From: Bacteroidaceae bacterium
GTDB lineage: Bacteria; Bacteroidota; Bacteroidia; Bacteroidales; Bacteroidaceae
Direction of reading: 5' to 3'
DNA: 64,000 nt
Assembly: GCA_017617235.1 (NCBI GenBank)
Contig: JAFZWQ010000040.1
Coordinates: 1-64,000, forward strand
The position numbers and the translations under genes were made by a program. Under the pieces are notes generated by a model that was not told the DNA's origin, did not search any database, and saw nothing but the letters and a program-made list of their open reading frames with translations. How positions within the stretch are numbered: position 1 is the first letter of the stretch; each line of letters opens with the position of its first letter. Positions 1 through 64,000 of the stretch are shown piece after piece.

Positions 1-1703
1 GTTATACATCATAGCTACACCAGCACTAGCCACAGCGGGGTAGTAGACCAACTGATAGAACGCATCCTGAGCCTCTGCGGGAATCTGTTCCTTCAGTCTT
101 TCGCAGTGCCGCACAATAGACTGCCACTGGTTGTTCAGACGGAGCATCTCCTCGTAGTTGAAGAGACCAGGTACCTGCACCTCAGGCTTACGCATCAGGT
201 TCAGTTTCGAGTATTGTTCGATAATCTCAGCGCACTCATCGGTGATGTCGGTAGGCAGACCACTGAACACGGACTTTGTCCACGTTCTCAACCATTTTTC
301 TTCCTGTCCTGGCTGGGTGCGCTCAGGCTCCCATGCATAGTCCATGATGAACGAGATGGGCATCTCCTTAGGTTTCAGGTCGCCCACGTTGATAATCCAG
401 ATGCGGTCGATGCCGCTCTTGTAGGCGAGGTTCAACTGTTCGCGCAGTTTTGGAACGGTGGTGGTGTTCACCCAGCGGTCGTTCCAAGGGCCACCATTCA
501 TATCGATATGGTAGTAGAGACCCAGTCCACCCTTACGCTTGCGCTCTGCTTCTGTACCCATACGACGGATATAGCCCCAGTTGTTGTCGCAGAACAGCAG
601 TGTGACGTCATCAGGCACGGTGAACCCCGCATCATAATAACGCTGTACCTCGGTGAAAATAGCCCAAAGTTGAGGCACGGCATCTTCGCGTCCGTAGATA
701 TCCTTGATAATCTTACGCTGCCCCTTAATGACGTTTTGCAACGTCCGCATGTTCTCCTGGTCGTCACCCTTACTCATTGCCACGTCGCCGTCGCCACGCA
801 TACCGATAGTGACGAGGTTGTCGTACGCCTTGTTGCGTTCCATACCCTCGCGGAAGAACTGATCCACGCGCTCCTTATTCGTAGCGTAGTCCCATGGCCC
901 TACCTGTTCCTTCCGCTTTAGGTATTCACGGTGTGAGCGCATCATAGGCTCGTGGTGGGAAGTGCCCATCACGATGCCCATTTCGTCAGCTAGACGGGGC
1001 GACTCAGGGTCATCTTCGTTGAAGGCTGTAGCCCACATGGCAGGCCAAAAATAGTTGGCCTTCAGACGCAGCAGTAGTTCAAAGATTTTCTCGTAGGCCT
1101 TGGAGTTTACACCACCGAAGTGCTTCTGGCACCAAGTGCCAAAGGATGGCCACTCGTCATTGATGAAAATGCCGCGATACTTCACCGCAGGCCATTTTTC
1201 CTGATAGTCGTCGAAATACAGTTCTTCCTTGTGAGCCACAGGCGCATCAGCCATCCAGTACCAAGGTGACACACCAATCTGCTGAGAAATTTCGTAGATA
1301 CCATAGATGGTGCCTCGTTTGTCGCTACCAGCGATAACCAGATTATCGTCAATTACGCATATCTTGTAAGCTTCCCACCTGCCTTTGATTCCCTTTACAT
1401 CGAGTTTTTTTTGCTTAATGAGCTTATCGATGAGTTTGCTCTTGCCGATAGTGCCCACGATGATGTAATTAAGTGAAGAGTGAAGAGTGAAGAATTTGCT
1501 ACCGTTACCTTACTCGCTGTTCCCGTCACCTTGCGTACGTCGTCACTCAAGTTGTTAGCAGCACGAATGACACCCTTCCAGTCTTGTTCGTCCACAACAA
1601 TTGTCGCAGTCTTGCCGTCAGCAGCGATGCAGAATGCGCTTTGTGCCATAATGTTCATCGCCATTACAAACAGCGCAACACCTATTGTTAGAAATTTCTT
1701 CAT
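1..1703 (-). pseudogene. GH115 xylan alpha-1,2-glucuronidase, 5' part, frameshifted and cut by the window edge
   Basis: GH115 enzymes remove (methyl)glucuronic acid from xylan in the periplasm. The start at 1703 gives a signal peptide (MKKFLTIGVALFVMAMNIMA) and the start of the mature domain. At about 1471-1494 a GTGAAGA-type tandem repeat sits in the gene and the frame changes. The first frame runs to a stop near 1395. The family sequence resumes in another frame with YIIVGTIGKSKLIDK and continues to base 1. Seen there: WYWMADAPV, GIFINDEWPSFGTW, LLLRLKANYFWPAMWATAF, MGTSHHEPMMR, LLFCDNNWGYIRR, all typical of GH115. About 560 of the usual 800-950 codons are present; the rest lies outside. 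The break is either a real inactivating repeat expansion or a sequencing error in a simple repeat. Family identity is near certain; functionality is doubtful. Confidence 0.85.
1471..1494. repeat. GTGAAGA-type short tandem repeat at the GH115 frameshift
   Basis: About three copies of a 7-8 nt unit (aagtgaagag / tgaagagtga / aga). The GH115 reading frame changes exactly here. The same unit in the other orientation is present at 19416-19430. Confidence 0.8.
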
Positions 1704-1729
1704 CTCAATCACTTCTTGTTTATCGGAGG

Positions 1730-1737
1730 CAAAGTTA
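1730..1737 (-). promoter_or_regulatory. -7 box TAACTTTG for the GH115 gene
   Basis: A match to the Bacteroidota -7 consensus TAnnTTTG, 26 nt upstream of the ATG at 1703. The -33 region falls inside the inverted repeat at 1747-1777. Confidence 0.6.
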
Positions 1738-1746
1738 CAAAGTAAA

Positions 1747-1777
1747 ACGTGCAACAGTCAATAATTTTGTTGCACGT
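1747..1777. terminator. 9-bp inverted repeat between the ATP-grasp and GH115 genes
   Basis: ACGTGCAAC (1747-1755) pairs perfectly with GTTGCACGT (1769-1777) across a 13-nt loop. For the upstream ATP-grasp gene (minus strand) it lies after the stop and is followed by TTTTAC, so it can act as a terminator. It also overlaps the expected -33 region of the GH115 promoter, so an operator is an alternative reading. Confidence 0.5.
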
Positions 1778-1825
1778 CTTTTTTGAATTGTTTCAATACT
1801 AAGAAAGTCCTTTAATTGGCTTGTT

Positions 1826-2797
1826 TCACGATGTAGTTGCGCTCGGCTTCACGCTTTGTGGTGTGGAAATACAAAGGCAACCATTACGAATGCCAGCCGT
1901 GAATCTATCGGGCTGATAGGGCGTGAGCCATTGGTCGTCGCGTATTCCTTTATTATATAATAGAATGGCCAACAGTCCCATGGTCATACGGAAGTTGATT
2001 TCAACACATGGATGTACGCGACCGTCTGCAAGGCGCATCATATCGATGCCCACAGGCCCACGGTATGCCAGTTTGCTGAGTTCGCCTCGATGGTAGTCGA
2101 TGAGGTTTTCTAACAGGGTCTGCGGCAGGTCGATAAGGCTTTGCAATTCTTCCTGACTTTTAACCAGATTCCCTCCATAATGTCCCGTTTCATCGGTGGA
2201 AAACACGCTGTAGCCGATAAATTCCGTACTTTTGTCGCTCACCTCAAATTCCATTGCGAAATCTAATGCTTTGTTCGCATAGAACGGTTCTACCACAATA
2301 CCGCCTTGTTCACGAATGATGCTTTCAATCCGCCGCTTTAGGAACTTATCAAAACTTTTGATAACTATATTCCCACGTCCCGAACTCGACCAAGGAGCCT
2401 TTATAATTAAAAGTGAAAAATTAAAAATTAAAAATTCAAGGTCTGGGAGGGAGGTGCAGAATCGGGCTTGGCAGGGTAGCAGCTCATGGGCCTCATGAGT
2501 CTCATTGGTCTTATAAGTCATATAGGCCCTATAATAATCTACTCCGAATTTCCTGCTCGACAAGCGTCGTACCTCTGCTAACCATGCATCGGAGGGAAGT
2601 TCGTTTTCGGGGATACCCATCCTGAGGTAACGTTGTTTGGTGGCCAAACTCCATCCCCATGGCCCCGAATCCCACAGTTGGGCGAGGGAAGCCAAATCGT
2701 CCTCCATCTGTTGGATACGACGTGGTGGAAAGTACTGGCGCAGATTACTTGCCAGTGCCATGTCGTTCGAGGGATTAAATAGCGCAGGTAGTTTCAT
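1826..2797 (-). CDS. ATP-grasp-like conserved protein with two in-frame repeat tracts
   Basis: A protein of about 323 residues of unknown substrate. It begins MKLPALFNPSNDMALASN. A glycine/serine loop (KAPWSSSGRGN) and a late GPVGIDMM...HPCVEINFRMTMG segment resemble the nucleotide loop and metal/ATP residues of ATP-grasp ligases; this is inference. The ATG at 2797 is preferred over an upstream TTG because a -7 box ends 8 nt before it. Two stretches look foreign to the fold: residues encoded by a 10-nt degenerate repeat (about 2483-2533, YRAYMTYKTNETHEAHE) and by an A/T-rich repeat (2401-2438, FLIFNFSLLIIK). Both are in frame. The C-terminus may also be shifted: near 1880 another frame reads LYFHTTKREAERNYIVKQAN before a stop, which looks more natural than the annotated tail. 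Confidence 0.7.
   Translation of the reverse strand: MKLPALFNPSNDMALASNLRQYFPPRRIQQMEDDLASLAQLWDSGPWGWSLATKQRYLRMGIPENELPSDAWLAEVRRLSSRKFGVDYYRAYMTYKTNETHEAHELLPCQARFCTSLPDLEFLIFNFSLLIIKAPWSSSGRGNIVIKSFDKFLKRRIESIIREQGGIVVEPFYANKALDFAMEFEVSDKSTEFIGYSVFSTDETGHYGGNLVKSQEELQSLIDLPQTLLENLIDYHRGELSKLAYRGPVGIDMMRLADGRVHPCVEINFRMTMGLLAILLYNKGIRDDQWLTPYQPDRFTAGIRNGCLCISTPQSVKPSATTS
2401..2438. repeat. A/T-rich repeat (AATTAAAAGTGAAAA type) inside the ATP-grasp gene
   Basis: Repeated AATTAAAA / GTGAAAA units. The same type occurs at 2846-2882, 15778-15824, 24421-24447, 30436-30475, 45655-45686, 48187-48222 and 49306-49345. Here it is translated in frame. Confidence 0.8.
2483..2533. repeat. 10-nt degenerate repeat (CCTCATGAGTCTCATAGG type) inside the ATP-grasp gene
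   Basis: About five degenerate decamers built from CTCATGAGNC and CTTATAAGNC, translated in frame. A second copy of the same kind lies after fumarase at 5071-5102. Confidence 0.75.
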
Positions 2798-2805
2798 AGG
2801 CAATG

Positions 2806-2813
2806 CAAAAATA
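2806..2813 (-). promoter_or_regulatory. -7 box TATTTTTG for the ATP-grasp gene
   Basis: Only 8 nt separate the box from the ATG at 2797, so the mRNA would be leaderless or nearly so. Confidence 0.45.
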
Positions 2814-2888
2814 GGAAATAAAACGTAAAAAGTCGTTAATGCCCTTTTATTTTTTCTCTTTTCATTTTTAATTTTTAATTTATCCTTG

Positions 2889-2896
2889 TATCTTTG
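2889..2896 (+). promoter_or_regulatory. -7 box TATCTTTG, 5 nt before the ATG at 2902
   Basis: A perfect TAnnTTTG match directly after an A/T repeat tract (2846-2882). The 5-nt gap to the ATG implies a leaderless transcript. Confidence 0.65.
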
Positions 2897-2901
2897 TAGG
2901 C

Positions 2902-3318
2902 ATGAAGCGAGTGATAGTATTCATTTTTAGCTTTTCATTTTTTATTTTTCATCTTTCTGCTCAAGAGCAGAAGGCTGATACACTGAATCCCGATACCACA
3001 CTTCAGGGTGTGAAGATGAAGGAGGTGGTCGTTACCAAGGACCGTCGTCTTCCTATCTTCGTAAGCCCGCAGACCAAGGAGCAGGTGCCTCACGTAAAAT
3101 CGCTCAGCCAGATTCTCGGCAGAAAGGTCACCGATATGATTATGCATCCCTTTGCTTTCAAAAGTCGTAAAGAGGAGCGTCGTCGCAGGAAGGTCTCCAA
3201 AAAGTTGTGGGAATACGATCACATAAAGTCGAACAACGAGTTGTTGCGTGAAGCCCTTATCCAGGAGGGCATAGATCCTGACAGCTTGTTACGTGAAGCT
3301 CAAAAATACCAGAAATAA
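2902..3318 (+). CDS. Small secreted basic protein of unknown function
   Basis: A 138-residue protein with a signal peptide (hydrophobic FIFSFSFFIFHLSA, cleavage near QEQ) and a short KMKEVVVTKDRRLPIF segment. It then has a strongly basic patch (SRKEERRRRKVSKK, about residues 91-104) and an acidic helical C-terminus. No catalytic motif is recognised. The hydrophobic part of the signal peptide is encoded by a T-rich tract resembling the A/T repeat family found elsewhere in the window. Fumarase follows after 48 nt without a visible terminator, so the two may be co-transcribed. It is a real gene by start context and codon use; its function is not known to me. Confidence 0.75.
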   Translation: MKRVIVFIFSFSFFIFHLSAQEQKADTLNPDTTLQGVKMKEVVVTKDRRLPIFVSPQTKEQVPHVKSLSQILGRKVTDMIMHPFAFKSRKEERRRRKVSKKLWEYDHIKSNNELLREALIQEGIDPDSLLREAQKYQK

Positions 3319-3366
3319 GACATAATTTCCTAACTCGTAATTCATAATTCATAACTATATAAATCT

Positions 3367-5010
3367 ATGGCAGAATTCAAGTATGCGCCCATGTTTCAGT
3401 TGGGCAAGGACGAGACCGAGTATTACCTCCTCACGAAGGAGGGAGTTAGCGTGAGCGAGTTTGAGGGACACCCCATTCTGAAGGTAAGTCCCGAGGCGCT
3501 GACCGCAATGTCGAAGCAGGCTTTCCACGATGTCAGTTTCCTGCTGCGCCGCAGTCACAACGAACAGGTAGCCAAGATATTGCGCGACCCCGAGGCCAGC
3601 GAGAACGACAAATATGTGGCGCTGACCTTCCTGTGCAATGCAGAAGTGGCTTGCAAGGGACAATTGCCCTTGTGCCAGGACACGGGTACGGCCATCATCC
3701 ATGGTGAGAAGGGTCAGCAAGTATGGACGGGCTTCTGCGACGAGGAGGCTCTGTCGAAGGGTGTCTTCGAGACCTATACCGAGGATAACCTGCGTTACTC
3801 GCAGAATGCTCCCCTGACTATGTTCGACGAGGTGAATACCAAGTGCAACCTGCCTGCCCAGATTGACATTGAGGCAGCCGAGGGTATGGAATACCGCTTC
3901 TTGATGGTGACCAAAGGTGGCGGTTCGGCCAACAAGACATACCTCTATCAAGAGACAAAGGCCCGCATCCAAAACCGTGGTACGCTGATTCCTTTCCTTG
4001 TTGAAAAGATGAAGTCGTTGGGAACAGCAGCCTGTCCTCCTTACCACATTGCCTTCGTTATCGGTGGAACCAGTGCCGAGAAGAACCTGCTGACCGTGAA
4101 GTTAGCCAGCACGCACTACTATGACAGCCTTCCCACTACAGGTGACGAAACAGGTCGTGCCTTCCGCGACGTGGAATTGGAGAAGGAACTGCTGCAGGAA
4201 GCTTATAAGATTGGATTGGGCGCACAGTTCGGCGGCAAGTATATGGCTCACGACGTTCGTGTAGTTCGTCTGCCGCGTCATGGCGCTTCGTGTCCTATTG
4301 GTCTGGGCGTAAGCTGCTCTGCAGACCGCAACATCAAGGCCAAGATTAACAAGGATGGCATTTGGATTGAGAAGATGGATGACAAACCTTACGAGTTGAT
4401 TCCTGAAGAACTGCGTAAAGCAGGTGAGGGCGAAGTGGTGAAGGTTGACCTGAACCGTCCCATGAGCGAGGTTTGCAAGCAACTCTCTCAGTATCCCGTA
4501 AGCACCCGTCTCAGTTTGAACGGCACCATCATCGTAGGACGCGATATTGCACATGCCAAGATTAAAGCTCGTTTGGATGCAGGTGAAGGTATGCCTCAGT
4601 ATTTGAAGGACCATCCCATCTACTATGCTGGACCTGCTAAGACACCTGCTGGTATGGCTTGTGGTTCGATGGGTCCCACGACAGCTGGTCGCATGGATCC
4701 CTACGTAAACGAGTTCCAAGACCATGGTGGCTCGATGATTATGCTGGCCAAGGGTAACCGTTCACAGGATGTTACTGATGCCTGCAAGAAGCATGGTGGT
4801 TTCTACCTTGGCTCTATCGGTGGTCCTGCTGCCATCCTGGCTCAGAACAACATCAAGAGCATCGAGTGTGTGGAATACCCTGAACTGGGTATGGAAGCCA
4901 TTTGGAAAATTGAGGTTGAAGACTTCCCTGCTTTCATCCTCGTCGATGACAAGGGCAACGACTTCTTCAAGCAGCTGAAGCCTTGTGCAGGATGCAGTAT
5001 TATTAAATGA
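3367..5010 (+). CDS. fumA: Class I (Fe-S) fumarate hydratase
   Basis: Interconverts fumarate and malate in the cytoplasm. In this group it normally serves the reductive branch that produces succinate from oxaloacetate during anaerobic growth. The protein is 547 residues, full length for two-domain class I fumarases. Three cysteines in the positions used for the [4Fe-4S] cluster are visible: C103 (LPLCQDTGT), C223 (TAACPPYH) and C317 (GVSCSADRN). GGGSANK (about 184-190) and the C-terminal LKPCAGCSI are also family features. The ATG at 3367 gives the normal N-terminus. A bidirectional terminator separates it from the convergent pnp gene. It is highly reliable. Confidence 0.97.
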
Positions 5011-5034
5011 AGGATTAAAAGTTAAGAATTAAAG

Positions 5035-5069
5035 AAATCACCGCGGCCTTTTTGGTCGCGGTGATTTTT
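5035..5069. terminator. Bidirectional terminator between fumarase and pnp
   Basis: A stem of AAATCACCGCG paired with CGCGGTGATTT, closed by a GCCTTTTTGGT apex and followed by TTTTTA. It has an A/T flank on both sides and suits both convergent genes. Confidence 0.85.
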
Positions 5070-5070
5070 A

Positions 5071-5102
5071 TAAGGCCCATAAGCCTCATGAGGCATATAT
5101 GG
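5071..5102. repeat. CCTCATGAGGC-type degenerate repeat after pnp
   Basis: GGCCCATAAGCCTCATGAGGC followed by ATATATGG. It is the same decamer family as the tract at 2483-2533 and contains the palindrome GCCTCATGAGGC. Confidence 0.55.
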
Positions 5103-5119
5103 CTTTTTCCCTAGTAGGC

Positions 5120-7378
5120 TTATTCTTCGCTCTTTTGTTCGCCACGTTCGGGACGGGGACGACGCTCGCGACGTTCGCCACGATCTTTGCGCTCTCCGCG
5201 TTCACCACGTTCGGGACGGGGACGACGCTCACGCTCTACATAACCTTCGGGCTTCTCCAAGAGGGCACGACGGCTGAGCTTGAACTTACCGGTCTTCTCG
5301 TCGATGTCGATGAGCTTCACCTGAATCTTGTCGCCTTCTTTCAAACCAGACTCCTCAACGGTCTCCAGACGCTTCCAGTCGATTTCGCTGATGTGCAGCA
5401 GACCGTCCTTGCCAGGCATGAACTCAACGAAGGCACCATAAGGCATGATGCTACGCACCTCGCCGTCGTAAACCTCACCAACCTCGGGGATAGCCACGAT
5501 GGCACGAATCTTGGCCAGGGCAGCGTCGATGCTCTCCTTGTTCGAGGCACTTACCTGTACCTTGCCAACTCCATCTTCCTCGTCGATGGTGATGACGGCA
5601 CCCGTTTCTTCCTGCATACCCTGGATAATCTTTCCACCCGGGCCAATGACAGCACCAATGAATTCCTTCGGGATGATGAGTTGTTCGATGCGAGGAACGT
5701 GGGGCTTCAGTTCGGGACGTGGAGCGGGCAGAGTCCTCAGCATCTCGGCCAGGATGTGCTCGCGACCGGCCTTGGCCTGCATCAGAGCTTTCTCCAGAAT
5801 CTCGTAGCTGAGGCCGTCGCACTTGATGTCCATCTGGGTGGCGGTCAAGCCCTTGGGAGTACCCGTGGTCTTGAAGTCCATATCGCCCAAGTGGTCCTCG
5901 TCGCCAAGAATGTCACTCAGTACGGCATACTTGTCTTCACCGGGGTTTTTAATCAGACCCATGGCGATACCGCTGACGGGAGCCTTCAGGGGCACACCGG
6001 CATCCATCAGACTGAGGCAGCCTGCGCAAACAGTAGCCATAGAGCTGGAACCATTACTCTCCAGAATGTCGCTGACTACACGGATGGTGTAGGGATAATC
6101 CTCGGGGATCTGACCCTTCAGACCACGCCAAGCCAAGTGGCCGTGACCAATCTCGCGACGACCTACGCCACGCTGAGCCTTGGCCTCGCCAGTAGAGAAG
6201 GGAGGGAAGTTATAGTGGAGAAGGAAACGCTGATAGCTCTTGTCGAGCACATCGTCAACCAGCTTCTCATCGAGTTTGGTACCCAGCGTAGTGGTGCTGA
6301 GCGACTGAGTCTCGCCACGGGTGAAGATAGCACTTCCGTGAGGCATGGGTAGAGGGCCTGCCTCGCACCAGATGGGACGGATGTCGGTGGTCTTACGGCC
6401 ATCAAGACGGATACCCTCGTCCAGAACACAACGACGCATAGCATCGCGCTCGACATCGTGGTAGTAGCGGTCGATGAGGGCGTTCTTCTCTTCCAGTTCC
6501 TCAGCAGCCATATCAGCATGAGCCTCGGCATAGCGAACCTTGAAGTCTTCACGAATCTTCTCGAAGGCCTCGGCACGGGCATGCTTCTCCAAAGCCTGCT
6601 TTGTAACGTCGTAGGCGGGCTGGTAGCACTCGTTCTTCACCTGCTCGCGCAGTTCCTCATCGTTAACCTCGTGACAATATTCACGTTTAACATCGGTACC
6701 CAGTTCCTTGCTGAGTTCCTTCTGCAGACGGCACATGGGCTTGATGGCCTCGTGAGCAGCTTTCAGGGCTGCGAGAAGGTCGCTTTCCTGAACTTCCTTC
6801 ATTTCACCCTCCACCATCATGATGTTCTCTTCGGTTGCACCTACCATCAGGTCCATATCGGCCTGCTTCAGCTGCTCGAAGGTGGGGTTGATGACATACT
6901 CGCCATTGATGCGAGCCACACGTACTTCGGAGATGGGACCCTCGAAGGGTATATCGCTGGCAGCCAGAGCAGCAGAGGCGGCAAAGCCGGCCAGTGCATC
7001 GGGCATATCCACGCCATCGGCGGAGAAGAGAATTACATTCACATAAACCTCAGCGTGATAGTTGCTGGGGAAGAGGGGACGCAGAGCGCGGTCCACCAGA
7101 CGACAAGTCAGAATCTCGTCGTCGTTAGCCTTACCCTCGCGCTTCGTGAAACCGCCCGGAAAACGTCCGGCTGCGGAATACTTTTCTCTGTACTCTACCT
7201 GCAAGGGCATGAAATCTGTTCCGGGAACGGCATCTTTGGCGGCGCAAACAGTGGCCAGGAGCATTGTGTTGTTCATGCGCAGCATGACGGCTCCATCGGC
7301 TTGTTTCGCCAGTTTCCCGGTCTCGATGCTGATGGTTCTTCCATCAGGCAACTCGACTGTCTTTGTAATAACGTTCAT
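5120..7378 (-). CDS. pnp: Polyribonucleotide nucleotidyltransferase (PNPase)
   Basis: A phosphorolytic 3'-to-5' exoribonuclease acting in RNA decay. The 752 residues hold, in order, an RNase PH domain ([10 protein letters not shown] near the N-terminus), an all-helical linker, a second RNase PH domain ([24 protein letters not shown]), a KH domain ([20 protein letters not shown]) and an S1 domain ([20 protein letters not shown]). Beyond S1 it carries a repeated Arg/Glu/Gly-rich tail ([15 protein letters not shown]...) of about 40 residues ending at the stop. Such tails are common in Bacteroidota and probably contact RNA or partners. It is divergent from the lipoprotein gene at 7492 across a shared promoter region and is a full-length gene. 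Confidence 0.97.
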
Positions 7379-7434
7379 CTAAATTTGTGTATAAAAAGTG
7401 TATAAAAATATGCGCCTGTGCGCATTTTCGGGCA

Positions 7435-7442
7435 CAAAGGTA
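7435..7442 (-). promoter_or_regulatory. -7 box TACCTTTG for pnp
   Basis: A TAnnTTTG match on the minus strand, 57 nt from the pnp start. It lies 23 nt from the oppositely oriented box at 7466, so the two form a divergent promoter pair. Confidence 0.65.
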
Positions 7443-7465
7443 CAAAATAATTACGAAATAATTGC

Positions 7466-7473
7466 TACCTTTG
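7466..7473 (+). promoter_or_regulatory. -7 box TACCTTTG for the TlpA-like lipoprotein
   Basis: A TAnnTTTG match 18 nt before the ATG at 7492, giving a leader of about 12-15 nt. Confidence 0.6.
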
Positions 7474-7491
7474 TGTTGAAAATGCAGTAAT

Positions 7492-8643
7492 ATGAAAAGA
7501 TATTCTATATTTCTACCTGTTTTTCTATTCATGTTTGTAGGCTGCAACCAACAAAAAGGGGAGCAGTTTACCATTGAAGGGTGCATCGCTGAGGCGTGCG
7601 ATACTATGCTGTATCTGGAACACCTTTCACTGGGTGATGGCGTGGTGCAATTGGATAGTATAAAACTCGATGAAACGGGAGATTTTTCGCTTCATGGGCC
7701 TCGTCCGTCGAATCCAGAATTCTATCGTCTCCGTATTGGCATGCAGGTGGTAAACTTAAGTATCGACTCGACAGAAACCGTTCGTGTCGAGGCTCGTCTT
7801 CCCCAAATGGCATTAGGCTATAAGGTGAGTGGCAGCGGAAATTGCGACACTATTCGCATCCTGGCGCTGAAGTTGGATACGCTAACCAAAGCTATTCGTC
7901 GTGTTGCGGACGACCGTTCGTTGATGATTACAGAACGAGAAGAACAGATACAACAACTCATCGATGCTTATAAGACAGACGTAAAGTTGCGTTTTATCCA
8001 AAACCGCTATGGCGCAGCCTCGTCGTATTATGCTATGTTCCAGACCGCTGGTGACCAGATGGTATTTAACCCTGTGAGTGATCCGAGCGATGTAACGTGG
8101 TTTTCTGCCCTTGCAAATTCGTGGGATATGTTGTACCCGGGCAGTTTGCGTGGTGAAAATCTGAAGAATATTGCTTTGCAGGGACGTGGAAACACGCGAC
8201 AGCGGGTGTTCGAGATAGATATGAATAACGAAAAGGTGTCGGAAACAGGCATCATCGATATGGGTTTCCCAGACCGAAATGGACGTGAACGTCGTCTGTC
8301 CGACCTAAAGGGTCAGGTGGTGCTGCTCGACTTTACAGCCTATGGTATAAAAGGATCGCAGGACCGTATTCTGGCCCTGCGACAGCTATACAATAAATAT
8401 CATGCTCGTGGATTGGAGATTTACCAGGTTTCGCTCGATGCCGACGGGCATTTTTGGAAGACCGTTTCTGAATCGCTTCCTTGGATTTGTGTCTGGGACA
8501 GCGAAGGGTTACAAAACGATATAGTCTCCATCTACAATCTGCAGACCCTGCCCACTTGGTTTCTCGTAGACCGTGGCTCTAACTTGGTAGGGCGCATGGA
8601 ATTCCTCGACAACCTGGAGCAGGAAATTCAGCGCTTGCTTTAA
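7492..8643 (+). CDS. Thioredoxin-like (TlpA/DUF4369) lipoprotein lacking the CxxC active site
   Basis: A 383-residue lipoprotein: the hydrophobic leader ends in FVGC with the lipidated Cys at residue 18. The N-terminal half (FTIEGCIAEACDTMLYLEHL...) fits the DUF4369 beta domain found in Bacteroidota TlpA-type proteins. The C-terminal half is a thioredoxin fold (LKGQVVLLDFTAYG ... LQTLPTWFLVDRGSNLVGR). At the position where a WCxxC redox motif is expected the sequence is DFTAYGIKGSQDR, so no redox cysteines are present. It is therefore unlikely to be an oxidoreductase; a binding or structural role is inference. The gene is convergent with the SGNH hydrolase and overlaps it by 4 nt. Confidence 0.85.
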   Translation: MKRYSIFLPVFLFMFVGCNQQKGEQFTIEGCIAEACDTMLYLEHLSLGDGVVQLDSIKLDETGDFSLHGPRPSNPEFYRLRIGMQVVNLSIDSTETVRVEARLPQMALGYKVSGSGNCDTIRILALKLDTLTKAIRRVADDRSLMITEREEQIQQLIDAYKTDVKLRFIQNRYGAASSYYAMFQTAGDQMVFNPVSDPSDVTWFSALANSWDMLYPGSLRGENLKNIALQGRGNTRQRVFEIDMNNEKVSETGIIDMGFPDRNGRERRLSDLKGQVVLLDFTAYGIKGSQDRILALRQLYNKYHARGLEIYQVSLDADGHFWKTVSESLPWICVWDSEGLQNDIVSIYNLQTLPTWFLVDRGSNLVGRMEFLDNLEQEIQRLL

Positions 8644-9341
8644 CGTAACTTCTGGATAACGGGGAGCAACAGGCTCTCCATCACCTCGTAGCCCTTCACG
8701 TTGGGGTGAACGGCGGGAGTATCCTCGCCCAACTCGGGTTTCATGCCACTTCCGTCTTCGGCAACTAATGCGCTGAAGTAATCTACATACGGAATCTTGT
8801 TGGCTTTGGCATAAGCCTTTACGCGCTCGTTCAAGTGACGGATTTTGTCCATAGCATCCGTGATTTGGGGATGCCAGCAGAAACCTCCAGCGGGCAGACA
8901 ACTCGTGAGGATGACCTTGCACTTGTGGTAGCGGGCCAGTTCCACCATCGACAATACGTTTCCATAGGTCAGGTCTTCGTCATATGCACCGGTATTTTCA
9001 GCGATATCGTTAGTACCATAGTTAATAACTACCACCTTGGGTTGAAGGTTGATAACATCCTCGCGGAAACGCAGCAAGAACTGATAACTGGTCTGACCAC
9101 CGATACCGCGACCAATCAGGTTGTTATCCTTGAAAAATGCAGGTCTTTTACCTGGCCATCCATCGGTGATGGAGTTACCCATCAATACCACACGCTTCTC
9201 ACCTTTCTTGGGGGCACCAAGTTCCTTGTTCTGCTGGGCATAGCGCTTCCAGTTTCCAAACTCGTGCTTCTGTGCCCATACTCCGTTTGCACTCACCAGC
9301 CAAAGCAGCAGGGCCATACCTGCCATTTTCAGTCTGTTCAT
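8640..9341 (-). CDS. Secreted SGNH/GDSL hydrolase
   Basis: A 233-residue exported esterase-type enzyme, with signal peptide cleavage after VWAQ. The four SGNH blocks are visible: GNSITDG with the nucleophile Ser57, the Gly block GGQTS (about 81-85), GTND with Asn111, and the C-terminal Asp/His block DTPAVHPN. In gut Bacteroidota such enzymes often deacetylate sugars or glycans; the substrate here is not determined. The promoter is the minus-strand box at 9417-9424, giving a leader of about 70 nt with a small palindrome (GTTTCA...TGAAA). Its stop overlaps the end of the convergent TlpA-like gene. Confidence 0.9.
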   Translation of the reverse strand: MNRLKMAGMALLLWLVSANGVWAQKHEFGNWKRYAQQNKELGAPKKGEKRVVLMGNSITDGWPGKRPAFFKDNNLIGRGIGGQTSYQFLLRFREDVINLQPKVVVINYGTNDIAENTGAYDEDLTYGNVLSMVELARYHKCKVILTSCLPAGGFCWHPQITDAMDKIRHLNERVKAYAKANKIPYVDYFSALVAEDGSGMKPELGEDTPAVHPNVKGYEVMESLLLPVIQKLR

Positions 9342-9416
9342 GTTGATACTAGTTAGTTTTTAATGTTAGTAAAGTATTTATGGTTGCTATTCCGTTTCAA
9401 AACGTGAAATATAGTA

Positions 9417-9424
9417 CAAAGATA
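9417..9424 (-). promoter_or_regulatory. -7 box TATCTTTG for the SGNH hydrolase
   Basis: A perfect TAnnTTTG match on the minus strand, 75 nt from the start at 9341. Confidence 0.6.
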
Positions 9425-9520
9425 CATAATTTCCCCTTGTATTGTGTTCCATATCTATAAAAATGCAAGGATGCAAACATTTTTTAACACCAAGATGGCA
9501 TATATTCAATGATAATTTAG

Positions 9521-9528
9521 TAGATTTG
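9521..9528 (+). promoter_or_regulatory. -7 box TAGATTTG for the SPFH operon
   Basis: The only clear TAnnTTTG upstream of the six-gene cluster, 31 nt before the ATG at 9560. No further promoter or terminator is evident until 16790. Confidence 0.55.
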
Positions 9529-9559
9529 TGCTCGTTATATACCTAAAAACACCTATAAT

Positions 9560-10849
9560 ATGGCCATTATTGATTTAGTTAGCTGGACTCCGCGTGATCC
9601 GCGTGAAGAGACCATTTTTGCCTATCGTTTTCCCGAAACGAATCTTTCGACCTGGACACAGCTCCTCGTACAGGAGTCGCAGGAGGCCGTGCTTTTCTCT
9701 AAAGGACGCCTGCTGCAGAAGTTCGGTCCGGGTAAGCACACCTTGGATTCAGAAAATATTCCTTTGTTGCGTAACCTCTTCGGCATTCCCTTTGGAGGTA
9801 AGAATCCTTTCATGGCCGAGGTATGGTTTGTGAATAAAATTCTGCCGTCCAATCTGGAGTGGGCTGTCGACAGCATGGCCACCGAGGATGTCGACTATAA
9901 GGTACAGATACCTTTGGTGGCCAGTGGTCGTTATGGGTTGAGAGTTGTGGATGCTGAGCGCTTCCTGGTTCGTCTGGTGGGTACGCGTTCCGAGTTCACC
10001 GAAAGAGACCTTACCGACCAGGCTTATGGTGAGTTTGCGACAAAAACCAAGTCCAGCATCGTATCGTTTATGCGAGACAACCGCATCGGATATAAATCCA
10101 TATCTGGCTATCTGGATCAACTCTCGCAATTCCTGAAAGAAGCCACCCGTGGATTCTGGAGCGAGATAGGACTTGAACTCACCAAGTTCTATGTGACAGG
10201 CATCGATATCGATACTTCGACGGAAGCCGGTCGCCGTGTTCACGAGGCTATTTCGCAGCAGAGTGCTCAGTCCATAACAGGACGTACTTGGCAGCAGGAG
10301 CAGATGTTCGGTGTGGCTCAGGAGGCTGTTCAAGGCATGGGACGTGGAACCGGTGGCGGCATGCTGGGTGGTATTATGGCCTTGGGCATGATGAATGGAA
10401 TGGGTGGCGGCATGGGCACCGGCATGATGAATCCTCAGTATAACCAGCCCACTTTTAATGCCCAAGGTGGCGGTCAGCAGACAGGTTTTGTTCAGGACGG
10501 TCAGCAGGTTCCTCAGGGACAGTTGCGCATGGTCTATTGTTCGAACTGTGCCAAGAAATATCCCAGTACCTCGAAGTTCTGTCCGTATTGCGGCGACCCC
10601 TACAATCCATGTCCCAATTGCGGAGCCGACAATGCCGAGGGCGCACGCCGCTGTGTCAGCTGTGGCGCTACTTTGCAGCAAGCTCAGGATCGTTGTCCCA
10701 ACTGCGGACAACCCGTTATGCCCGGCATGACTTTCTGCGGCAACTGCGGAGCACAGATTATCACGGCCAATTTCGTATGCAGCCGTTGTGGCACACCTAT
10801 GCCGGCTAATGTAAAGTTCTGCCCCAAGTGCGGCAAAAAGCGTGATTAA
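9560..10849 (+). CDS. SPFH-domain protein with four C-terminal zinc ribbons
   Basis: A 429-residue protein, first gene of an unrecognised operon. Residues about 25-230 form an SPFH/band-7 domain of the 'virion core protein'/YdjI type (LFSKGRLLQKFGPGKHTL, DVDYKVQIPLVASGRYGLRV, YVTGIDIDTS). There is no N-terminal membrane helix, so membrane contact would be peripheral. A Gly/Met-rich linker (about 255-300) leads to eight CxxC motifs in about 90 residues (CSNC, CPYC, CPNC, CVSC, CPNC, CGNC, CSRC, CPKC), i.e. four treble-clef or ribbon zinc sites. In Bacillus the YdjI relative works with a PspA-type protein in membrane stress; no PspA is present here, so the partners must be the genes downstream. 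Confidence 0.88.
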   Translation: MAIIDLVSWTPRDPREETIFAYRFPETNLSTWTQLLVQESQEAVLFSKGRLLQKFGPGKHTLDSENIPLLRNLFGIPFGGKNPFMAEVWFVNKILPSNLEWAVDSMATEDVDYKVQIPLVASGRYGLRVVDAERFLVRLVGTRSEFTERDLTDQAYGEFATKTKSSIVSFMRDNRIGYKSISGYLDQLSQFLKEATRGFWSEIGLELTKFYVTGIDIDTSTEAGRRVHEAISQQSAQSITGRTWQQEQMFGVAQEAVQGMGRGTGGGMLGGIMALGMMNGMGGGMGTGMMNPQYNQPTFNAQGGGQQTGFVQDGQQVPQGQLRMVYCSNCAKKYPSTSKFCPYCGDPYNPCPNCGADNAEGARRCVSCGATLQQAQDRCPNCGQPVMPGMTFCGNCGAQIITANFVCSRCGTPMPANVKFCPKCGKKRD

Positions 10850-10884
10850 CGCGATTCGATTGTAACCTTACAAACTATACGAAT

Positions 10885-11568
10885 ATGAGAGACGCATTAA
10901 AATTTGTTGCCTGCCTCATTGGTGCAGGTGTTATTATCGGAGCATTTCTGCTATTCGGTCGTCCTGGGCTGTCCGATAAGGAGTTGGCTTTGGACATCGT
11001 GGTTTCCCTCATCGTCTATGGCTTGTTTGTCGTAGATATTTTCGTTCCCTGGCTCGACCTTGGCGATAAAGCCCAGCGCAAGGTGGGCTCTTTGGGACTG
11101 CGTTGGACCATAAACTGGCTGTATGCCATACTGGCCATCGTTGTCATGTTCCTGAGTGCCAAACTGGACTGGGCTCTCAGTACGCAGTTGCTCATCCATG
11201 CCGCCCTGCTGGGGCTGTTGGCTCTGGGTTATTCGGGTGTCTTCGGAATGAACGACAAGGTGGCCAGCGTGTATGCTCGCGAAGAGGCTATGCGCAGTTC
11301 GCTCGAGGAACTGAAGAGCAGCGTAAACAGCCTGTTGTTGGAACACGAGATTGCCGATATCAACCTGCGTCAGCGTATCGAAGCCCTGAAAGAAGACCTA
11401 CGCTACACCTCGTCCAGCGACAATGGCGAAACACGCAGTCTCGAGGAACGCATCCTGAAACTCGTCGGTTCGTTGAATGCCGCATTGAATGCCGAAAATA
11501 CAGACGAAGCATCGGCTCTGCTGAATAAACTGGAGAAGTTGGTGAAGGAGCGAAAGCAGAGCTACTAA
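10885..11568 (+). CDS. Polytopic membrane protein with cytoplasmic coiled coil
   Basis: A 227-residue protein, second gene of the SPFH operon (35 nt after it). Four hydrophobic segments are visible: FVACLIGAGVIIGAFLLF, ALDIVVSLIVYGLFVVDIFV, WTINWLYAILAIVVMFL and LLIHAALLGLLALGYSGVF. They are followed by about 100 residues of charged helix (EEAMRSSLEELKSSVNSLLL...). The last about 35 residues (ILKLVGSLNAALNAENTDEA...) resemble a small helical bundle. I do not recognise the family. A membrane anchor or scaffold for the neighbouring coiled-coil proteins is inference from context. Confidence 0.8.
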   Translation: MRDALKFVACLIGAGVIIGAFLLFGRPGLSDKELALDIVVSLIVYGLFVVDIFVPWLDLGDKAQRKVGSLGLRWTINWLYAILAIVVMFLSAKLDWALSTQLLIHAALLGLLALGYSGVFGMNDKVASVYAREEAMRSSLEELKSSVNSLLLEHEIADINLRQRIEALKEDLRYTSSSDNGETRSLEERILKLVGSLNAALNAENTDEASALLNKLEKLVKERKQSY

Positions 11569-11621
11569 AGCGCAAACGAGATTTTATAATACCTTAAATA
11601 ATTTAATATAACACTAATGCC

Positions 11622-13805
11622 ATGACGGGAAAAGTATTTGCTCAGTCGGAGAATGTTTACCAAGATCAGGCTAAACTGCTGTTCGACTATTACATGAGGT
11701 CGGCCGAGAAGATTGTCCAGGAAGAAGAACGCCTGGAAAAAGTAATTGCTGACCTGGAGAAACAGAAAAAACGTATCGAAGATGAAATTGCCAGTCTTTG
11801 GTGGTGGCCTTACACCATCATCCTTTTCATCTTCTATTATTTCAAGAAGAAAGGTCTGCAGAAACAAATCGATGACATTGAACCCCGTATCAAGGAGTTC
11901 AAGAAACAGTACGACGAAATTTTCCGCGACTACAAGATAACGAAGATGGGTGTTGTCTATACCCCCGTTGCCAACCAGGTGAAATACGAGGACGAAAGTT
12001 TCATCGTGGATTATACGGGAAGCGTGCCCGAATCGGAAGTAACGTTGCAGATGTCGCGCCAGAACGACCTGCTGGTAGAGACAATTGCCGACCTGGAGAA
12101 ACTGTCGAGCGAGGCACCTCTCGTAGAGACGTCCGAGGATACCGAAACCGTGGAAACGGCCGATTATTCACCCTCTATCCAGGAAATCAACCAGCACGAC
12201 TATTTTGGTAAGCTCGACCATTCGTTGCGTACCATCGCATACTGCATGGACGACCTGGATACATCATCTGTATCACTTCCTCTGGTCAGCAACAACAGCG
12301 ACTATCAGGCCTTCCTGAACGAATTTGCCACCAAGGACCTGCCCGAAGGCGCTGCTGTGCTGAAGGTGTTCGACGACCAGCGTTATGAAAAGGGCATCAG
12401 CAAGTTCCAGGAGTTGAATGCACTGAAGGATTCGCTGTCCACGAAAACCAAGCAATTCGAAGATGTACTGAAGGAACTGATGGTGACTATGGCCGGTTCT
12501 GTTCAGGCCATTTCATCGCTGAAGGTAGCCTCTGTGGACAAGGTAGTGCTGGAATCGAACAAACTGCTTTACCAGATACTGAAAGCACCCTACAACCACT
12601 ATTCACCCGTATTGGAGCACGACGAGATAGAACGTATCCGTATGGAGCGCTTCGACTATAGCGACGATGTGCAAGGCTACGAACCATTCCAGTTGCGTAC
12701 CAGCAGTCGCGTCCGCTTCAATATGGCTTCGGGCATGTGGACAGCTGAAGATGGTTCCACCACGACGATGCCTTTCGGCGTTCATCAGATTTACGAGGAA
12801 ATTGTGGCTCCCGTAGTACAGAACCTGATGGCAGAGAACCGCATCGAACGCCTGAAGATATACAACCACATCCGCGACCAGAAGCTCGACTATCTGAACA
12901 AGTGGCACCAGGATACAGATGCCTTCTATCGTGCCAACCGTGCCGAGAGTTCGCAGCTCATCAGTCAGATGCAGGAGACCCTGCGCGAATATGTGGCAGC
13001 CTACAACACCCTCATCTCGTTGCAGCAGACCGAGGCCAACATGCAACAGTCTCAGTCGTTGGATGCCACGAAGGTGGATGTTGTGGACAATACCGCAGAA
13101 ACCATTGCCACGTTCGAGACCAAATCAGCACAGTTCCGTCAGACCCAGGACGAGTTCGAGGAATACATCGAGCGTCTGAAGGAAGATATCGACCAGAAGG
13201 CCGTGAAGTTCGAACATATAGAATACTACGATGCCAAGTTGCGCGATTCGCACTTCAACGATGCCGCTGTGGCTTCCAGCCCTGCAGCCATCAACGAACT
13301 CGACGACCGAAGCCGTCCATTGGCTCTGGCCAACCCGTTGCTGGCCCGCACATCGCAGTTGCTCCCGCAGCCTAAGGTGGATGATGTTGCCTACGAACAC
13401 TTCTCGCTGAACCTGCCCGGACTGGCCCAGCGTGCATTGGAGGATTTGGATGCGATGTTGCAGACTGGCGACCCCGATGCTGCCAACAGTCGTTACGAGG
13501 AGCCTGAACCCGAGGTCGAAGAACCCGAGGAGGAGTCTGCTGAAGAACCTGTAGCCGATGAGGAGGAGCAGGCTGTCGAAGACGGGGTTTCCGAGGATGA
13601 GGCAGAGGACGAAGTTGCCAGTGACGAAGAAGAGGAATATGAACCCTATACCGAGGAGGAACTGAACGAATATTCCGACGACGACCTGAAGGCCATTCTC
13701 GATGAGTACTTCGAAGACTACGACTTCGACACCTACGACCGTCAGCAGGCCATCGCCGATATCCTCCAGGCACAGGAAGACGCAGAGAGTGAAGAAGAAA
13801 GTTAA
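11622..13805 (+). CDS. Large coiled-coil membrane protein with acidic HeH-like C-terminus
   Basis: A 727-residue protein, third gene of the operon. The N-terminal coiled coil (residues about 20-60) and a second helix (about 82-105) flank one hydrophobic stretch, SLWWWPYTIILFIFYYF, giving one membrane segment or hairpin. Long helical and coiled regions follow (about 300-570). A low-complexity acidic segment (about 625-685, mostly E/D/P/A/V) precedes the final about 45 residues: EEELNEYSDDDLKAILDEYF and IADILQAQ. That spacing of helices resembles SAP/HeH/LEM-type motifs, which is inference only. No enzymatic motif is seen, and I do not recognise the family. Its size and central position suggest it is the scaffold of the system. 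Confidence 0.8.
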   Translation: MTGKVFAQSENVYQDQAKLLFDYYMRSAEKIVQEEERLEKVIADLEKQKKRIEDEIASLWWWPYTIILFIFYYFKKKGLQKQIDDIEPRIKEFKKQYDEIFRDYKITKMGVVYTPVANQVKYEDESFIVDYTGSVPESEVTLQMSRQNDLLVETIADLEKLSSEAPLVETSEDTETVETADYSPSIQEINQHDYFGKLDHSLRTIAYCMDDLDTSSVSLPLVSNNSDYQAFLNEFATKDLPEGAAVLKVFDDQRYEKGISKFQELNALKDSLSTKTKQFEDVLKELMVTMAGSVQAISSLKVASVDKVVLESNKLLYQILKAPYNHYSPVLEHDEIERIRMERFDYSDDVQGYEPFQLRTSSRVRFNMASGMWTAEDGSTTTMPFGVHQIYEEIVAPVVQNLMAENRIERLKIYNHIRDQKLDYLNKWHQDTDAFYRANRAESSQLISQMQETLREYVAAYNTLISLQQTEANMQQSQSLDATKVDVVDNTAETIATFETKSAQFRQTQDEFEEYIERLKEDIDQKAVKFEHIEYYDAKLRDSHFNDAAVASSPAAINELDDRSRPLALANPLLARTSQLLPQPKVDDVAYEHFSLNLPGLAQRALEDLDAMLQTGDPDAANSRYEEPEPEVEEPEEESAEEPVADEEEQAVEDGVSEDEAEDEVASDEEEEYEPYTEEELNEYSDDDLKAILDEYFEDYDFDTYDRQQAIADILQAQEDAESEEES

Positions 13806-13825
13806 CCCCTAAGACCTTTCACATT

Positions 13826-14755
13826 ATGGCAAATATAGATTGCGTAATCGACACCCATCCAATGGCCAATGAGATGAATTCCATCTCTCACCATGTGACG
13901 GGAACCACCACGGCTGTCGTTGCTATGAAGGCAGCTGTGATAAAAGCCGAAAGCGAAGCTGCCGAACATGTCTGCAACAATGTGAACCGTGGTTTCTACA
14001 CCCTCATCCGTTCGCAGATTTCTCAGAAGACAGCAAAGCTTACCAGCCAAGTGGACTCGCTAATCATGCAGTTGCAGCAGCAGACGCGTATGCTGATGAA
14101 TATCAAGACGCGCATGGAGCACGACTACAACATGATTACAGCCCGCTATACCAAGCTCTTCGGTACCCTGAATCAGAGTCTGAAACAACGTATCTACGAG
14201 TTGGACCGTCCTACATTTGACTTTGCAGAGCGCGACCTGGAACTGATTTCCAACCGTCCGCGTCAGCTGACCTCGACAGTACCCCTGTCCCAATTGGAAT
14301 CGCTGACGATGAGCCAGCGCATTGCCGCTTCCAACGTTAAGCATCATGCACTGGAGGTTATCGACACCATGTCGTCCTTCTTGGTAGGTATGGCCAACCA
14401 GAAGAAGCTGACCAGCCGTATTCTGTTGCGCCAGCCTGCAGCAAAGCCCAGCGCCCTGTACATGTTGCCGAACATCGTATCGGAAGCATGCATCGACAAG
14501 TCGGGAGCTACAACGACCAACGTGGTGGCCAATGCCAATGGTATCACCCCTCAGGCTGTAGCTGCTACACGTAGCCGTGTGCTCGACCAAGTTAGCCAGT
14601 TGCCCTGGAAACAGACCAGGGAAATCAGTAGCGAGATACAGAACGAGTTCAACCGGCTACTCTCTGCCTCACAGGCCAACGAGCGTGTGAAGGAAATGGC
14701 GCGTGCGCTCTTCCAGAAGAACAGTTTTGAAACCCTCAACACCGCTGCATCATGA
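13826..14755 (+). CDS. Coiled-coil protein, paralogue A of a tandem pair
   Basis: A 309-residue soluble, mostly helical protein; fourth gene, 20 nt after the third. The region about residues 55-140 (FYTLIRSQISQKTAKLTSQV, YTKLFGTLNQSLKQRIYELD) aligns with the next gene's FFKTIGSEISQQINELTNEV and YIKVFDTLNTELKNRIHEID, so the two are paralogues. No signal peptide or membrane segment is present. The C-terminus NERVKEMARALFQKN also matches the partner's DERVRETMLNLFSNN. Unknown function; a heteromeric coiled-coil pair is inference. It overlaps the next gene by 4 nt (ATGA), implying translational coupling. Confidence 0.8.
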   Translation: MANIDCVIDTHPMANEMNSISHHVTGTTTAVVAMKAAVIKAESEAAEHVCNNVNRGFYTLIRSQISQKTAKLTSQVDSLIMQLQQQTRMLMNIKTRMEHDYNMITARYTKLFGTLNQSLKQRIYELDRPTFDFAERDLELISNRPRQLTSTVPLSQLESLTMSQRIAASNVKHHALEVIDTMSSFLVGMANQKKLTSRILLRQPAAKPSALYMLPNIVSEACIDKSGATTTNVVANANGITPQAVAATRSRVLDQVSQLPWKQTREISSEIQNEFNRLLSASQANERVKEMARALFQKNSFETLNTAAS

Positions 14756-15777
14756 GTTACACCAGAACTGTAAGTAAACCTATCACCCTCTACTATTCGA
14801 GGACGGTTAGTTATCCGGCTTCACAGAATGGCGGCACCATCAATGTCAGCGGTTCGGTGACGGAGACGGTGAACGTGAATGTGCACGTCGATACCACCCC
14901 CTTCGACAGTAGCGTGTCAGGCTGTAACCAGCAGGTGAACATCCTGACGGGTGCTGTTGCCGCTACGGAGGCGGCTCAGGTGGCGTCGGTGGATGCCAAT
15001 TCCAAACGTGTGGCATCGACCATCATCAATGGTTTCTTCAAGACCATCGGTTCGGAAATCAGCCAGCAAATCAACGAGTTGACCAATGAGGTGGAATCGT
15101 TGGCCATGCATCTGGTGGAACTGACGAAACGTTGTCTGGAGAAACAGAACCAGATGGGTGTCGACTATCAGCGCATCTGTCAGCGTTACATTAAGGTTTT
15201 CGACACGTTGAATACGGAGTTGAAGAACCGCATTCACGAGATAGACCAACCCGTCTTTAAATTCCGCGAGCAGGCCGATGCCTATGCACAAAAGGGTTCG
15301 GATAGCGATATGGTAAGTACCGTAGTGGTAACGGGCAGCGAGGAGGCCAAACTGCAGGCACATCTGTCGTCGGCCACCCTGAAGTATCAGGCTTCGGAAA
15401 TGCTGCACCATGCCAGCGAATACCTCTATCGTCAGCGCGACATGCGCAGCACCATCGCCCACCATATGTTCCAGGACGACGAGGGCAGCTACTATGTACC
15501 GTTGATGATGACCGAACGTGTTGGTGAAGATGGTGTGAAGTCCACCTTCCTCTACTCTCCGAAGACCATTTCCAAGTCTCTGGACAATGGGGCGGTGTGC
15601 GACCAGATAGAGCATCGCCAATGGGAACCCGTGAGTGATGCCGAACAGGAGCGTGTGGCCAATTACTTCAATGCCGAAGTAAGCAGTCATTTCGCCTCTC
15701 CTTCGGCACACGATGAACGGGTACGCGAAACGATGCTCAACCTGTTTTCCAACAACCGCATCAAGCGGGTGAAGTGA
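14752..15777 (+). CDS. Coiled-coil protein, paralogue B of a tandem pair
   Basis: A 341-residue protein, fifth gene of the operon, starting inside the stop of paralogue A. The N-terminal about 60 residues are beta-like and Ser/Thr/Val-rich (GGTINVSGSVTETVNVNVHV) and absent from paralogue A. The core (about 90-185) and the C-terminal NERV/DERV motif are shared. A mid-region MFQDDEGSYYVPLMMTERVG has a counterpart in LPNIVSEACIDKSG of the partner. There is no membrane segment. A short A/T repeat tract follows the stop and separates it from the bactofilin-like gene. Function unknown. Confidence 0.8.
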   Translation: MSYTRTVSKPITLYYSRTVSYPASQNGGTINVSGSVTETVNVNVHVDTTPFDSSVSGCNQQVNILTGAVAATEAAQVASVDANSKRVASTIINGFFKTIGSEISQQINELTNEVESLAMHLVELTKRCLEKQNQMGVDYQRICQRYIKVFDTLNTELKNRIHEIDQPVFKFREQADAYAQKGSDSDMVSTVVVTGSEEAKLQAHLSSATLKYQASEMLHHASEYLYRQRDMRSTIAHHMFQDDEGSYYVPLMMTERVGEDGVKSTFLYSPKTISKSLDNGAVCDQIEHRQWEPVSDAEQERVANYFNAEVSSHFASPSAHDERVRETMLNLFSNNRIKRVK

Positions 15778-15824
15778 AAAGTGAGAAATTAAAAGTGAAA
15801 AATTAAAAGTGTGAAGTGAGAAAT
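15778..15824. repeat. A/T-rich repeat between the fifth and sixth genes of the SPFH operon
   Basis: Mixed AATTAAAAGTGAAAA and GTGAAGTGAGAA units fill the whole gap up to the ATG at 15825. They provide the only possible ribosome-binding region for the next gene. Confidence 0.75.
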
Positions 15825-16790
15825 ATGGAAGAACTGAAAGAATTGCGCTTCAACGGGAAGGGCGTGAAGCTGGACAATAACAGAGTAAAGGGTGGCATTC
15901 TGCCCGAGAAAATCGACGAGTTGAACCGCGATGTCACCATCGAGGGGACTACCGTCATCGAAGGGGCTGTCTATGCCCATAAATTCGAGGTGAACAACGG
16001 ACCGCTGGAAGTGCAGGGGGCTGTGTTCACGCAACTGGAGTTGTATGTAAACACATCGGCAACGGGCGAAATTACCTTCCGCAAGGCCGTGGGCTCGTCG
16101 AATTCGATAACTTCGCGTGCCGCAGGCTGCAAACTGGTGTTTGCCTCCGATGTCAATGCCAAGCAGGTAACCCTCTACAATGCCTTTGTGGCCGGTAGCA
16201 TATATGCCGACGATATCACGTTGGAGAATTGTGTCGTTATCGGTGGCGTCTTTGCCACGCAGCAAATCGACCTCACGGGAAGCATCGTGGGCACATTTAA
16301 TGCACCTTATGTTCACATTTCAGGCATCAACCACCTGCTGTTGCCCAGCGCTTTCTCCATCGAGAAACTGTCTGTGGCTCCAGGTGCCCGCCTCTTCAAT
16401 CTGGCTCTGGCCGACCTGGGTGCTCTGTACCGTGGTGTCGAGCAGTCGATAAATTCGGGCCGCATAGAGATGGATGTCGATGCCGATGAATTGAAGTCGT
16501 CGCTGACCGACGAGGATGTGCAGAAGACGTTGCGCTGTTACTCAGTTGTGGGCAAGGTGCTGGCTGCCGACCTCATCGATACCGACAAGTTCCAGAACCA
16601 CTTCCTGCTGACGGCTGCTGCCCTGGGTCCCCAGTTGCTGAAGAGCTACGATATGGGCAAGGATGCAAAGGGAAATCCTGTACCCCTCAGCATCGAGCGT
16701 ATCCGCGACTTCTTCTTCGAGGTAATGGCCGGTAAGGTGGAGATACGTACTATCGACGGCCACTTCGATGTGTCGCAGCTCATGCGCTGA
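15825..16790 (+). CDS. Bactofilin-like/polymer-forming beta-helix protein
   Basis: A 321-residue protein, last gene of the SPFH operon. A GTG nine bases upstream is in frame but lies in the repeat; ATG 15825 (MEELKELRFNGKG) is the better start. Residues about 35-180 have the periodic short hydrophobic/Gly turns of a right-handed beta helix (DVTIEGTTVIEGAVYAHKFE, GSIYADDITLENCVVIGGVF, IDLTGSIVGTF), as in bactofilins (DUF583). The C-terminal half (about 200-320) is alpha/beta with no recognised motif. Bactofilins form filaments at membranes, so a cytoskeletal or scaffold role in the operon is plausible but inferred. Confidence 0.75.
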   Translation: MEELKELRFNGKGVKLDNNRVKGGILPEKIDELNRDVTIEGTTVIEGAVYAHKFEVNNGPLEVQGAVFTQLELYVNTSATGEITFRKAVGSSNSITSRAAGCKLVFASDVNAKQVTLYNAFVAGSIYADDITLENCVVIGGVFATQQIDLTGSIVGTFNAPYVHISGINHLLLPSAFSIEKLSVAPGARLFNLALADLGALYRGVEQSINSGRIEMDVDADELKSSLTDEDVQKTLRCYSVVGKVLAADLIDTDKFQNHFLLTAAALGPQLLKSYDMGKDAKGNPVPLSIERIRDFFFEVMAGKVEIRTIDGHFDVSQLMR

Positions 16791-16850
16791 TTTGGGGGTA
16801 TTTGTTTGAAATACCTACTTCTGGGTATTGTTTGGACGCGCAAAATGTTG

Positions 16851-16858
16851 TAATTTTG
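16851..16858 (+). promoter_or_regulatory. -7 box TAATTTTG for feoAB, 5 nt before the ATG
   Basis: A TAnnTTTG match preceded by a TTTG about 19 nt upstream (16831), as in the Bacteroidota -33/-7 pair. The ATG at 16864 follows after 5 nt, so the message is probably leaderless. Confidence 0.65.
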
Positions 16859-16863
16859 CGGTC

Positions 16864-19215
16864 ATGAAACTAAGTGAGCTAAAGATTGGACAGTCGGCCC
16901 GCATAGAATCTGTGGGCGGAGAAGGTGCTTTACGCCAGCATTTGCTGGACATGGGCGTGATACCTGGGTGCGAGGTTACCCTGATAAAGTTTGCCCCCAT
17001 GGGCGACCCTATGGAGTTGCGCATTCGCGGTTACGAATTGACGCTTCGTCTGGCTGAGGCCAAGGAGATAGAGGTAACCGAAGGCGCAGGACAATCTTCC
17101 GATACCGAATCCCAGCGCATCGAGCCGGTAATTGTGGGTCAGCAGGAACACCCGGGTTTGGGTGAAGGTGGCCACTATCACGAGGAATCGGCCGATGCCC
17201 ATACCCAACCGTTGCCTGCTGGACAGCGTATCACCTTTGCCTTGGCTGGTAATCAGAATTGCGGAAAGACCACACTCTTCAACCAGCTGACGGGTGCCAA
17301 CCAGCATGTGGGAAACTTCCCGGGTGTCACCGTCGAACATAAATACGGAAGCATCAAGGGCTATCCCGAGGTTCAGGTCATCGACCTGCCTGGCATCTAC
17401 AGCCTGTCGCCCTATACGAGCGAGGAGGTGGTCAGCCGCCGCTATATCCTGGACGAGCATCCTACGGCCATCATCAATATTGTCGATGCCACCAATATCG
17501 AGCGCAACCTTTATCTCACGCTACAACTGATGGAATTGGGCGTGCCCATGGTTGTGGCGCTGAACATGATGGACGAACTGAAGGCCAACGGGGGAACGGT
17601 GCGTATCAACCGCATGGAGGCCCTCTTGGGTGTGCCCGTTGTGCCCATTTCGGCCATGAAGAACGAGGGTGTCGATGAATTGATTGAACATGCCCTGCAC
17701 ATTGCCCGTTATCAGGAACGTCCCTTGCGGCAGGACTTCTGCCATCCCGACGACCATGGAGGTGCTGTCCATCGTTGCCTGCATGCCATCATGCACCTTA
17801 CCGAGGACCATTGTCAGCAAGCTGGCATTCCTAGTCGTTTTGCTGCCTGCAAGTTGGTGGAAGGTGATGCGATGGTGGAAAAGGCTTTGAACCTGACACA
17901 GAATGAACGCGAGACGCTGGAACACATCCTCTGCCAAATGGAGGAGGAACGCGGATTGGACCGTCAGGCGGCCATTGCCGATATGCGCTTCTCGTTCATT
18001 GAACGTGTTACCAGTCGTGCTGTCGTAAAGCCTCAGGAGAGCCGCGAACATCGTCGCAGCCAGCGTATCGACCGCATTCTTACGGGTCGCTGGACTGCTC
18101 TTCCCTCTTTCATCGTTATCATGGGACTGGTGTTTTACCTTACGTTCAGCACCGTTGGCGTGTGGCTCCAGGATTTGTTCCAGGCGGGCATCGACTGGTT
18201 CACGGAGGTCAGCGACCAGGCCCTCACCCGTTGGGATATCGCTCCCACCGTCCATTCGCTCATCATCGATGGCATCTATAATGGTGTGGGCACCGTGTTG
18301 GTGTTCCTGCCCCTCATCGTCTGCCTGTTCTTCTTCCTCAGTATGCTCGAGGACACGGGCTACATGGCTCGCATAGCCTTTGTTATGGACAAACTATTGC
18401 GCCGGTTGGGACTTTCGGGTCGCAGCATCGTTCCCTTGTTGGTGGGCTTCGGCTGTTCTGTGCCCAGCGTTATGGCCAGTCGTACTCTGCCCAGCGAACG
18501 CGACCGTCGCATGACCATCCTCCTGACTCCCTTCATGTCCTGTACGGCCAAGATTCCCATCTATGCCTTCTTTGCGGCAGCCTTCTTCCCCCGCTATGCT
18601 GGGTTGGTAATGGCCTCGCTCTATGCCATCGGCATTGTGGTGGGCATTGTGGTGGCGTTGGTGCTGAAGCGTACCCTGTTCCGTGGCGAGCCAGTTCCGT
18701 TCGTCATGGAGCTCCCTAACTATCGTTTGCCGTTGGCAAAGAACGTGTTGCGACTGCTGTGGGACAAGGCGCGCGACTTCCTGCAGCGGGCCTTCACGGT
18801 CATCTTCCTGGCCAGCATCGTGGTGTGGTTCCTTCAGACTTTCGACTTCCACATGCAGATGGTCAGCGATGCCCACGATTCTATGTTGGCTCAGGTGGCA
18901 GGCCTGATTGCCCCTCTGTTCCAACCCCTCGGATTGGGCGACTGGCGCATCGTGACGGCACTCGTCAGCGGTTTCATGGCCAAGGAGACGGTGGTCAGCA
19001 CCTTGGGTGCCCTGTTTGGCGAAGTTGCCCTCACCACCATCTTCACTCCCGTGGCCATCTTTGCTTTGCTGGTCTTCTGCCTGCTCTACACGCCTTGTGT
19101 GGCTGCCATTGCCACCATTCGTCGCGAACTGGGAGGCCGCTGGGCCGCCTTCGTCGTCGTGCTGCAATGCCTCATCGCGTGGCTTTGTGCATTTGCCGTA
19201 ACCCTCTTGTGCTAA
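16864..19215 (+). CDS. feoB: Ferrous iron transporter, FeoA-FeoB fusion
   Basis: Inner-membrane Fe(II) uptake, 783 residues. Residues 1-72 are a FeoA SH3-like domain (LSELKIGQSARIE ... HLLDMGVIPG). A His/Glu-rich linker (about 92-116) leads to the G domain: G1 GNQNCGKTT (129-137), G2 NFPGVTVE, G3 DLPG (174-177), G4 NMMD. The membrane part has two Gate modules with conserved cysteines (LLVGFGCSVPSVMASRTL and SCTAKIPIYAFFAAAFF). ATG 16864 is chosen over an upstream in-frame start because the -7 box lies between them. The FeoA-FeoB fusion is usual for Bacteroidota. A small Cys-rich gene follows after 4 nt. Confidence 0.96.
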   Translation: MKLSELKIGQSARIESVGGEGALRQHLLDMGVIPGCEVTLIKFAPMGDPMELRIRGYELTLRLAEAKEIEVTEGAGQSSDTESQRIEPVIVGQQEHPGLGEGGHYHEESADAHTQPLPAGQRITFALAGNQNCGKTTLFNQLTGANQHVGNFPGVTVEHKYGSIKGYPEVQVIDLPGIYSLSPYTSEEVVSRRYILDEHPTAIINIVDATNIERNLYLTLQLMELGVPMVVALNMMDELKANGGTVRINRMEALLGVPVVPISAMKNEGVDELIEHALHIARYQERPLRQDFCHPDDHGGAVHRCLHAIMHLTEDHCQQAGIPSRFAACKLVEGDAMVEKALNLTQNERETLEHILCQMEEERGLDRQAAIADMRFSFIERVTSRAVVKPQESREHRRSQRIDRILTGRWTALPSFIVIMGLVFYLTFSTVGVWLQDLFQAGIDWFTEVSDQALTRWDIAPTVHSLIIDGIYNGVGTVLVFLPLIVCLFFFLSMLEDTGYMARIAFVMDKLLRRLGLSGRSIVPLLVGFGCSVPSVMASRTLPSERDRRMTILLTPFMSCTAKIPIYAFFAAAFFPRYAGLVMASLYAIGIVVGIVVALVLKRTLFRGEPVPFVMELPNYRLPLAKNVLRLLWDKARDFLQRAFTVIFLASIVVWFLQTFDFHMQMVSDAHDSMLAQVAGLIAPLFQPLGLGDWRIVTALVSGFMAKETVVSTLGALFGEVALTTIFTPVAIFALLVFCLLYTPCVAAIATIRRELGGRWAAFVVVLQCLIAWLCAFAVTLLC

Positions 19216-19219
19216 GCCT

Positions 19220-19378
19220 ATGAATCTCCAGAGCATCCTCCTGTTGGCCATCGTCGCCATCGTTTTCCTTTTCGTAGGTTACCGTTATGTAAAGCGGCAG
19301 CGAAACAACCCTGGTTGCGGCAACTGCAACTGCGACTGCTCCTGCTCCTCCACTTGCCACAACTGCCCCGGCTGCTAA
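19220..19378 (+). CDS. FeoB-associated Cys-rich membrane mini-protein
   Basis: A 52-residue protein starting 4 nt after the feoB stop. The N-terminal helix (LLLAIVAIVFLFVGYRYV) spans the membrane, followed by a basic KRQR stretch. The C-terminal about 22 residues hold eight cysteines (GCGNCNCDCSCSS, then CHNCPGC). This layout matches the FeoB-associated Cys-rich membrane protein family encoded next to feoB in many Bacteroidota. A role in handing on or sensing Fe(II), analogous to FeoC, is commonly assumed but unproven. It is co-transcribed with feoB by position. Confidence 0.88.
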   Translation: MNLQSILLLAIVAIVFLFVGYRYVKRQRNNPGCGNCNCDCSCSSTCHNCPGC

Positions 19379-19389
19379 CCTCTCCCAAT

Positions 19390-19463
19390 TAGAGATTTAG
19401 AGATTTAGAGGTTTAATTCTTCACTCTTCACTGGCTTTCGCCCTTAGCCTTTAGCCATTATTC
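19390..19463. repeat. Composite short tandem repeats after feoB
   Basis: Three unit types follow one another: AGAGATTT (19390-19411), TTCTTCACTC (19416-19430) and CCTTAGCCTTTAGCC (19441-19458). The same types recur at 49264-49413, and the last one recurs inside the Nudix gene. Confidence 0.75.
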
Positions 19464-19489
19464 GTTTGTCAAGGCGACACGTCGCTGCT

Positions 19490-19513
19490 CTTGACACACA
19501 GCTGTGTGACAAG
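19490..19513. repeat. 24-nt near-perfect palindrome, copy 1
   Basis: CTTGACACACAG paired with CTGTGTGACAAG, with one mismatched pair. A close relative (CTTGTCACACA/TGTGTGTCAAG) lies at 58752-58773. Just upstream, GCGACACGTCGC adds a second small hairpin. Confidence 0.75.
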
Positions 19514-19515
19514 CC

Positions 19516-19583
19516 AAGCGATACTATCCCTACCCACGGAGCGATACTATTCCTATGCACGGAGCGTTACTATCCCTACCCGC
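19516..19583. repeat. Three tandem copies of a 23-nt repeat
   Basis: Units starting at 19516, 19538 and 19561 share GGAGCGNTACTATCCCTACC with a few substitutions. There are no spacers, so it is not a CRISPR array. They are followed by hairpins AGCGTTGCAACGCT (19586-19599) and AGCGT-TGAG-ACGCT (19608-19621). Confidence 0.75.
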
Positions 19584-19650
19584 CTAGCGTTGCAACGCTC
19601 CGCCCCTAGCGTTGAGACGCTGGTCGCAGCAGACGGGAAGATGGGGTACG

Positions 19651-19770
19651 AAGTTAAGAAGTTAATAAGTTAAGAAGTTAATATTTTTAGTGCACATTCT
19701 AAAAATATAGTATAATAAAGTAAAATGTAATGAAATTCTTAATATCTTAACTTCTTAACTTCTTAACTTC
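19651..19770. repeat. Large inverted repeat of AAGTTAAG units with an inner hairpin
   Basis: The left arm 19651-19683 (AAGTTAAGAAGTTAATAAG...) is complementary to the right arm 19735-19770 (CTTAACTTCTTAACTTC). Between them ATATTTTTAG (19681-19690) pairs perfectly with CTAAAAATAT (19699-19708). No gene is seen here. It may be a terminator for the feo operon or a repeat-derived cruciform. Confidence 0.65.
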
Positions 19771-20014
19771 ACTTGTTTTTCCCACTTATTCGTAACTCGG
19801 AAGGAAAGCTACTTTAACTTCGTTGAAGATACGCTGCACCTCGACAATGCAAAATAATGTAGCTACTGCTATGCAGTATAATGGCTTTGGGCCATTCCAT
19901 TACGTCTTTGTGTCAGAAAAATCATATCGTAACTATGTTATTCTTTCACAAAAACGTAATTTTTGCTCCGTTTATTTTGTATTGTGCTCGGTTTGCAGTA
20001 TCTTTTACCTACGG

Positions 20015-20081
20015 TTTTAGATACTCACGCTCAGAAAACTGCAAATAAATTTGCGTATTCGTTCACTTAATCGTATCTTTG
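20015..20081 (+). promoter_or_regulatory. Dispersed palindromic promoter repeat, copy 1
   Basis: A 67-nt element running from TTTTAGATACTCACGCTC through the inverted repeat GCAAATAAATTTGC to the -7 box TATCTTTG (20074-20081). A near-identical 68-nt copy is at 48522-48589; minus-strand copies are at 24287-24340 and, partially, 40449-40480. It should start the structured RNA that follows. Confidence 0.7.
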
Positions 20082-20086
20082 TCGCG

Positions 20087-20262
20087 AATACTCGGCGGAG
20101 TATTTCATTTATTTGCTCAAATCTCTGACACGAACTAGCACCTCGCAAGAGACTTAACGAGCAAACCCATACATGTTAGAGTGTGCGCTTAGCGTAGGCT
20201 TTAGCTGTAATGTATGGAGGTTGTGCTAGACCTGTGTCAGAGTATGGCGAGGGTCTACGCTT
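20087..20262 (+). ncRNA. Strongly structured RNA, candidate leader or small RNA
   Basis: It starts 6 nt after a -7 box. Perfect helices seen by eye: AATACTC/GAGTATT with a 4-nt loop (20087-20104); a long-range closing helix CTCTGACAC (20123-20131) with GTGTCAGAG (20234-20242), continued by TAGCAC (20136-20141) with GTGCTA (20223-20228). Enclosed in it are CTCG/CGAG (20142-20161) and CCATACAT (20167-20174) with ATGTATGG (20210-20217). A weak GCG...CGC stem plus TTTTT (20247-20265) could end it. I cannot match it to a known class (6S, SRP, RNase P and tmRNA considered). The secreted-protein gene at 20340 follows, so it may be that gene's 5' leader. Confidence 0.6.
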
Positions 20263-20339
20263 TTTCTGTGTCCACAGGCGTTCACGGATTAGGCGTTGGC
20301 TAATAAAAAAGAAATTATTAACCAACTAACTAATAAATT

Positions 20340-22640
20340 ATGAAAAAACTTCTTCTCCTCCTCTTCACCCTCCTCATCGGCGTCAGTTCCTCGTGGGCAG
20401 ATGAGACATGGACATCTGGCGTAGCGTCTGGAAATGTTGGTGGACAAGGGAACTATTATTCTAACGTTTGGTATTTAAAATTGACAGTCCCGAACTCACC
20501 AGATGTATTTTTTGATTCTTTTACATTAGGTCATGCTTCGGATGGTAGTGACACAAGCGAGACTACATATCTTGCTTTCACTTACAGCATTTTTGCAAGT
20601 GCAGATAATCATAAAGCAAATGAATTCATAGCCATCTCCAATAATAGTATTACTGGTGTCTGCAGTGCTACGGCTAATGAATTTTCTTATTCTTTTACAG
20701 ACAAAGTAAGATTGAATGGTAATGAAACAGTATATGTCTGTTTTGTCAAAAAAAATGCGGATGGTACTTACAGCCTTCAAAAGCGAGGGCTGGCAGTAAA
20801 AAAGACTTCAGATTTCGGTAGTTTATACATTGCTAAATCTAACACGTACACAACTACTATCGGTGGTGCCATTACAACCTACCAATGTTATTATACTTGT
20901 ACCTATACAACGACCTATTCATATCCACAGGCTTCTGAGGATAATTATTTTCTGTGGTCTGGTATAAACAATGCAGATAAGACATCTGGTGGCAAAATCG
21001 GTGCATGGTTTATGAAATATACCGCACCAGGCACTTATGATGGCAAATTAATCCAATTTGATCAATTCTCTCTGAGCCTAAGAAATGATGCCATTGAACA
21101 ATACTCTCATTTGTTATTCTGCAAGGATCTACTGACAGGCCCTGGAGTGACAACAGATACAGAGTTTTCACCATCGCGTTTTGCCGCCATTTCTACTAAC
21201 TCGGTTCCTACTGCGAACTATGGCAAGGTCTTTACATTTACATTTGACGAAAATTCGTATTTGGAATGTGGCGTAACATATTATATCTATATGGGTATAG
21301 AGAAAGACGGGAATTACTGTTTACGTAAATATGGCCTTTACATCAAAACAGGTGCATCTGATTCAGGATTCACTCTTAATTCCACCGATGCAATCACGTG
21401 TAATACAGAAAGTGTCCAAAATACTTGGCAGCCGATATACTATTCAAGCAAATGCACGTTCTTAGATTTAAATAGTGCCTATGCAAATGTACAAACTTGG
21501 TCTGGAACGACTTTGGGGAAATATAGTAATCCCTCTTACACATCTGATGAGGTTCTTGCTGCTTTGAGTGATGCAAATACCAACTTTATCGCGTCTAACT
21601 CAAACGTAATGCTATCATACAGAACACTTTTAGACATAGCTGATGGCTGGACACTTAATATGCCATCTGCTCCCTGCTTCCTTCGCATTCAGAGCACACA
21701 GGGTTCAAAAGCATATTTGAAAGGCGTGGATTCTGGAACATTGAAGTTCACCACCACAAAGGATAAAGAAACTATTTTCCTTTTGGATGAAACAGGAAAG
21801 CTTATTTCATACTCAAAGGGTTTGCGTTGTAAAGATGTGAATGATGTTGCTGCTTATGATGAAACTCCTGATTATTGTACATATACCATAGGGGAAGCTG
21901 TCAATCAGGCTACAGGTAAATATAGTATTATGTCAGAATACAACGATGGGTCTGTACAGACATACTATCTGCGCAGTTCAGGAGAAGATGATAGCGATGC
22001 AGGTCGCAATACAGATAATTCTAGTTACTATGCTCAAAATACATTTAATCTAGAAGCAGTTGAATCTCTGCCTGTATCCATTTCTTCAGCCAAATATGCA
22101 ACGTTGAGTTCACCTGTGGCCTTGGATGTTCCAGATGGTGTGAAGGCATATAAGGGTACAATCGAGGGAAGTGCGCTGAAATTAACCCGTATTGATCCCA
22201 CCATTCCAGCTAATACGCCAGTTGTATTGTATGCAGAAGAAGCGGATGGAACAACATATAACTTCCCAATTCATTCTGGTGCAGTAGATGCAGTGGGAGA
22301 AAATGCATTATCTGGCACAACAGCTGCAATTGCACGTCCAGAGCAATCGGCTACTGCTACAATCCTGACATTGCAAAATGGTGGTAATGGCGTTGGATTC
22401 TACTACTTTATAGGAGAAACGCTTGGTGGATTTAAGGCATATATGTCAATTGATACGACCAAGATGCCTACATCGGTTAAAGGCTTGACTTTCCAATTCG
22501 AAGATACAGATGGTATAACTACATTCTTGAATCCCAGTGTCGAGAAAGTTGAAGCCATCTATAATATAGCTGGTCAGCGCGTATCAAAGGCTACTCGCGG
22601 ATTGTACATTGTAAATGGACGTAAAGTCATGGTTAAATGA
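20340..22640 (+). CDS. Secreted protein with two tandem repeats and Prevotella-type C-terminal sorting-like tail
   Basis: A 766-residue exported protein with a signal peptide ending SSSWA. Two homologous modules follow: about residues 22-185 (WYLKLTVPNSPDVFFDSFTL ... TYSLQKRGLAVKKTSD) and about 200-375 (AWFMKYTAPGTYDGKLIQFD ... NYCLRKYGLYIKTGASD). A mixed region (about 385-640) precedes the end YNIAGQRVSKATRGLYIVNG-RKVMVK, the tail seen on many Prevotella secreted proteins. It is probably a sorting or attachment signal (type IX-like; inference). Its base composition is visibly more A/T-rich than its neighbours, suggesting transfer or relaxed selection. It lies behind the structured RNA; a small MKKTYI-type gene follows 45 nt later. 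Function unknown. Confidence 0.85.
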   Translation: MKKLLLLLFTLLIGVSSSWADETWTSGVASGNVGGQGNYYSNVWYLKLTVPNSPDVFFDSFTLGHASDGSDTSETTYLAFTYSIFASADNHKANEFIAISNNSITGVCSATANEFSYSFTDKVRLNGNETVYVCFVKKNADGTYSLQKRGLAVKKTSDFGSLYIAKSNTYTTTIGGAITTYQCYYTCTYTTTYSYPQASEDNYFLWSGINNADKTSGGKIGAWFMKYTAPGTYDGKLIQFDQFSLSLRNDAIEQYSHLLFCKDLLTGPGVTTDTEFSPSRFAAISTNSVPTANYGKVFTFTFDENSYLECGVTYYIYMGIEKDGNYCLRKYGLYIKTGASDSGFTLNSTDAITCNTESVQNTWQPIYYSSKCTFLDLNSAYANVQTWSGTTLGKYSNPSYTSDEVLAALSDANTNFIASNSNVMLSYRTLLDIADGWTLNMPSAPCFLRIQSTQGSKAYLKGVDSGTLKFTTTKDKETIFLLDETGKLISYSKGLRCKDVNDVAAYDETPDYCTYTIGEAVNQATGKYSIMSEYNDGSVQTYYLRSSGEDDSDAGRNTDNSSYYAQNTFNLEAVESLPVSISSAKYATLSSPVALDVPDGVKAYKGTIEGSALKLTRIDPTIPANTPVVLYAEEADGTTYNFPIHSGAVDAVGENALSGTTAAIARPEQSATATILTLQNGGNGVGFYYFIGETLGGFKAYMSIDTTKMPTSVKGLTFQFEDTDGITTFLNPSVEKVEAIYNIAGQRVSKATRGLYIVNGRKVMVK

Positions 22641-22685
22641 GAGTATAAGTAATCGTATTTTCTAACCGTTTAATAAGTAAGTATT

Positions 22686-22868
22686 ATGAAAAAGACATAT
22701 ATCAACCCTCAAACGCTTGTAATCAAAGTTACGCCTACAAGTATAATAAATACATCTCCGACCTCTGTACAGATGAACTGGGATTCTGAAAATGGAGGTT
22801 CTGTTCAAATGACCAAAGAGGATAATAGTTGGGATGTGTGGGGAGATGATGATTTTAGGGACGAGTAG
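22686..22868 (+). CDS. MKKTYI-type Prevotella mini-protein
   Basis: A 60-residue protein beginning MKKTYINPQTLVIKV and ending in an acidic/aromatic tail, SWDVWGDDDFRDE. This layout (basic start, a beta strand with V/I, a Ser/Thr-rich middle, a W/D/E tail) is one I recognise as recurrent among unnamed short Prevotella proteins, often beside secreted-protein genes. There is no typical signal peptide or membrane helix. It is co-directional with the secreted protein at 20340 and probably in the same transcript; a terminator follows at 22969-22996. Function unknown. A precursor peptide or an assembly partner of the upstream secreted protein are both open possibilities. Confidence 0.75.
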   Translation: MKKTYINPQTLVIKVTPTSIINTSPTSVQMNWDSENGGSVQMTKEDNSWDVWGDDDFRDE

Positions 22869-22885
22869 GCGTCCGTAGCGATATG

Positions 22886-22906
22886 GCAGCGGCGAAAGGC
22901 CGCTGC
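22886..22906. other. GC-rich hairpin after the mini-protein gene
   Basis: GCAGCGGC (22886-22893) pairs with GCCGCTGC (22899-22906) over a GAAAG loop. No T-run follows, so it may stabilise the mRNA 3' end rather than terminate. Confidence 0.6.
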
Positions 22907-22968
22907 ACACCCCGCAACGCTGCACTATGATGGTGACAGAGTTGTAATAGTATAATTTAGTTAGCTGG

Positions 22969-22996
22969 GAGAGCTGGGCTGTGAAGCCCGGCTCTC
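22969..22996 (+). terminator. Terminator of the secreted-protein/mini-protein operon
   Basis: GAGAGCTGGGCT paired with AGCCCGGCTCTC over a GTGA loop (one G-U pair), followed by TTCTTCT. Confidence 0.75.
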
Positions 22997-23081
22997 TTCT
23001 TCTACCCTTCGGGTAAGTGTAAATAAAAGGGATATCGGAAAATAATCAGGACTTTTCTGCTTGACTGAACGATTTATTCAC

Positions 23082-23089
23082 TATATTTG
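23082..23089 (+). promoter_or_regulatory. -7 box TATATTTG for the thioesterase gene
   Basis: TAnnTTTG with a TTG (23061-23063) about 18 nt upstream. The leader to ATG 23110 is about 15 nt. Confidence 0.6.
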
Positions 23090-23109
23090 TGGGCAGAAAA
23101 TGATTTTGT

Positions 23110-23475
23110 ATGGTAGGATTGAAACACACAAGCGAGTTGACGGTGACGGATGCTGTGACTGCTATTGAGGTGGGCTCTGGTGATATGCCGGTTTTGGCCA
23201 CTCCGATAATGATGGCCCTGATGGAGAATGCCGCCATGCTGGCCGTCAAGGACGAATTGCCGGAAGGTTGCACGACGGTTGGCGGGCACATTGAATCGTC
23301 CCATCTGAGACCCTCGAAGATAGGGGATGTGGTGAGAGCAGAAGCCGAGGTGACGAAGGTTGACGGAAAGAAGATAACATTCAAGGTGTCTGCCTACTGC
23401 GGAAATACGCTAATTGGTGAGGGTACACATCTGAGATTCGTCGTGGATAGAGAGAAGTTCTTGTCAAAACTATAA
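23110..23475 (+). CDS. Hotdog-fold thioesterase, FlK-like
   Basis: A 121-residue single hotdog domain. MENAAMLAVKDELPEG, TTVGGHIESSHLRPSKIGD and the C-terminal IGEGTHLRFVVDREKF are characteristic of the fluoroacetyl-CoA thioesterase-like group, which hydrolyses small acyl-CoA esters; the real substrate is unknown. In this family the helix residues near E39/N40 and the HIESSH segment line the active site. The gene has its own promoter and is followed 10 nt later by the start of a decayed permease gene, suggesting they were once co-transcribed. Confidence 0.85.
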   Translation: MVGLKHTSELTVTDAVTAIEVGSGDMPVLATPIMMALMENAAMLAVKDELPEGCTTVGGHIESSHLRPSKIGDVVRAEAEVTKVDGKKITFKVSAYCGNTLIGEGTHLRFVVDREKFLSKL

Positions 23476-23485
23476 TATAGCAATC

Positions 23486-23907
23486 ATGAAAAAGGCATTT
23501 GAAAAGTTATTTGGTTTCGACGCCCAAAAGCACAGCGTCCGCACAGAGATTTTGGCGGTCGAACGGGTTTGACGGCCTTTTCTACTGCTGTTTGTTTCGC
23601 ATTGGCTTTGTTCTTCAGTCCGCTCTTCCTGGCTATTCCCAGTGCTGCTACGGCTCCGGCCCTCATTATTGTGGGAGTGATGATGATGTCCGTCGTTGCC
23701 CGCATTCAGTGGGACGACTACTGCAAGGCCATTCCTGCATTCCTTACCATTCTCATCATGCCGTTAGCTTACAGCATCAGCGATGGCATCCTCATAGGTG
23801 TCATCTCGTATGTAGCCTGTCATGTTGTGGCCGGAAAGTTCAGAGAAATCTCTATGACAATGTGGATTTTGGCAGTACTGTTCGTCTGCAAATACATCTT
23901 TATATAG
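23486..23907 (+). pseudogene. Remnant of an NCS2 (AzgA-type) purine permease, internal deletion
   Basis: An intact start (MKKAFEKLFGFDAQKHSVRT) is the normal N-terminus of AzgA/PbuG-type nucleobase permeases. After EI the frame runs into a stop (TGA, 23570-23572). From the junction near 23547, another frame carries the family C-terminus: GGRTGLTAFSTAVCFALALF, PSAATAPALIIVGVMMM, ACHVVAGKFREI, ending at 23907. About 300 internal codons of a roughly 430-residue protein are missing and the halves are out of frame. It is therefore a deletion pseudogene. It lies convergent with the MerR gene with only 10 nt between. Confidence 0.85.
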
Positions 23908-23917
23908 AGATATACGC

Positions 23918-24265
23918 TTAGGCGAGGGAGTCGAGTTCGCGACGAAGGGAAACGAGCTCGGCACGGATATCCTGAAGATGCTCGATAAGGTCGGTGGTGT
24001 TGTTTTCGTTGTTGCGGTTCTTGGCAACGGCCTCGCGAACAGCTGACAGTTTCATGCCACGCACCTTAACCATATTGTGGATAATACGGATTTCCTCGAT
24101 ATCCTCGATGGAATACTGACGGACATTGCGACCCGATTTGCGAGGCTGGATGCTGGGGAACTCTGTTTCCCAATAGCGGAGCAGGGTTGGGGCAACACCG
24201 AACATCTTGGCAACTTCGCCAATGGAGTAGTACTTTTTCAGGTTCTTGTCGAGGTTTAGTGACAT
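23918..24265 (-). CDS. MerR-family transcriptional regulator
   Basis: A 115-residue protein. The winged helix-turn-helix YYSIGEVAKMFGVAPTLLRY-WETEF and the following wing (GRNVRQYSIEDIEEI) are typical of MerR regulators. A C-terminal coiled coil (LIEHLQDIRAELVSLRRELD) supplies dimerisation; no Cys or ligand domain is seen. The first in-frame codon upstream is TTG at 24289, but ATG 24265 fits better with the -7 box at 24287-24294 (leader about 17 nt). Similar short MerR proteins sit alone in many Bacteroidota genomes; the target genes are unknown. Confidence 0.9.
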   Translation of the reverse strand: MSLNLDKNLKKYYSIGEVAKMFGVAPTLLRYWETEFPSIQPRKSGRNVRQYSIEDIEEIRIIHNMVKVRGMKLSAVREAVAKNRNNENNTTDLIEHLQDIRAELVSLRRELDSLA

Positions 24266-24286
24266 AGGTCTTGCATTCTTTGCTTG

Positions 24287-24340
24287 CAAAGTTACGAATA
24301 AGTGAGCGAAAACGCAAATAAATTTGCAGTTTTCTTGCCC
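24287..24340 (-). promoter_or_regulatory. Dispersed palindromic promoter repeat, copy 3, driving the MerR gene
   Basis: On the minus strand: AGAAAACTGC, then GCAAATAAATTTGC, then TCGCTCACTTATTCG, ending in the -7 box TAACTTTG (24287-24294). It matches the elements at 20015 and 48522. TTTGCAAGCAAA spans box and start site. Confidence 0.7.
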
Positions 24341-24420
24341 CGTTTAGCTCTGCAAGCGTAGGCCTTTGGCCGTCCGATTACCGAGCGAAAGTAACTTAGA
24401 CGAAGTCAAAGATGCCAAAT

Positions 24421-24460
24421 AAAGTGAAAAGTGAAAAGTGAAAAATTATTTGTAACTTTG
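24421..24460 (+). promoter_or_regulatory. A/T repeat tract abutting the -7 box TAACTTTG of alaS
   Basis: Three AAAGTGA units (24421-24447) run into ATTATTTG and then the box at 24453-24460. The leader to ATG 24506 is about 40 nt. TTTGCACGCAAA spans the start site. Confidence 0.65.
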
Positions 24461-24505
24461 CACGCAAAATTAATAAATCATTAAAAATTTAAATCCTAAA
24501 ATCGT

Positions 24506-27139
24506 ATGATGACTGCAAACGAGATACGTAATTCGTTCAAGAATTTCTTTGCTGAGAAGGGGCATACCATCGTACCCTCGGCTCCAATGGTAGTGAAGGA
24601 TGACCCAACGCTGATGTTCACCAACGCCGGCATGAACCAGTGGAAAGATATTATCCTTGGACAGCGTGACCCAGAACCGCGTCGCAGAGCCGATTCACAG
24701 AAGTGTCTGCGCGTTTCAGGTAAGCATAACGACCTCGAGGAAGTAGGTCACGATACATACCACCACACCATGTTCGAGATGCTGGGCAACTGGTCGTTTG
24801 GTGACTACTTCAAAGAGGGAGCCATCGATATGGCTTGGGAATACTTGGTGGATGTTTTGAAACTGAATCCCAATGACCTGTACGTTACCGTATTCGAGGG
24901 CTCGCCTGAGGAGAATCTGAGTCGCGACGACGAGGCTGCATCATTCTGGCTGAAGCACGTACCTGCCGACCATATCATCAACGGCAATAAGCACGATAAC
25001 TTCTGGGAAATGGGCGATACCGGTCCATGCGGACCTTGCTCCGAGATTCATCTCGATAGCCGCTCGGCTGAGGAAAAGGCGAAGGTGCCCGGTCGCGAGT
25101 TGGTGAACAAGGACGACCCACAGGTCATTGAAATATGGAACATCGTGTTCATGCAGTTCGAGCGCAAGGCCGACGGACATCTGGAGCCACTCTCGATGAA
25201 CGTAATCGACACGGGTATGGGCTTCGAACGTCTGGTACGTGCCATTCAAGGCAAGCAGTCGAACTACGACACCGATGTGTTCCAACCCATCATCAAGGCT
25301 ATCAGCGATATGACGGGTTACAAGTACGGTGACAAGGAGGAAACAGACGTAGCAATGCGTGTCTGCGCCGACCACCTACGCACAATAGCCTTCTCCATTG
25401 CCGACGGACAGCTGCCTGGCAATGCCAAAGCGGGCTACGTAATCCGCCGCATCCTGCGTCGCGCCGTTCGCTACGCCTACACATTCCTCGGTCAGAAGGA
25501 AGCCTTCATGTATCGCCTGCTGCCTGTACTCATAAGGGAAATGGGTGAGACTTATCCTGAACTGGATGCACAGAAGGAACTCATCTCTAAGGTGATGAAG
25601 GAGGAGGAAGACAGCTTCCTGCGCACACTGGAGACTGGTATCCGACTGCTCGACGGCGTGATGGCTGAAACAAAGAAAGCAGGAAAGACTGTAATCGATG
25701 GCGAAAAGGCCTTTACATTGTTCGACACCTACGGATTCCCCCTCGACCTCACACAGCTTATCTGCCGCGAGAACGGACTCACCGTTGACGAGCAGGGTTT
25801 CCAAGCAGAGATGCAGAAGCAGAAGGACCGCGCTCGCAACGCCGCCAAGGTTGAAGCTGATGACTGGGTAGAAGTCGGTGAAGGATTAAGTGAAGGATTA
25901 TCATCTACCGTCTTCCTCGGATGGGACATGACGGAGAGCGAATGCCGCATCGTGAAATACCGTCAGGTAGTGCAGAAGAAGCAGACCTACTACCAACTGG
26001 TACTCGACCAGACACCATTCTATGCCGAAATGGGCGGACAGGTTGGTGACCGCGGTGTATTGGTAAGTGAGAACGAAACCATAGAGATAATAGATACAAA
26101 GTCTGAGAACGGACTCACGGTACATATCGCAAAGCAGTTGCCAAAGCAGCCCGAAGCACCGTTCATGGCATGTGTCGATGTTGATATGCGTCGCGCCAGT
26201 GAGGCCAACCATACAGCAACCCACCTGCTCGACCAAGCCCTGCGTCAAGTGCTGGGCACACATGTAGAGCAAAAGGGCTCGTTAGTAACACCTGAGTATC
26301 TGCGCTTCGACTTCAGTCACTTCCAGAAAGTGACCGACGAGGAACTGCGTCAGGTGGAACGACTGGTGAACGAGAAGATTCGCGAGAACATCCCCTTGCA
26401 GGATCACCGCAACATGCCTATCGAGGAAGCCAAGAAGTTGGGAGCCATCGCTCTCTTCGGCGAGAAATACGGTGACAAGGTTCGCGTTGTACAGTTTGGC
26501 GACAGTGTTGAGTTCTGCGGCGGTTGCCACGCTAAGAGCACAGGTCATCTGGGTATGGTGAAGATACTCTCTGAAAGCAGCGTTGCCGCAGGAGTACGCC
26601 GTATCGAAGCCATCACAGGTCAGAAGGTTGAGGAAATGATGTATCAGTTCACCGACACTATGTCAGAACTGCGCCGCTTGTTCAACAACACCCCCGACCT
26701 GCAAGGAGCCATACAGAAGTTCCTTGACGAGAACACGCAACTGAAGAAACAGATAGAGGACAGCATGCGCGAGAAGGCTATGCGGCTGAAGGAAAACATG
26801 AAGTCAGGAGCCAAGAATATCAGCGGATTCACCGTAATGAAGGCTATTGCTCCACTGCCCGCCGACTTTGTCAAGGACATCGCTTTCCAACTCCGTGCCG
26901 AAGTTGATAATGCGCTGGTGGTTATCGGTAGCACTAACGAAGGCAAGCCCATGCTTACGGCAGCGGCTTCGGATAGCTTGGTACAACAGGGCGTGAACAT
27001 CGGCAAGAACATTCGCGAGGCAGCCCAACTGATTCAGGGCGGTGGCGGCGGTCAGCCTCACTTCGCTACAGCAGGTGGTAAGAATCCCGACGGACTCATC
27101 TCCGCCGTCGACAAACTGGTAGAGCTGTTAACAAAATAA
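24506..27139 (+). CDS. alaS: Alanine-tRNA ligase
   Basis: Charges tRNA-Ala, 877 residues, full length. The catalytic domain begins [17 protein letters not shown] with motif 1-type [10 protein letters not shown] and [17 protein letters not shown]-like ([17 protein letters not shown]). The editing domain has [11 protein letters not shown] (HxxxH) and [11 protein letters not shown] (CxxxH zinc site). A C-Ala domain ends in [16 protein letters not shown]. Near residue 460 a duplicated GEGLSEGLS is encoded by a short GTGAAGGATTA repeat (25881-25905), another case of the window's in-frame repeats. A strong terminator follows. Confidence 0.98.
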
Positions 27140-27145
27140 ATGATT

Positions 27146-27173
27146 TGGGGAGCCGCGAAGCTCCCCATTTTTT
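27146..27173 (+). terminator. Terminator of alaS
   Basis: TGGGGAGC paired with GCTCCCCA over CGCGAA, then TTTTTTATTTC. The tail overlaps the stop of the convergent glycosyltransferase. Confidence 0.9.
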
Positions 27174-28182
27174 ATTTCCTTTTCAGGCGAATGCCCAGCA
27201 GGTCGCTGTCGTACCCGCTATCACGCCAACGCTGGACGTAATAGTAGGGGAAGCAGAGGATGTGGACGCGGATGGCGGCCGTGGCTCGGTAGGTGTCGGG
27301 TGACAACTCGGCCAAGGTTTTGTCGAACTGTACCAGTTCCTGCATACGTTCACGCAACACGTTGTGTTGGCGTAGCAGGTAGGCTTTGTAAACGAACTTG
27401 GCGCGTTCTACCAGTCGGCTCAACAGGTATCCCCGGCTGTCGGCATCGAGTTCGGGCTTCAGTTGTTCGTACTGGCGCACGGTAACCAGCATGCCCTGCA
27501 TGGCCTGTGGCATGGAACGGGCCAGCACCTCGGGGTTTACGGTTTGCCCCTCGCGTCCCAAGCGATAGTTGTAGATGACACGGGGGAAATATTGCCAGCT
27601 TTTTATCATGGCCATGGGCCAGAACACCCATTCGTGGTCGGTATAGCTGATGCCTTCGGTTTGCACATAGCCGATGTGGCGCAACAGTTCGGTGCGGTAG
27701 GTGGCACAATGCATGGCCATATGCAGGCGGGGACGATAGAGGTCGCGTACACCATAGGTCTTACCCGGACTGCGCAGCACGCGTGTTCGTTTGCCCGGAC
27801 GCCCTTCGGCATCGGTCCTGCGGAACTCGGTGAACACCATGTCCAAATCTACCGTTGCCAGGAAATCGAGGAAAGCCGACAGGTTTGCCGTCTCGTAGAA
27901 ATCGTCGGCATCCAGAATGCGGATGTATTTTCCTGTAGCCTCCTTCAGTCCACGATTGATGCACGAGCCATAGTTCCCGTTTTCCTTATCGATGACGCGA
28001 AAGGTCTGGGGGTAGCGGGTTTCGTATTGGTGTGCAATTTCCGACGAGCGGTCCTTGCTGCCGTCGTTCACGACAAGCACTTCCATTCGTTCCATTCCTT
28101 CGGGAATGATGAGTGAAGTAAGGCACTGGTCGATGTAACGTTCCATGTTGTACATGGGAATGACGATGGTGAGCAGTTTCAT
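27172..28182 (-). CDS. Family 2 glycosyltransferase
   Basis: A 336-residue cytoplasmic GT-A enzyme. The N-terminus LLTIVIPMYNMERYIDQCL, then VLVVNDGSKDRSSEIA, and the DxD-type RILDADDFY (about residue 95) mark a GT2 transferring a sugar from an NDP donor. The acceptor is unknown. No membrane segment. Last gene of a three-gene minus-strand glycan cluster, 5 nt downstream of the GT2-kinase fusion gene, so they are surely co-transcribed. Confidence 0.93.
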   Translation of the reverse strand: MKLLTIVIPMYNMERYIDQCLTSLIIPEGMERMEVLVVNDGSKDRSSEIAHQYETRYPQTFRVIDKENGNYGSCINRGLKEATGKYIRILDADDFYETANLSAFLDFLATVDLDMVFTEFRRTDAEGRPGKRTRVLRSPGKTYGVRDLYRPRLHMAMHCATYRTELLRHIGYVQTEGISYTDHEWVFWPMAMIKSWQYFPRVIYNYRLGREGQTVNPEVLARSMPQAMQGMLVTVRQYEQLKPELDADSRGYLLSRLVERAKFVYKAYLLRQHNVLRERMQELVQFDKTLAELSPDTYRATAAIRVHILCFPYYYVQRWRDSGYDSDLLGIRLKRK

Positions 28183-28187
28183 GGTAA

Positions 28188-29663
28188 TTACGATTTTTCC
28201 TTGTTGTATGCTTGCATCAGTTTGTAGCAGGTTTCGGCATCGAAGCCTCGCTCATGGGCGTATGCTTCGGCCATCAGTCGGCGTTGGGCATCAGTGGCGG
28301 GCAGTCGTTCGGCAAAGTTCCGGCAGCCCTCGTCCATGTCGACTTCGTGGAAGCGCAGACGGTTCAGGTCGACAAGTTCCACCTGTGCCCGTCCCTCGGC
28401 ATCGCGCCCCAAGAGCAGATTGCCGCGAGAATAGTCGAGGTGTACCATTCCTGCGTTATGCAGACGCCCTGTGGTGCGACCGATAGCCGTCAGGAAATCG
28501 GCCTCGTCTTCCATCGACAAGCGATGCGCGATAATATCGTTATAGGTGTAGGGTAAGGTCGATAGCAGGCTTACGTAGTAACTCTGTCCGAAGAACAGGC
28601 CCCAATTGCGTTCGCTGTAATAGGCCACCGGCGTGGGAACACCGATGCCGTGTTTCTGTAGGAGTTGGGAATAGCAGTAGGAGCGGCGCGCCTTCGAAGG
28701 ACGCAGGAAACCATAGACCAGGCGATTCAGCAGATTGGGCCGATGGAACGACTTTACGACATATTCCTGTCCAGCGAAGGACAGCCGACGGATTTCGTTG
28801 CGACGTTTGTAAATGACCTGCCCCTGCGAGGTGCGGAAAATAGTAGGCAGCGCCAAGAAGAAGTTTTTGGCTTCCTGAAATTCGGGAGCAACTGTCAAAT
28901 GACGAGGATGAAGCAAGTGATGCAGGGCATTAGCCAATCGCGACCAAGAACGTTGGTGGCGCAACGGACCGCCCAGCATGCGTTGGAAGAACTCGGGATG
29001 CCGCTCGTTCAGCGCATCGATAATCTGGTATTTCAACCGTCGGTCGGCTGTTCGCTTCGAGGCTTCGTGGATGCGGTAGCGCAACCAAACCTGAGGGCTG
29101 GTCTGCACCTGCCCCCCATCCTTGAGCATGTGAATCCAGAATTCCCAGTCCTCGCGAGCCTGCAGTTCCTCGTAGTAACCGCCCACACGTTGCCAATCGG
29201 TTTTTCGGTAAAGTGCTGTAGCGGGAATCATGTTCTTGCGGGCCAACAGCCGCAGCGAAAAGGGAGGCAAATGCCATGGGCCTGTCTTGGCCCCGAAGAA
29301 CTCGGCCTTGGGGACAGCCACTTTCACTTCGGGCTGCTGTTCCATCACAGAAACTGCCCATGCGAGGAATCCCGGCAATATTAAATCATCCGCATCCACT
29401 GGCAAAATGTACACTCCACGTGCATCGGAAATGCCCCGATTACGCGCCTTGCAAACACCCCCGTTGGGCTGGTCGATGGCTTTAATGCATGCGTTGCGAC
29501 GGGCATAGTCGGCAGCAATTTGCAAAGTGCCATCGCGCGAACCGTCGTTCACTACAATGATTTCCTTCTGGGGATATCCCTCGGCCAGCAGGGCATCGAG
29601 TGTCTCTGCCAGATAGCGTTCGGCATTGTAGGCCGGCACAACAATGGATACCAAGGGGGACAT
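28188..29663 (-). CDS. Fusion of a GT2 glycosyltransferase and a Kdo/WaaP-type lipopolysaccharide kinase domain
   Basis: A 491-residue protein. Residues about 1-250 are GT2 (VSIVVPAYNAERYLAETLDA, IIVVNDGSRDGTLQIA, DADDLILPG). Residues about 275-490 are a eukaryotic-like kinase fold of the LPS core heptose/Kdo kinase type: a GQEYVVKSFHRP lysine segment, the catalytic loop HLDYSRGNLLL (H-x-D-x4-N) and LVDLNRLRF in the DFG position. The fusion implies a sugar is both transferred and phosphorylated on the same glycan, probably the inner LPS core. That joint role is inference. It lies between two glycosyltransferases on the same strand. Confidence 0.88.
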   Translation of the reverse strand: MSPLVSIVVPAYNAERYLAETLDALLAEGYPQKEIIVVNDGSRDGTLQIAADYARRNACIKAIDQPNGGVCKARNRGISDARGVYILPVDADDLILPGFLAWAVSVMEQQPEVKVAVPKAEFFGAKTGPWHLPPFSLRLLARKNMIPATALYRKTDWQRVGGYYEELQAREDWEFWIHMLKDGGQVQTSPQVWLRYRIHEASKRTADRRLKYQIIDALNERHPEFFQRMLGGPLRHQRSWSRLANALHHLLHPRHLTVAPEFQEAKNFFLALPTIFRTSQGQVIYKRRNEIRRLSFAGQEYVVKSFHRPNLLNRLVYGFLRPSKARRSYCYSQLLQKHGIGVPTPVAYYSERNWGLFFGQSYYVSLLSTLPYTYNDIIAHRLSMEDEADFLTAIGRTTGRLHNAGMVHLDYSRGNLLLGRDAEGRAQVELVDLNRLRFHEVDMDEGCRNFAERLPATDAQRRLMAEAYAHERGFDAETCYKLMQAYNKEKS

Positions 29664-29686
29664 GTAGGTGTAGGGTTAAGGGAAGA

Positions 29687-30403
29687 TTAAATTTTATCGA
29701 GACCTTTGGTGAGTTTCAACCAATAGTATTTCAGGGGATTCTTGTACTTTAGCTGTTTCCAGGGACGGCTGCCGTGGGGACGATGCAGGACGGGTAGGGT
29801 GGTAAGCAAATAGTTGTGCAGACCCTCCTGGAGCGAACGATGGGAAATGGTGACGTCGAACCACGACTTACTCTGGTCCAACTGGTCGAAATCGACACGC
29901 TGAAATAACTCGGGCGTAAGCAGCGAACAGCAGAATGAACAGTGGCGACGGGTGTCTATCACTTGGTTCTCCTGTCCCTTGGCATAGAGGTAGGGATAGT
30001 TGATTTCTCCAGTTTCATCCACCGTTACCGAGGCTACGATGCCAGCATCCGGACGTTGTGAAGCAGCCTCCCACAATCCCGCAATGGTTTCGGGACGAAC
30101 CGTAACATCACTTTCCACAATGAGCAGGCCGGCCTGTTCTTCGATGCACATCCGGCGTTCGCGCTGGAGTACAAACAGGTAATTGGGCGAAGGATGGTCG
30201 GTAAGGTCGCAGAGGTTCACTAACTGGAACCCCATTTCCTGCGAGGCCTGGGCCAGACGATGTGTATTCTCGGGTGTCGAATAATCGTTGTAAATCGTAA
30301 ACGTGTGCGGCACATCCAATAGCGAAGCCATGATGGCCCGTACGGTTTCTAACGTCGAGTCTATGCTGTCCTTTACAGGCGTGATTATATGCAGTTTTTC
30401 CAT
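29687..30403 (-). CDS. GT2-like glycosyltransferase
   Basis: A 238-residue protein. HIITPVKDSIDSTLETVRAI, FTIYNDYSTPENT and LLIVESDVTVRPETI fit a compact GT-A fold of the GT2 clan with an ESDV motif in place of the usual DxD. Family-level substrate unknown. The C-terminus is basic (RPWKQLKYKNPLKYYWLKL) and may contact the membrane. It is the first gene of the minus-strand cluster, with promoter box at 30424-30431, divergent from licD. Confidence 0.85.
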   Translation of the reverse strand: MEKLHIITPVKDSIDSTLETVRAIMASLLDVPHTFTIYNDYSTPENTHRLAQASQEMGFQLVNLCDLTDHPSPNYLFVLQRERRMCIEEQAGLLIVESDVTVRPETIAGLWEAASQRPDAGIVASVTVDETGEINYPYLYAKGQENQVIDTRRHCSFCCSLLTPELFQRVDFDQLDQSKSWFDVTISHRSLQEGLHNYLLTTLPVLHRPHGSRPWKQLKYKNPLKYYWLKLTKGLDKI

Positions 30404-30423
30404 CTATGAACCTTAATACTACG

Positions 30424-30431
30424 CAAAGGTA
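30424..30431 (-). promoter_or_regulatory. -7 box TACCTTTG for the glycosyltransferase cluster
   Basis: Preceded by ATTATTTG on its strand, exactly as for the divergent licD promoter. The two boxes flank one A/T repeat tract (30436-30475). Confidence 0.65.
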
Positions 30432-30477
30432 CAAATAATTAATTAAAAGTTAAAAATTAAAAATTAAAAATTATTTG

Positions 30478-30485
30478 TAACTTTG
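30478..30485 (+). promoter_or_regulatory. -7 box TAACTTTG for licD
   Basis: Follows AATTAAAAATTATTTG from the repeat tract; 22 nt to ATG 30508. Confidence 0.65.
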
Positions 30486-30507
30486 CATCGATATAACATG
30501 AATTAAA

Positions 30508-31446
30508 ATGATTTCGAAAGATTTTCTGCTCGAAGAAACACGGCAAGGCTACACCATCAGTCATGAGATGAAAGAGGTGTGGGCTGTGACTATCGATATA
30601 GCTCAGCATTTGGTCGATGTATGCCAGCGTCATGGGTTGCAATGTTGGATGGATAGTGGAACATTGCTTGGAGCTGTCCGCGATGGAGGGTTCATCCCTT
30701 GGGACGACGATATAGACTTCGTTATGTTGCGCAAGGACTACGATCGTCTGGTGAAGATTGCTGCTGATGAGTTTCAGCCACCTTATTTTTTCCAGACTAC
30801 TTACAGCGACGAAGACTATTACTGCGGACATGCCCAATTGCGCAGAACGGATACCTCTGCCATTAACCGCACGCAGCTGAACAAACGTCATTGCCAAGGA
30901 ATCTTTGTCGATATCTTTGTTCTTGATGGATTCATCGAGAATCCTGTCTTGCGATTCTTGCATCGCACCACGACGATGCTCATACGCAAGGCCATTCACG
31001 GTCAGTTGCGCCATCCCGAAGAAAATACATCCGTGGGCAAGAAAATTGGTTCGTTAGTATCGAAGGCTATCGGCTGCATGGTCGGCTATCGTCGACTGTT
31101 CCGTTGGTACGAAGCTATGTTCCGCATGATAGATGCCGATACTCACGAGCGTATCTCCCTGCTTTCCTTCCGCTATCGTTCGCACCGTCATGTGCGCCAC
31201 AGAAGCAGTTACAAAAGCATGGAGTTTATCCCATTTGAGGGAGAAATGTTCCCGGCACCCAACAATACCGACGATGCCCTGCGCTGTAACTACGGTGCGG
31301 ACTATATTACCCCACGTCAGGCACCCAATGACCACGGCGAGATGTATTTTGATGCGAACACTCCCTATACCGAATCCATCGAATTGCTGCGCAGACAGCC
31401 CGAGCTGTTCGACGAGCGCATTGCCCTGTTGTACCACACCAAGTAA
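30508..31446 (+). CDS. LicD/fukutin-family phosphotransferase
   Basis: A 312-residue protein. The diagnostic nucleotidyltransferase-fold motif MDSGTLLGAVRDGGFIPWDD plus DIDF is at about residues 49-72, supplying the metal-binding acids. LicD enzymes move phosphocholine, or related phospho-groups, onto surface glycans or teichoic acids. With the divergent GT2/kinase genes, a phospho-decorated LPS or capsule is likely; the phospho-group itself cannot be told. A HAD phosphatase follows after 6 nt and pdxB after that, so the transcript probably continues. Confidence 0.92.
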   Translation: MISKDFLLEETRQGYTISHEMKEVWAVTIDIAQHLVDVCQRHGLQCWMDSGTLLGAVRDGGFIPWDDDIDFVMLRKDYDRLVKIAADEFQPPYFFQTTYSDEDYYCGHAQLRRTDTSAINRTQLNKRHCQGIFVDIFVLDGFIENPVLRFLHRTTTMLIRKAIHGQLRHPEENTSVGKKIGSLVSKAIGCMVGYRRLFRWYEAMFRMIDADTHERISLLSFRYRSHRHVRHRSSYKSMEFIPFEGEMFPAPNNTDDALRCNYGADYITPRQAPNDHGEMYFDANTPYTESIELLRRQPELFDERIALLYHTK

Positions 31447-31452
31447 ACAACC

Positions 31453-32100
31453 ATGAAGAAGAATTTCCAAGCAGCCCTATTTGATTTGGACGGCGTAGTC
31501 CTGGATACCGAGAGTCAGTATACCGAGTTCTGGGGACAGATGGGACGCGAATATCGACCCGATGTGCCTGTTTTTTGCCAGCGCATTAAGGGACAGACGT
31601 TGCGCCAAATCTTCGATGCTTGGATTCCCGACTCCGCAACACAGGAAGAGATTACCCACCGGCTCGATCAGTTCGAATCGCAAATGAGTTTCGAATATAT
31701 TAAAGGAACGCGCGCGTATGTGGAGAAGTTGCAACGGGCAGGCGTAAAAACAGCCATTGTAACCAGTTCGAACCAGCCGAAGATGGAAAGCGTCTATCGT
31801 ACGAGGCCCGAACTGAAGACGCTCTTCAACCGCATTATGACCTCGGAGGACTTCACCGAGAGCAAACCCTCGCCCCAGTGTTACCTGAGGGCTGCGGCGG
31901 CATTGGAAGTACCCATCGCGGAATGTGTGGTTTTCGAAGACAGTATCAATGGGTTACTTTCGGCCAAAGCCAGTGGAGCTTATGTGGTAGGTCTGGCTAC
32001 TACCAACCCTATGGAGGTGATAGAGCCCCTGTCGGACATTGTCGTAGTTAACCTAGAAGGATTAGATAGTCTAGATAGTCTTGCAAACTCAGAAAAATGA
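31453..32100 (+). CDS. HAD-superfamily hydrolase, beta-phosphoglucomutase-like
   Basis: A 215-residue HAD enzyme. Motif I FDLDGVVLDTE (nucleophile D10 region), motif II TSS, motif III lysine in ESKPSPQCYL and motif IV FEDSINGL are all present, with the helical cap of the beta-PGM/phosphatase group. It acts on a phosphorylated small molecule, possibly a sugar phosphate. The C-terminus (EGLDSLDSLANSEK) is encoded by a GATAGTCTA duplication. Its stop overlaps the pdxB start by 4 nt (ATGA). Confidence 0.9.
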   Translation: MKKNFQAALFDLDGVVLDTESQYTEFWGQMGREYRPDVPVFCQRIKGQTLRQIFDAWIPDSATQEEITHRLDQFESQMSFEYIKGTRAYVEKLQRAGVKTAIVTSSNQPKMESVYRTRPELKTLFNRIMTSEDFTESKPSPQCYLRAAAALEVPIAECVVFEDSINGLLSAKASGAYVVGLATTNPMEVIEPLSDIVVVNLEGLDSLDSLANSEK

Positions 32101-33056
32101 AAGTAATCGTAGACGATAAGATACCCTTCATCCGTGGACAGGTGGAACGATTGGCCGATGAGGTCGTTTACCGACCAGGCGCAGCCATTGGGTGCGAGGA
32201 GGTGAAAGATGCCGATGCCCTGATTATCCGTACCCGCACCCATTGCAACCGTCAACTGCTGGAGGGCAGCCGAGTGCGTTTCATCGCGACGGCCACCATC
32301 GGATATGACCATCTCGATACTACATATCTTGATAATGCTGGCATCCAGTGGACAAACTGCCCAGGCTGCAATGCCACTAGTGTGGGACAATATGTGAGAA
32401 ATGCGCTATTGGAAGCCGAACGAGCTGGATTAGTCCATCTCAGCGAGGCCACAGTAGGCATCATCGGCTACGGACACGTGGGAAAAGCTGTGTACAACGC
32501 TTTATGTCCCTACGTTGGAAAAATACTACTGAATGACCCCTTTTTGAACCTTTACGATAACATCCAAGACTGCGACATTATTACTTTCCACACCCCTCTC
32601 ACCACAGATGGGTCCTACCCCACTTATCACTTAGCGGACAAACAATTCCTAAGCAGTCTTAAACATCAACCTCTCATAATTAATGCGGCACGAGGCGGAG
32701 TTGTTGATGAGGATGCTTTGCTAAAGGCAATGGAGAGCGGCCAGGTGCGACAGGCTATCATCGATACCTGGGAACATGAACCCGACATAGATTTGGAACT
32801 GCTGGAACGTGCCTTCATTGCAACGCCCCACATCGCAGGTTATTCGGCCGACGGCAAAGCAAATGCCACTCGCATGTCGCTCGATTCTTTGGCTCAATGG
32901 ATGAACCGAAGCGATGCCTTCGACATACAGCCCCCCATGGCTGAGATCGAGCGGAGCGGACTGCACTACAGCCCCTTGGCTGACAGCTGCTGGCTGAAGG
33001 AGCATCCAGAACAATTTGAAGACTTACGCGGCAACTATCCGCTGAGACGCGAATAA
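32097..33056 (+). CDS. pdxB: Erythronate-4-phosphate dehydrogenase
   Basis: Second step of DXP-independent pyridoxal phosphate synthesis: NAD-dependent oxidation of 4-phospho-D-erythronate. 319 residues. MKVIVDDKIPFIRG at the start is a PdxB hallmark. The NAD loop GIIGYGHVGKAV, the catalytic Arg in NAARGGVVDEDAL, the Glu in WEHEPDIDL and the His in TPHIAGYS fit D-2-hydroxyacid dehydrogenases. It is shorter than E. coli PdxB because the C-terminal dimerisation part is reduced. Translationally coupled to the HAD gene, whose product might serve the same pathway (inference). Confidence 0.94.
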   Translation: MKVIVDDKIPFIRGQVERLADEVVYRPGAAIGCEEVKDADALIIRTRTHCNRQLLEGSRVRFIATATIGYDHLDTTYLDNAGIQWTNCPGCNATSVGQYVRNALLEAERAGLVHLSEATVGIIGYGHVGKAVYNALCPYVGKILLNDPFLNLYDNIQDCDIITFHTPLTTDGSYPTYHLADKQFLSSLKHQPLIINAARGGVVDEDALLKAMESGQVRQAIIDTWEHEPDIDLELLERAFIATPHIAGYSADGKANATRMSLDSLAQWMNRSDAFDIQPPMAEIERSGLHYSPLADSCWLKEHPEQFEDLRGNYPLRRE

Positions 33057-33071
33057 CGGAGGACAGGAACT

Positions 33072-36000
33072 ATGAATGTCACAAAAAAGATAAGGATGGG
33101 ATGTTTGAGCCTGTTGCTGGCAGCAATGGGCAGCCACACCTTTGCGCAAACGGGAAAACAATCCGACCTGATTATCAACGAGATTCAGGTGTGTAATATC
33201 GACCAGTTTATCGACCCCTCGTACAACTACGGTGGTTGGGTGGAACTATACAATCCAACTGTAAATACGATAAACTTGGGCAATTTGTATGTGAGCAACG
33301 ACGAAGAGAACCTTTTGCGCTGGCAGTTGTCCGCAAGTCAGGGCACGGTGGAACCTGGAGGATTCGCCATCCTGTGGTTCGACCACTACGATACAGGAAA
33401 TATGTATAGTAGCGAGGCTTACAAACAAATCGGTTTTAAACTGACGTACGAAGGTGGCACTCTTTACATTTGCGACAGTCAGGGTAAACTGATTGCATCG
33501 CAAGAATACCCCCAGGCCATTCAGCGCACCAGCTACGCACGCATTTCCGATGGCGGTGATACATGGGGTGTTACGTCCACTCCCACTCCAGGCAGTAGTA
33601 ACGAAGGCAGCACCTTTGCCGAAGAACAACTGGAAGCACCCACCGTGGACTGCGATGCCACTTTATACACAACTCCCTTCTACATACAGGTAAGCAAACC
33701 GGCCGGAAGCACATTGCGCTATACCACAGACGGCAGTGTTCCCACGCTGGAAAACGGGTCGACAAGCTATGGAGGTAGGATTTATGTGAACGGCGGCACC
33801 AAGATTTATCGTTTCCGCGTGTTCAAGGATGGCTATCTGCCCAGTGGCGTAGTTACGCGTTCCTACATTTATCAGGATAAGGACTACTATCTGCCCATCA
33901 TTTCTGTGGTGACGGACGAGCGGAATCTTTACGACGACACGATTGGGGCCTACACCGTGGGGACAAACGGTATATCTGGATTGGGTGTCAGTACAAATAC
34001 CAACAAGAACCGCAGTTGGGAACGTCCTGTGAACTTTGAATATCTGGTGCCGGAAAATACAGACGGCGGTTCGTTCCTGATGGCATTGAACCAGGAATGC
34101 GACTTCGAAGTTTGTGGCGGCTGGAGTCGTAACCTTTATGCACCCAACGCGTCTTTCCGCTTAAAATCCGGCAAATACTATTTGGGACAGAACTTCCTGC
34201 CCTATGCCTTCTTTCAGGATAAACCCTATATCAAGAGCAAGACCATACAGGTGCGCAATGGAGGTAACGACGGTAATGCTCGTATCCTGGATGCAGCCAC
34301 GCATCAGATTATGCTGGAAAGTGGCATGTACATCGACGTTCAGGCCACGCAACCTGCACACGTGTTCATCAACGGCAAGTTTATGTTCACATACAATGTC
34401 CGAGAACCGAACAATAAGAACCACGGCTACAGCAACTATGGTATAGATACCGATGAAATGGACCAGTTTGAAATACGTGCCGGTTATGGTTACAAGCAAA
34501 TGGTAGGTTCGGACGAAACCTTCATACGTTGGATGAACTTGGCCCAGCAGCTGGCCAAGAACCCCACGGATGACAGTATCTACGAAGAGATTTGCGAACT
34601 GGTGGACATTGCCGAATACTGTAATTATATGGCGGCAGAATGCTATATCGGCAGTTCCGACTGGCTTACCAACTGCAACAATGTGAAGGGCTACCGTTCA
34701 CAGGCCGACGGCAAGTTCCATCTGGTGGTGATGGACGCAGATGCATGTTTCCAATTCAGCGATATGATTTCCCGACTGCCCAACCACCTGTATAATGGTA
34801 ACGCGGGCTTCAAACTGACAGGTCGGAACTACCTTATCGATATATTCTTGAACATGATGGAATACGAACCGTTCCGCAGGCGTTTCGTCGATACATTTTG
34901 TCTGGTCGACGGCAGCGTGTTCGAAACGCGTCGCAGCACCAACATCATCAACGCCATGCGCAGTCGGACGGAAAAGGCTATGGGCTTCGAGGCCAGCAAC
35001 AGCCTGAACGGTTCCGCAAATTGGCTGATAAACCGGATTAGCGACCAGCGTTCAAACCGTCTGGATAATTTCAAGAGTTACATGAGCAGCTACAAGCTCA
35101 ACACCACCTATGGCACAACCATCTCTGCCGATGTACCCATGGCTCGTTTGTCCGTAAACAATCTGGAAATTCCTACGGGAAAGTTCAGCGGAGTCCTGTT
35201 TAATCCTGTTGTCGTAAGGGCACAACCAGTGCCGGGATACGACTTCACGGGTTGGTTGCTGAACGACAGTAGACGGACTCTTGTTTTCAACACCGGTGCC
35301 AACTGGACCTACTACGACAAAGGCCCGATGAACGATGAGAATTGGAAGGAGGAAGATTTCTCGACTGACGGATGGAGCTCGGGCAATGCTCCTCTGGGCT
35401 ATGGTAACGTAGGTATGTCGGGAAGCAGCGACTACAGTACCACTTTGGATTACGGTTCGGATGCCAGTAACAAGCGTCCCACATATTATTTCCGCAAGAC
35501 ATTCAAACTCCCTGGACTGCCCTCGGAAACCGAAGGCTATCAGTTGAGGTGCTATGTAGACGACGGTTGCGTGGTGTATGTGAACGGACAGGAAATTGGC
35601 CGCTATCTGATGCCTGACGGCAAACCTACATACAATACCTATACCACCACATATGTCGGTGCTACGGCTGCTGTCCTGAATTTCGATATCGATAACTCCC
35701 TGCTGCACATGGGCAACAATCTGATCGCCGTAGAGGTTCACAACACCTCGGGCACTTCCTCTGACATATATTGGACAGCCGCCCTTTATCACCTGGAGAA
35801 CAACGACCGCTTCGTCTCTACCGAGAGGGAAGTGAACCTATCCACGCTGGGTACAAGGAATATTTCCCTGACGGCCTGCTACGCCCCGATGGAAGAAAGA
35901 GAACTGATGCCCAACAACGTCTTTCCGCTGAGAGTGAACGAGGTGAGCGCCGGCAATAGCGTTTTCATAAACGAATATTTCAAGAAGAACGACTGGGTGG

Positions 36001-36611
36001 AACTCTATAACACCACAGATACCGAACTCGATGCTGCCGGACTGTACATTAGCGATAATGCCAATAATCCGTTCAAGTACCAAATCCCGGGCAATGCAGA
36101 CTTTAACACTAAAGTTCCGCCTCATGGACACCTTATCCTGTGGGCCGATAAATTAGAATCTCTGACCCAACTGCATGCCCCCTTCAAACTGGAGAACGAA
36201 GACGGGAATATGGTACTCATTACCTCGTCCGAGGAATTTGTGGCCAACAATCAGGCGTTCTTCGATGTGCATCCCTCGTTGTGTGAATTCACTGACAAAC
36301 TGGAATATTGTAACCACAAAGGCGACCAAAGCGTGGGTCGCTACCCCGATGGAAGTAATCGGTACTATCTGATGTATCGTCCTACCATCGGACGGATGAA
36401 TTCTCTGCTTCCCGAAGACGATTCGCTGGGCTTCGATCCGACATACACCGCTGTCGAACCCACCCTTGCCAGTCAGGACAATCCGATATCGCCAGTGGGC
36501 TACTACACCCTCAGCGGACTGTTCATGGGACGCGAGTCCAGTTCCCTGCGATCAGGGATTTATGTGGTGCGGTTGTCTAATGGGAAAAGCCAGAAAATTG
36601 TTGTCAAATGA
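33072..36611 (+). CDS. Large surface protein with lamin-tail, chitobiase-like and CotH domains
   Basis: A 1179-residue exported protein (signal peptide ending HTFAQ). In order: a lamin-tail domain (LIINEIQVCN ... GGWVELYNPT), a chitobiase/hexosaminidase C-terminal-type module (AGSTLRYTTDGSVPTLENGS), a CotH kinase-like domain (about 270-700, with VVMDADACFQF as the likely metal site), a jelly-roll segment (about 755-930), a second lamin-tail domain (FINEYFKKNDWVELYNTTD) and a C-terminal tail (LSGLFMGRESSSLRSGIYVV) resembling the sorting tails of Prevotella secreted proteins. CotH domains phosphorylate spore-coat proteins in Bacillus; here the target is unknown. It begins 15 nt after pdxB. Confidence 0.88.
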   Translation: MNVTKKIRMGCLSLLLAAMGSHTFAQTGKQSDLIINEIQVCNIDQFIDPSYNYGGWVELYNPTVNTINLGNLYVSNDEENLLRWQLSASQGTVEPGGFAILWFDHYDTGNMYSSEAYKQIGFKLTYEGGTLYICDSQGKLIASQEYPQAIQRTSYARISDGGDTWGVTSTPTPGSSNEGSTFAEEQLEAPTVDCDATLYTTPFYIQVSKPAGSTLRYTTDGSVPTLENGSTSYGGRIYVNGGTKIYRFRVFKDGYLPSGVVTRSYIYQDKDYYLPIISVVTDERNLYDDTIGAYTVGTNGISGLGVSTNTNKNRSWERPVNFEYLVPENTDGGSFLMALNQECDFEVCGGWSRNLYAPNASFRLKSGKYYLGQNFLPYAFFQDKPYIKSKTIQVRNGGNDGNARILDAATHQIMLESGMYIDVQATQPAHVFINGKFMFTYNVREPNNKNHGYSNYGIDTDEMDQFEIRAGYGYKQMVGSDETFIRWMNLAQQLAKNPTDDSIYEEICELVDIAEYCNYMAAECYIGSSDWLTNCNNVKGYRSQADGKFHLVVMDADACFQFSDMISRLPNHLYNGNAGFKLTGRNYLIDIFLNMMEYEPFRRRFVDTFCLVDGSVFETRRSTNIINAMRSRTEKAMGFEASNSLNGSANWLINRISDQRSNRLDNFKSYMSSYKLNTTYGTTISADVPMARLSVNNLEIPTGKFSGVLFNPVVVRAQPVPGYDFTGWLLNDSRRTLVFNTGANWTYYDKGPMNDENWKEEDFSTDGWSSGNAPLGYGNVGMSGSSDYSTTLDYGSDASNKRPTYYFRKTFKLPGLPSETEGYQLRCYVDDGCVVYVNGQEIGRYLMPDGKPTYNTYTTTYVGATAAVLNFDIDNSLLHMGNNLIAVEVHNTSGTSSDIYWTAALYHLENNDRFVSTEREVNLSTLGTRNISLTACYAPMEERELMPNNVFPLRVNEVSAGNSVFINEYFKKNDWVELYNTTDTELDAAGLYISDNANNPFKYQIPGNADFNTKVPPHGHLILWADKLESLTQLHAPFKLENEDGNMVLITSSEEFVANNQAFFDVHPSLCEFTDKLEYCNHKGDQSVGRYPDGSNRYYLMYRPTIGRMNSLLPEDDSLGFDPTYTAVEPTLASQDNPISPVGYYTLSGLFMGRESSSLRSGIYVVRLSNGKSQKIVVK

Positions 36612-36717
36612 ATTATTTTTCATAATTTGCAACGTAAAATACTGCACAAATTGCCACTTTATGTGCAAAAAAGATATGTTTTTTAACTAAAAATTTGGTA
36701 ATTAGCCGTAGAAGTCG

Positions 36718-36725
36718 TAACTTTG
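36718..36725 (+). promoter_or_regulatory. -7 box TAACTTTG of the acpP-fabF-rnc operon
   Basis: A -33 TTTG at 36694-36697 lies 20 nt upstream. Leader of about 45 nt to ATG 36776. Confidence 0.7.
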
Positions 36726-36775
36726 CACCCGAATTAGAAAGATAACATTATTCACAAAATTAATTATTTACCATT

Positions 36776-37012
36776 ATGGCTGATATTGAAGCAAAAGTAA
36801 AAGCTATTATCGTTGATAAACTTGGTGTAGACGAAAGTGAAGTTGTAGAAACTGCAAACTTTACCCAGGACCTGGGTGCTGACTCTCTGGACACCGTAGA
36901 GCTCATCATGGAGCTGGAGAAGGCTTTCAACATCACTATTCCCGACGATGCTGCTGAGAAGATTGCCACCGTTGGTGACGCTATCAAGTTTATTGAAGAG
37001 GCTCAGGCCTAA
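36776..37012 (+). CDS. acpP: Acyl carrier protein
   Basis: Carries growing fatty-acyl chains on a phosphopantetheine arm in the cytoplasm. 78 residues, strongly acidic. The attachment serine lies in [16 protein letters not shown] (Ser at about residue 39). Full length, with its own promoter, and followed by fabF and rnc in the usual Bacteroidota order. Confidence 0.98.
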
Positions 37013-37040
37013 ACAGAACAAACATTTGAAGATTGGGGAT

Positions 37041-37071
37041 TGAAGATTGGATTTTCAATTTTCAATCTTCA
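37041..37071 (+). other. Hairpin between acpP and fabF
   Basis: TGAAGATTG (37041-37049) pairs perfectly with CAATCTTCA (37063-37071). It is built from GAAGATTG / TTTTCAAT tandem units and may set the acpP:fabF message ratio. Confidence 0.55.
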
Positions 37072-37100
37072 ATTTTCAATTTATTATCCAAACAAAATAC

Positions 37101-38366
37101 ATGGAATTAAAAAGAGTTGTAGTTACCGGCATAGGTGCCGTAACACCATTGGGAAACACCGCTGAGGAAACCTGGCAGAACATAGTAGCAGGCGTTAGTG
37201 GTGCTGCACCTATCACCCATTTCGACACCACGAATTTCAAGACCACCTTTGCCTGTGAAGTAAAGGGTTTCGATGCCACACAGTTCATCGACCGCAAAGA
37301 GGCTCGCAAGATGGACCCCTATTGCCAGTATGCTATGGCTGCTGCCACTATGGCCGTCGAGAACAGCGGTCTCGATTTGGAGAAGACCGACCTGAACCGT
37401 GTAGGTGTAGTGTTGGGCGTGGGTATTGGCGGTATGCACACCTTCGAAGAGGAAGAATGGAACTACGAGCGCACCCACGAGACTCTGGGTCCCAAGTACA
37501 GCCCCTTCTTCATTCCCAAGATGATTGCCGACATTGCAGCTGGTCAGATTAGCATGAAATATGGCATGCACGGACCTAACTACATTACTTCCAGTGCTTG
37601 CGCCAGTTCCACGAACGCCTTGGCCGATGCCTTCAACCTGATTCGTCTGGGTAAGGCTGAAGTTATGGTGACTGGTGGAAGTGAGGCTGCTATCTATCCA
37701 GGTGGTGTAGGCGGTTTCAACGCCATGCACGCCCTCTCTACTCGTAACGACGAGCCCGAGAAGGCCAGCCGTCCTTTCAGTGCCAGTCGCGATGGCTTCA
37801 TCATGGCCGAGGGTAGCGCCATGCTCATCCTGGAAGAATTGGAACACGCCAAGGCTCGTGGTGCACATATCTATGCCGAGGTGGCAGGTTGTGGCATGAG
37901 TGCCGACGCCCACCACATTACGGCCAGTCATCCCGAAGGTCTGGGTGCCAAGTTGGTGATGAAGAACGCCCTGGAGGATGCTGAGATGCAGCCCGAGGAA
38001 ATCGACTACATCAACGTTCACGGCACATCGACCCCCGTTGGTGACATCAGCGAGGTTAAGGCCATTAAGGACGTGTTCGGTGAACATGCCTATGAGTTGA
38101 ACATTAGCTCCACGAAGTCCATGACGGGCCATCTGTTGGGTGCTGCCGGTGCCATCGAGGCCATGTTCAGCGTACTCAGTGTTGCCAACGACATTGTTCC
38201 GCCAACCATCAATCACGAGGATGGCGACGAAGATCCCGAAATCGACTACAAGTTGAACTTCACGTTCAACAAGGCCCAGAAGCGCACCGTTCGTGCTGCT
38301 TTGAGTAACACCTTCGGTTTTGGCGGTCACAATGCCTGCGCCATCTTCAAGAAGTACAATGGCTAA
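37101..38366 (+). CDS. fabF: Beta-ketoacyl-ACP synthase II
   Basis: Condenses malonyl-ACP with acyl-ACP in fatty acid elongation. 421 residues from ATG 37101 (MELKRVVVTGIGAVTPLGN); an upstream TTG in the repeat tract is rejected. The catalytic triad is visible: Cys in TSSACASSTNAL, His in NVHGTSTPVGD, His in MTGHLLGAAG. It overlaps rnc by 8 nt. Confidence 0.98.
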   Translation: MELKRVVVTGIGAVTPLGNTAEETWQNIVAGVSGAAPITHFDTTNFKTTFACEVKGFDATQFIDRKEARKMDPYCQYAMAAATMAVENSGLDLEKTDLNRVGVVLGVGIGGMHTFEEEEWNYERTHETLGPKYSPFFIPKMIADIAAGQISMKYGMHGPNYITSSACASSTNALADAFNLIRLGKAEVMVTGGSEAAIYPGGVGGFNAMHALSTRNDEPEKASRPFSASRDGFIMAEGSAMLILEELEHAKARGAHIYAEVAGCGMSADAHHITASHPEGLGAKLVMKNALEDAEMQPEEIDYINVHGTSTPVGDISEVKAIKDVFGEHAYELNISSTKSMTGHLLGAAGAIEAMFSVLSVANDIVPPTINHEDGDEDPEIDYKLNFTFNKAQKRTVRAALSNTFGFGGHNACAIFKKYNG

Positions 38367-39285
38367 CTTCTTCGACCTTTGGATACGTATAAAGCTCCCC
38401 TTCCTTCGGGATAGGGAGCTTTATCGTTCTTTACACCAGATATTGGGCTTTTATCCTCGTGATATTCGTCCATACAAGGTGGCTATGCTGCACAAATCCG
38501 TGGCAGTGAAAGAGGAGGGCAAACGCATTAACAACGAACGTTTGGAGTTTTTGGGCGATGCCATCCTGGGTGCCGTAGTCGGTCACGTTGTATTCAAGCG
38601 CTTTCCAAAGAAATCCGAAGGTTTCCTCACCAATGCCCGTAGCAATATTGTCAAGCGTCAGACGCTGAACAAACTGGCTCAGGAAACGGGTTTCGACAAG
38701 CTCATTATCACAAACTTCAAGCAGCAGACACACAACAACTATGTTTCGGGCAATGCTTTCGAGGCATTGGTAGGTGCCATTTACCTGGATCGTGGCTATG
38801 CCCACTGCGTACGTTTCGTTCGCGACAAGATAATGACGGAACTCGTCAATATCGACAAAGCTGCCAACGAGGTGAACTACAAGAGCAAACTTATCGAATG
38901 GGGTCAGCGTCACCACATCAGCATCGACTTCCAATCGGAAGAGAGCCGCGAAAACAATGCCACTCCCGTCTTCCATTGTCGCATCGTTATCGCAGGCACC
39001 GAATGCGGAACGGGTAAGGGCTATTCCAAGAAAGAAAGTCAGCAAGATGCTGCCCGTAAAGTCACGGAACGTCTGCAAAAGGACCGCGACTTTAAACTCA
39101 GCCTTATTGTTCCCCAGGAACAGCAGATGGAACGCTATGCGGACATCACCCCCGTCAGTGCCGAGGAAAAACAGACGGCGGAGACAGAGAAAACCATCGA
39201 TATCGATTTCTCAGATATCAGCACGCGGACCAAGACTCGCGAGGAAATCATTGCTGAGGCCGAGGCCAAGGCCTTTGCCGAATAA
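38359..39285 (+). CDS. rnc: Ribonuclease III
   Basis: Cuts double-stranded RNA in rRNA and mRNA processing. 308 residues from ATG 38359, which overlaps the fabF stop. The signature ERLEFLGDAILGAVV (catalytic E/D) is present, then a dsRNA-binding domain (KSKLIEWGQRHHISIDFQSE ... GTGKGYSKKESQQDAARKV). A C-terminal extension of about 60 residues (QQMERYADITPVSAEEKQ...) is acidic and of unknown use. A 9-bp hairpin lies in the first 65 nt of the gene. Confidence 0.96.
   Translation: MANFFDLWIRIKLPFLRDRELYRSLHQILGFYPRDIRPYKVAMLHKSVAVKEEGKRINNERLEFLGDAILGAVVGHVVFKRFPKKSEGFLTNARSNIVKRQTLNKLAQETGFDKLIITNFKQQTHNNYVSGNAFEALVGAIYLDRGYAHCVRFVRDKIMTELVNIDKAANEVNYKSKLIEWGQRHHISIDFQSEESRENNATPVFHCRIVIAGTECGTGKGYSKKESQQDAARKVTERLQKDRDFKLSLIVPQEQQMERYADITPVSAEEKQTAETEKTIDIDFSDISTRTKTREEIIAEAEAKAFAE
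38391..38422 (+). promoter_or_regulatory. Hairpin inside the 5' end of rnc
   Basis: AAAGCTCCC (38391-38399) pairs with GGGAGCTTT (38414-38422), with an inner TTCG-type apex, followed by ATCGTTCTTT. It is a candidate RNase III site or attenuator within the coding region. Confidence 0.5.
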
Positions 39286-39296
39286 CCCCACAGCCT

Positions 39297-40286
39297 ATGT
39301 ATTCCGCCAATCCCACTCGTTATACGGAAATGACGTACCGCCGTTGCGGACAGTCCGGCATCCTGTTGCCGGCAATCTCGCTTGGCTTTTGGCATAATTT
39401 CGGGAATGTGACTCCTGAAATGCAGAGCCGTGCCATTGTGCGTGCCGCCTTCGATGCTGGCATCACCCATTTCGACCTGGCCAATAACTACGGTCCCGAC
39501 CCAGGTGCAGCTGAACAGCGACTCGGTAAGTTCTTGCATGACGACCTCAGTGCCTATCGAGATGAACTTTTCATTTCCACCAAGGCGGCCTACGATATGT
39601 GGGACGGACCTTATGGCTCTTGGGCTTCGCGCAAGCACCTCATGGCCAGCCTCGACCAGAGTCTTCGTCGCCTGCAGCTCGATTATGTCGACCTTTTCTA
39701 TTGTCACCGATACGACCCCGCAACACCTCTCGAGGAAACATTGCAGGCACTTGTCGACATTGTGCGCCAAGGTAAGGCACTCTATATCGGACTTTCCCGT
39801 TGGCCGTACCAAGCCGCACAAACTGGCTACGAATACCTGCGACAGCATGGTGTGCCCTGCCTCATCTATCAGGGACGTCTGAACCTTTTTGACCAGGCTC
39901 CAAAGCACGAGGGTATACTTCGTCAGGCCGCTGAAAATGGTGTTGGATTCATTGGTTTCTCGCCCTTGGCTCAGGGACTGCTTACCAACCGCTATCTCAA
40001 TGGAATACCTGCCGACAGCCGTATGGCACATGACCCACGTTTCCTGCATGCCGACATGTTAACACCCCAGGTTCTTGCCCGTATCCGTGGGCTCAACGAC
40101 TTGGCCATTCAGCGTGGCGAATCCCTGTCTGCTATGGCGCTCAGTTGGATTCTTTCCCATCCCGAGGTAACCAGTGTCATCATAGGTGCCAGCTCACCCG
40201 AACAACTGCGGTGTAACCTGGACGCTCTTGCCAGTCCACCTTTCACCCCAGAACAACTGTCTGCCATCGAAGATATTCTCCAATGA
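39297..40286 (+). CDS. Aldo/keto reductase, YghZ (L-glyceraldehyde 3-phosphate reductase) type
   Basis: A 329-residue TIM-barrel NADPH oxidoreductase. Opening MTYRRCGQSGILLPAISLG, then THFDLANNYGPDPGAAEQRL with catalytic Asp/Tyr, Lys in FISTKAAYDMWDGPYGSWAS, and His in LFYCHRYDPATPLEE. The AYDMWDGPYG segment marks the YghZ/Kv-beta-like subgroup. The C-terminal cofactor segment VTSVIIGASSPEQLRCN is intact. 11 nt after rnc, so probably the last gene of that operon. Confidence 0.93.
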   Translation: MYSANPTRYTEMTYRRCGQSGILLPAISLGFWHNFGNVTPEMQSRAIVRAAFDAGITHFDLANNYGPDPGAAEQRLGKFLHDDLSAYRDELFISTKAAYDMWDGPYGSWASRKHLMASLDQSLRRLQLDYVDLFYCHRYDPATPLEETLQALVDIVRQGKALYIGLSRWPYQAAQTGYEYLRQHGVPCLIYQGRLNLFDQAPKHEGILRQAAENGVGFIGFSPLAQGLLTNRYLNGIPADSRMAHDPRFLHADMLTPQVLARIRGLNDLAIQRGESLSAMALSWILSHPEVTSVIIGASSPEQLRCNLDALASPPFTPEQLSAIEDILQ

Positions 40287-40302
40287 GATAGAAAAACGAA
40301 AA

Positions 40303-40334
40303 CAAGGAAGGAAGCCAATCGGCTTCCTTCCTTG
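40303..40334. terminator. Terminator between the aldo/keto reductase and tRNA-Lys
   Basis: A perfect 14-bp stem, CAAGGAAGGAAGCC/GGCTTCCTTCCTTG, with AATC loop. On the minus strand it is followed by TTTTCGTTTTT, so it mainly ends the tRNA transcript. Confidence 0.85.
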
Positions 40335-40337
40335 CTT

Positions 40338-40413
40338 TGGTGACCCGCTCGGGGCTCGAACCCGAGACCCCAACATTAAAAGTGTTGTGCTCTACCAGCT
40401 GAGCTAGCGGGTC
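40338..40413 (-). tRNA. tRNA-Lys (anticodon UUU), CCA encoded
   Basis: The minus strand folds as a cloverleaf: acceptor GACCCGC/GCGGGTC, D arm GCTCAGCTGGTAGAGC, anticodon loop ACTTTTAAT with TTT, T arm CGGGTTCGAGCCCCG. The discriminator A and CCA are encoded (40338-40341). Confidence 0.96.
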
Positions 40414-40448
40414 ATCCTATTTGCAAGCCCTTTTTCGGTTTGCGGGTG

Positions 40449-40480
40449 CAAAGATACGAATAAGTGAGCAAAATCCCAAA
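40449..40480 (-). promoter_or_regulatory. tRNA-Lys promoter, partial copy of the dispersed promoter repeat
   Basis: Minus strand: TTTTGCTCACTTATTCG then the -7 box TATCTTTG (40449-40456), followed by CACCCGCAAA. The inverted repeat TTTGC-ACCC-GCAAA spans box and start. Confidence 0.7.
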
Positions 40481-40539
40481 TTTTTTGAAGATTTTCGAAC
40501 GAGAGTATCTAAAACAGAAGATTCAAAGGTATGATAATT

Positions 40540-41607
40540 TTACTCTTTCAGGACGAATCGCCGATAATAGGAGAGGCACAAGGTGGTGAGCGGAAGAGCA
40601 ATAATGAGTCCGATGAAACCCAACAATGAGCCCCATATCGAGAGCGAAAGGAGAATGACGGCAGGGTTCAGTCCCATCACCTTTCCCATGATGCGTGGTG
40701 TAAGGTACATATCCTGAATGGTCTGGACAATGGCGAACACAGCCAGGGCCATGAGCAGGATAATCCAGAAACTTTGTCCTGTCTCGAGACTCTTCATCAG
40801 AGCCAGCACAATAGTGGGAATAAAACCAATGAGCTGGAGGTAGGGTACCATATTGAGGAGTCCGATAAGAAGTCCCAAGCCGATTGCCATGGGGAAGTCG
40901 ATGATGAGGAATCCGATGGAAAAGAGAATACCTACGATGAGGGCAATGAGCGATTGTCCACGGAAGTAAGAATTCATGCCATGCTTGACATCCTCTGCCA
41001 ACCCCTGGAAGAATGCGCGTTTATTGGCCGGAATCAGGTTTATCCATCCTTCTGATAGCCGCTCATAGTCGAGCAGGATAAAGAATAGGTATAGAAATAC
41101 GGTGAATACGGTGAATATGCCCAAAATGAATCCAAAGGTCTGGGTAATGAGGTTCCAGAGTTGTCCAAGGGCTGTTTGCAACGCATCGCGCACATTGTCC
41201 TGTTGAATCAGTTGAACAATGTCGTTCTCATTCACAAAACGCTGTATATGACGGGTAACGGTATCGATGAGGTTGTTGTCTCCCAGATATTGTTGGGCAA
41301 TGGGAGCCAGATATTCGCTGAACTTGGTGGTCTCCTCGATGATGGGGGGAACCACAAGCAGCATAATTCCGGTAATTGCTCCTAATACAATAATAAGGGC
41401 TGCCACAATGCTTACGATGCGATTCCGCAACCGGCACTTAAACTGCAGAAAACGTACGAGCGGATATATCATGTAGGCCAGTAACCACGCTATGAAGAAA
41501 GGCAGGAGCACGGAACTGAGACGTCTCAGTAACAAGCCGATACCCAGGAATAGCAAAACAAGTGTGATATTGCGGATGAAACTGTCGAAAGTTATTTTCT
41601 TTTCCAT
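40540..41607 (-). CDS. AI-2E family transporter (PerM type)
   Basis: A 355-residue inner-membrane protein. Hydrophobic segments at the N-terminus (ITLVLLFLGIGLLL, VLLPFFIAWLLAYMIYPL), at about 65-90, 150-180 and four or more in the C-terminal half, with a large soluble loop (about 95-150). The C-terminal GLNPAVILLSLSIWGSLLGF-IGLIIALP block is the family signature. Some members export AI-2 or act as Na+/H+ antiporters; the substrate here is unknown. 12 nt downstream of tdk on the same strand. Confidence 0.92.
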   Translation of the reverse strand: MEKKITFDSFIRNITLVLLFLGIGLLLRRLSSVLLPFFIAWLLAYMIYPLVRFLQFKCRLRNRIVSIVAALIIVLGAITGIMLLVVPPIIEETTKFSEYLAPIAQQYLGDNNLIDTVTRHIQRFVNENDIVQLIQQDNVRDALQTALGQLWNLITQTFGFILGIFTVFTVFLYLFFILLDYERLSEGWINLIPANKRAFFQGLAEDVKHGMNSYFRGQSLIALIVGILFSIGFLIIDFPMAIGLGLLIGLLNMVPYLQLIGFIPTIVLALMKSLETGQSFWIILLMALAVFAIVQTIQDMYLTPRIMGKVMGLNPAVILLSLSIWGSLLGFIGLIIALPLTTLCLSYYRRFVLKE

Positions 41608-41619
41608 TTTTTGTAGGGG

Positions 41620-42207
41620 TTAGGCATTTTTCGTTGCTTCCTCGTAACAATGGCGGCAGAGAGGTTCGTATTCCTGCTTTTCGCCCAACATCACCTGTTT
41701 TTCGCCTGCCACAATACGATGACTGACATAGGCCAGGGCACCACATCGAACGCAGATGGCATGTTGCTTGGACACATCGTCGGCTATGGCGCACAAAGCG
41801 GGCATAGGACCAAAGGGTCGTCCCTGGAAGTCGAGGTCCAGTCCGGCCACAATGACACGTACGCCACGGCTGGCCAGTTCCTGACAAACATCGACTATGC
41901 CTGGGTCGAAAAACTGCGCTTCGTCGATACCCACCACTTCATTGTCTGCCGACATCAACAGGATGCTGGCCGAGGAATCGACGGGTGTCGAGGGTATGGA
42001 ATTGCCCTCGTGGCTCACCACGTCCTCTTCGGAATATCGGGTATCTATGGCCGGTTTGAAGATTTCCACTTTCTGTTTGGCGAACTTCGCCCGTTTCATG
42101 CGACGGATAAGTTCCTCGGTCTTGCCCGAGAACATGGAGCCGCAGATGACTTCCACACGCCCCTGGCGCATGATTTCACCATTCCTCTCTGCTATTGTCA
42201 GTGACAT
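41620..42207 (-). CDS. tdk: Thymidine kinase
   Basis: Phosphorylates thymidine in pyrimidine salvage. 195 residues from ATG 42207 ([20 protein letters not shown]), chosen because the -7 box at 42231-42238 lies between it and a longer upstream in-frame start. P-loop [16 protein letters not shown], Walker B-type [11 protein letters not shown], and a zinc site formed by CVRCGA and CRHC. Co-transcribed with the AI-2E-type gene. Confidence 0.96.
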
Positions 42208-42230
42208 CGTGATTTGGGTTATTATCGTTG

Positions 42231-42238
42231 CAAAGTTA
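42231..42238 (-). promoter_or_regulatory. -7 box TAACTTTG for tdk
   Basis: A TAnnTTTG match 23 nt before ATG 42207. An A/T repeat tract (42239-42268) lies just upstream. Confidence 0.65.
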
Positions 42239-42332
42239 GAAATTAAACGGCAATAATTAAAAGTTAAAGGCAATTTCTTACCATTTGCCTACAAAAAAAT
42301 TGCAGACTAACGTCTTTTCGTCAAAAAACCAT

Positions 42333-42340
42333 TATATTTG
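42333..42340 (+). promoter_or_regulatory. -7 box TATATTTG for the DUF3298 lipoprotein
   Basis: A TAnnTTTG match 25 nt before ATG 42366. Confidence 0.6.
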
Positions 42341-42365
42341 CATGCACTAACCTAACTATACAAAC

Positions 42366-43199
42366 ATGAAACAATCCATCATTCTGCTTTTGGCTATATT
42401 TGCTTTGGTAACCTTTGGTGTCACCAGTTGTAAGCAAGAAAAGGAACAGCCTGTCACAAGCACCACCGTTGTTCCCGACGGAGGCGGACAGGAAAACACC
42501 CGCACCGTTGTCATTCGCGATGGAAGCAAAGAGGACAGTACCCTGGTCAGCATCGAGTTTCCCACCTATCCCAATGCGTCGCTGAATGTGTCTATCACGG
42601 AACAACTCAACGAGCAACTGGGTGGATTGTACGAGGGCGACTATGCTGACTGCGACTCTTTTGCCCGTTTCTATTCCGCATACTTTATGAAAGAAATGAA
42701 GAAAATGCGCGATGAATTCGAGGATTTTGAGCCCGAAATGCCCTTCTGCCGCGAACTGACAATTACCAAGGGTTACGAAACAGATGCTTGGGTAACCTTC
42801 GACCTCCAGACCTACGAATTCAGTGGTGGTGCACACGGCGGTGGGGTTGCCTATGGCATTACCTTCCGCAAAAGCGATGGCCGGCATGTGGGCCGGGATA
42901 TGCTTGCTCCGGAACGCGACCCGATGGAATGGAACAATCTCCTGAAACAGGGATTGATGAAATATTTCGAAGCAAAAGACGAAACGGAACTCGAAAATTG
43001 CCTTATCGACGTCAGTCTTTACGACATTCCTATGCCTGCCTATGGCGTAAGTTTCGTTCCCGACGGTCTTTCCTTCGTCTATCAGCAATACGAGATTGCT
43101 CCCTATGCTGCCGGACGTCCCAACTTTACAATCCCTTACGATAAATTACGCCCATTTCTGAACATCACAGGTCGTCGTCTGCTCAATTTATGTAAATAA
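42366..43199 (+). CDS. DUF3298-type lipoprotein
   Basis: A 277-residue lipoprotein. The signal ends in FGVTSC (lipidated Cys at residue 22). After a Thr/Pro/Gly-rich spacer the protein shows the paired domains of the RsiV/DUF4163-DUF3298 type: VSIEFPTYPNASLNVSITEQ and VTFDLQTYEFSGGAHGGGVA, with the C-terminal FVPDGLSFVYQQYEIAPYAA motif. RsiV relatives bind lysozyme in Firmicutes; in Bacteroidota the role is unknown. Own promoter; not obviously linked to neighbours. Confidence 0.88.
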   Translation: MKQSIILLLAIFALVTFGVTSCKQEKEQPVTSTTVVPDGGGQENTRTVVIRDGSKEDSTLVSIEFPTYPNASLNVSITEQLNEQLGGLYEGDYADCDSFARFYSAYFMKEMKKMRDEFEDFEPEMPFCRELTITKGYETDAWVTFDLQTYEFSGGAHGGGVAYGITFRKSDGRHVGRDMLAPERDPMEWNNLLKQGLMKYFEAKDETELENCLIDVSLYDIPMPAYGVSFVPDGLSFVYQQYEIAPYAAGRPNFTIPYDKLRPFLNITGRRLLNLCK

Positions 43200-43224
43200 A
43201 TTTGGGTAAACGACGGCTATTTTG

Positions 43225-43232
43225 TATCTTTA
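43225..43232 (+). promoter_or_regulatory. -7 box TATCTTTA for the GH2 gene
   Basis: TTTG at 43201-43204 is 20 nt upstream as a -33 element. The leader to ATG 43260 is about 25 nt. Confidence 0.5.
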
Positions 43233-43259
43233 CGCCGTAAACCTTAACAAAATACGATA

Positions 43260-46200
43260 ATGAAGAAGACTCTGTTACCGCTTTTTTTGTTTATCGCACT
43301 ATCGTCTGCAGCCCAGGAACAGAAGCTTGCGGGCTTCGAGTATGCCAATGCACCTGCCGAACCCGACGGCACAGAGTGGCAATCGCCAGAACGCCTTTCC
43401 CTGAACAAGGAACAGCCCAGGGCGTGGATGTTCTCGTTTGCCAACCTGAACGAGGCACTGAAAGTGTTACCCGAGGGCAGTACCTATTACCAATGCCTGG
43501 ACGGCACATGGAAGTTCCGCTGGGTTCCAGAACCATCCCAGCGCGATACCCGTTTCCAGCGGACCGATTTCGATGATTCCGCCTGGGACAACATCGAGGT
43601 GCCCGGGAACTGGAATGTACAGGGACTGCAGAAGGATGGCACCATGAAATATGGTGTACCCATATACACAAACCAAAAGGTAATCTTCCAGCACCAGGTG
43701 GCCGTGGGCGACTGGAAAGGTGGTGTCATGCGCACACCGCCTACCGACTGGACCACCTATAATTTCCGCAACGAAGTAGGTTCGTATCGCCGTACCTTTA
43801 GCATTCCCGCCCAATGGGAGGGTCGCGATGTGTATATCAACTTCGACGGCGTGGATTCGTTCTTCTACCTGTGGATTAACGGACACTATGTGGGCTTCTC
43901 CAAGAACAGCCGCAATACAGCCCGTTTCAATATTACACCCTACCTGAATCCTTATGCAGAGAACATCGTAGCGGTGGAGGTTTACCGCAACAGCGACGGC
44001 TCTTTCCTGGAGGCTCAGGATATGTTTCGTCTGCCAGGCATCTTCCGCTCGGTATATCTGACCGCCAACCCCCAGTTCGAGATTCGAGACCTGGCTGTTC
44101 GCACGGCGTTCATCAACAACGGAACGGCCATTGTTAACGTCGAGGCCAAATTGCGCGGTTCCATCAAGGAAACGGCTGCACAGCAATTCAACAATCTCCT
44201 GAAGAAAGCTCCCAAATACACCATCAATTATCAGATTTACCCAGTAAAGCTTTATACCGATGAAACCGAAGGTTTAGTGGCTTCGCTGCAAAATGCCAAT
44301 GCCTATTCACAAATCTATATTCCCAGAGCACGTCCCTGGTGTGCAGAAGAACCCAACCGCTATGTGTTGGTGGCTTCGCTGTTGAACCGCAAGGGCGAGG
44401 TGATAGAGATGGTTAGTACCTATTTCGGTATTCGTAAGGTGGAAATCCGCGAAACGCAGGCCGATGAAGATGAATTCGGACTGGCAGGGCGCTATTTCTA
44501 TGTGAATGACAAACCTGTAAAGCTGAAGGGCGTAAACCGTCACGAGAACAATCCATCGACGGGTCATGCCATTACCCGCGAACAGATGGAAAACGAAGTG
44601 ATGCTGATGAAGCAGGGCAACATCAACCATGTTCGTAATTCGCATTATTCGAACGACCCCTATTGGTACTATCTGTGCGACAAATACGGCATTTACTTGG
44701 AGGACGAGGCCAACGTAGAAAGCCACGAATATTATTATGGCGAGGCTAGTTTGTCTCATCCGCAGGAATGGCGTGCAGCCCATATTGCCCGCGATATGGA
44801 ACTGGTGCACAGCCACATCAATCACCCCAGCGTCGTTATCTGGAGTCTGGGTAACGAGGCAGGCCCGGGTGACAACTTCAAGGCTGCCTATCAGGCCATT
44901 CGCGAATTCGACAAGAGTCGTCCCGTCCAGTACGAACGTAACAACAATATCGTTGACATGGGTTCGAACCAGTATCCGTCCGTCGAATGGGTTCGATATG
45001 CCGTTACAGGCAAGGCCAACGTTAAATATCCCTACCACATCTCGGAATACGCCCATTCGATGGGAAATTCCATGGGAAACCTGGTAGATTACTGGAAGGC
45101 CATCGAAAGCACGAACTTCTTCTGCGGCGGTGCCATCTGGGACTGGGTGGACCAGGCCATCGATACCTATAAACCCGATGGAACCAAGTATTTTGGCTAT
45201 GGTGGCGACCACGGCGACAAACCTAACGACGGAATGTTCTGTATGAACGGCACCATGCTGCCCGACCTGCAGCCCAAACCACAATACTTCGAGGTAAAGA
45301 AAGTTTATCAGAATGTTGGGGTGACAGCCAAGGACATGGCGAAAGGGGAAATCGAGATTTTCAATAAGAACTATTTCACCGATTTGTCGGACTACACGAT
45401 TCAATGGACGCTGGTTCAGGATGGAAAACCCACCACACAGGGTAAACTTACCGATGCGAATGTTGGTCCGCGCGAACGGAAGACATTCACCCTGCCGATA
45501 GACCTGTCTGCGTTAAGAGCCGAAAGCGAATACTTCGTACGTGTCGAGTTCTTGTTAAAGGAGGACAAGCCATGGGCCAAACGCGGCTATGCACAAATGA
45601 ACGAGCAACTGCCCGTCAAGGCAGCCACGGGTTGGAAGGACGTTGCGTCTTTACAAATTAAAAGTGAAAAATTAAAAATGAAAAACGATGGTGGGCTGCG
45701 TACCATCACCGGTAAGGACTTCGAGGTGGCCTTCGATGACAGTACAGGCGTCATCCAAAGCCTGAGCTACGAGGGCACTGAAATATTCCAGCCTGGAAAG
45801 GGCCCGCAAATCGATGCCCTGCGCGCTCCTGTCGACAACGACAATTGGTTCTATACACAATGGTACCCGAACGGTCTGCACAACCTTTGTCATAAGACAA
45901 GCGTCGCAGCCCAGAAATACAATCGCGATGGTTCCGTCACTATCAGTTATACCATTACGAGCCAGGGTCGGCGGAAGGGACAAATCCGTGGTGGCAGCAG
46001 TGGCCGATACACTATCGTCGACGGTGAAGAGATGCAGGCCGACGATTTCCACTTCACCACAAATATTGCCTACACGGTATATCCCAACGGACAAATCGAG
46101 CTGGAAAGCAGTATCGTCAGCAGCAATCCCAGCCTCGTACTGCCGCGCCTGGGCTACTATATGCAACTGCCAAAATCGTTCGACCAATTTATTTATTACG

Positions 46201-47270
46201 GGCGTGGACCGCTCAACAACTATGCCGACCGCAAGACGGGTTCCTTCGAAGGGTTGTACAAGAGTTCTGTCGAGGAGCAGTTCGTAGCCTTCCCCAAACC
46301 GCAGAGCATGGGTAACCGCGAAGATGTGCGTTGGTGTGCGCTGATGGATAAATCGGGACACGGTGTACAATTTGTCAGCACCGGTCTGATGGCTACATCG
46401 GCCCTTCCCTGGAGTGCATTGGAAATGACCTCTGCCCCCCATCCCTGTGATTTGCCGGAAAGCACCGCCACCCATCTGCACCTCGACTGCCAGGTAACTG
46501 GTCTTGGTGGCAACAGCTGCGGGCAGGGTGGTCCCCTGGAGCCCGACCGTGTAAAGGGTGCCGTCCACCAGATGGGCTTCATCATCATCCCCGTGACGGC
46601 CAAGGACAACCTTTCGCAGACCGCACAAATCAAGGGTAGTACCCCGCTGCCGATGGTTATTACACGCGACAAAGTGGGTCGTGTGAGCATTGTCAGTCAG
46701 GAAGGCGAGACCGTGATGGTGCAGGTGGATAAGCAAAAGCCTCAAATCTACAGCGAACCCATCAATCTGCGCGAGGGTGGCACTGTAACTGCCTGGTACA
46801 AATCGCAGGCCGACCAGAAGACAACCAGTACGTTCGGTCGCATCGAGAGTGTTCCCGTCGAGGTTATCTATACCAGTAGCGAGGAAATCAGCGACGGCTC
46901 GGCTGCCAAGAATCTGGTCGATGGAAATATCAATACCATCTGGCACACGATGTACAGTGTTACGCAGGCCAAATATCCCCATTGGGTGGACTTCGACTGT
47001 GCCGAGGAACGACTCATCAAGGGCTTCACCTATCTGCCGCGTCAGGACGGTCCCAATGGCGATGTCAAGGCCTATCGCATCACGCTCTCTACCGATGGCA
47101 AGACGTGGAGCGAACCTGTCTGTGAGGGCGAGTTCGCACGTTCCAAACAAGAACAGAAGGTAATGTTCAGTCAGCCCCAGCGTGCCCGCTACCTGCGCTT
47201 TACGGCCCTTTCGGCCCAGAATGGTGGCGACTATGCCAGTGGTGCTGAGTTCACTGTGTTGGCGGAGTAA
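43260..47270 (+). CDS. Secreted GH2 beta-galactosidase with C-terminal F5/8-type carbohydrate-binding module
   Basis: A 1336-residue exported enzyme (signal ending SSAAQ) hydrolysing beta-galactosides. Order: sugar-binding domain (FRWVPEPSQRDTRFQ), Ig-like domains, TIM barrel with acid/base Glu in WSLGNEAGPGDN (about 532) and nucleophile Glu in YHISEYAHSMGNS (about 597), then the Bgal small-chain domain (QIDALRAPVDNDNWFY, LPRLGYYMQLP). The last about 140 residues (SDGSAAKNLVDGNINTIWHT ... YLRFTALSAQNGGD) are an F5/8 type C/CBM32 module. At about residues 799-809 QIKSEKLKMKN is encoded by an A/T repeat in frame, in a linker between domains. It overlaps the convergent ribF by 20 nt. Confidence 0.95.
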   Translation: MKKTLLPLFLFIALSSAAQEQKLAGFEYANAPAEPDGTEWQSPERLSLNKEQPRAWMFSFANLNEALKVLPEGSTYYQCLDGTWKFRWVPEPSQRDTRFQRTDFDDSAWDNIEVPGNWNVQGLQKDGTMKYGVPIYTNQKVIFQHQVAVGDWKGGVMRTPPTDWTTYNFRNEVGSYRRTFSIPAQWEGRDVYINFDGVDSFFYLWINGHYVGFSKNSRNTARFNITPYLNPYAENIVAVEVYRNSDGSFLEAQDMFRLPGIFRSVYLTANPQFEIRDLAVRTAFINNGTAIVNVEAKLRGSIKETAAQQFNNLLKKAPKYTINYQIYPVKLYTDETEGLVASLQNANAYSQIYIPRARPWCAEEPNRYVLVASLLNRKGEVIEMVSTYFGIRKVEIRETQADEDEFGLAGRYFYVNDKPVKLKGVNRHENNPSTGHAITREQMENEVMLMKQGNINHVRNSHYSNDPYWYYLCDKYGIYLEDEANVESHEYYYGEASLSHPQEWRAAHIARDMELVHSHINHPSVVIWSLGNEAGPGDNFKAAYQAIREFDKSRPVQYERNNNIVDMGSNQYPSVEWVRYAVTGKANVKYPYHISEYAHSMGNSMGNLVDYWKAIESTNFFCGGAIWDWVDQAIDTYKPDGTKYFGYGGDHGDKPNDGMFCMNGTMLPDLQPKPQYFEVKKVYQNVGVTAKDMAKGEIEIFNKNYFTDLSDYTIQWTLVQDGKPTTQGKLTDANVGPRERKTFTLPIDLSALRAESEYFVRVEFLLKEDKPWAKRGYAQMNEQLPVKAATGWKDVASLQIKSEKLKMKNDGGLRTITGKDFEVAFDDSTGVIQSLSYEGTEIFQPGKGPQIDALRAPVDNDNWFYTQWYPNGLHNLCHKTSVAAQKYNRDGSVTISYTITSQGRRKGQIRGGSSGRYTIVDGEEMQADDFHFTTNIAYTVYPNGQIELESSIVSSNPSLVLPRLGYYMQLPKSFDQFIYYGRGPLNNYADRKTGSFEGLYKSSVEEQFVAFPKPQSMGNREDVRWCALMDKSGHGVQFVSTGLMATSALPWSALEMTSAPHPCDLPESTATHLHLDCQVTGLGGNSCGQGGPLEPDRVKGAVHQMGFIIIPVTAKDNLSQTAQIKGSTPLPMVITRDKVGRVSIVSQEGETVMVQVDKQKPQIYSEPINLREGGTVTAWYKSQADQKTTSTFGRIESVPVEVIYTSSEEISDGSAAKNLVDGNINTIWHTMYSVTQAKYPHWVDFDCAEERLIKGFTYLPRQDGPNGDVKAYRITLSTDGKTWSEPVCEGEFARSKQEQKVMFSQPQRARYLRFTALSAQNGGDYASGAEFTVLAE
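45655..45686. repeat. A/T-rich repeat inside the GH2 gene
   Basis: AATTAAAAGTGAAAAATTAA followed by AAATGAAAAA, read in frame as QIKSEKLKMKN in an interdomain linker. Confidence 0.8.
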
Positions 47271-48165
47271 GTATGGCGCGGGCAGCCGCCTCGTCGCGTG
47301 CCAACTGGTTCATCAGTTCCTCGCGCGAGGCAAATAGTCGCTCTTCGCGCAACCGACTTACCAGTTCAACCGCCAGCCGCTGACCATACAGGTCGTTCTC
47401 GTAGTCAAAGATATTCACTTCGATAGATACCGCCTCGCCGTTTCCTATGGTGGGGCGGTTTCCTATATTGAGCATGGCTGGCCGTCGTGTGCCGTCGGCC
47501 AACAGCGCCCACACCGCGTAAGCCCCATGTGCGGGGATGAGTTTCATGGCATCGGGTTGCAGATTGGCTGTGGGAAATCCCAATTCGTGACCGACGTGGA
47601 ACCCACGTATCACCTGTCCACCCAACTGGTAGGGATGCCCCAGCATTTCGGCTGCGCTCTCCACATCGCCCTGTTCCAACAGCCGTCGACATTTGCTGCT
47701 GCTGGCCATCAGACTCTCCAATTCGTGGGCACGCACTACTTCTATACCCGTTTCCTGGCCCCAGCGCACGTAGTCCTGAAAAGCACCGCCGCCGTGTCCA
47801 AAGGCATGGTCATAGCCCAACATCAGAACCCCGACGTGTAATTCGCGGTGCAGCACCTGTTCCATGAATTCACGTGCCGTAAGCATACTCAGTTCACGGG
47901 TAAAGGGCAGGGTGACAATCTCGTCAACCCCCGTTTGTTGCAACAGCTGTTGCTTTTCGTCCAGGGTAGTCAGCAGGGAGGGCACATGGCCGGGACTGAC
48001 CACCATGCGAGGATGGCAATCAAAGGTCACCAGCATGGATTTCAGCCCCCTGCTGCTGGCCTCGCTTCGCAATTGCTCTATCAGGCACACATGTCCCCTG
48101 TGCACCCCATCGAAAAACCCGATGGTTGCCACACATGGAGCTGTTGAATATGCCTTATTTCCCAT
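47251..48165 (-). CDS. ribF: Bifunctional riboflavin kinase / FMN adenylyltransferase
   Basis: Makes FMN and FAD from riboflavin. 304 residues. The N-terminal adenylyltransferase has TIGFFDGVHRGH and the SSSKCRRLLEQGDVE segment (canonical S-S-T-x-I-R; here Cys replaces the usual Ile/Val). The C-terminal kinase has HELGFPTANLQ and NIGNRPTIG. The -7 box at 48174-48181 is 8 nt before the ATG, so the mRNA is nearly leaderless. The 3' end overlaps the convergent GH2 gene by 20 nt with no terminator between. Confidence 0.96.
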   Translation of the reverse strand: MGNKAYSTAPCVATIGFFDGVHRGHVCLIEQLRSEASSRGLKSMLVTFDCHPRMVVSPGHVPSLLTTLDEKQQLLQQTGVDEIVTLPFTRELSMLTAREFMEQVLHRELHVGVLMLGYDHAFGHGGGAFQDYVRWGQETGIEVVRAHELESLMASSSKCRRLLEQGDVESAAEMLGHPYQLGGQVIRGFHVGHELGFPTANLQPDAMKLIPAHGAYAVWALLADGTRRPAMLNIGNRPTIGNGEAVSIEVNIFDYENDLYGQRLAVELVSRLREERLFASREELMNQLARDEAAARAILTPPTQ

Positions 48166-48173
48166 TTCTTTTG

Positions 48174-48222
48174 CAAAGATACGACTATTTTTTCACTTTT
48201 CACTTTTCACTTTTAATTTTAT
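48174..48222 (-). promoter_or_regulatory. -7 box TATCTTTG of ribF with adjoining A/T repeat
   Basis: Box at 48174-48181; the TTTTCACTTTTCAC / TTTTAATTTT repeat (48187-48222) occupies the spacer and -33 region. Confidence 0.6.
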
Positions 48223-48309
48223 TTTGTACCTTTGAGTCTCTTCGAGCCTCGAAGATAGGCTGCATCTCGGAAAAACTCAAAAATATTTGGTTTTTCTCTC
48301 GATTTTCAC

Positions 48310-48317
48310 TACCTTTG
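48310..48317 (+). promoter_or_regulatory. -7 box TACCTTTG of the CAU tRNA gene
   Basis: Followed by CACCCGCAAA, the same start-site sequence as tRNA-Lys. Confidence 0.7.
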
Positions 48318-48346
48318 CACCCGCAAAGCCATTCAGGCCCCGCATT

Positions 48347-48420
48347 GGACTTGTAGCTCAGTTGGTTAGAGCAACAGACTCATAATCTGGAGGTCCTAGG
48401 TTCAAGCCCTAGCTGGTCCA
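48347..48420 (+). tRNA. tRNA with CAU anticodon (elongator Met or Ile2)
   Basis: Acceptor GGACTTG/CTGGTCC (one T-T mismatch), D arm GCTCAGTTGGTTAGAGC, anticodon loop CTCATAA in an ACAGA/TCTGG stem, T arm CTAGGTTCAAGCCCTAG, discriminator A. CCA is not encoded. CAU is read as Met unless C34 becomes lysidine (Ile2); the sequence alone does not settle which. Confidence 0.93.
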
Positions 48421-48428
48421 CAAAAAAA

Positions 48429-48463
48429 CAAGGAGCTGCAAAATCGTAGCTCCTTGATTTTTT
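48429..48463 (+). terminator. Terminator of the CAU tRNA
   Basis: CAAGGAGCT paired with AGCTCCTTG, then ATTTTTT. Confidence 0.9.
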
Positions 48464-48521
48464 CCATATTATTTTCTGAAAAAAATGTGCGTTATAGAAT
48501 TATTCGTATCTTCAAACTACA

Positions 48522-48589
48522 TTTTAAGATACTCACGCTCGGTTTTCTGCAAATAAATTTGCGAAATCCCTCACTTTATCGTATCTTTG
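48522..48589 (+). promoter_or_regulatory. Dispersed palindromic promoter repeat, copy 2
   Basis: A 68-nt match to the element at 20015-20081, ending in TATCTTTG (48582-48589). The AGAAAAC segment of copies 1 and 3 is inverted here (GTTTTCT). It drives the lipoprotein gene. Confidence 0.7.
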
Positions 48590-48633
48590 TGAGCATCTAA
48601 AGTACTATGTTACACCCTAATACTATGGAAGTT

Positions 48634-49137
48634 ATGAAGAAAAAGTTATGGAGTTTGTTGGTCATCATGATGGCGGCAATGGTTAGTTTCAGCCTTTCCT
48701 CGTGCGGCGACGACGAGGCCGATGGCAATGATTTCGGAAATGATACGCCCGTCGACAATTCTGCCGTAGTGGGCAACTGGTACTTCACGAATACCGTGAA
48801 CGGCACCTATGGTACTTTCGATAACATCATGGAATTGCAACTGAGGTCCGATAATACGGGAAAATACACGTGGGCGCAATACGAATACGATGAAAACCAA
48901 CTGGGTTATGTCGAAAGGCACGAAGGAAAGTACACCTACGACAAAGCAGCAGCCACACTGACTTTCGAAGGTCACTGGATGGGAGCATTCACATCTGTTG
49001 AAGTCACAGAAAACACGCTTACCTGCACCATCGTAAATAAATCGTACACCTTCAAACGCGGCTCATACAATTGGGGCCCAGTATCCGGTGGCACCATTCT
49101 CGACGAGCACGGTAACGTCATCCAGCAAGGCAGATAA
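48634..49137 (+). CDS. Small lipocalin-like lipoprotein
   Basis: A 167-residue lipoprotein from ATG 48634 (MKKKLWSLLVIMM); in-frame ATGs at 48607 and 48625 are possible. Lipobox FSLSSC. The mature part (VVGNWYFTNTVNGTYGTFDN ... LQLRSDNTGKYTWAQYEY ... LTFEGHWMGAF) has the strand pattern of Bacteroidota lipocalin-like domains, which bind small hydrophobic molecules or act structurally. Function unknown. It is driven by promoter repeat copy 2. Confidence 0.82.
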   Translation: MKKKLWSLLVIMMAAMVSFSLSSCGDDEADGNDFGNDTPVDNSAVVGNWYFTNTVNGTYGTFDNIMELQLRSDNTGKYTWAQYEYDENQLGYVERHEGKYTYDKAAATLTFEGHWMGAFTSVEVTENTLTCTIVNKSYTFKRGSYNWGPVSGGTILDEHGNVIQQGR

Positions 49138-49227
49138 AATCGAATCAGAGGCTGTACAGACCGCTCTCTTTGATGAAAATCGCTTCTCTCCTCTGACCTG
49201 ACGTCGCCCCCCTAAGATACAAAAAAA

Positions 49228-49258
49228 GCGCTACTCCCCACGGAATAGCGCCTTTTCT
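49228..49258 (+). terminator. Terminator of the lipoprotein gene
   Basis: GCGCTACTCC paired with GGAATAGCGC (one mismatch) over CCAC, followed by CTTTTCTTTTT. Confidence 0.8.
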
Positions 49259-49263
49259 TTTTA

Positions 49264-49413
49264 GTGTTTTAGTGATTTAGAAGTTTAGAAGTTTAGTGAT
49301 TTAATTTTTCTCTTTTACTTCACTTTTCATTTTTAATTTTTCATTTCGCCCTTAGACTTTAGCCTTTAACCATTTGCCATTAGCCCTTAGCCCTTCGCCG
49401 TTAGCCGTTTACG
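49264..49413. repeat. Composite short-repeat array
   Basis: TTTAGAAG/TTTAGTGA units (49264-49303), TTTTCATTTTTAATT units (49306-49345), then CCCTTAGCCATTAGCC units (49350-49413). It is the same trio as at 19390-19463. It runs into the gene fragment that follows. Confidence 0.8.
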
Positions 49414-49625
49414 CGAGCGGTGCCGATTCGCGACTGGGACGCCGCGGACCGCGTAACCTGCTGGAACTGCTGGGGGACACCTTCACCCTGGACGATGCCC
49501 GACGTGTGCGTCGGCAACAGGGACTGGACACTGACATCGTCAAGACGGCCAAGATGATAAACAACTGGAAAAGTCGCGGCTATGTGACTCAGATATCAGA
49601 TATCAGTTTCCAGAAAAGGCAATAA
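49374..49625 (+). pseudogene. C-terminal fragment of a mobile-element-type protein (VirE/DUF3874-like)
   Basis: Only the part from about 49419 looks like protein: RRGPRNLLELLGDTFTLDDA, RRVRRQQGLD and MINNWKSRGYVTQISD. This resembles the C-terminal helix-turn-helix end of VirE-domain/DUF3874 proteins of Bacteroidales elements. Everything upstream is short repeat, so the gene lost its 5' part. It is probably not expressed. With the following P5-like gene it forms a small decayed mobile patch. Assignment is by resemblance only. Confidence 0.4.
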
Positions 49626-49656
49626 TTCACAATTAAGACAAAAACCAACAAAACCC

Positions 49657-49777
49657 TTTTGTACAGGTCGAGACTTCGTCTCTGATGTTGCGACTGCATA
49701 CTTTCCCTTGTAAACAAGTTTCCAGGTAAAGTCTACATACACGACATCATCCCTACGGGATTTCGACCTGTCCAAAA
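49657..49777. repeat. 15-bp inverted repeat bracketing 91 nt, possible structured RNA
   Basis: TTTTGTACAGGTCGA (49657-49671) and TCGACCTGTCCAAAA (49763-49777) pair with one mismatch. Inside, GAGAC-TTC-GTCTC forms a small hairpin directly next to the left arm. No coding potential is evident. Confidence 0.65.
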
Positions 49778-49841
49778 GCAAAAACCCCGGCTCTACGAGC
49801 CTGAAAATCAAACCTCTAAACTTCTAAACTTCTAAGCAATA

Positions 49842-50324
49842 ATGAAACACTATCAAGCAAGCCGCGGGTGGCGCAACAATAACCCGCTGAACATACGCAG
49901 GGGCGAGGACTGGACAGGCCTCTGCAGCAAGCAGACCGACTCGGAGTTCTGCCAGTTTATGACCATGTCGATGGGCTACCGTGCCGCAGTGAAGATACTG
50001 AAGAGCTATGCCCGCATCTTTGCCCAACGGGGACAGACGTGGAGCATCGACAACGTAATCCGTCGCTGGGCACCGCCCTCGGAGAACCAGACCGACGCCT
50101 ACCTGAGCCGTGTGCTGCAACTGATGGGTCGCGAAGGCGAAACCGACCACCGCATGGCACCCCTATGGACCAAGCCCGGGGTGCAGCAGGCCGCCCTGAT
50201 GCTGTGCGCCATGACGTGTGTGGAAACCGGTTGTCCGCCATCGGCCGTGCCCGTGGGCAGCGTGAACACCGGCTTCGTCCTGGCCGGTCTCTCCGACCCC
50301 CACCTCCCCACAAATTGGTGGTAA
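49842..50324 (+). CDS. Structural protein P5-like/lysozyme-like domain protein of mobile-element origin
   Basis: A 160-residue protein. SRGWRNNNPLNIRRGEDWTG, FCQFMTMSMGYRAAVKILKS, YARIFAQRGQTWSIDNVIRR and APPSENQTDAYLSRVLQLM are hallmarks of the 'structural protein P5' group, a muramidase-like fold known from phages and common in Bacteroidales next to VirE/HU-like genes. It probably acts on peptidoglycan; catalysis is not proven. No signal peptide. It is GC-rich relative to the flanking repeats. An inverted-repeat element and TCTAAACTT repeats precede it; a terminator follows. Confidence 0.75.
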   Translation: MKHYQASRGWRNNNPLNIRRGEDWTGLCSKQTDSEFCQFMTMSMGYRAAVKILKSYARIFAQRGQTWSIDNVIRRWAPPSENQTDAYLSRVLQLMGREGETDHRMAPLWTKPGVQQAALMLCAMTCVETGCPPSAVPVGSVNTGFVLAGLSDPHLPTNWW

Positions 50325-50358
50325 CAATTAAATTTGAAAAATGGAAATGTATAAACAA

Positions 50359-50384
50359 GAAAGCGACCTGTGGGGGCCGCTTTC
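50359..50384. terminator. Terminator between the P5-like gene and flotillin
   Basis: GAAAGCG paired with CGCTTTC over a 12-nt G-rich loop, flanked by A- and T-rich sequence; usable by both convergent genes. Confidence 0.7.
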
Positions 50385-50388
50385 TTTG

Positions 50389-51750
50389 TTATTCCTCTTC
50401 GGTTTTTTCTTCTTCTTTCTTTTTAGCCAGGTATTCGGGCAGTGACATGCCGGCCTGGTCGAAGAGTTCGCCAAGTGGGGGAACGCTCTTCATGAGTCCC
50501 GACAGGAAGTTGGCTGTGCTGGTCTGGCCATTGCCGCCTGCACCATTGTCCCAAACGGTAACCTTGTCGATGTTGATGCCCTTGATGGCCTCGACCTGTG
50601 TCTTCACGAGTTCGGGCAGTTTCTCGAGCAGCAACAGGGTGTAGGCCTTGGTGGCATCGCCTCCGGCAGCCTGAATCATCTTGTCGTAACCAGAGGCCTG
50701 CTTGGTCAGGATTTCGTAGAGACCCTTGGCCTCGGCTTCCATCTTGGCGAAGATGGCATCGGCCTCACCCTTGGCATTTACGCGCTTCTGCTCGGCAGCG
50801 GCTTCGGCTTCGATGACGAGACGCTTCTTCTCGATTTCCTGAGCCACGATGACGTTGGCTGTCTGCGTCGAGCGTTCGCGTTCGGCACGGGCATTCTCGG
50901 CTTTCTGCTCGGCAGCGTAAGCCTCTTCCAGAGCCTGGGCCTGAGCCACCTTTTCGGCAGCGGTGGCCTTGCGCTGTGCCTCGGCCTCGCGTTCGCGACG
51001 GATGGCGTCGGAGTTGGCAATATTAATCTTGGCTTCGTTCTCACCCTCTACAGCCTTTGCGTTGGCGGCGGCTGTACGGATACGGGTTTCGCGGACGGCT
51101 TCGGCCTTACCCACTTCACCCAGCTTTTCCTGCTCTGCCACACGCACCTTGGCTTCGTTGATGGCCTTGGCGGCGGCTTCCTGACCGAGGGCTTCGATAT
51201 AGCCGCTCTCGTCGTTGATGTCGGTTACGTTCACGTTGATGAGGCGTAGACCGATTTTCTTCAGTTCCACCTCGACGTTCGAAGAAATGGCCTCCAGGAA
51301 CTTGTCGCGGTCGGAGTTCAGTTCCTCGATGCTCATGGTGGCGATGACCAGACGGAGCTGACCGAAGAGGATATCACGGGCCAGTTCCTGAATCTGCTGT
51401 GCGGTCAGTCCCAGCAAGCGCTCGGCAGCTGCCAGCATGGATTCGGGCTCGGTGCTGATACCTACGGTGAAGCGGCAGGGCACGTCGACACGGATGTTCT
51501 GACGGCTCAGGGCGTTGGTCAGGTTGGCATCGATGCTGATGGGTGTCAGCGACAGGTAGGCATAGTCCTGAATGATGGGCCATACGAAGGTACCGCCGCC
51601 ATGTACGCACTTGGCACTTTTGCTGGTACCTTGTGTGCCATAGACCACCAAAATCTTGTCGGAAGGACAACGGCGATAGCGATTGAGCAGAGCCATGATG
51701 AGCAGTACACCCACCACAGCAACAATGAGAATAAGATACATCGTTTCCAT
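50389..51750 (-). CDS. floA: Flotillin-like SPFH membrane protein
   Basis: A 453-residue membrane-microdomain scaffold. N-terminal helix (YLILIVAVVGVLLIMALL), SPFH domain (about 40-190; GGGTFVWPIIQDYAYLSLTP, INVNVTDINDESGYIEALGQ), then a long Ala/Glu/Arg heptad region (about 190-345) and a C-terminal GLYEILTKQASGYDKMIQAA segment typical of flotillins. The last residues are highly acidic/lysine-rich (KKKEEEKTEEE). It is 32 nt downstream of an NfeD-like gene, the conserved flotillin-NfeD pair (YuaG-YuaF). This is a second SPFH system, separate from the one at 9560. Confidence 0.95.
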   Translation of the reverse strand: METMYLILIVAVVGVLLIMALLNRYRRCPSDKILVVYGTQGTSKSAKCVHGGGTFVWPIIQDYAYLSLTPISIDANLTNALSRQNIRVDVPCRFTVGISTEPESMLAAAERLLGLTAQQIQELARDILFGQLRLVIATMSIEELNSDRDKFLEAISSNVEVELKKIGLRLINVNVTDINDESGYIEALGQEAAAKAINEAKVRVAEQEKLGEVGKAEAVRETRIRTAAANAKAVEGENEAKINIANSDAIRREREAEAQRKATAAEKVAQAQALEEAYAAEQKAENARAERERSTQTANVIVAQEIEKKRLVIEAEAAAEQKRVNAKGEADAIFAKMEAEAKGLYEILTKQASGYDKMIQAAGGDATKAYTLLLLEKLPELVKTQVEAIKGINIDKVTVWDNGAGGNGQTSTANFLSGLMKSVPPLGELFDQAGMSLPEYLAKKKEEEKTEEE

Positions 51751-51782
51751 AAAGCGATTTTGATATTAAATGATTACTAATT

Positions 51783-52379
51783 TCAGACTTTCTCGACCAG
51801 CAGGGTGTGGTCGCCCACGATTTCCAGTACACGGACCTTTGCACCACTGGGAATCTGTTCGCCATCGGTGACGGCAGGCAGTTCCTGTACAGAACCCTGG
51901 AACGAATACTGTATCTTGCCCTCGCCCTGACGCTCGGCAGGAATGCGCAGATAGACATCGGCCACCTGTCCCACACAGTCCTTAATCTTGAAGGCTCCAT
52001 CGTGCTCCAAATGGCGCATCTGCTTATAGACAAGGGCAAAGATGGCCACAAAGACGCAACCCGTCAGGAAGGCACAAATCCCCAACAACACGGGGCTGTG
52101 GACCGAAGAAGAGAAGCACACGCCTCCCCATCCCACGCCCAGCAGGAAGTTGATGATGTTGCGAACGGAGAAGAGTTGCAGGGTGCCACCGGCATCCAGC
52201 GTGCCACCGTCGGTGTCGCCACCCATGTCGAAATCGGCATCACCACCATCGGCATCACCAATGCCAATGAACGTCATCACCATCTGAATGAGGAAAATCA
52301 GTGAGGCGAAAATTGCAATGCCCCAATACGTGCGCATGACGGGGTCGAATGCGTTGTACCAAGTGGTTATTGTTTCCAT
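51783..52379 (-). CDS. NfeD-like membrane protein, flotillin partner
   Basis: A 198-residue protein from ATG 52379 (METITTWYNAFDPVMRTYWG), preferred because the -7 box at 52409-52416 is just upstream; a longer in-frame start is rejected. Three hydrophobic segments (IAIFASLIFLIQMVMTFIG, FLLGVGWGGVCFSS, LLGICAFLTGCVFVAIFAL) and an acidic Gly/Asp loop (GDADGGDADFDMGGDTDGG). The C-terminal OB fold (CVGQVADVYLRIPAERQGEG ... GAKVRVLEIVGDHTLLVE) is the NfeD domain. No protease domain, so it is the short type that anchors flotillin. Confidence 0.92.
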   Translation of the reverse strand: METITTWYNAFDPVMRTYWGIAIFASLIFLIQMVMTFIGIGDADGGDADFDMGGDTDGGTLDAGGTLQLFSVRNIINFLLGVGWGGVCFSSSVHSPVLLGICAFLTGCVFVAIFALVYKQMRHLEHDGAFKIKDCVGQVADVYLRIPAERQGEGKIQYSFQGSVQELPAVTDGEQIPSGAKVRVLEIVGDHTLLVEKV

Positions 52380-52408
52380 AATGCTGTGATTTTTAAGGTT
52401 CAGTATGC

Positions 52409-52416
52409 CAAAGTTA
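52409..52416 (-). promoter_or_regulatory. -7 box TAACTTTG of the NfeD-flotillin operon
   Basis: A TAnnTTTG match 29 nt before ATG 52379. Confidence 0.65.
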
Positions 52417-52519
52417 CGAATTTGTGCCGACAGGTGCAATATATCACCGAGTTTATTGCTATTTCGTTAACTTTTTTTATCAATCGGGTGCTTTGCATGG
52501 ATATGTCGATAATATTTTG

Positions 52520-52527
52520 TAAGTTTG
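52520..52527 (+). promoter_or_regulatory. -7 box TAAGTTTG of the Nudix gene
   Basis: A TAnnTTTG match 31 nt before ATG 52559. Confidence 0.55.
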
Positions 52528-52558
52528 CACATCATAAACCATAAATCAGACATTCGAC

Positions 52559-53131
52559 ATGGATAATCACCCCCTCAGCCTCTTCCGCTATTGTCCCGTC
52601 TGCGGTTCGCCGAATTTTCTGGAACATAACCAAAAGAGCAAACAATGTCGCGACTGCGGCTTCACCTACTACATCAATCCGTCGGCTGCCACGGTGGCTT
52701 TCATCCTTAGGGCAAAAGGCAAAGGGCTAACGGCTAAGGATAAGTGGGAGCTGCTGGTGGTGAGACGCGGAAAGGAACCTGCTAAGGGCACGTTGGACCT
52801 GCCTGGCGGTTTCAGCGATTTGTACGAGACCAGCGAGGAGGGCGTGTGCCGCGAAGTCAAGGAGGAAACGGGGCTGGAGGTGACCCAGACGCAGTTCTTG
52901 TTTTCCATCCCCAACCAGTATCTGTACAGCGGTCTGGTGGTGCATACGATGGACATGTTCTACCTCTGTCAGGTTGCCGACATGAATGATGCACACGGTA
53001 TGGACGATGCTGCCGAAGCCATGTGGATTCCCTTACAGGACATAAGTCCTGAGCAGTTCGGATTGGGCTCGATACGCAAAGGAGTAGAGAAATTTTTGGC
53101 AAATTTTCCTATATATATAAGGTATAAGTGA
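52559..53131 (+). CDS. Nudix hydrolase with N-terminal zinc ribbon
   Basis: A 190-residue NUDT-type pyrophosphohydrolase, NADH-pyrophosphatase-like. Zinc ribbon CPVCGSPNF...CRDCGF (about 12-34). The Nudix box spans about 82-107: GGFSDLYETSEEG, then REVKEETGLEV, with the catalytic REVKEE. Just before it RAKGKGLTAKDK is encoded by a CCTTAGCC-type repeat (52705-52743) inserted in frame where relatives have a short turn. The substrate is probably a nucleotide sugar or dinucleotide; not determined. topA follows 45 nt later with its own promoter. Confidence 0.93.
   Translation: MDNHPLSLFRYCPVCGSPNFLEHNQKSKQCRDCGFTYYINPSAATVAFILRAKGKGLTAKDKWELLVVRRGKEPAKGTLDLPGGFSDLYETSEEGVCREVKEETGLEVTQTQFLFSIPNQYLYSGLVVHTMDMFYLCQVADMNDAHGMDDAAEAMWIPLQDISPEQFGLGSIRKGVEKFLANFPIYIRYK
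52705..52743. repeat. CCTTAGCC/AGGGCTAACGGCTAAGG repeat inside the Nudix gene
   Basis: GGGCAAAAGGCAAAGGGCTA followed by ACGGCTAAGG is the reverse complement of the CCTTAGCCGTTAGCCC array at 49350-49413. It is translated in frame. Confidence 0.75.
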
Positions 53132-53142
53132 GATTTTTGCCC

Positions 53143-53150
53143 TAACTTTG
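53143..53150 (+). promoter_or_regulatory. -7 box TAACTTTG of topA
   Basis: Followed by CAGTCGCAAA, so TTTGC-AGTC-GCAAA spans box and start as in the tRNA promoters. 26 nt to ATG 53177. Confidence 0.65.
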
Positions 53151-53176
53151 CAGTCGCAAATCGAATAAGCTAAGTT

Positions 53177-55522
53177 ATGGCGAAAGAAAATCTCGTTATC
53201 GTAGAGAGCCCCGCAAAGGCCAAAACCATAGAAAAATTCCTTGGCTCGGACTATCGAGTGATGTCGAGTTACGGACACATTCGCGACCTGAAGAAGCGTG
53301 CGTTCAGTATCGACACCAACACCTTCGAGCCCCAATACGAAATCCCCTCGGACAAAGCACGATTGGTGGCCGACCTGAAGGCGCAGGCCAAGAAAGCCAA
53401 GACCGTATGGCTGGCATCCGATGAAGACCGCGAGGGAGAGGCCATCTCGTGGCACCTGTTCGAGGTGCTCGACCTGAAGCCCGAAAACACTAAGCGCATC
53501 GTCTTCCACGAAATCACCAAGACCGCCATCCTGGATGCCATCGAGCACCCCAGACAAATCGACCGTAACCTGGTGAATGCCCAGCAGGCCCGCCGTGTGC
53601 TGGACCGCATCGTGGGTTTCAAACTGTCGCCGGTGCTGTGGCACAAGGTTAAGCCCGCCCTGTCGGCAGGCCGTGTACAGAGTGTTGCCGTTAGGCTGAT
53701 TGTGGAGCGTGAGCGCGAAATCAACAATTTCCGCGCTTCGGACTATTATCGGGTTACGGGCACCTTCCTGCTGCCCAACGGGGTGGAGGTAAATGCCGTG
53801 CTGAACCACCATTTCTCCACCAAGGAGGAAACGGAGCAGTTCCTGGAACAGTGCCGTACGGCCCAGTTCAGTGTCGATGACATCCAGACGAAGCCCACCG
53901 TGCGCGTGCCGGCTCCACCTTTCACCACCAGCACCCTGCAACAGGAGGCTGCCCACAAACTGAACTTCAGCGTGGCACAGACCATGATGGTGGCTCAGCG
54001 TCTGTACGAAAGTGGACACATCACCTACATGCGTACGGACAGTGTGAACCTTTCTAACCTCTGCCTTACCACATCGAAGAAGTACATCACCGAGCAACTG
54101 GGACAGAACTATGTGAAGACCCGTCGCTACCGTACGGCCAGCAAGAGTGCACAGGAGGCCCACGAAGCCATCCGTCCCACTTACATCGACCGCACCACGC
54201 TGGAGGGAACCAGTCAGGAGCGTCGTCTCTACGAACTCATCTGGAAGCGCACCATTGCCAGCCAGATGGCAGATGCCGAACTGGAGAAGACCACCGTCAC
54301 CATCACCATCGGCGGTTCGGAATACCAATTTGTTGCCACCGGCGAAGTGGTGAAGTTCGACGGTTTCCTGCGTGTCTATCGTGAAACCCAGGAGGAGGAG
54401 AGCGAAGAGGTTCAGGGCAACTTGCCCCAGATGAACGTCGGCGAACAGTTGCAGCGCAAGGAAATTGATGCCACGCAGCGTTTTGCCCAGCGTCCCACCC
54501 GATACAACGAAGCATCGCTGGTGCGCAAACTCGAGGAACTGGGCATCGGACGCCCCTCGACCTATGCCACCACCATTACCACCATACAGAATCGTGAATA
54601 CGTGGTCAAGGGCGACAAACCGGGTGAAGACCGCGACTACACCATCATTACCCTGAAGGGCGACAAGGTGAAGGAGTCGGTGAAGAAAATCACCATGGGA
54701 AGCGAACGTGGTAAACTGATACCCACCGACACGGGTATTGTGGTAAACGATTTCCTGCTCGAACATTTCCCGCAAATCATGGACTATAACTTTACTGCCG
54801 ATGTGGAGAAGTCGTTCGACGACATTGCCGAAGGAAAGACGGAGTGGACAAAGAGCATGCAGGAATTCTATCGCGAATTCAACCCCATGGTGGAAAATAC
54901 CCTGAAGGAACGCGATGAACACCCCATCGGCGAACGCGTGCTGGGCAAAGACCCCAAGACGGGACTGGACGTGACGGTGAAAATCGGACGCTTTGGTGCT
55001 GTGGCACAAATCGGCAATGCCGACGACCAGCAGAAACCCCGCTTCGCCCGTCTGCACCCCGAACAAAGCATCGAGACGATTACGTTGGAGGAAGCCCTCG
55101 ACCTCTTCCAACTGCCTCGCGAACTGGGTGAGTTGGATGGCGACCCCGTAACCGTGGGAACAGGACGCTTCGGTCCTTATGTGCAGTATCAGAAACAGTA
55201 TGTATCCATCCCCAAGGGTACCGACCCGCTGGCCATCACCCTGGAAGAGGCTACAGAACTGATTCAGCAGAAGCAGCAGGAAGAGGCCAACAAACTTATC
55301 AAGACCTTTGCCGAGGATGCCGAGATGCAAATTCTCAACGGACGCTTCGGTCCCTACCTGCAATACAAAGGCAGCAACTATCACCTGACAAAGGTCGACC
55401 AGAAGCGTGCTGCTGAACTCACCTTTAACGAGTGCATGAATATCGTGAACGGGAAAGGCGACAACACGGATGCCAAGGGAACTGTTCGCACCAAACGCAC
55501 CTATACCCGCCGCACACGATGA
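53177..55522 (+). CDS. topA: DNA topoisomerase I
   Basis: Relaxes negative supercoils. 781 residues. Toprim domain (LVIVESPAKAKTIEKFLG, ASDEDREGEAISWHL), the active-site Tyr in HITYMRTDSVNLS (about residue 290), and LVRKLEELGIGRPSTYATTI. The C-terminus has repeated GRFGPYVQYQ/GRFGPYLQYK modules rather than Cys-type zinc fingers, as usual in Bacteroidota, and ends in a basic TKRTYTRRTR tail. It overlaps aroK by 4 nt (ATGA), starting a four-gene operon topA-aroK-speA-argB. Confidence 0.98.
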   Translation: MAKENLVIVESPAKAKTIEKFLGSDYRVMSSYGHIRDLKKRAFSIDTNTFEPQYEIPSDKARLVADLKAQAKKAKTVWLASDEDREGEAISWHLFEVLDLKPENTKRIVFHEITKTAILDAIEHPRQIDRNLVNAQQARRVLDRIVGFKLSPVLWHKVKPALSAGRVQSVAVRLIVEREREINNFRASDYYRVTGTFLLPNGVEVNAVLNHHFSTKEETEQFLEQCRTAQFSVDDIQTKPTVRVPAPPFTTSTLQQEAAHKLNFSVAQTMMVAQRLYESGHITYMRTDSVNLSNLCLTTSKKYITEQLGQNYVKTRRYRTASKSAQEAHEAIRPTYIDRTTLEGTSQERRLYELIWKRTIASQMADAELEKTTVTITIGGSEYQFVATGEVVKFDGFLRVYRETQEEESEEVQGNLPQMNVGEQLQRKEIDATQRFAQRPTRYNEASLVRKLEELGIGRPSTYATTITTIQNREYVVKGDKPGEDRDYTIITLKGDKVKESVKKITMGSERGKLIPTDTGIVVNDFLLEHFPQIMDYNFTADVEKSFDDIAEGKTEWTKSMQEFYREFNPMVENTLKERDEHPIGERVLGKDPKTGLDVTVKIGRFGAVAQIGNADDQQKPRFARLHPEQSIETITLEEALDLFQLPRELGELDGDPVTVGTGRFGPYVQYQKQYVSIPKGTDPLAITLEEATELIQQKQQEEANKLIKTFAEDAEMQILNGRFGPYLQYKGSNYHLTKVDQKRAAELTFNECMNIVNGKGDNTDAKGTVRTKRTYTRRTR

Positions 55523-56046
55523 AACGCATCATCCTCATCGGATTCATGGGAGCCGGCAAGACCACCATCGGCCGTCAGCTGGCAATGGCATTGGGATTGC
55601 AGTTCTACGACCTGGACTGGTACATCGAAATGCGGTACCACAAGAAAGTCTCCGAGATTTTTGCCGAACAGGGCGAAGAACATTTCCGCGACCTGGAACG
55701 TCGCATGTTGCACGAAGTAGCTGAATTCGAGGATGTTGTGGTAAGCTGCGGAGGCGGAACCCCCTGTTATGGCGACAACATGCAGTACATGAACGAGCAG
55801 GCCGAGACCGTTTACCTGAAACTGGAACCCGAGGTGCTTTGCGAGCACCTGAAGATGGGACGCACGGTGCGTCCGCTCATCCTGGGCAAGACGGGCGACG
55901 AGTTGCAGCAATACATCAAGGAGAAACTGGCCGAACGCGAACCTTTCTATACACAGGCCAAGCACATCGTCGATGTGTCGCTCATGGATAATTTCGAGAA
56001 AATAGCTATTACCATAGACCTCCTGCGCAAGGAACTTAAATTGTAA
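55519..56046 (+). CDS. aroK: Shikimate kinase
   Basis: Phosphorylates shikimate at O3 in aromatic amino acid synthesis. 175 residues from ATG 55519, which overlaps the topA stop; a longer in-frame start inside topA is rejected. P-loop IGFMGAGKTTIGRQL, shikimate-binding YDLDWYIE and SCGGGTPCY, and the lid region MGRTVRPLI. Coupled to topA; speA follows 22 nt later. Confidence 0.97.
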   Translation: MKRIILIGFMGAGKTTIGRQLAMALGLQFYDLDWYIEMRYHKKVSEIFAEQGEEHFRDLERRMLHEVAEFEDVVVSCGGGTPCYGDNMQYMNEQAETVYLKLEPEVLCEHLKMGRTVRPLILGKTGDELQQYIKEKLAEREPFYTQAKHIVDVSLMDNFEKIAITIDLLRKELKL

Positions 56047-56068
56047 ATTGTAAATCGTCAAATCGTAA

Positions 56069-57961
56069 ATGAAAAAGTGGCGTATCGAAGACTCTGAGGA
56101 ACTCTACAACATCAAGGGTTGGGGAGTCAACTACTTTGGTATCAACGAAAAGGGTAACGTCTACGTAACCCCCAAGAAGAATGGGATACAGGTGGACCTG
56201 AAAGAGGTCGTCGACGAGTTGGCCACGCGCCACGTAACGGCTCCCATCCTGCTGCGTTTCCCCGATATCCTGGACAACCGCATCGAGAAGACCGACGAAT
56301 GTTTCCGCAAGGCTTCGAAGGAATATAACTACCAGGCCGAACACTTCATCATCTTCCCCGTGAAGGTGAACCAGATGCGTCCCGTCGTCGAGGAAATCAT
56401 CAGTCACGGCAAACGCTACAACCTGGGTCTGGAAGCCGGTTCGAAACCCGAACTGCATGCCGTGCTGGCCACGAACATGGACAGCGACAGCCTTATCATC
56501 TGTAACGGTCACAAGGACCAGAACTTCATCGAGTTGGCCCTGTTGGCACAGAAGATGGGCAAGCGCGTGTTCCTGGTCATCGAGAAGTTGCCCGAGCTGA
56601 AGATTATAGCCGAAACCGCCCAGCGACTGGGTGTTCGGCCCAACCTGGGAATCCGCATCAAACTGGCCAGCAACGGTAGCGGCAAGTGGAGCGAAAGTGG
56701 TGGCGATGCCTCGAAGTTCGGACTTAACTCGTCCGAATTGCTCATGGCGCTGCAGATGCTCGATGAGATGGGACTGCGCGACTGCCTGCACCTACTGCAC
56801 TTCCACATCGGTAGCCAGATTACGAAGATTCGTCGCATATCGACGGCCCTGCGCGAGGCTGCTCAATACTACGTCCAGCTGCACCAGATGGGTTTCAACA
56901 TCAAATTCATGGACTGCGGTGGCGGACTGGGTGTCGACTACGACGGCACACGTTCCAGCAACTCGGAATCCAGCGTCAACTACAGCATCCAGGAATACGT
57001 CAACGACTGTGTGTACACCCTTGTCGAGGCAGCCAACCAGAATGGCATTCCCCATCCCAACATCATTACCGAAGGCGGTCGTTCGCTGACGGCCCACCAC
57101 AGTGTGCTCATCGTGGATGTGCTGGAGAGTGTCAGCGCTCCGCAGATGCCTGAGGACTTCGAACCAGGTCCCGAAGACCACAAGCTGGTGCACGACCTGA
57201 CGGAGATTTGGGACAAACTGAGCAGTCGTTCCCTGTTGGAGGACTGGCACGATGCCGAGGATATTCGCGAGGAGGCACTCGACCTGTTCCGCCATGGCAT
57301 CATCGACCTGAAGACCCGTGCCCAGATAGAATCCCTGTATTGGGCCATCAGCCACGAGGTGGCCGAACTGGCGCACCACCAGAAACATGTGCCCGATGAA
57401 CTGCGCACCCTGGACAAGCAGATGGCCGACAAATACTTCTGCAACTTCTCGCTCTTCCAGTCCATGCCTGACTCGTGGGGCATAGACCAACTGTTCCCCA
57501 TCATGCCCATTTCGCGACTGGCCGAACAGCCCACACGTAGCGCCACCCTGCAGGACATCACCTGCGACAGCGATGGCAAGATTTCGGCCTACGTCAATGG
57601 CGGACACCAGACAAATTACATCCCCCTGCATGCCGTTCGTGCCCAAGAACACTACTACATCGGCGTGTTCCTCGTGGGTGCCTATCAGGAAATCCTGGGC
57701 AATATGCACAACCTGTTCGGCGACACCAATGCCGTACATATTTCCGTATCGAAGGAAGGCTACGAGATAGACCAGGTTATCGATGGAGAAACGGTTGCCG
57801 ACGTGCTGGAATATGTTCAGTACGACCCCAAGAAGTTGGTGCGCCGCCTCGAGATTTGGGTCAGCCGCGCCATCAAGGACGGCAAGATTACAGAAGCCGA
57901 GGGCAAGGAATTCATCTCTAATTATCGTGCAGGACTCTATGGATACACATACCTCGAGTGA
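56069..57961 (+). CDS. speA: Biosynthetic arginine decarboxylase
   Basis: A PLP enzyme of the alanine-racemase fold that turns arginine into agmatine for polyamine synthesis. 630 residues, the usual SpeA length. The PLP lysine lies in HFIIFPVKVNQMRPVVEEI (about residue 100). LIICNGHKDQNFIELAL, FMDCGGGLGVDYDGT (phosphate-binding glycines) and PNIITEGGRSLTAHHSVLI are signatures. It overlaps argB by 23 nt. Confidence 0.97.
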   Translation: MKKWRIEDSEELYNIKGWGVNYFGINEKGNVYVTPKKNGIQVDLKEVVDELATRHVTAPILLRFPDILDNRIEKTDECFRKASKEYNYQAEHFIIFPVKVNQMRPVVEEIISHGKRYNLGLEAGSKPELHAVLATNMDSDSLIICNGHKDQNFIELALLAQKMGKRVFLVIEKLPELKIIAETAQRLGVRPNLGIRIKLASNGSGKWSESGGDASKFGLNSSELLMALQMLDEMGLRDCLHLLHFHIGSQITKIRRISTALREAAQYYVQLHQMGFNIKFMDCGGGLGVDYDGTRSSNSESSVNYSIQEYVNDCVYTLVEAANQNGIPHPNIITEGGRSLTAHHSVLIVDVLESVSAPQMPEDFEPGPEDHKLVHDLTEIWDKLSSRSLLEDWHDAEDIREEALDLFRHGIIDLKTRAQIESLYWAISHEVAELAHHQKHVPDELRTLDKQMADKYFCNFSLFQSMPDSWGIDQLFPIMPISRLAEQPTRSATLQDITCDSDGKISAYVNGGHQTNYIPLHAVRAQEHYYIGVFLVGAYQEILGNMHNLFGDTNAVHISVSKEGYEIDQVIDGETVADVLEYVQYDPKKLVRRLEIWVSRAIKDGKITEAEGKEFISNYRAGLYGYTYLE

Positions 57962-58700
57962 TCTGACTGTGCTGAAAGTTGGCGGGGCCGTGGTTGAGAA
58001 CCAAGAATCGCTGGCTCAGTTGATTCGCGACTTTGCCGCCATCCCAGGCCCCAAGGTGCTGGTGCACGGTGGCGGTCGTTCGGCAACGGCATTGGCCTCC
58101 CAACTGGGTATCGAAACCAAAATGGTGGAGGGGCGCCGCATCACCGACGACGAAATGTTACGCGTAGTCACTATGGTCTATGGAGGACTGGTCAACAAGA
58201 ATATCGTGGCCCAACTGCAGGCTGCAGGCATCAACGCCCTGGGTCTGACGGGTGCCGATATGGACATCATCCGCAGCCATCGTCGTCCTCTGAAGAACGG
58301 TATCGACTATGGTTGGGTGGGCGATGTTGATTGTGCTGACGGTCCCCGGCTGGCCACGCTGTTGCAGCAGGGCATTACCCCCGTCATTGCCCCTCTCACC
58401 CACGATGGGCAGGGGCATCTTCTGAACACGAATGCCGACACGATGGCGCAAACCGTAGCCTGCGCTCTGGCTCCCCAGTTCAGCGTCAGCCTGCGCTTTG
58501 CCTTTGAAAAAAGAGGTGTCATGGGAAACCCCGATGACCCCTCTTCCTTTATTCCACATATTACAGAACAAGATTTCCAACAGTTGCGTGCCCAGGGCAT
58601 TGTATCCGGCGGCATGCTCCCCAAGTTGGAAAATGCCTTCCAGGCCATCCACCAGGGCGTTTCCGAAGTCCTTATCGGCGAAACCCTCATCACAGCCTAA
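57939..58700 (+). CDS. argB: Acetylglutamate kinase
   Basis: Second step of arginine synthesis. 253 residues from ATG 57939 (MDTHTSSDLTVLKVGGAVVE), inside the end of speA; an in-frame start further upstream in speA is rejected. LKVGGAVVE, VHGGGRSATALASQLGI and the C-terminal IVSGGMLPKLENAFQAIHQG are characteristic. Coupling with speA puts arginine synthesis and arginine consumption in one transcript. A palindromic repeat follows. Confidence 0.96.
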   Translation: MDTHTSSDLTVLKVGGAVVENQESLAQLIRDFAAIPGPKVLVHGGGRSATALASQLGIETKMVEGRRITDDEMLRVVTMVYGGLVNKNIVAQLQAAGINALGLTGADMDIIRSHRRPLKNGIDYGWVGDVDCADGPRLATLLQQGITPVIAPLTHDGQGHLLNTNADTMAQTVACALAPQFSVSLRFAFEKRGVMGNPDDPSSFIPHITEQDFQQLRAQGIVSGGMLPKLENAFQAIHQGVSEVLIGETLITA

Positions 58701-58732
58701 CAGCGTCTTAGGGCGTTACTAATGTTACCGTC

Positions 58733-58773
58733 GGAGCGTTGCAACGCTCCCCTTGTCACACATGTGTGTCAAG
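58733..58773. repeat. Two adjacent palindromes between argB and relA
   Basis: GGAGCGTTGCAACGCTCC (58733-58750, perfect) followed by CTTGTCACACA/TGTGTGTCAAG (58752-58773, one mismatch). The same two palindromes occur at 19586-19599 and 19490-19513. It may serve as the convergent terminator. Confidence 0.8.
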
Positions 58774-58810
58774 CAAAGGGATGCATCGTTCCGATGGTCG
58801 GGTAGGGAAA

Positions 58811-61063
58811 TTAGGAGATGCGGGTGACGAGCTTCAGGTCCTCGATGCGTTTCAGGTCGCGACAGATGGTGCGAACGTCCTCGACATCATGAACCTCGAT
58901 GTTGAATTCACCCTGGAATATGCCGTTGTTGGTTTCGATGGTTAAGCGGCGTATGTTGATGTTGAGCTGTTGGCTGAGGATGCCTGCAATCCTGTAGAGC
59001 ACACCCACGTTGTCGATGCCTTCGACACGGATGACGGTGGGGAAGTAGCGTTTTTTGTGGGTATCCCAGCGTACGGCCAGCAACTGGTTGCCATCGGCGG
59101 TTTTCAGGCGGTTGGCTTCGGGGCACTGGCGTTTGTGGATGGTGATGTGACCTTTCTTGTCGACATGGCCCAACACTTCGTCGCCCGGAATGGGGTGACA
59201 GGTTGGACACAGGCTTACCTGATCCAGGGTCTCCTCGTTCAGGACGAAGGTCTTTTTCTTGTCCACCTTGGTCGTGGGCTTCGATTTGTCGTCCTCGGGT
59301 GCGGATTCGGCAGGGGTGTTGCGCTTGAAGATGTTCAGGTAGCGCCCCCATCCTTGCGAGTTCTTACGATTGCGCAGGTGGTCCAGGTCGGCCTGTCCCA
59401 GGGTGATGCGTCCGGCTCCGATGGCGCTGTAGAGTTCCTCACGCGACTTCAATTCGTGCAGGGCGCAGAGTTTGTCGGCCACCATGCTGCTGGGTTCCAT
59501 GTCGGACTGGTGCAGGAAATCGGTGAGCATCTGTTCGCCCTCGCGCTGTCGTTCGCGGTCCTCGCGGCGCAGCAGGGCCTGGATTTTGTTCTGGGCCTTG
59601 CCGGTGGTGGCGATGTTGAGCCATTCGCGGCGCACCTGGGATTCCTTACCGGTGAGCACTTCTATCTGGTCGCCGCCACGCAACACGTAGTTCAGGGGCA
59701 CCAGTTTGTGGTTGACCTTGGCGCCGATGCAATGGGTGCCCACGAAGGTATGGATGGTGAAGGCAAAATCCAGCACGGTGCTGTCCACAGGCATCTTGCG
59801 GACGTCGCCACGCGGGGTGAGCACAAAGAGTTCGTTGCTGTAGAGGTTCAGCTTGATGGTGTCCAGGAAGTCCATGCCGCTGGGCTGCGGGTCGTCCAGG
59901 ATTTCCTTGATGGTATGGAGCCACTTATCGAGTTCGGACTCGCTCTCCTCGGCCGTCTTCTCGCCGTCCTTGTATTTCCAGTGGGCAGCGAAGCCCTGTT
60001 CGGCGATTTCGTCCATCCGCTCGCTTCGGATTTGAACCTCGATCCACTGACCCACCTTGCTCATCAGGGTGGTGTGCAGGGCCTGGTAACCGTTGGCCTT
60101 GGGGTGGTTCAACCAGTCGCGGAAACGTTCGGGATGCGGGGTGTATCCCTTGGTGATATATCCGTAGATTTGCAGACATTCGGCCACCTCGTCCTCCAGA
60201 TTCTTGGGGCGGAAGACGATGCGCACGGCCAGTATGTCATAGACATCCTCGAACGATACATGCTTGGTCTGCATCTTCTTCCAGATGCTGTAGGGGCGCT
60301 TGATGCGGGCCTTGATGGTGTACTGGATGCCGTGACGGTCCAGTTCGGCCTGCATGGGGGCGATGAAGTCGCTGTAGATGGATTTCAGGTTGTTGTCGAT
60401 TTCCGACAGACGCTGGCTGATGAGTTCGCACTCCTCGGGGTGCTCGTAGCCGAAGCTGAGGTCTTCCAGCTCTTCCTTAATCTTATTCAGTCCCAGGCGA
60501 TAGGCCAGCGGGGCGTAGATGTTCAGCGTTTCGCCGGCTATCTTGTACTGTTTGTGGGGTGGCTGGCTGCCCAGCGTGCGCATGTTGTGCAGGCGGTCGG
60601 CAATCTTGATGAGGATGACGCGGATGTCGTCGCTCATGGTCAGGAGCAGTTTCTTCAGGTTCTCGACCTGGGCCGACGTTTTGTCGCCAAAGATGCCGCC
60701 CGAGATTTTCGTCAATCCATCGACAATCTGTGCTATCTTGGGACCGAAGATGTTCTCGATGTCGGCAATGGTGTAGTCGGTGTCCTCGACAACGTCGTGC
60801 AGCAGGGCTGAGCAGATGCTGGTGCTGCCCAATCCTATCTCCTCGCTGGCTATCTGGGCCACAGCGATGGGGTGCATGATGTAGGGCTCGCCGGAGAGAC
60901 GCCGCACGCCTTCGTGGGCCTTGCGGGCGAAGTTGAATGCCTGGGTGATGAGGGCCACCTTCTTGCGGTGGTGGCTCCGGAGGTAGGTGTCCAGCAGCCG
61001 CTGGAACGCCTCGTTCACCATGCGTTCGTCGTCTTGCTCTTTCAGTCTCTCCTGTTCGTCCAT
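58811..61063 (-). CDS. relA: Bifunctional (p)ppGpp synthetase/hydrolase (RelA/SpoT)
   Basis: Makes and degrades (p)ppGpp in the stringent response. 750 residues. HD hydrolase domain with LLHDVVEDTDYT and ADRLHNMRTL, so hydrolysis is retained. Synthetase domain RIKRPYSIWKKMQTKHVSFE and LHTTLMSKVGQWIEVQIRSE. TGS domain FVLTPRGDVRKMPVDSTVLD, a helical/zinc-finger-like region with LCPTCHPIPGDEV, and a C-terminal ACT domain (VGVLYRIAGILSQQLNINIR). One base separates its start codon from the mltD stop, so it is translationally linked in the parB operon. Confidence 0.98.
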   Translation of the reverse strand: MDEQERLKEQDDERMVNEAFQRLLDTYLRSHHRKKVALITQAFNFARKAHEGVRRLSGEPYIMHPIAVAQIASEEIGLGSTSICSALLHDVVEDTDYTIADIENIFGPKIAQIVDGLTKISGGIFGDKTSAQVENLKKLLLTMSDDIRVILIKIADRLHNMRTLGSQPPHKQYKIAGETLNIYAPLAYRLGLNKIKEELEDLSFGYEHPEECELISQRLSEIDNNLKSIYSDFIAPMQAELDRHGIQYTIKARIKRPYSIWKKMQTKHVSFEDVYDILAVRIVFRPKNLEDEVAECLQIYGYITKGYTPHPERFRDWLNHPKANGYQALHTTLMSKVGQWIEVQIRSERMDEIAEQGFAAHWKYKDGEKTAEESESELDKWLHTIKEILDDPQPSGMDFLDTIKLNLYSNELFVLTPRGDVRKMPVDSTVLDFAFTIHTFVGTHCIGAKVNHKLVPLNYVLRGGDQIEVLTGKESQVRREWLNIATTGKAQNKIQALLRREDRERQREGEQMLTDFLHQSDMEPSSMVADKLCALHELKSREELYSAIGAGRITLGQADLDHLRNRKNSQGWGRYLNIFKRNTPAESAPEDDKSKPTTKVDKKKTFVLNEETLDQVSLCPTCHPIPGDEVLGHVDKKGHITIHKRQCPEANRLKTADGNQLLAVRWDTHKKRYFPTVIRVEGIDNVGVLYRIAGILSQQLNINIRRLTIETNNGIFQGEFNIEVHDVEDVRTICRDLKRIEDLKLVTRIS

Positions 61064-61064
61064 A

Positions 61065-62339
61065 TTATTTTACTCTCAGTTTCTGACCTGGACGGATGTT
61101 CGTGCTGCGCAGTCCGTTCAAGCGTTTGATGGCGTTCACCGTGGTATGGTTGCGGCGTGCAATGGCCCCCAGTGTGTCGCCAGCCTTCACCGTTACCCGT
61201 TTGGCACCGCGACTGCTCTGATTGGAAGCAGGGGCTTCGGTCGTAACCACCTCTTTCTCCTTCTTGCTGAAGAGTTCCTCGGCACGATGGCTGTAGATGC
61301 TGTCGCCTGCCTCGATGAAGGCCGAAATGGCCTCGGCCGGCATGCGCAGCGTCATGGGGCGTGTCTCGCCGGGAATAAGGCTGGTACGGTATTGGGGGTT
61401 CAGCGCTTTCAGGTCATCCAGGCTGATGCCGCAGAGTTCGTGAATCTGTTCGAAGCGCACATCGCGGTTCACCATGATGGTGTCTGTTCCAGCCGGTAGC
61501 TGTGTGTTTACGGGGCAGATATTGTGCTCGCAGTAGTAATTCATGATGTAGTTGGCCGCGATGAAGGCGGGTACGTAACCACGGGTTTCGGCAGGCAGAT
61601 AGGGATAGATGGTCCAGTAGTCCGTAACGCCTCCGGCTCGCTTAATGGCCTTCGAAACATTTGCCGGTCCGCAGTTATAGGAAGCGATGACCAGTGTCCA
61701 GTCGCCAAACATGTCGTAGAGGTCCTTCAGGTAGTGGGCAGCGGCATAGCTGGATTTGATGGGGTCGCGACGTTCGTCGATGAGGCTGGTAACCTCCAGT
61801 CCGTACTGCTTGCCCGTGCCAATCATGAACTGCCACAGACCGGCGGCACCCACACGACTGGTGGCTCCGGGATTCAGGGCACTTTCGATGATAGGCAGGT
61901 ATTTCAGCTCCAAGGGTATCTGGTAGCTTTCCAGCGCTTCCTCGAACAGGGGGAAGTAGAAATTGCTGGCTCCCAGCATGATGGAGACGGAACGGCGCCA
62001 ACGGCCGCTGTATTGGTCGATGAACTTGCGAACCACATCGTTGTAAGGCATGTCGATGACATTGGGCAGGTGGCTCAGGCGGGTAATGTAATCCTCCTTT
62101 TCGTAGGTCGGATTCTCGTTGTCCGTCTCGCAGTTCTCGTCGAAAGTCAGGTAGTTACGGACATTCCACTCGTGAATCAGACTGTCCATTTCGCTGCTGG
62201 TAAGTCCCTCGGGCAGACCGATTTCCTCGTCCTTGCCCGTCCGTTCGTCGTGAACGGTTATCTCTTCTTGCTGTGCATGGATGTAGAGGCCTGACAGCGT
62301 CAGGCACAGTCCCAAGGCAATAGCTCTTTGTATCTTCAT
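61065..62339 (-). CDS. mltD: Membrane-bound lytic transglycosylase D-type with one LysM
   Basis: Cleaves peptidoglycan glycan strands. 424 residues with signal peptide (LGLCLTLSGLYIHAQ). The SLT domain has the catalytic Glu in YLPIIESALNP (about residue 148), then SRVGAAGLWQFMIGTGKQYG and LVIASYNCGPANVSKAIKRA. A single LysM repeat ends the protein (VKAGDTLGAIARRNHTTVNA ... IRPGQKLRVK); many relatives have two or more. It lies between DUF5683 and relA in the conserved parB operon. Confidence 0.96.
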   Translation of the reverse strand: MKIQRAIALGLCLTLSGLYIHAQQEEITVHDERTGKDEEIGLPEGLTSSEMDSLIHEWNVRNYLTFDENCETDNENPTYEKEDYITRLSHLPNVIDMPYNDVVRKFIDQYSGRWRRSVSIMLGASNFYFPLFEEALESYQIPLELKYLPIIESALNPGATSRVGAAGLWQFMIGTGKQYGLEVTSLIDERRDPIKSSYAAAHYLKDLYDMFGDWTLVIASYNCGPANVSKAIKRAGGVTDYWTIYPYLPAETRGYVPAFIAANYIMNYYCEHNICPVNTQLPAGTDTIMVNRDVRFEQIHELCGISLDDLKALNPQYRTSLIPGETRPMTLRMPAEAISAFIEAGDSIYSHRAEELFSKKEKEVVTTEAPASNQSSRGAKRVTVKAGDTLGAIARRNHTTVNAIKRLNGLRSTNIRPGQKLRVK

Positions 62340-62366
62340 ATCAATTCAAAATATCTTTTTCGGTTC

Positions 62367-63086
62367 TTAAAACCTGATGTTACACGATAGCCCGTAGGAT
62401 TTCTGCTTCCTGTTTCCCGGGCTGGTCCCAAGCATGTCTATGACGGCGGGCTCGAGTTGGATGCTCAGGTCGCGGCTGATGTCGAAGGTCGACAACTCGG
62501 CATCGACGTAGGCATCGACAACAGATATCAGGTAGACCCCGGCAAAGGCCAGAATGCTCATGTCGCGGTACTTGCGGAAGTGGTCCTTCTTGTTCTTGAA
62601 GATGGTCTTGAACTTCTCCTCCTTTCCCGTCATGTCGTAGCCCAACGGCAGCATGTTCTCGTAGCTTTTGGTGTTGGGGTCGTTGTCCATAATGTCAATA
62701 TAGGCCTGGGAATAGTCCTTCAGCATCTGGTTGTTCCACGTCAGGGCGTAGGTGCATCCCAGGAATCCACCGTAAATGATGGGCAGTTTCCAGTATTTGC
62801 GGTTATACATCTGTCCCCCGCCGGGGATGACGAGTGCCAGCCACATGGCACGGATGGGGTCGGGTTTGAATTGTGACTTTCCGGGCTTCTTGGCGACTTT
62901 TGTCAGCACGCTGTCCACAATGGCGGTGTCGAGCGGTGCTTCCAATGCCTTCATCCGACGAGTAAGGATGGGCAATGTGTCGGTTTTCAGCGTGTCGCCT
63001 GCCTCTTGCGCCAACATCCCTTCGTGGCCGAATACTGCGAGCAACAGGACCAGGGCGAGCCGGTATGTCACATCCCGCAGTATCAA
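62367..63086 (-). CDS. DUF5683 envelope protein
   Basis: A 239-residue protein. Signal-like N-terminus (LALVLLLAVFGHEGMLAQ), basic spacer, then the DUF5683 core: DPIRAMWLALVIPGGGQMYN, RKYWKLPIIYGGFLGCTYAL, and a second hydrophobic helix, MSILAFAGVYLISVVDAYVD. These two segments make it membrane-associated. Function unknown, but the gene is regularly placed between parB and mltD in Bacteroidetes. It overlaps parB by 4 nt. Confidence 0.92.
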   Translation of the reverse strand: MILRDVTYRLALVLLLAVFGHEGMLAQEAGDTLKTDTLPILTRRMKALEAPLDTAIVDSVLTKVAKKPGKSQFKPDPIRAMWLALVIPGGGQMYNRKYWKLPIIYGGFLGCTYALTWNNQMLKDYSQAYIDIMDNDPNTKSYENMLPLGYDMTGKEEKFKTIFKNKKDHFRKYRDMSILAFAGVYLISVVDAYVDAELSTFDISRDLSIQLEPAVIDMLGTSPGNRKQKSYGLSCNIRF

Positions 63087-63979
63087 TGTTTCAGGCGGTC
63101 AAGCAGGTCAATAATCCTTTCCAGTTCGCCCTCGTTGGCAAAGGGGATGGTGATTTTGCCGCGACCCTTGTCTGAGCAGGTCAGCTGGACCTTTGTATTG
63201 AAGAGACTCGAAAGTGCGTCCTTCAAACTGGAGTAGGCTGCTGTCGAGGCTACGTTCTTGCCCTTCAGCTTCTTGCCGCCGCTGGCTTTCACGCTACCGC
63301 CTTCGGCCAGTTCCTTTACCAGGCTTTCCACCTTGCGAACACTCATTCCCGTTTGCTGAATCTCGTTGTATACCTGCAACTGTAGTGCGGGGTCGTCCAA
63401 TGTGAGCAGGGCACGGGCATGTCCCATGTCGATTTCGCGGTTCTTCAGTCCCATCTGTATGGTAGCGGGGAGTTTCAGCAGGCGCAGGTAGTTGGTTACC
63501 GTAGAGCGGTTCTTGCCCACGCGTTCGCTCAGTCGTTCCTGGGTCATGTTGTATTGTTCCAGCAGGTGCTGGTAGGCCAGGGCGATTTCCATCGAGTTCA
63601 GGTTCTCGCGCTGGATGTTCTCGACCAGGGCCATTTCCATCATGTTCTCGTCGTCAACGGTACGGATGTAGGCCGGTATGGTGGTGAGTCCCGCCATCTG
63701 ACTGGCTCGCCAGCGGCGCTCTCCGGCAATGATGACGAACGTGCCGTCGCCCATGTCGCGTACGGTGATGGGCTGGATGATGCCGATTTCGCGGATGCTG
63801 TCGGCCAGTTCCTTCAGCGCCGTCTCGTCGAATTCCCGACGGGGCTGGTTGGGATTGGCGTATATGCTGGATATCATTACTTCGTTGATGGACGAGGAGC
63901 CGCCGGTGTGCACTTCATCCGTGCGCATCAAAGCATCGAGCCCTCGGCCCAGTGCAGGATATTTCTTGTGTACTGCCAT
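63083..63979 (-). CDS. parB: Chromosome partitioning protein ParB
   Basis: A CTP-dependent DNA clamp that spreads from parS and directs origin segregation. 298 residues. Start LGRGLDALM is typical. The CTP/arginine patch GERRWRASQMAG, NIQRENLNSMEIALAYQHLL, the helix-turn-helix LSERVGKNRSTVTNYLRLL, and the C-terminal dimer domain are present. parA is expected just upstream, beyond the window. The chromosome origin is probably not far away. No parS site was found by eye in this window. Confidence 0.97.
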   Translation of the reverse strand: MAVHKKYPALGRGLDALMRTDEVHTGGSSSINEVMISSIYANPNQPRREFDETALKELADSIREIGIIQPITVRDMGDGTFVIIAGERRWRASQMAGLTTIPAYIRTVDDENMMEMALVENIQRENLNSMEIALAYQHLLEQYNMTQERLSERVGKNRSTVTNYLRLLKLPATIQMGLKNREIDMGHARALLTLDDPALQLQVYNEIQQTGMSVRKVESLVKELAEGGSVKASGGKKLKGKNVASTAAYSSLKDALSSLFNTKVQLTCSDKGRGKITIPFANEGELERIIDLLDRLKH

Positions 63980-64000
63980 ATGTTATGTCAAATGTAAAAT

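Follow-up and report, generated by a model that had tools for sequence, protein, structure and literature searches.

Six adjacent genes in the genome of a Bacteroidaceae bacterium form one accessory unit that is conserved as a block. The genes, named A to F in their order, are located in a 64,000-nucleotide stretch of contig JAFZWQ010000040.1, hereafter the window. We put at about one half the probability that its products assemble into a protein scaffold lining the cytoplasmic side of the inner membrane. By analogy, the best reading is that its SPFH protein and four-helix membrane protein may constitute a module resembling YdjI and YdjGH of Bacillus subtilis, in which PspA would be replaced by a new core.

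Organization and conservation of the operon

All six open reading frames are real and lie on the plus strand, separated by the predicted gaps of 35, 53, 20, −4, and 47 nucleotides. The last value corresponds to an ATG start of gene F at position 15825, and the mechanical open reading frame begins at a GTG codon at 15816. The median gaps across homologous loci, from A–B to E–F, are 18, 21, 20, 6.5, and 11.5 nucleotides, and the largest, of 894 nucleotides, separates B from C in locus L037. The gaps, together with the conserved gene order, bear out a single tightly spaced six-gene unit. A candidate −7 element upstream of gene A, TAGATTTG (positions 9521–9528, plus strand), fits TAnnTTTG, the −7 motif of Bacteroidetes. 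Of 69 loci, 36 have the motif in the 150 nucleotides preceding A and 33 do not; among letter shuffles, it occurs in 7.8%. Scans for sigma-70 promoters and terminators provided no signal above that of shuffled sequences. The feoAB genes were considered as a seventh member of the window's operon and rejected, because the motif TAATTTTG precedes their ATG, because FeoAB matches occur in 41 of 41 genomes of the genus searched (some of them only weak GTPase matches), and because up to 1.5 kb of sequence beside feoAB in the loci of 29 relatives contains none of the six genes.

The order ABCDEF on one strand is preserved in 59 of 80 homologous loci, 78 of which come from genomes named Bacteroidota; the six genes travel together across the phylum. 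Among the remaining 21 loci, 14 are truncated by the end of a contig and are consistent with ABCDEF as far as their sequence goes, three are broken or unclear, and four lack A and B. Three of the latter have the organization C–D–E–F (L106, L107, and L109), and the fourth is C–D at a contig end (L104); no trace of A or B was found upstream of C in any of them. The profile of A had no match in two genomes with such loci (G456 and G458) and only a weak zinc-ribbon match in a third (G457). Locus L083 contains the start of D followed by unrelated frames up to the contig end, and the 209 bases preceding B in L091 show no trace of A. Genes A and B are present in 60 of the 63 C–F loci seen whole, including that of the window. 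Because of the four loci without them, we regard C–D–E–F as the core and A together with B as a nearly constant second module, which is not needed for the core since it is absent from L106, L107, and L109. The predicted six-gene unit therefore recurs as a block; however, six genes are not its minimum.

The dN/dS ratios between the window and locus L030 are 0.04–0.21 across the six genes, and are rough because dS values of 1.6–3.6 are near or past saturation. Together with 60 identical gene orders, the window included, these ratios place the pattern above chance. The matrices of pairwise distances for the six genes are correlated (r = 0.80–0.93; 58 complete sets), and some correlation is expected within one genome anyway. 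Full-length F was not found apart from its neighbors: it is encoded in 8 of 393 genomes of the order, and D and E directly adjoin it in all eight. These genomes are not new evidence apiece, because six are also the source of collected loci and one is the genome that contains the window.

Proteins encoded by the operon

The product of gene A (9560–10849, plus strand) contains an SPFH domain, a Gly/Met-rich linker, and four zinc ribbons. The SPFH domain matches Pfam family PF13421 (Band_7_1) with an E-value of 3.4e-31 and a score of 108.9 bits, relative to a cut-off of 24, and zinc-ribbon families also exceed their Pfam cut-offs, so that A is an SPFH domain followed by zinc ribbons. Apart from these domains, the folds described here are predictions. 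The eight CxxC motifs noted in A are found, in exactly that number, in 69 of 70 homologues. No transmembrane segment was detected in the window protein or in 68 of the 70 homologues. A profile search of the PDB with A gave six matches with E ≤ 0.1, all within the zinc-ribbon region.

Gene B (10885–11568, plus strand) encodes a predicted membrane protein with four transmembrane segments, in agreement with the hydropathy of 59 of 73 homologues, and a polar tail with a conserved R-K motif at its end. The tail is missing from the 147-residue B of G013. Scans of 33 members of the family yielded no TPM or zinc-ribbon/NTF2-like Pfam match at E ≤ 0.01. The 20 PDB matches of the B profile, the best of which (E = 0.004) covers a transmembrane stretch of otopetrin, were taken as composition and rejected, as was homology between B and D (hhalign E = 0.046, probability 1.2%). 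As originally noted, four of the six products match no named family: B, C, D, and E are below every Pfam and NCBIfam cut-off.

The 727-residue protein C (11622–13805, plus strand) has an N-terminal polar region around a putative membrane-binding segment at residues ~58–76, is strongly conserved to residue ~600, and continues into a variable acidic tail. The window protein has no match in PHROGs or PADLOC, and its profile has none in the PDB. The proposal that C is a single-pass protein is doubtful: 45 of 74 copies pass the hydropathy threshold for one transmembrane segment; however, the window protein has no 19-residue transmembrane stretch at the threshold used. In six relatives (L078, L079, L082, L088, L096, and L097), the membrane segment is replaced by a short polar segment bearing tryptophan. 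The C proteins of L066 and L082 are 94% and 96% identical on the two sides of the segment and 44% identical over 16 aligned residues inside it, where the hydrophobic span of one faces the polar tryptophan-bearing segment of the other. The segment is thus exchanged between homologues, and a single slot in C may plausibly accommodate two ways of binding a membrane. Read by eye, the polar segment may be amphipathic; its hydrophobic moments of 0.44–0.58 are not separated from those of the other copies listed, 0.25–0.57. The long acidic region that had been noted is not constant: the tail varies from 6 to 282 residues (61 of 74 copies measurable), and its net charge is −20 or lower in 47 of these 61. 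In L067, L071, and L083, the tail carries CxxC pairs. Protein C showed no homology to either D or E (hhalign E = 0.36 and 0.15, respectively).

Proteins D (13826–14755, plus strand; 309 residues) and E (14752–15777, plus strand; 341 residues), the genes of which overlap by four nucleotides, are paralogues, as had been proposed (hhalign E = 6e-51). Protein E has an additional N-terminal arm of ~40 residues. The best Pfam match of E is DUF2046, with 23.1 bits against a cut-off of 24.7, and the profiles of D and E have no match in the PDB. A periodicity test of B, C, D, and E gave no usable signal, and it missed even the transmembrane helices of B. Weak family matches, together with our reading of the sequences, suggest that C, D, and E are helical or coiled-coil proteins.

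Protein F (15825–16790, plus strand; 321 residues) was described as bactofilin-like, of which a remote resemblance stands. Residues 11–90 match the Bactofilin profile (PF04519) with 22.4 bits, below the cut-off of 27.9, and 24 of 40 homologues match it at E ≤ 0.01, with a best value of 1.1e-4. In the PDB, the F profile matches bactofilin A with E = 0.14 and a putative lipoprotein with E = 0.25. The N-terminal part exhibits weak periodicity at lags of 5–6 and 16 residues (p 0.005–0.022, uncorrected for 28 lags), and it is followed by a conserved C-terminal domain of ~140 residues. In nine of 70 F loci, a gene on the same strand at most 220 nucleotides downstream encodes a protein with a CxxC pair pattern (three loci) or a GYF_2 domain (six loci) at its N-terminus; the six GYF_2 cases fall in one clade of the C tree.

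Distribution and relation to known systems

Carriers of the operon are gut and environmental Bacteroidota, among them Labilibaculum filiforme and Barnesiella sp. An55. Its distribution is patchy: gene D was found in 2 of 37 genomes of the genus, and gene C was not detected in any of 391 further genomes sampled from the phylum. Upstream of the operon, the window and G013 share a PNPase-thioredoxin gene pair; beyond this pair, gene A was not found in L143, L145, and L147, the three nearest among the relatives for which ~0.9–1.5 kb of sequence is available there. A fixed genomic site was rejected, because the flanking genes have few families in common between loci. In a tree of C constructed by a quick method, the family labels assigned by submitters are scattered. 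The tree suggests horizontal transfer rather than proving it, because names of metagenome-assembled genomes (MAGs) are unreliable and the tree raised two long-branch warnings. Relatives of D and E were not confirmed in viral contigs, nor were relatives of C in phages or of F in plasmids.

No operon described in the literature searched holds all six genes. In the SPFH-zinc-ribbon operon pspA-ydjGHI of B. subtilis, membrane-integral partners are encoded together with an SPFH protein that is soluble and carries a zinc finger or ribbon at its C-terminus (PMC8581546; PMC11237479); this protein, YdjI, has no transmembrane segment and requires the membrane proteins YdjG and YdjH (PMC8581546). In this respect, that system (YdjF/PspA, YdjG, YdjH, and YdjI) resembles the combination of soluble A and integral B. 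Unlike the B. subtilis operon, the one described here lacks PspA, and the B. subtilis operon contains nothing that corresponds to C, D, E, or F; B also differs from YdjH and YdjG by the lack of a match to the TPM or zinc-ribbon/NTF2-like domains described for these proteins. The lack of PspA was foreseen: none of the six products belongs to PF04012. The window's own genome (85.5% complete) likewise yielded no PspA, and the search identified it in one of 34 carriers and not in the other 33, most of them MAGs of unstated completeness (a control search was positive in 9 of 14 known genomes). Archaeal Meth_adaptin ESCRT loci hold an SPFH/coiled-coil/zinc-ribbon protein (PMC10936438) and similarly place an SPFH domain and zinc ribbon beside membrane-remodeling partners; however, no Vps4 ATPase or recognizable ESCRT-III is encoded, judging by sequence, among the six products.

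A proposed membrane scaffold

We infer contacts, an order of assembly, and a role as follows. Protein B would be a fixed anchor on which the soluble SPFH protein A oligomerizes, in the way that YdjI relies on YdjG and YdjH, and the four zinc ribbons of A would serve as docking sites. Protein C would attach to the membrane by its hydrophobic or amphipathic segment, which would form the tip of an N-terminal hairpin of helices, and would build an assembly with D and E in the place of PspA. The bactofilin-like β-helix part of F may link or extend this assembly. In some lineages, the product of a seventh gene downstream of F, with its N-terminal zinc-ribbon-like or GYF_2 domain, may dock to the scaffold. 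The role would most likely be the upkeep of the membrane and envelope under stress, or the gathering of chosen membrane proteins in one patch.

Alternatively, the operon might combine two separate units, an ordinary SPFH/membrane-protein envelope module of A and B and an independent C–D–E–F machine, which would be co-expressed without forming one complex. The loci that retain C–D–E–F alone, and the lack of A elsewhere in G456 and G458, would fit such an arrangement, as would the SPFH genes of relatives lacking C–F, which adjoin small membrane-looking and/or CxxC proteins (for example in L013, L014, L018, L019, and L020); within that small set, the SPFH neighbor in L020 scores 25.3 bits against the B profile. 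We nevertheless consider it unlikely, because A and B accompany C–F in nearly all whole loci, the distances of A and C correlate with a coefficient of 0.91, the CxxC pairs on the tail of C echo the ribbons of A, and whole-genome searches with the B profile found no B in 58 non-carrier relatives, including the genome of L020 (G016). It is quite improbable that the operon encodes a bactofilin-type system for the cytoskeleton or cell shape, with F polymerizing and the other proteins recruiting it to the membrane: the remote profile match and weak periodicity of F speak for it; however, the window protein is under the Pfam cut-off, and F is longer than bactofilins, for which short disordered ends are described (PMC10945521) in place of the conserved C-terminal domain.

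A membrane-guarding anti-phage or conflict system, with an SPFH/C complex that senses or seals damage caused by infection, would explain a patchy, probably horizontally spread cassette that is rare in its genus, missing beyond the PNPase-thioredoxin pair in the nearest relatives, and surrounded by differing flanks. Some neighbors give scattered matches to the PADLOC models ZorA, GajB, DpdF, and RTasHel at E ≤ 1e-5, with at least one protein each (143 of 205 candidate neighbors scanned; 25 of 103 families listed), but these counts come without a background rate, and models of helicases and AAA proteins are also matched by housekeeping proteins. The six products themselves have no PADLOC match at E ≤ 0.01, Pfam and NCBIfam show no nuclease, nucleotidase, protease, or pore family among them, and, as described above, no relatives were confirmed in viral contigs (D and E), phages (C), or plasmids (F). 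We give a defensive function the same low standing as two separate units.

A bolder reading is conceivable, which we put forward tentatively: C, D, and E may be founders of a new class of membrane-remodeling or membrane-coat proteins that plays in Bacteroidota the part taken elsewhere by PspA and ESCRT-III, with an interchangeable membrane-dipping tip of C, F as a β-helix partner, and a cage of SPFH proteins to which membrane proteins tagged with zinc-ribbon or GYF_2 domains dock. The operon would give a name to four families of proteins with conservation across Bacteroidota and scores below the Pfam and NCBIfam cut-offs. The complete unit of ~7.3 kb can be cloned whole, and carriers without A and B allow the core to be told apart from the SPFH part. 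The operon would thus offer a PspA-free test case for the organization of bacterial membranes by SPFH proteins.

The six-gene unit and its products

The six genes of the operon, A to F, are located on the forward strand of the window (9560–16790), with the reading frames, strand and gaps of 35, 53, 20, −4, and 47 nt that the original prediction had given. The motif TAGATTTG (9521–9528), positioned 31 nt upstream of A, is a candidate −7 element by its resemblance to the Bacteroidetes −7 consensus. The next gene, feoAB, was considered as a part of the operon and rejected, because a similar motif lies directly upstream of its own ATG. Comparison of the window with L030, the corresponding locus of a relative from the same genus, yields dN/dS ratios of 0.04–0.21 with dS near or past saturation. 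The six-gene unit is almost certainly real.

In the 429-residue protein A, an SPFH domain (Band_7_1, E = 3.4e-31) is accompanied by zinc ribbons that score above their family cut-offs, and no transmembrane segment was found in the protein from the window. Of 70 copies of A, 69 have exactly eight CxxC motifs, corresponding to four ribbons. Protein B has four transmembrane segments. In G013, a genome of the same genus, B (L009 13141–13584) is only 147 residues long: the membrane part is retained but the polar tail is missing. The remaining five genes are all present there. The original prediction had four of the six products outside any familiar family; the proteins B, C, D, and E are under every Pfam and NCBIfam cut-off, and the nearest approach is that of E to DUF2046 (23.1 bits versus 24.7). 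D and E are paralogues, as proposed (hhalign E = 6e-51), and E has an additional N-terminal arm relative to D. The suggested likeness of F to bactofilins is detectable as a match of 22.4 bits, but it falls under the family cut-off of 27.9.

The tail of C, measurable in 61 of 74 copies, is 6 to 282 residues long; 47 of these 61 tails have a net charge at or below −20, and the tails from loci L067, L071, and L083 contain CxxC pairs. Hydropathy identifies one transmembrane segment in 45 of the 74 copies, none in 28, and two in one. The best segment is weakly hydrophobic in nine of 73 copies, and in six of these (L078, L079, L082, L088, L096, and L097) it is short, polar, and tryptophan-bearing. 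We read this segment as a putative amphipathic helix, although its computed moment does not distinguish it. The C proteins of L066 and L082 differ by the exchange of such a segment, with 94–96% sequence identity on both flanks. Because the segment can be exchanged and is short and polar in six copies, the sequences suggest that a tip of C dips into the membrane, instead of C crossing it in a fixed pass.

Gene order and distribution

The same six genes in the same order are found in G013 and in G048, a genome of the same order but of a different family. When 84,980 species genomes were scanned with an alignment of C, at least 120 relatives were identified; this number is a lower bound because the scan relied on just two peptide patterns. 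The loci of the best 80 of the 120 relatives were analyzed, including G013 and G048 again (L030 and L071). Seventy-eight are named Bacteroidota, and the exceptions, L083 (Ignavibacteriae) and L085 (Clostridiales), are placed among Bacteroidota by the tree of C. Profiles of all six genes detected ABCDEF in order on one strand in 59 of the 80 loci; 14 of the remaining 21 are cut by contig ends, and their visible part fits. In L056, C is divided into two reading frames of 77 and 531 residues, about 80 nt apart (10001–11911); either the gene is disrupted or the assembly is faulty here. In L083, A-B-C is followed by a D start of about 45 codons (4138–4457) and by unrelated frames to the contig end, either from a broken gene or from an assembly join. 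The distances of the six genes correlate with r = 0.80–0.93 (58 sets).

In L091, which has B to F, A was untraceable in the 209 bases upstream of B. Loci L106, L107, and L109 have C-D-E-F, with A and B untraceable in 6–10 kb upstream, and L104, containing C-D with 775 bases upstream, resembles L106. Three genomes of such loci, without that of L107, were searched for A: G456 and G458 had no match, and the third had a weak zinc-ribbon match only. Therefore, the core of the operon is C-D-E-F, and A and B are a nearly constant addition.

Of the 37 genomes from the window's genus (G000–G036), which are 61–92% complete, two contain gene D; incompleteness at this level is insufficient to explain the 35 absences. 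No C was found in 391 other genomes, at least 90% complete, drawn from the phylum. Full-length F occurs in eight of 393 genomes of the order, the window's own included, together with one contig-end fragment; D and E adjoin F in all eight, as expected if the genes stay together in relatives. A PNPase-thioredoxin gene pair precedes the operon in the window and G013, and A is absent beyond this pair in L143, L145, and L147, the three nearest relatives with 0.9–1.5 kb of sequence available there. In the window, the thioredoxin-like gene is separated from the operon by a gene for a GDSL-type lipase (8640–9341), which was not found in the stretch from G013. Flanking genes of different loci have few families in common. 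The operon is an accessory unit, and its horizontal transfer is likely.

A scaffold on the inner face of the cell membrane is the best reading of the operon, with a probability of about one half. A serious rival is a role in defence, which we consider unlikely. Searches of PADLOC at E ≤ 0.01 gave no match for B, C, D, or E, and PHROGs gave one weak match, to E only (E = 0.0075). No relatives of D or E were confirmed in viral contigs, and none of C were found in phages or of F in plasmids.

Neighbouring genes and known systems

A same-strand gene starts within 220 nt downstream of F in 25 of the 70 loci with F, the window included. Nine of these 25 genes begin with a CxxC pair (three, called by pattern; L033, scanned singly, gave a zinc-finger match under the cut-off) or with GYF_2 (six), and a seventh gene with either start is absent from the window. 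GYF_2, with six proteins, is the commonest Pfam family in the 143 neighbour proteins scanned, among the best 25 of 194 families. The seventh-gene proteins also carry YARHG and SH3_3 domains, among others. Neighbour proteins with CxxC or GYF_2 starts may dock to A. In L071, a 571-residue protein (6090–7802) encoded some 100 nt ahead of the operon begins with a zinc-ribbon-like region that scores below cut-off and continues into all four domains of GldM, a component of the gliding motor and type IX secretion system. The upstream neighbour in L039 joins a similar below-cut-off start to a Fib_succ_major domain. A 574-residue protein beside the operon in L105 (5726–7447) combines GYF_2, a zinc ribbon, SH3_3, and an F-like end (profile E = 2e-8 in a small set).

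In Bacillus subtilis, YdjI is a soluble member of the SPFH proteins and carries a zinc-finger motif; foci of YdjI and PspA are lost upon deletion of ydjG or ydjH, and PspA foci are lost without YdjI (PMC8581546). The domain contents of YdjG and YdjH, as given in PMC11237479, are missing from B. PspA, which the original prediction had noted as absent from the operon, was not found in 33 of 34 operon-carrying genomes searched, most of them metagenome-assembled; the sole carrier with PspA is Labilibaculum filiforme, the genome of L066. In open-licence literature, no report of SPFH with bactofilin, with or without a zinc ribbon, was found, nor, judged by titles and abstract starts, any description of the operon. 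The SPFH genes of relatives without C to F adjoin small membrane-like and/or CxxC-bearing genes (L013, L014, L018, L019, and L020), a combination that is a recurrent module of its own. On this comparison A, possibly together with B, appears to be one branch of a broad kind, and the new part of the operon is C-D-E-F, an undescribed core beside the SPFH-zinc-ribbon kind.
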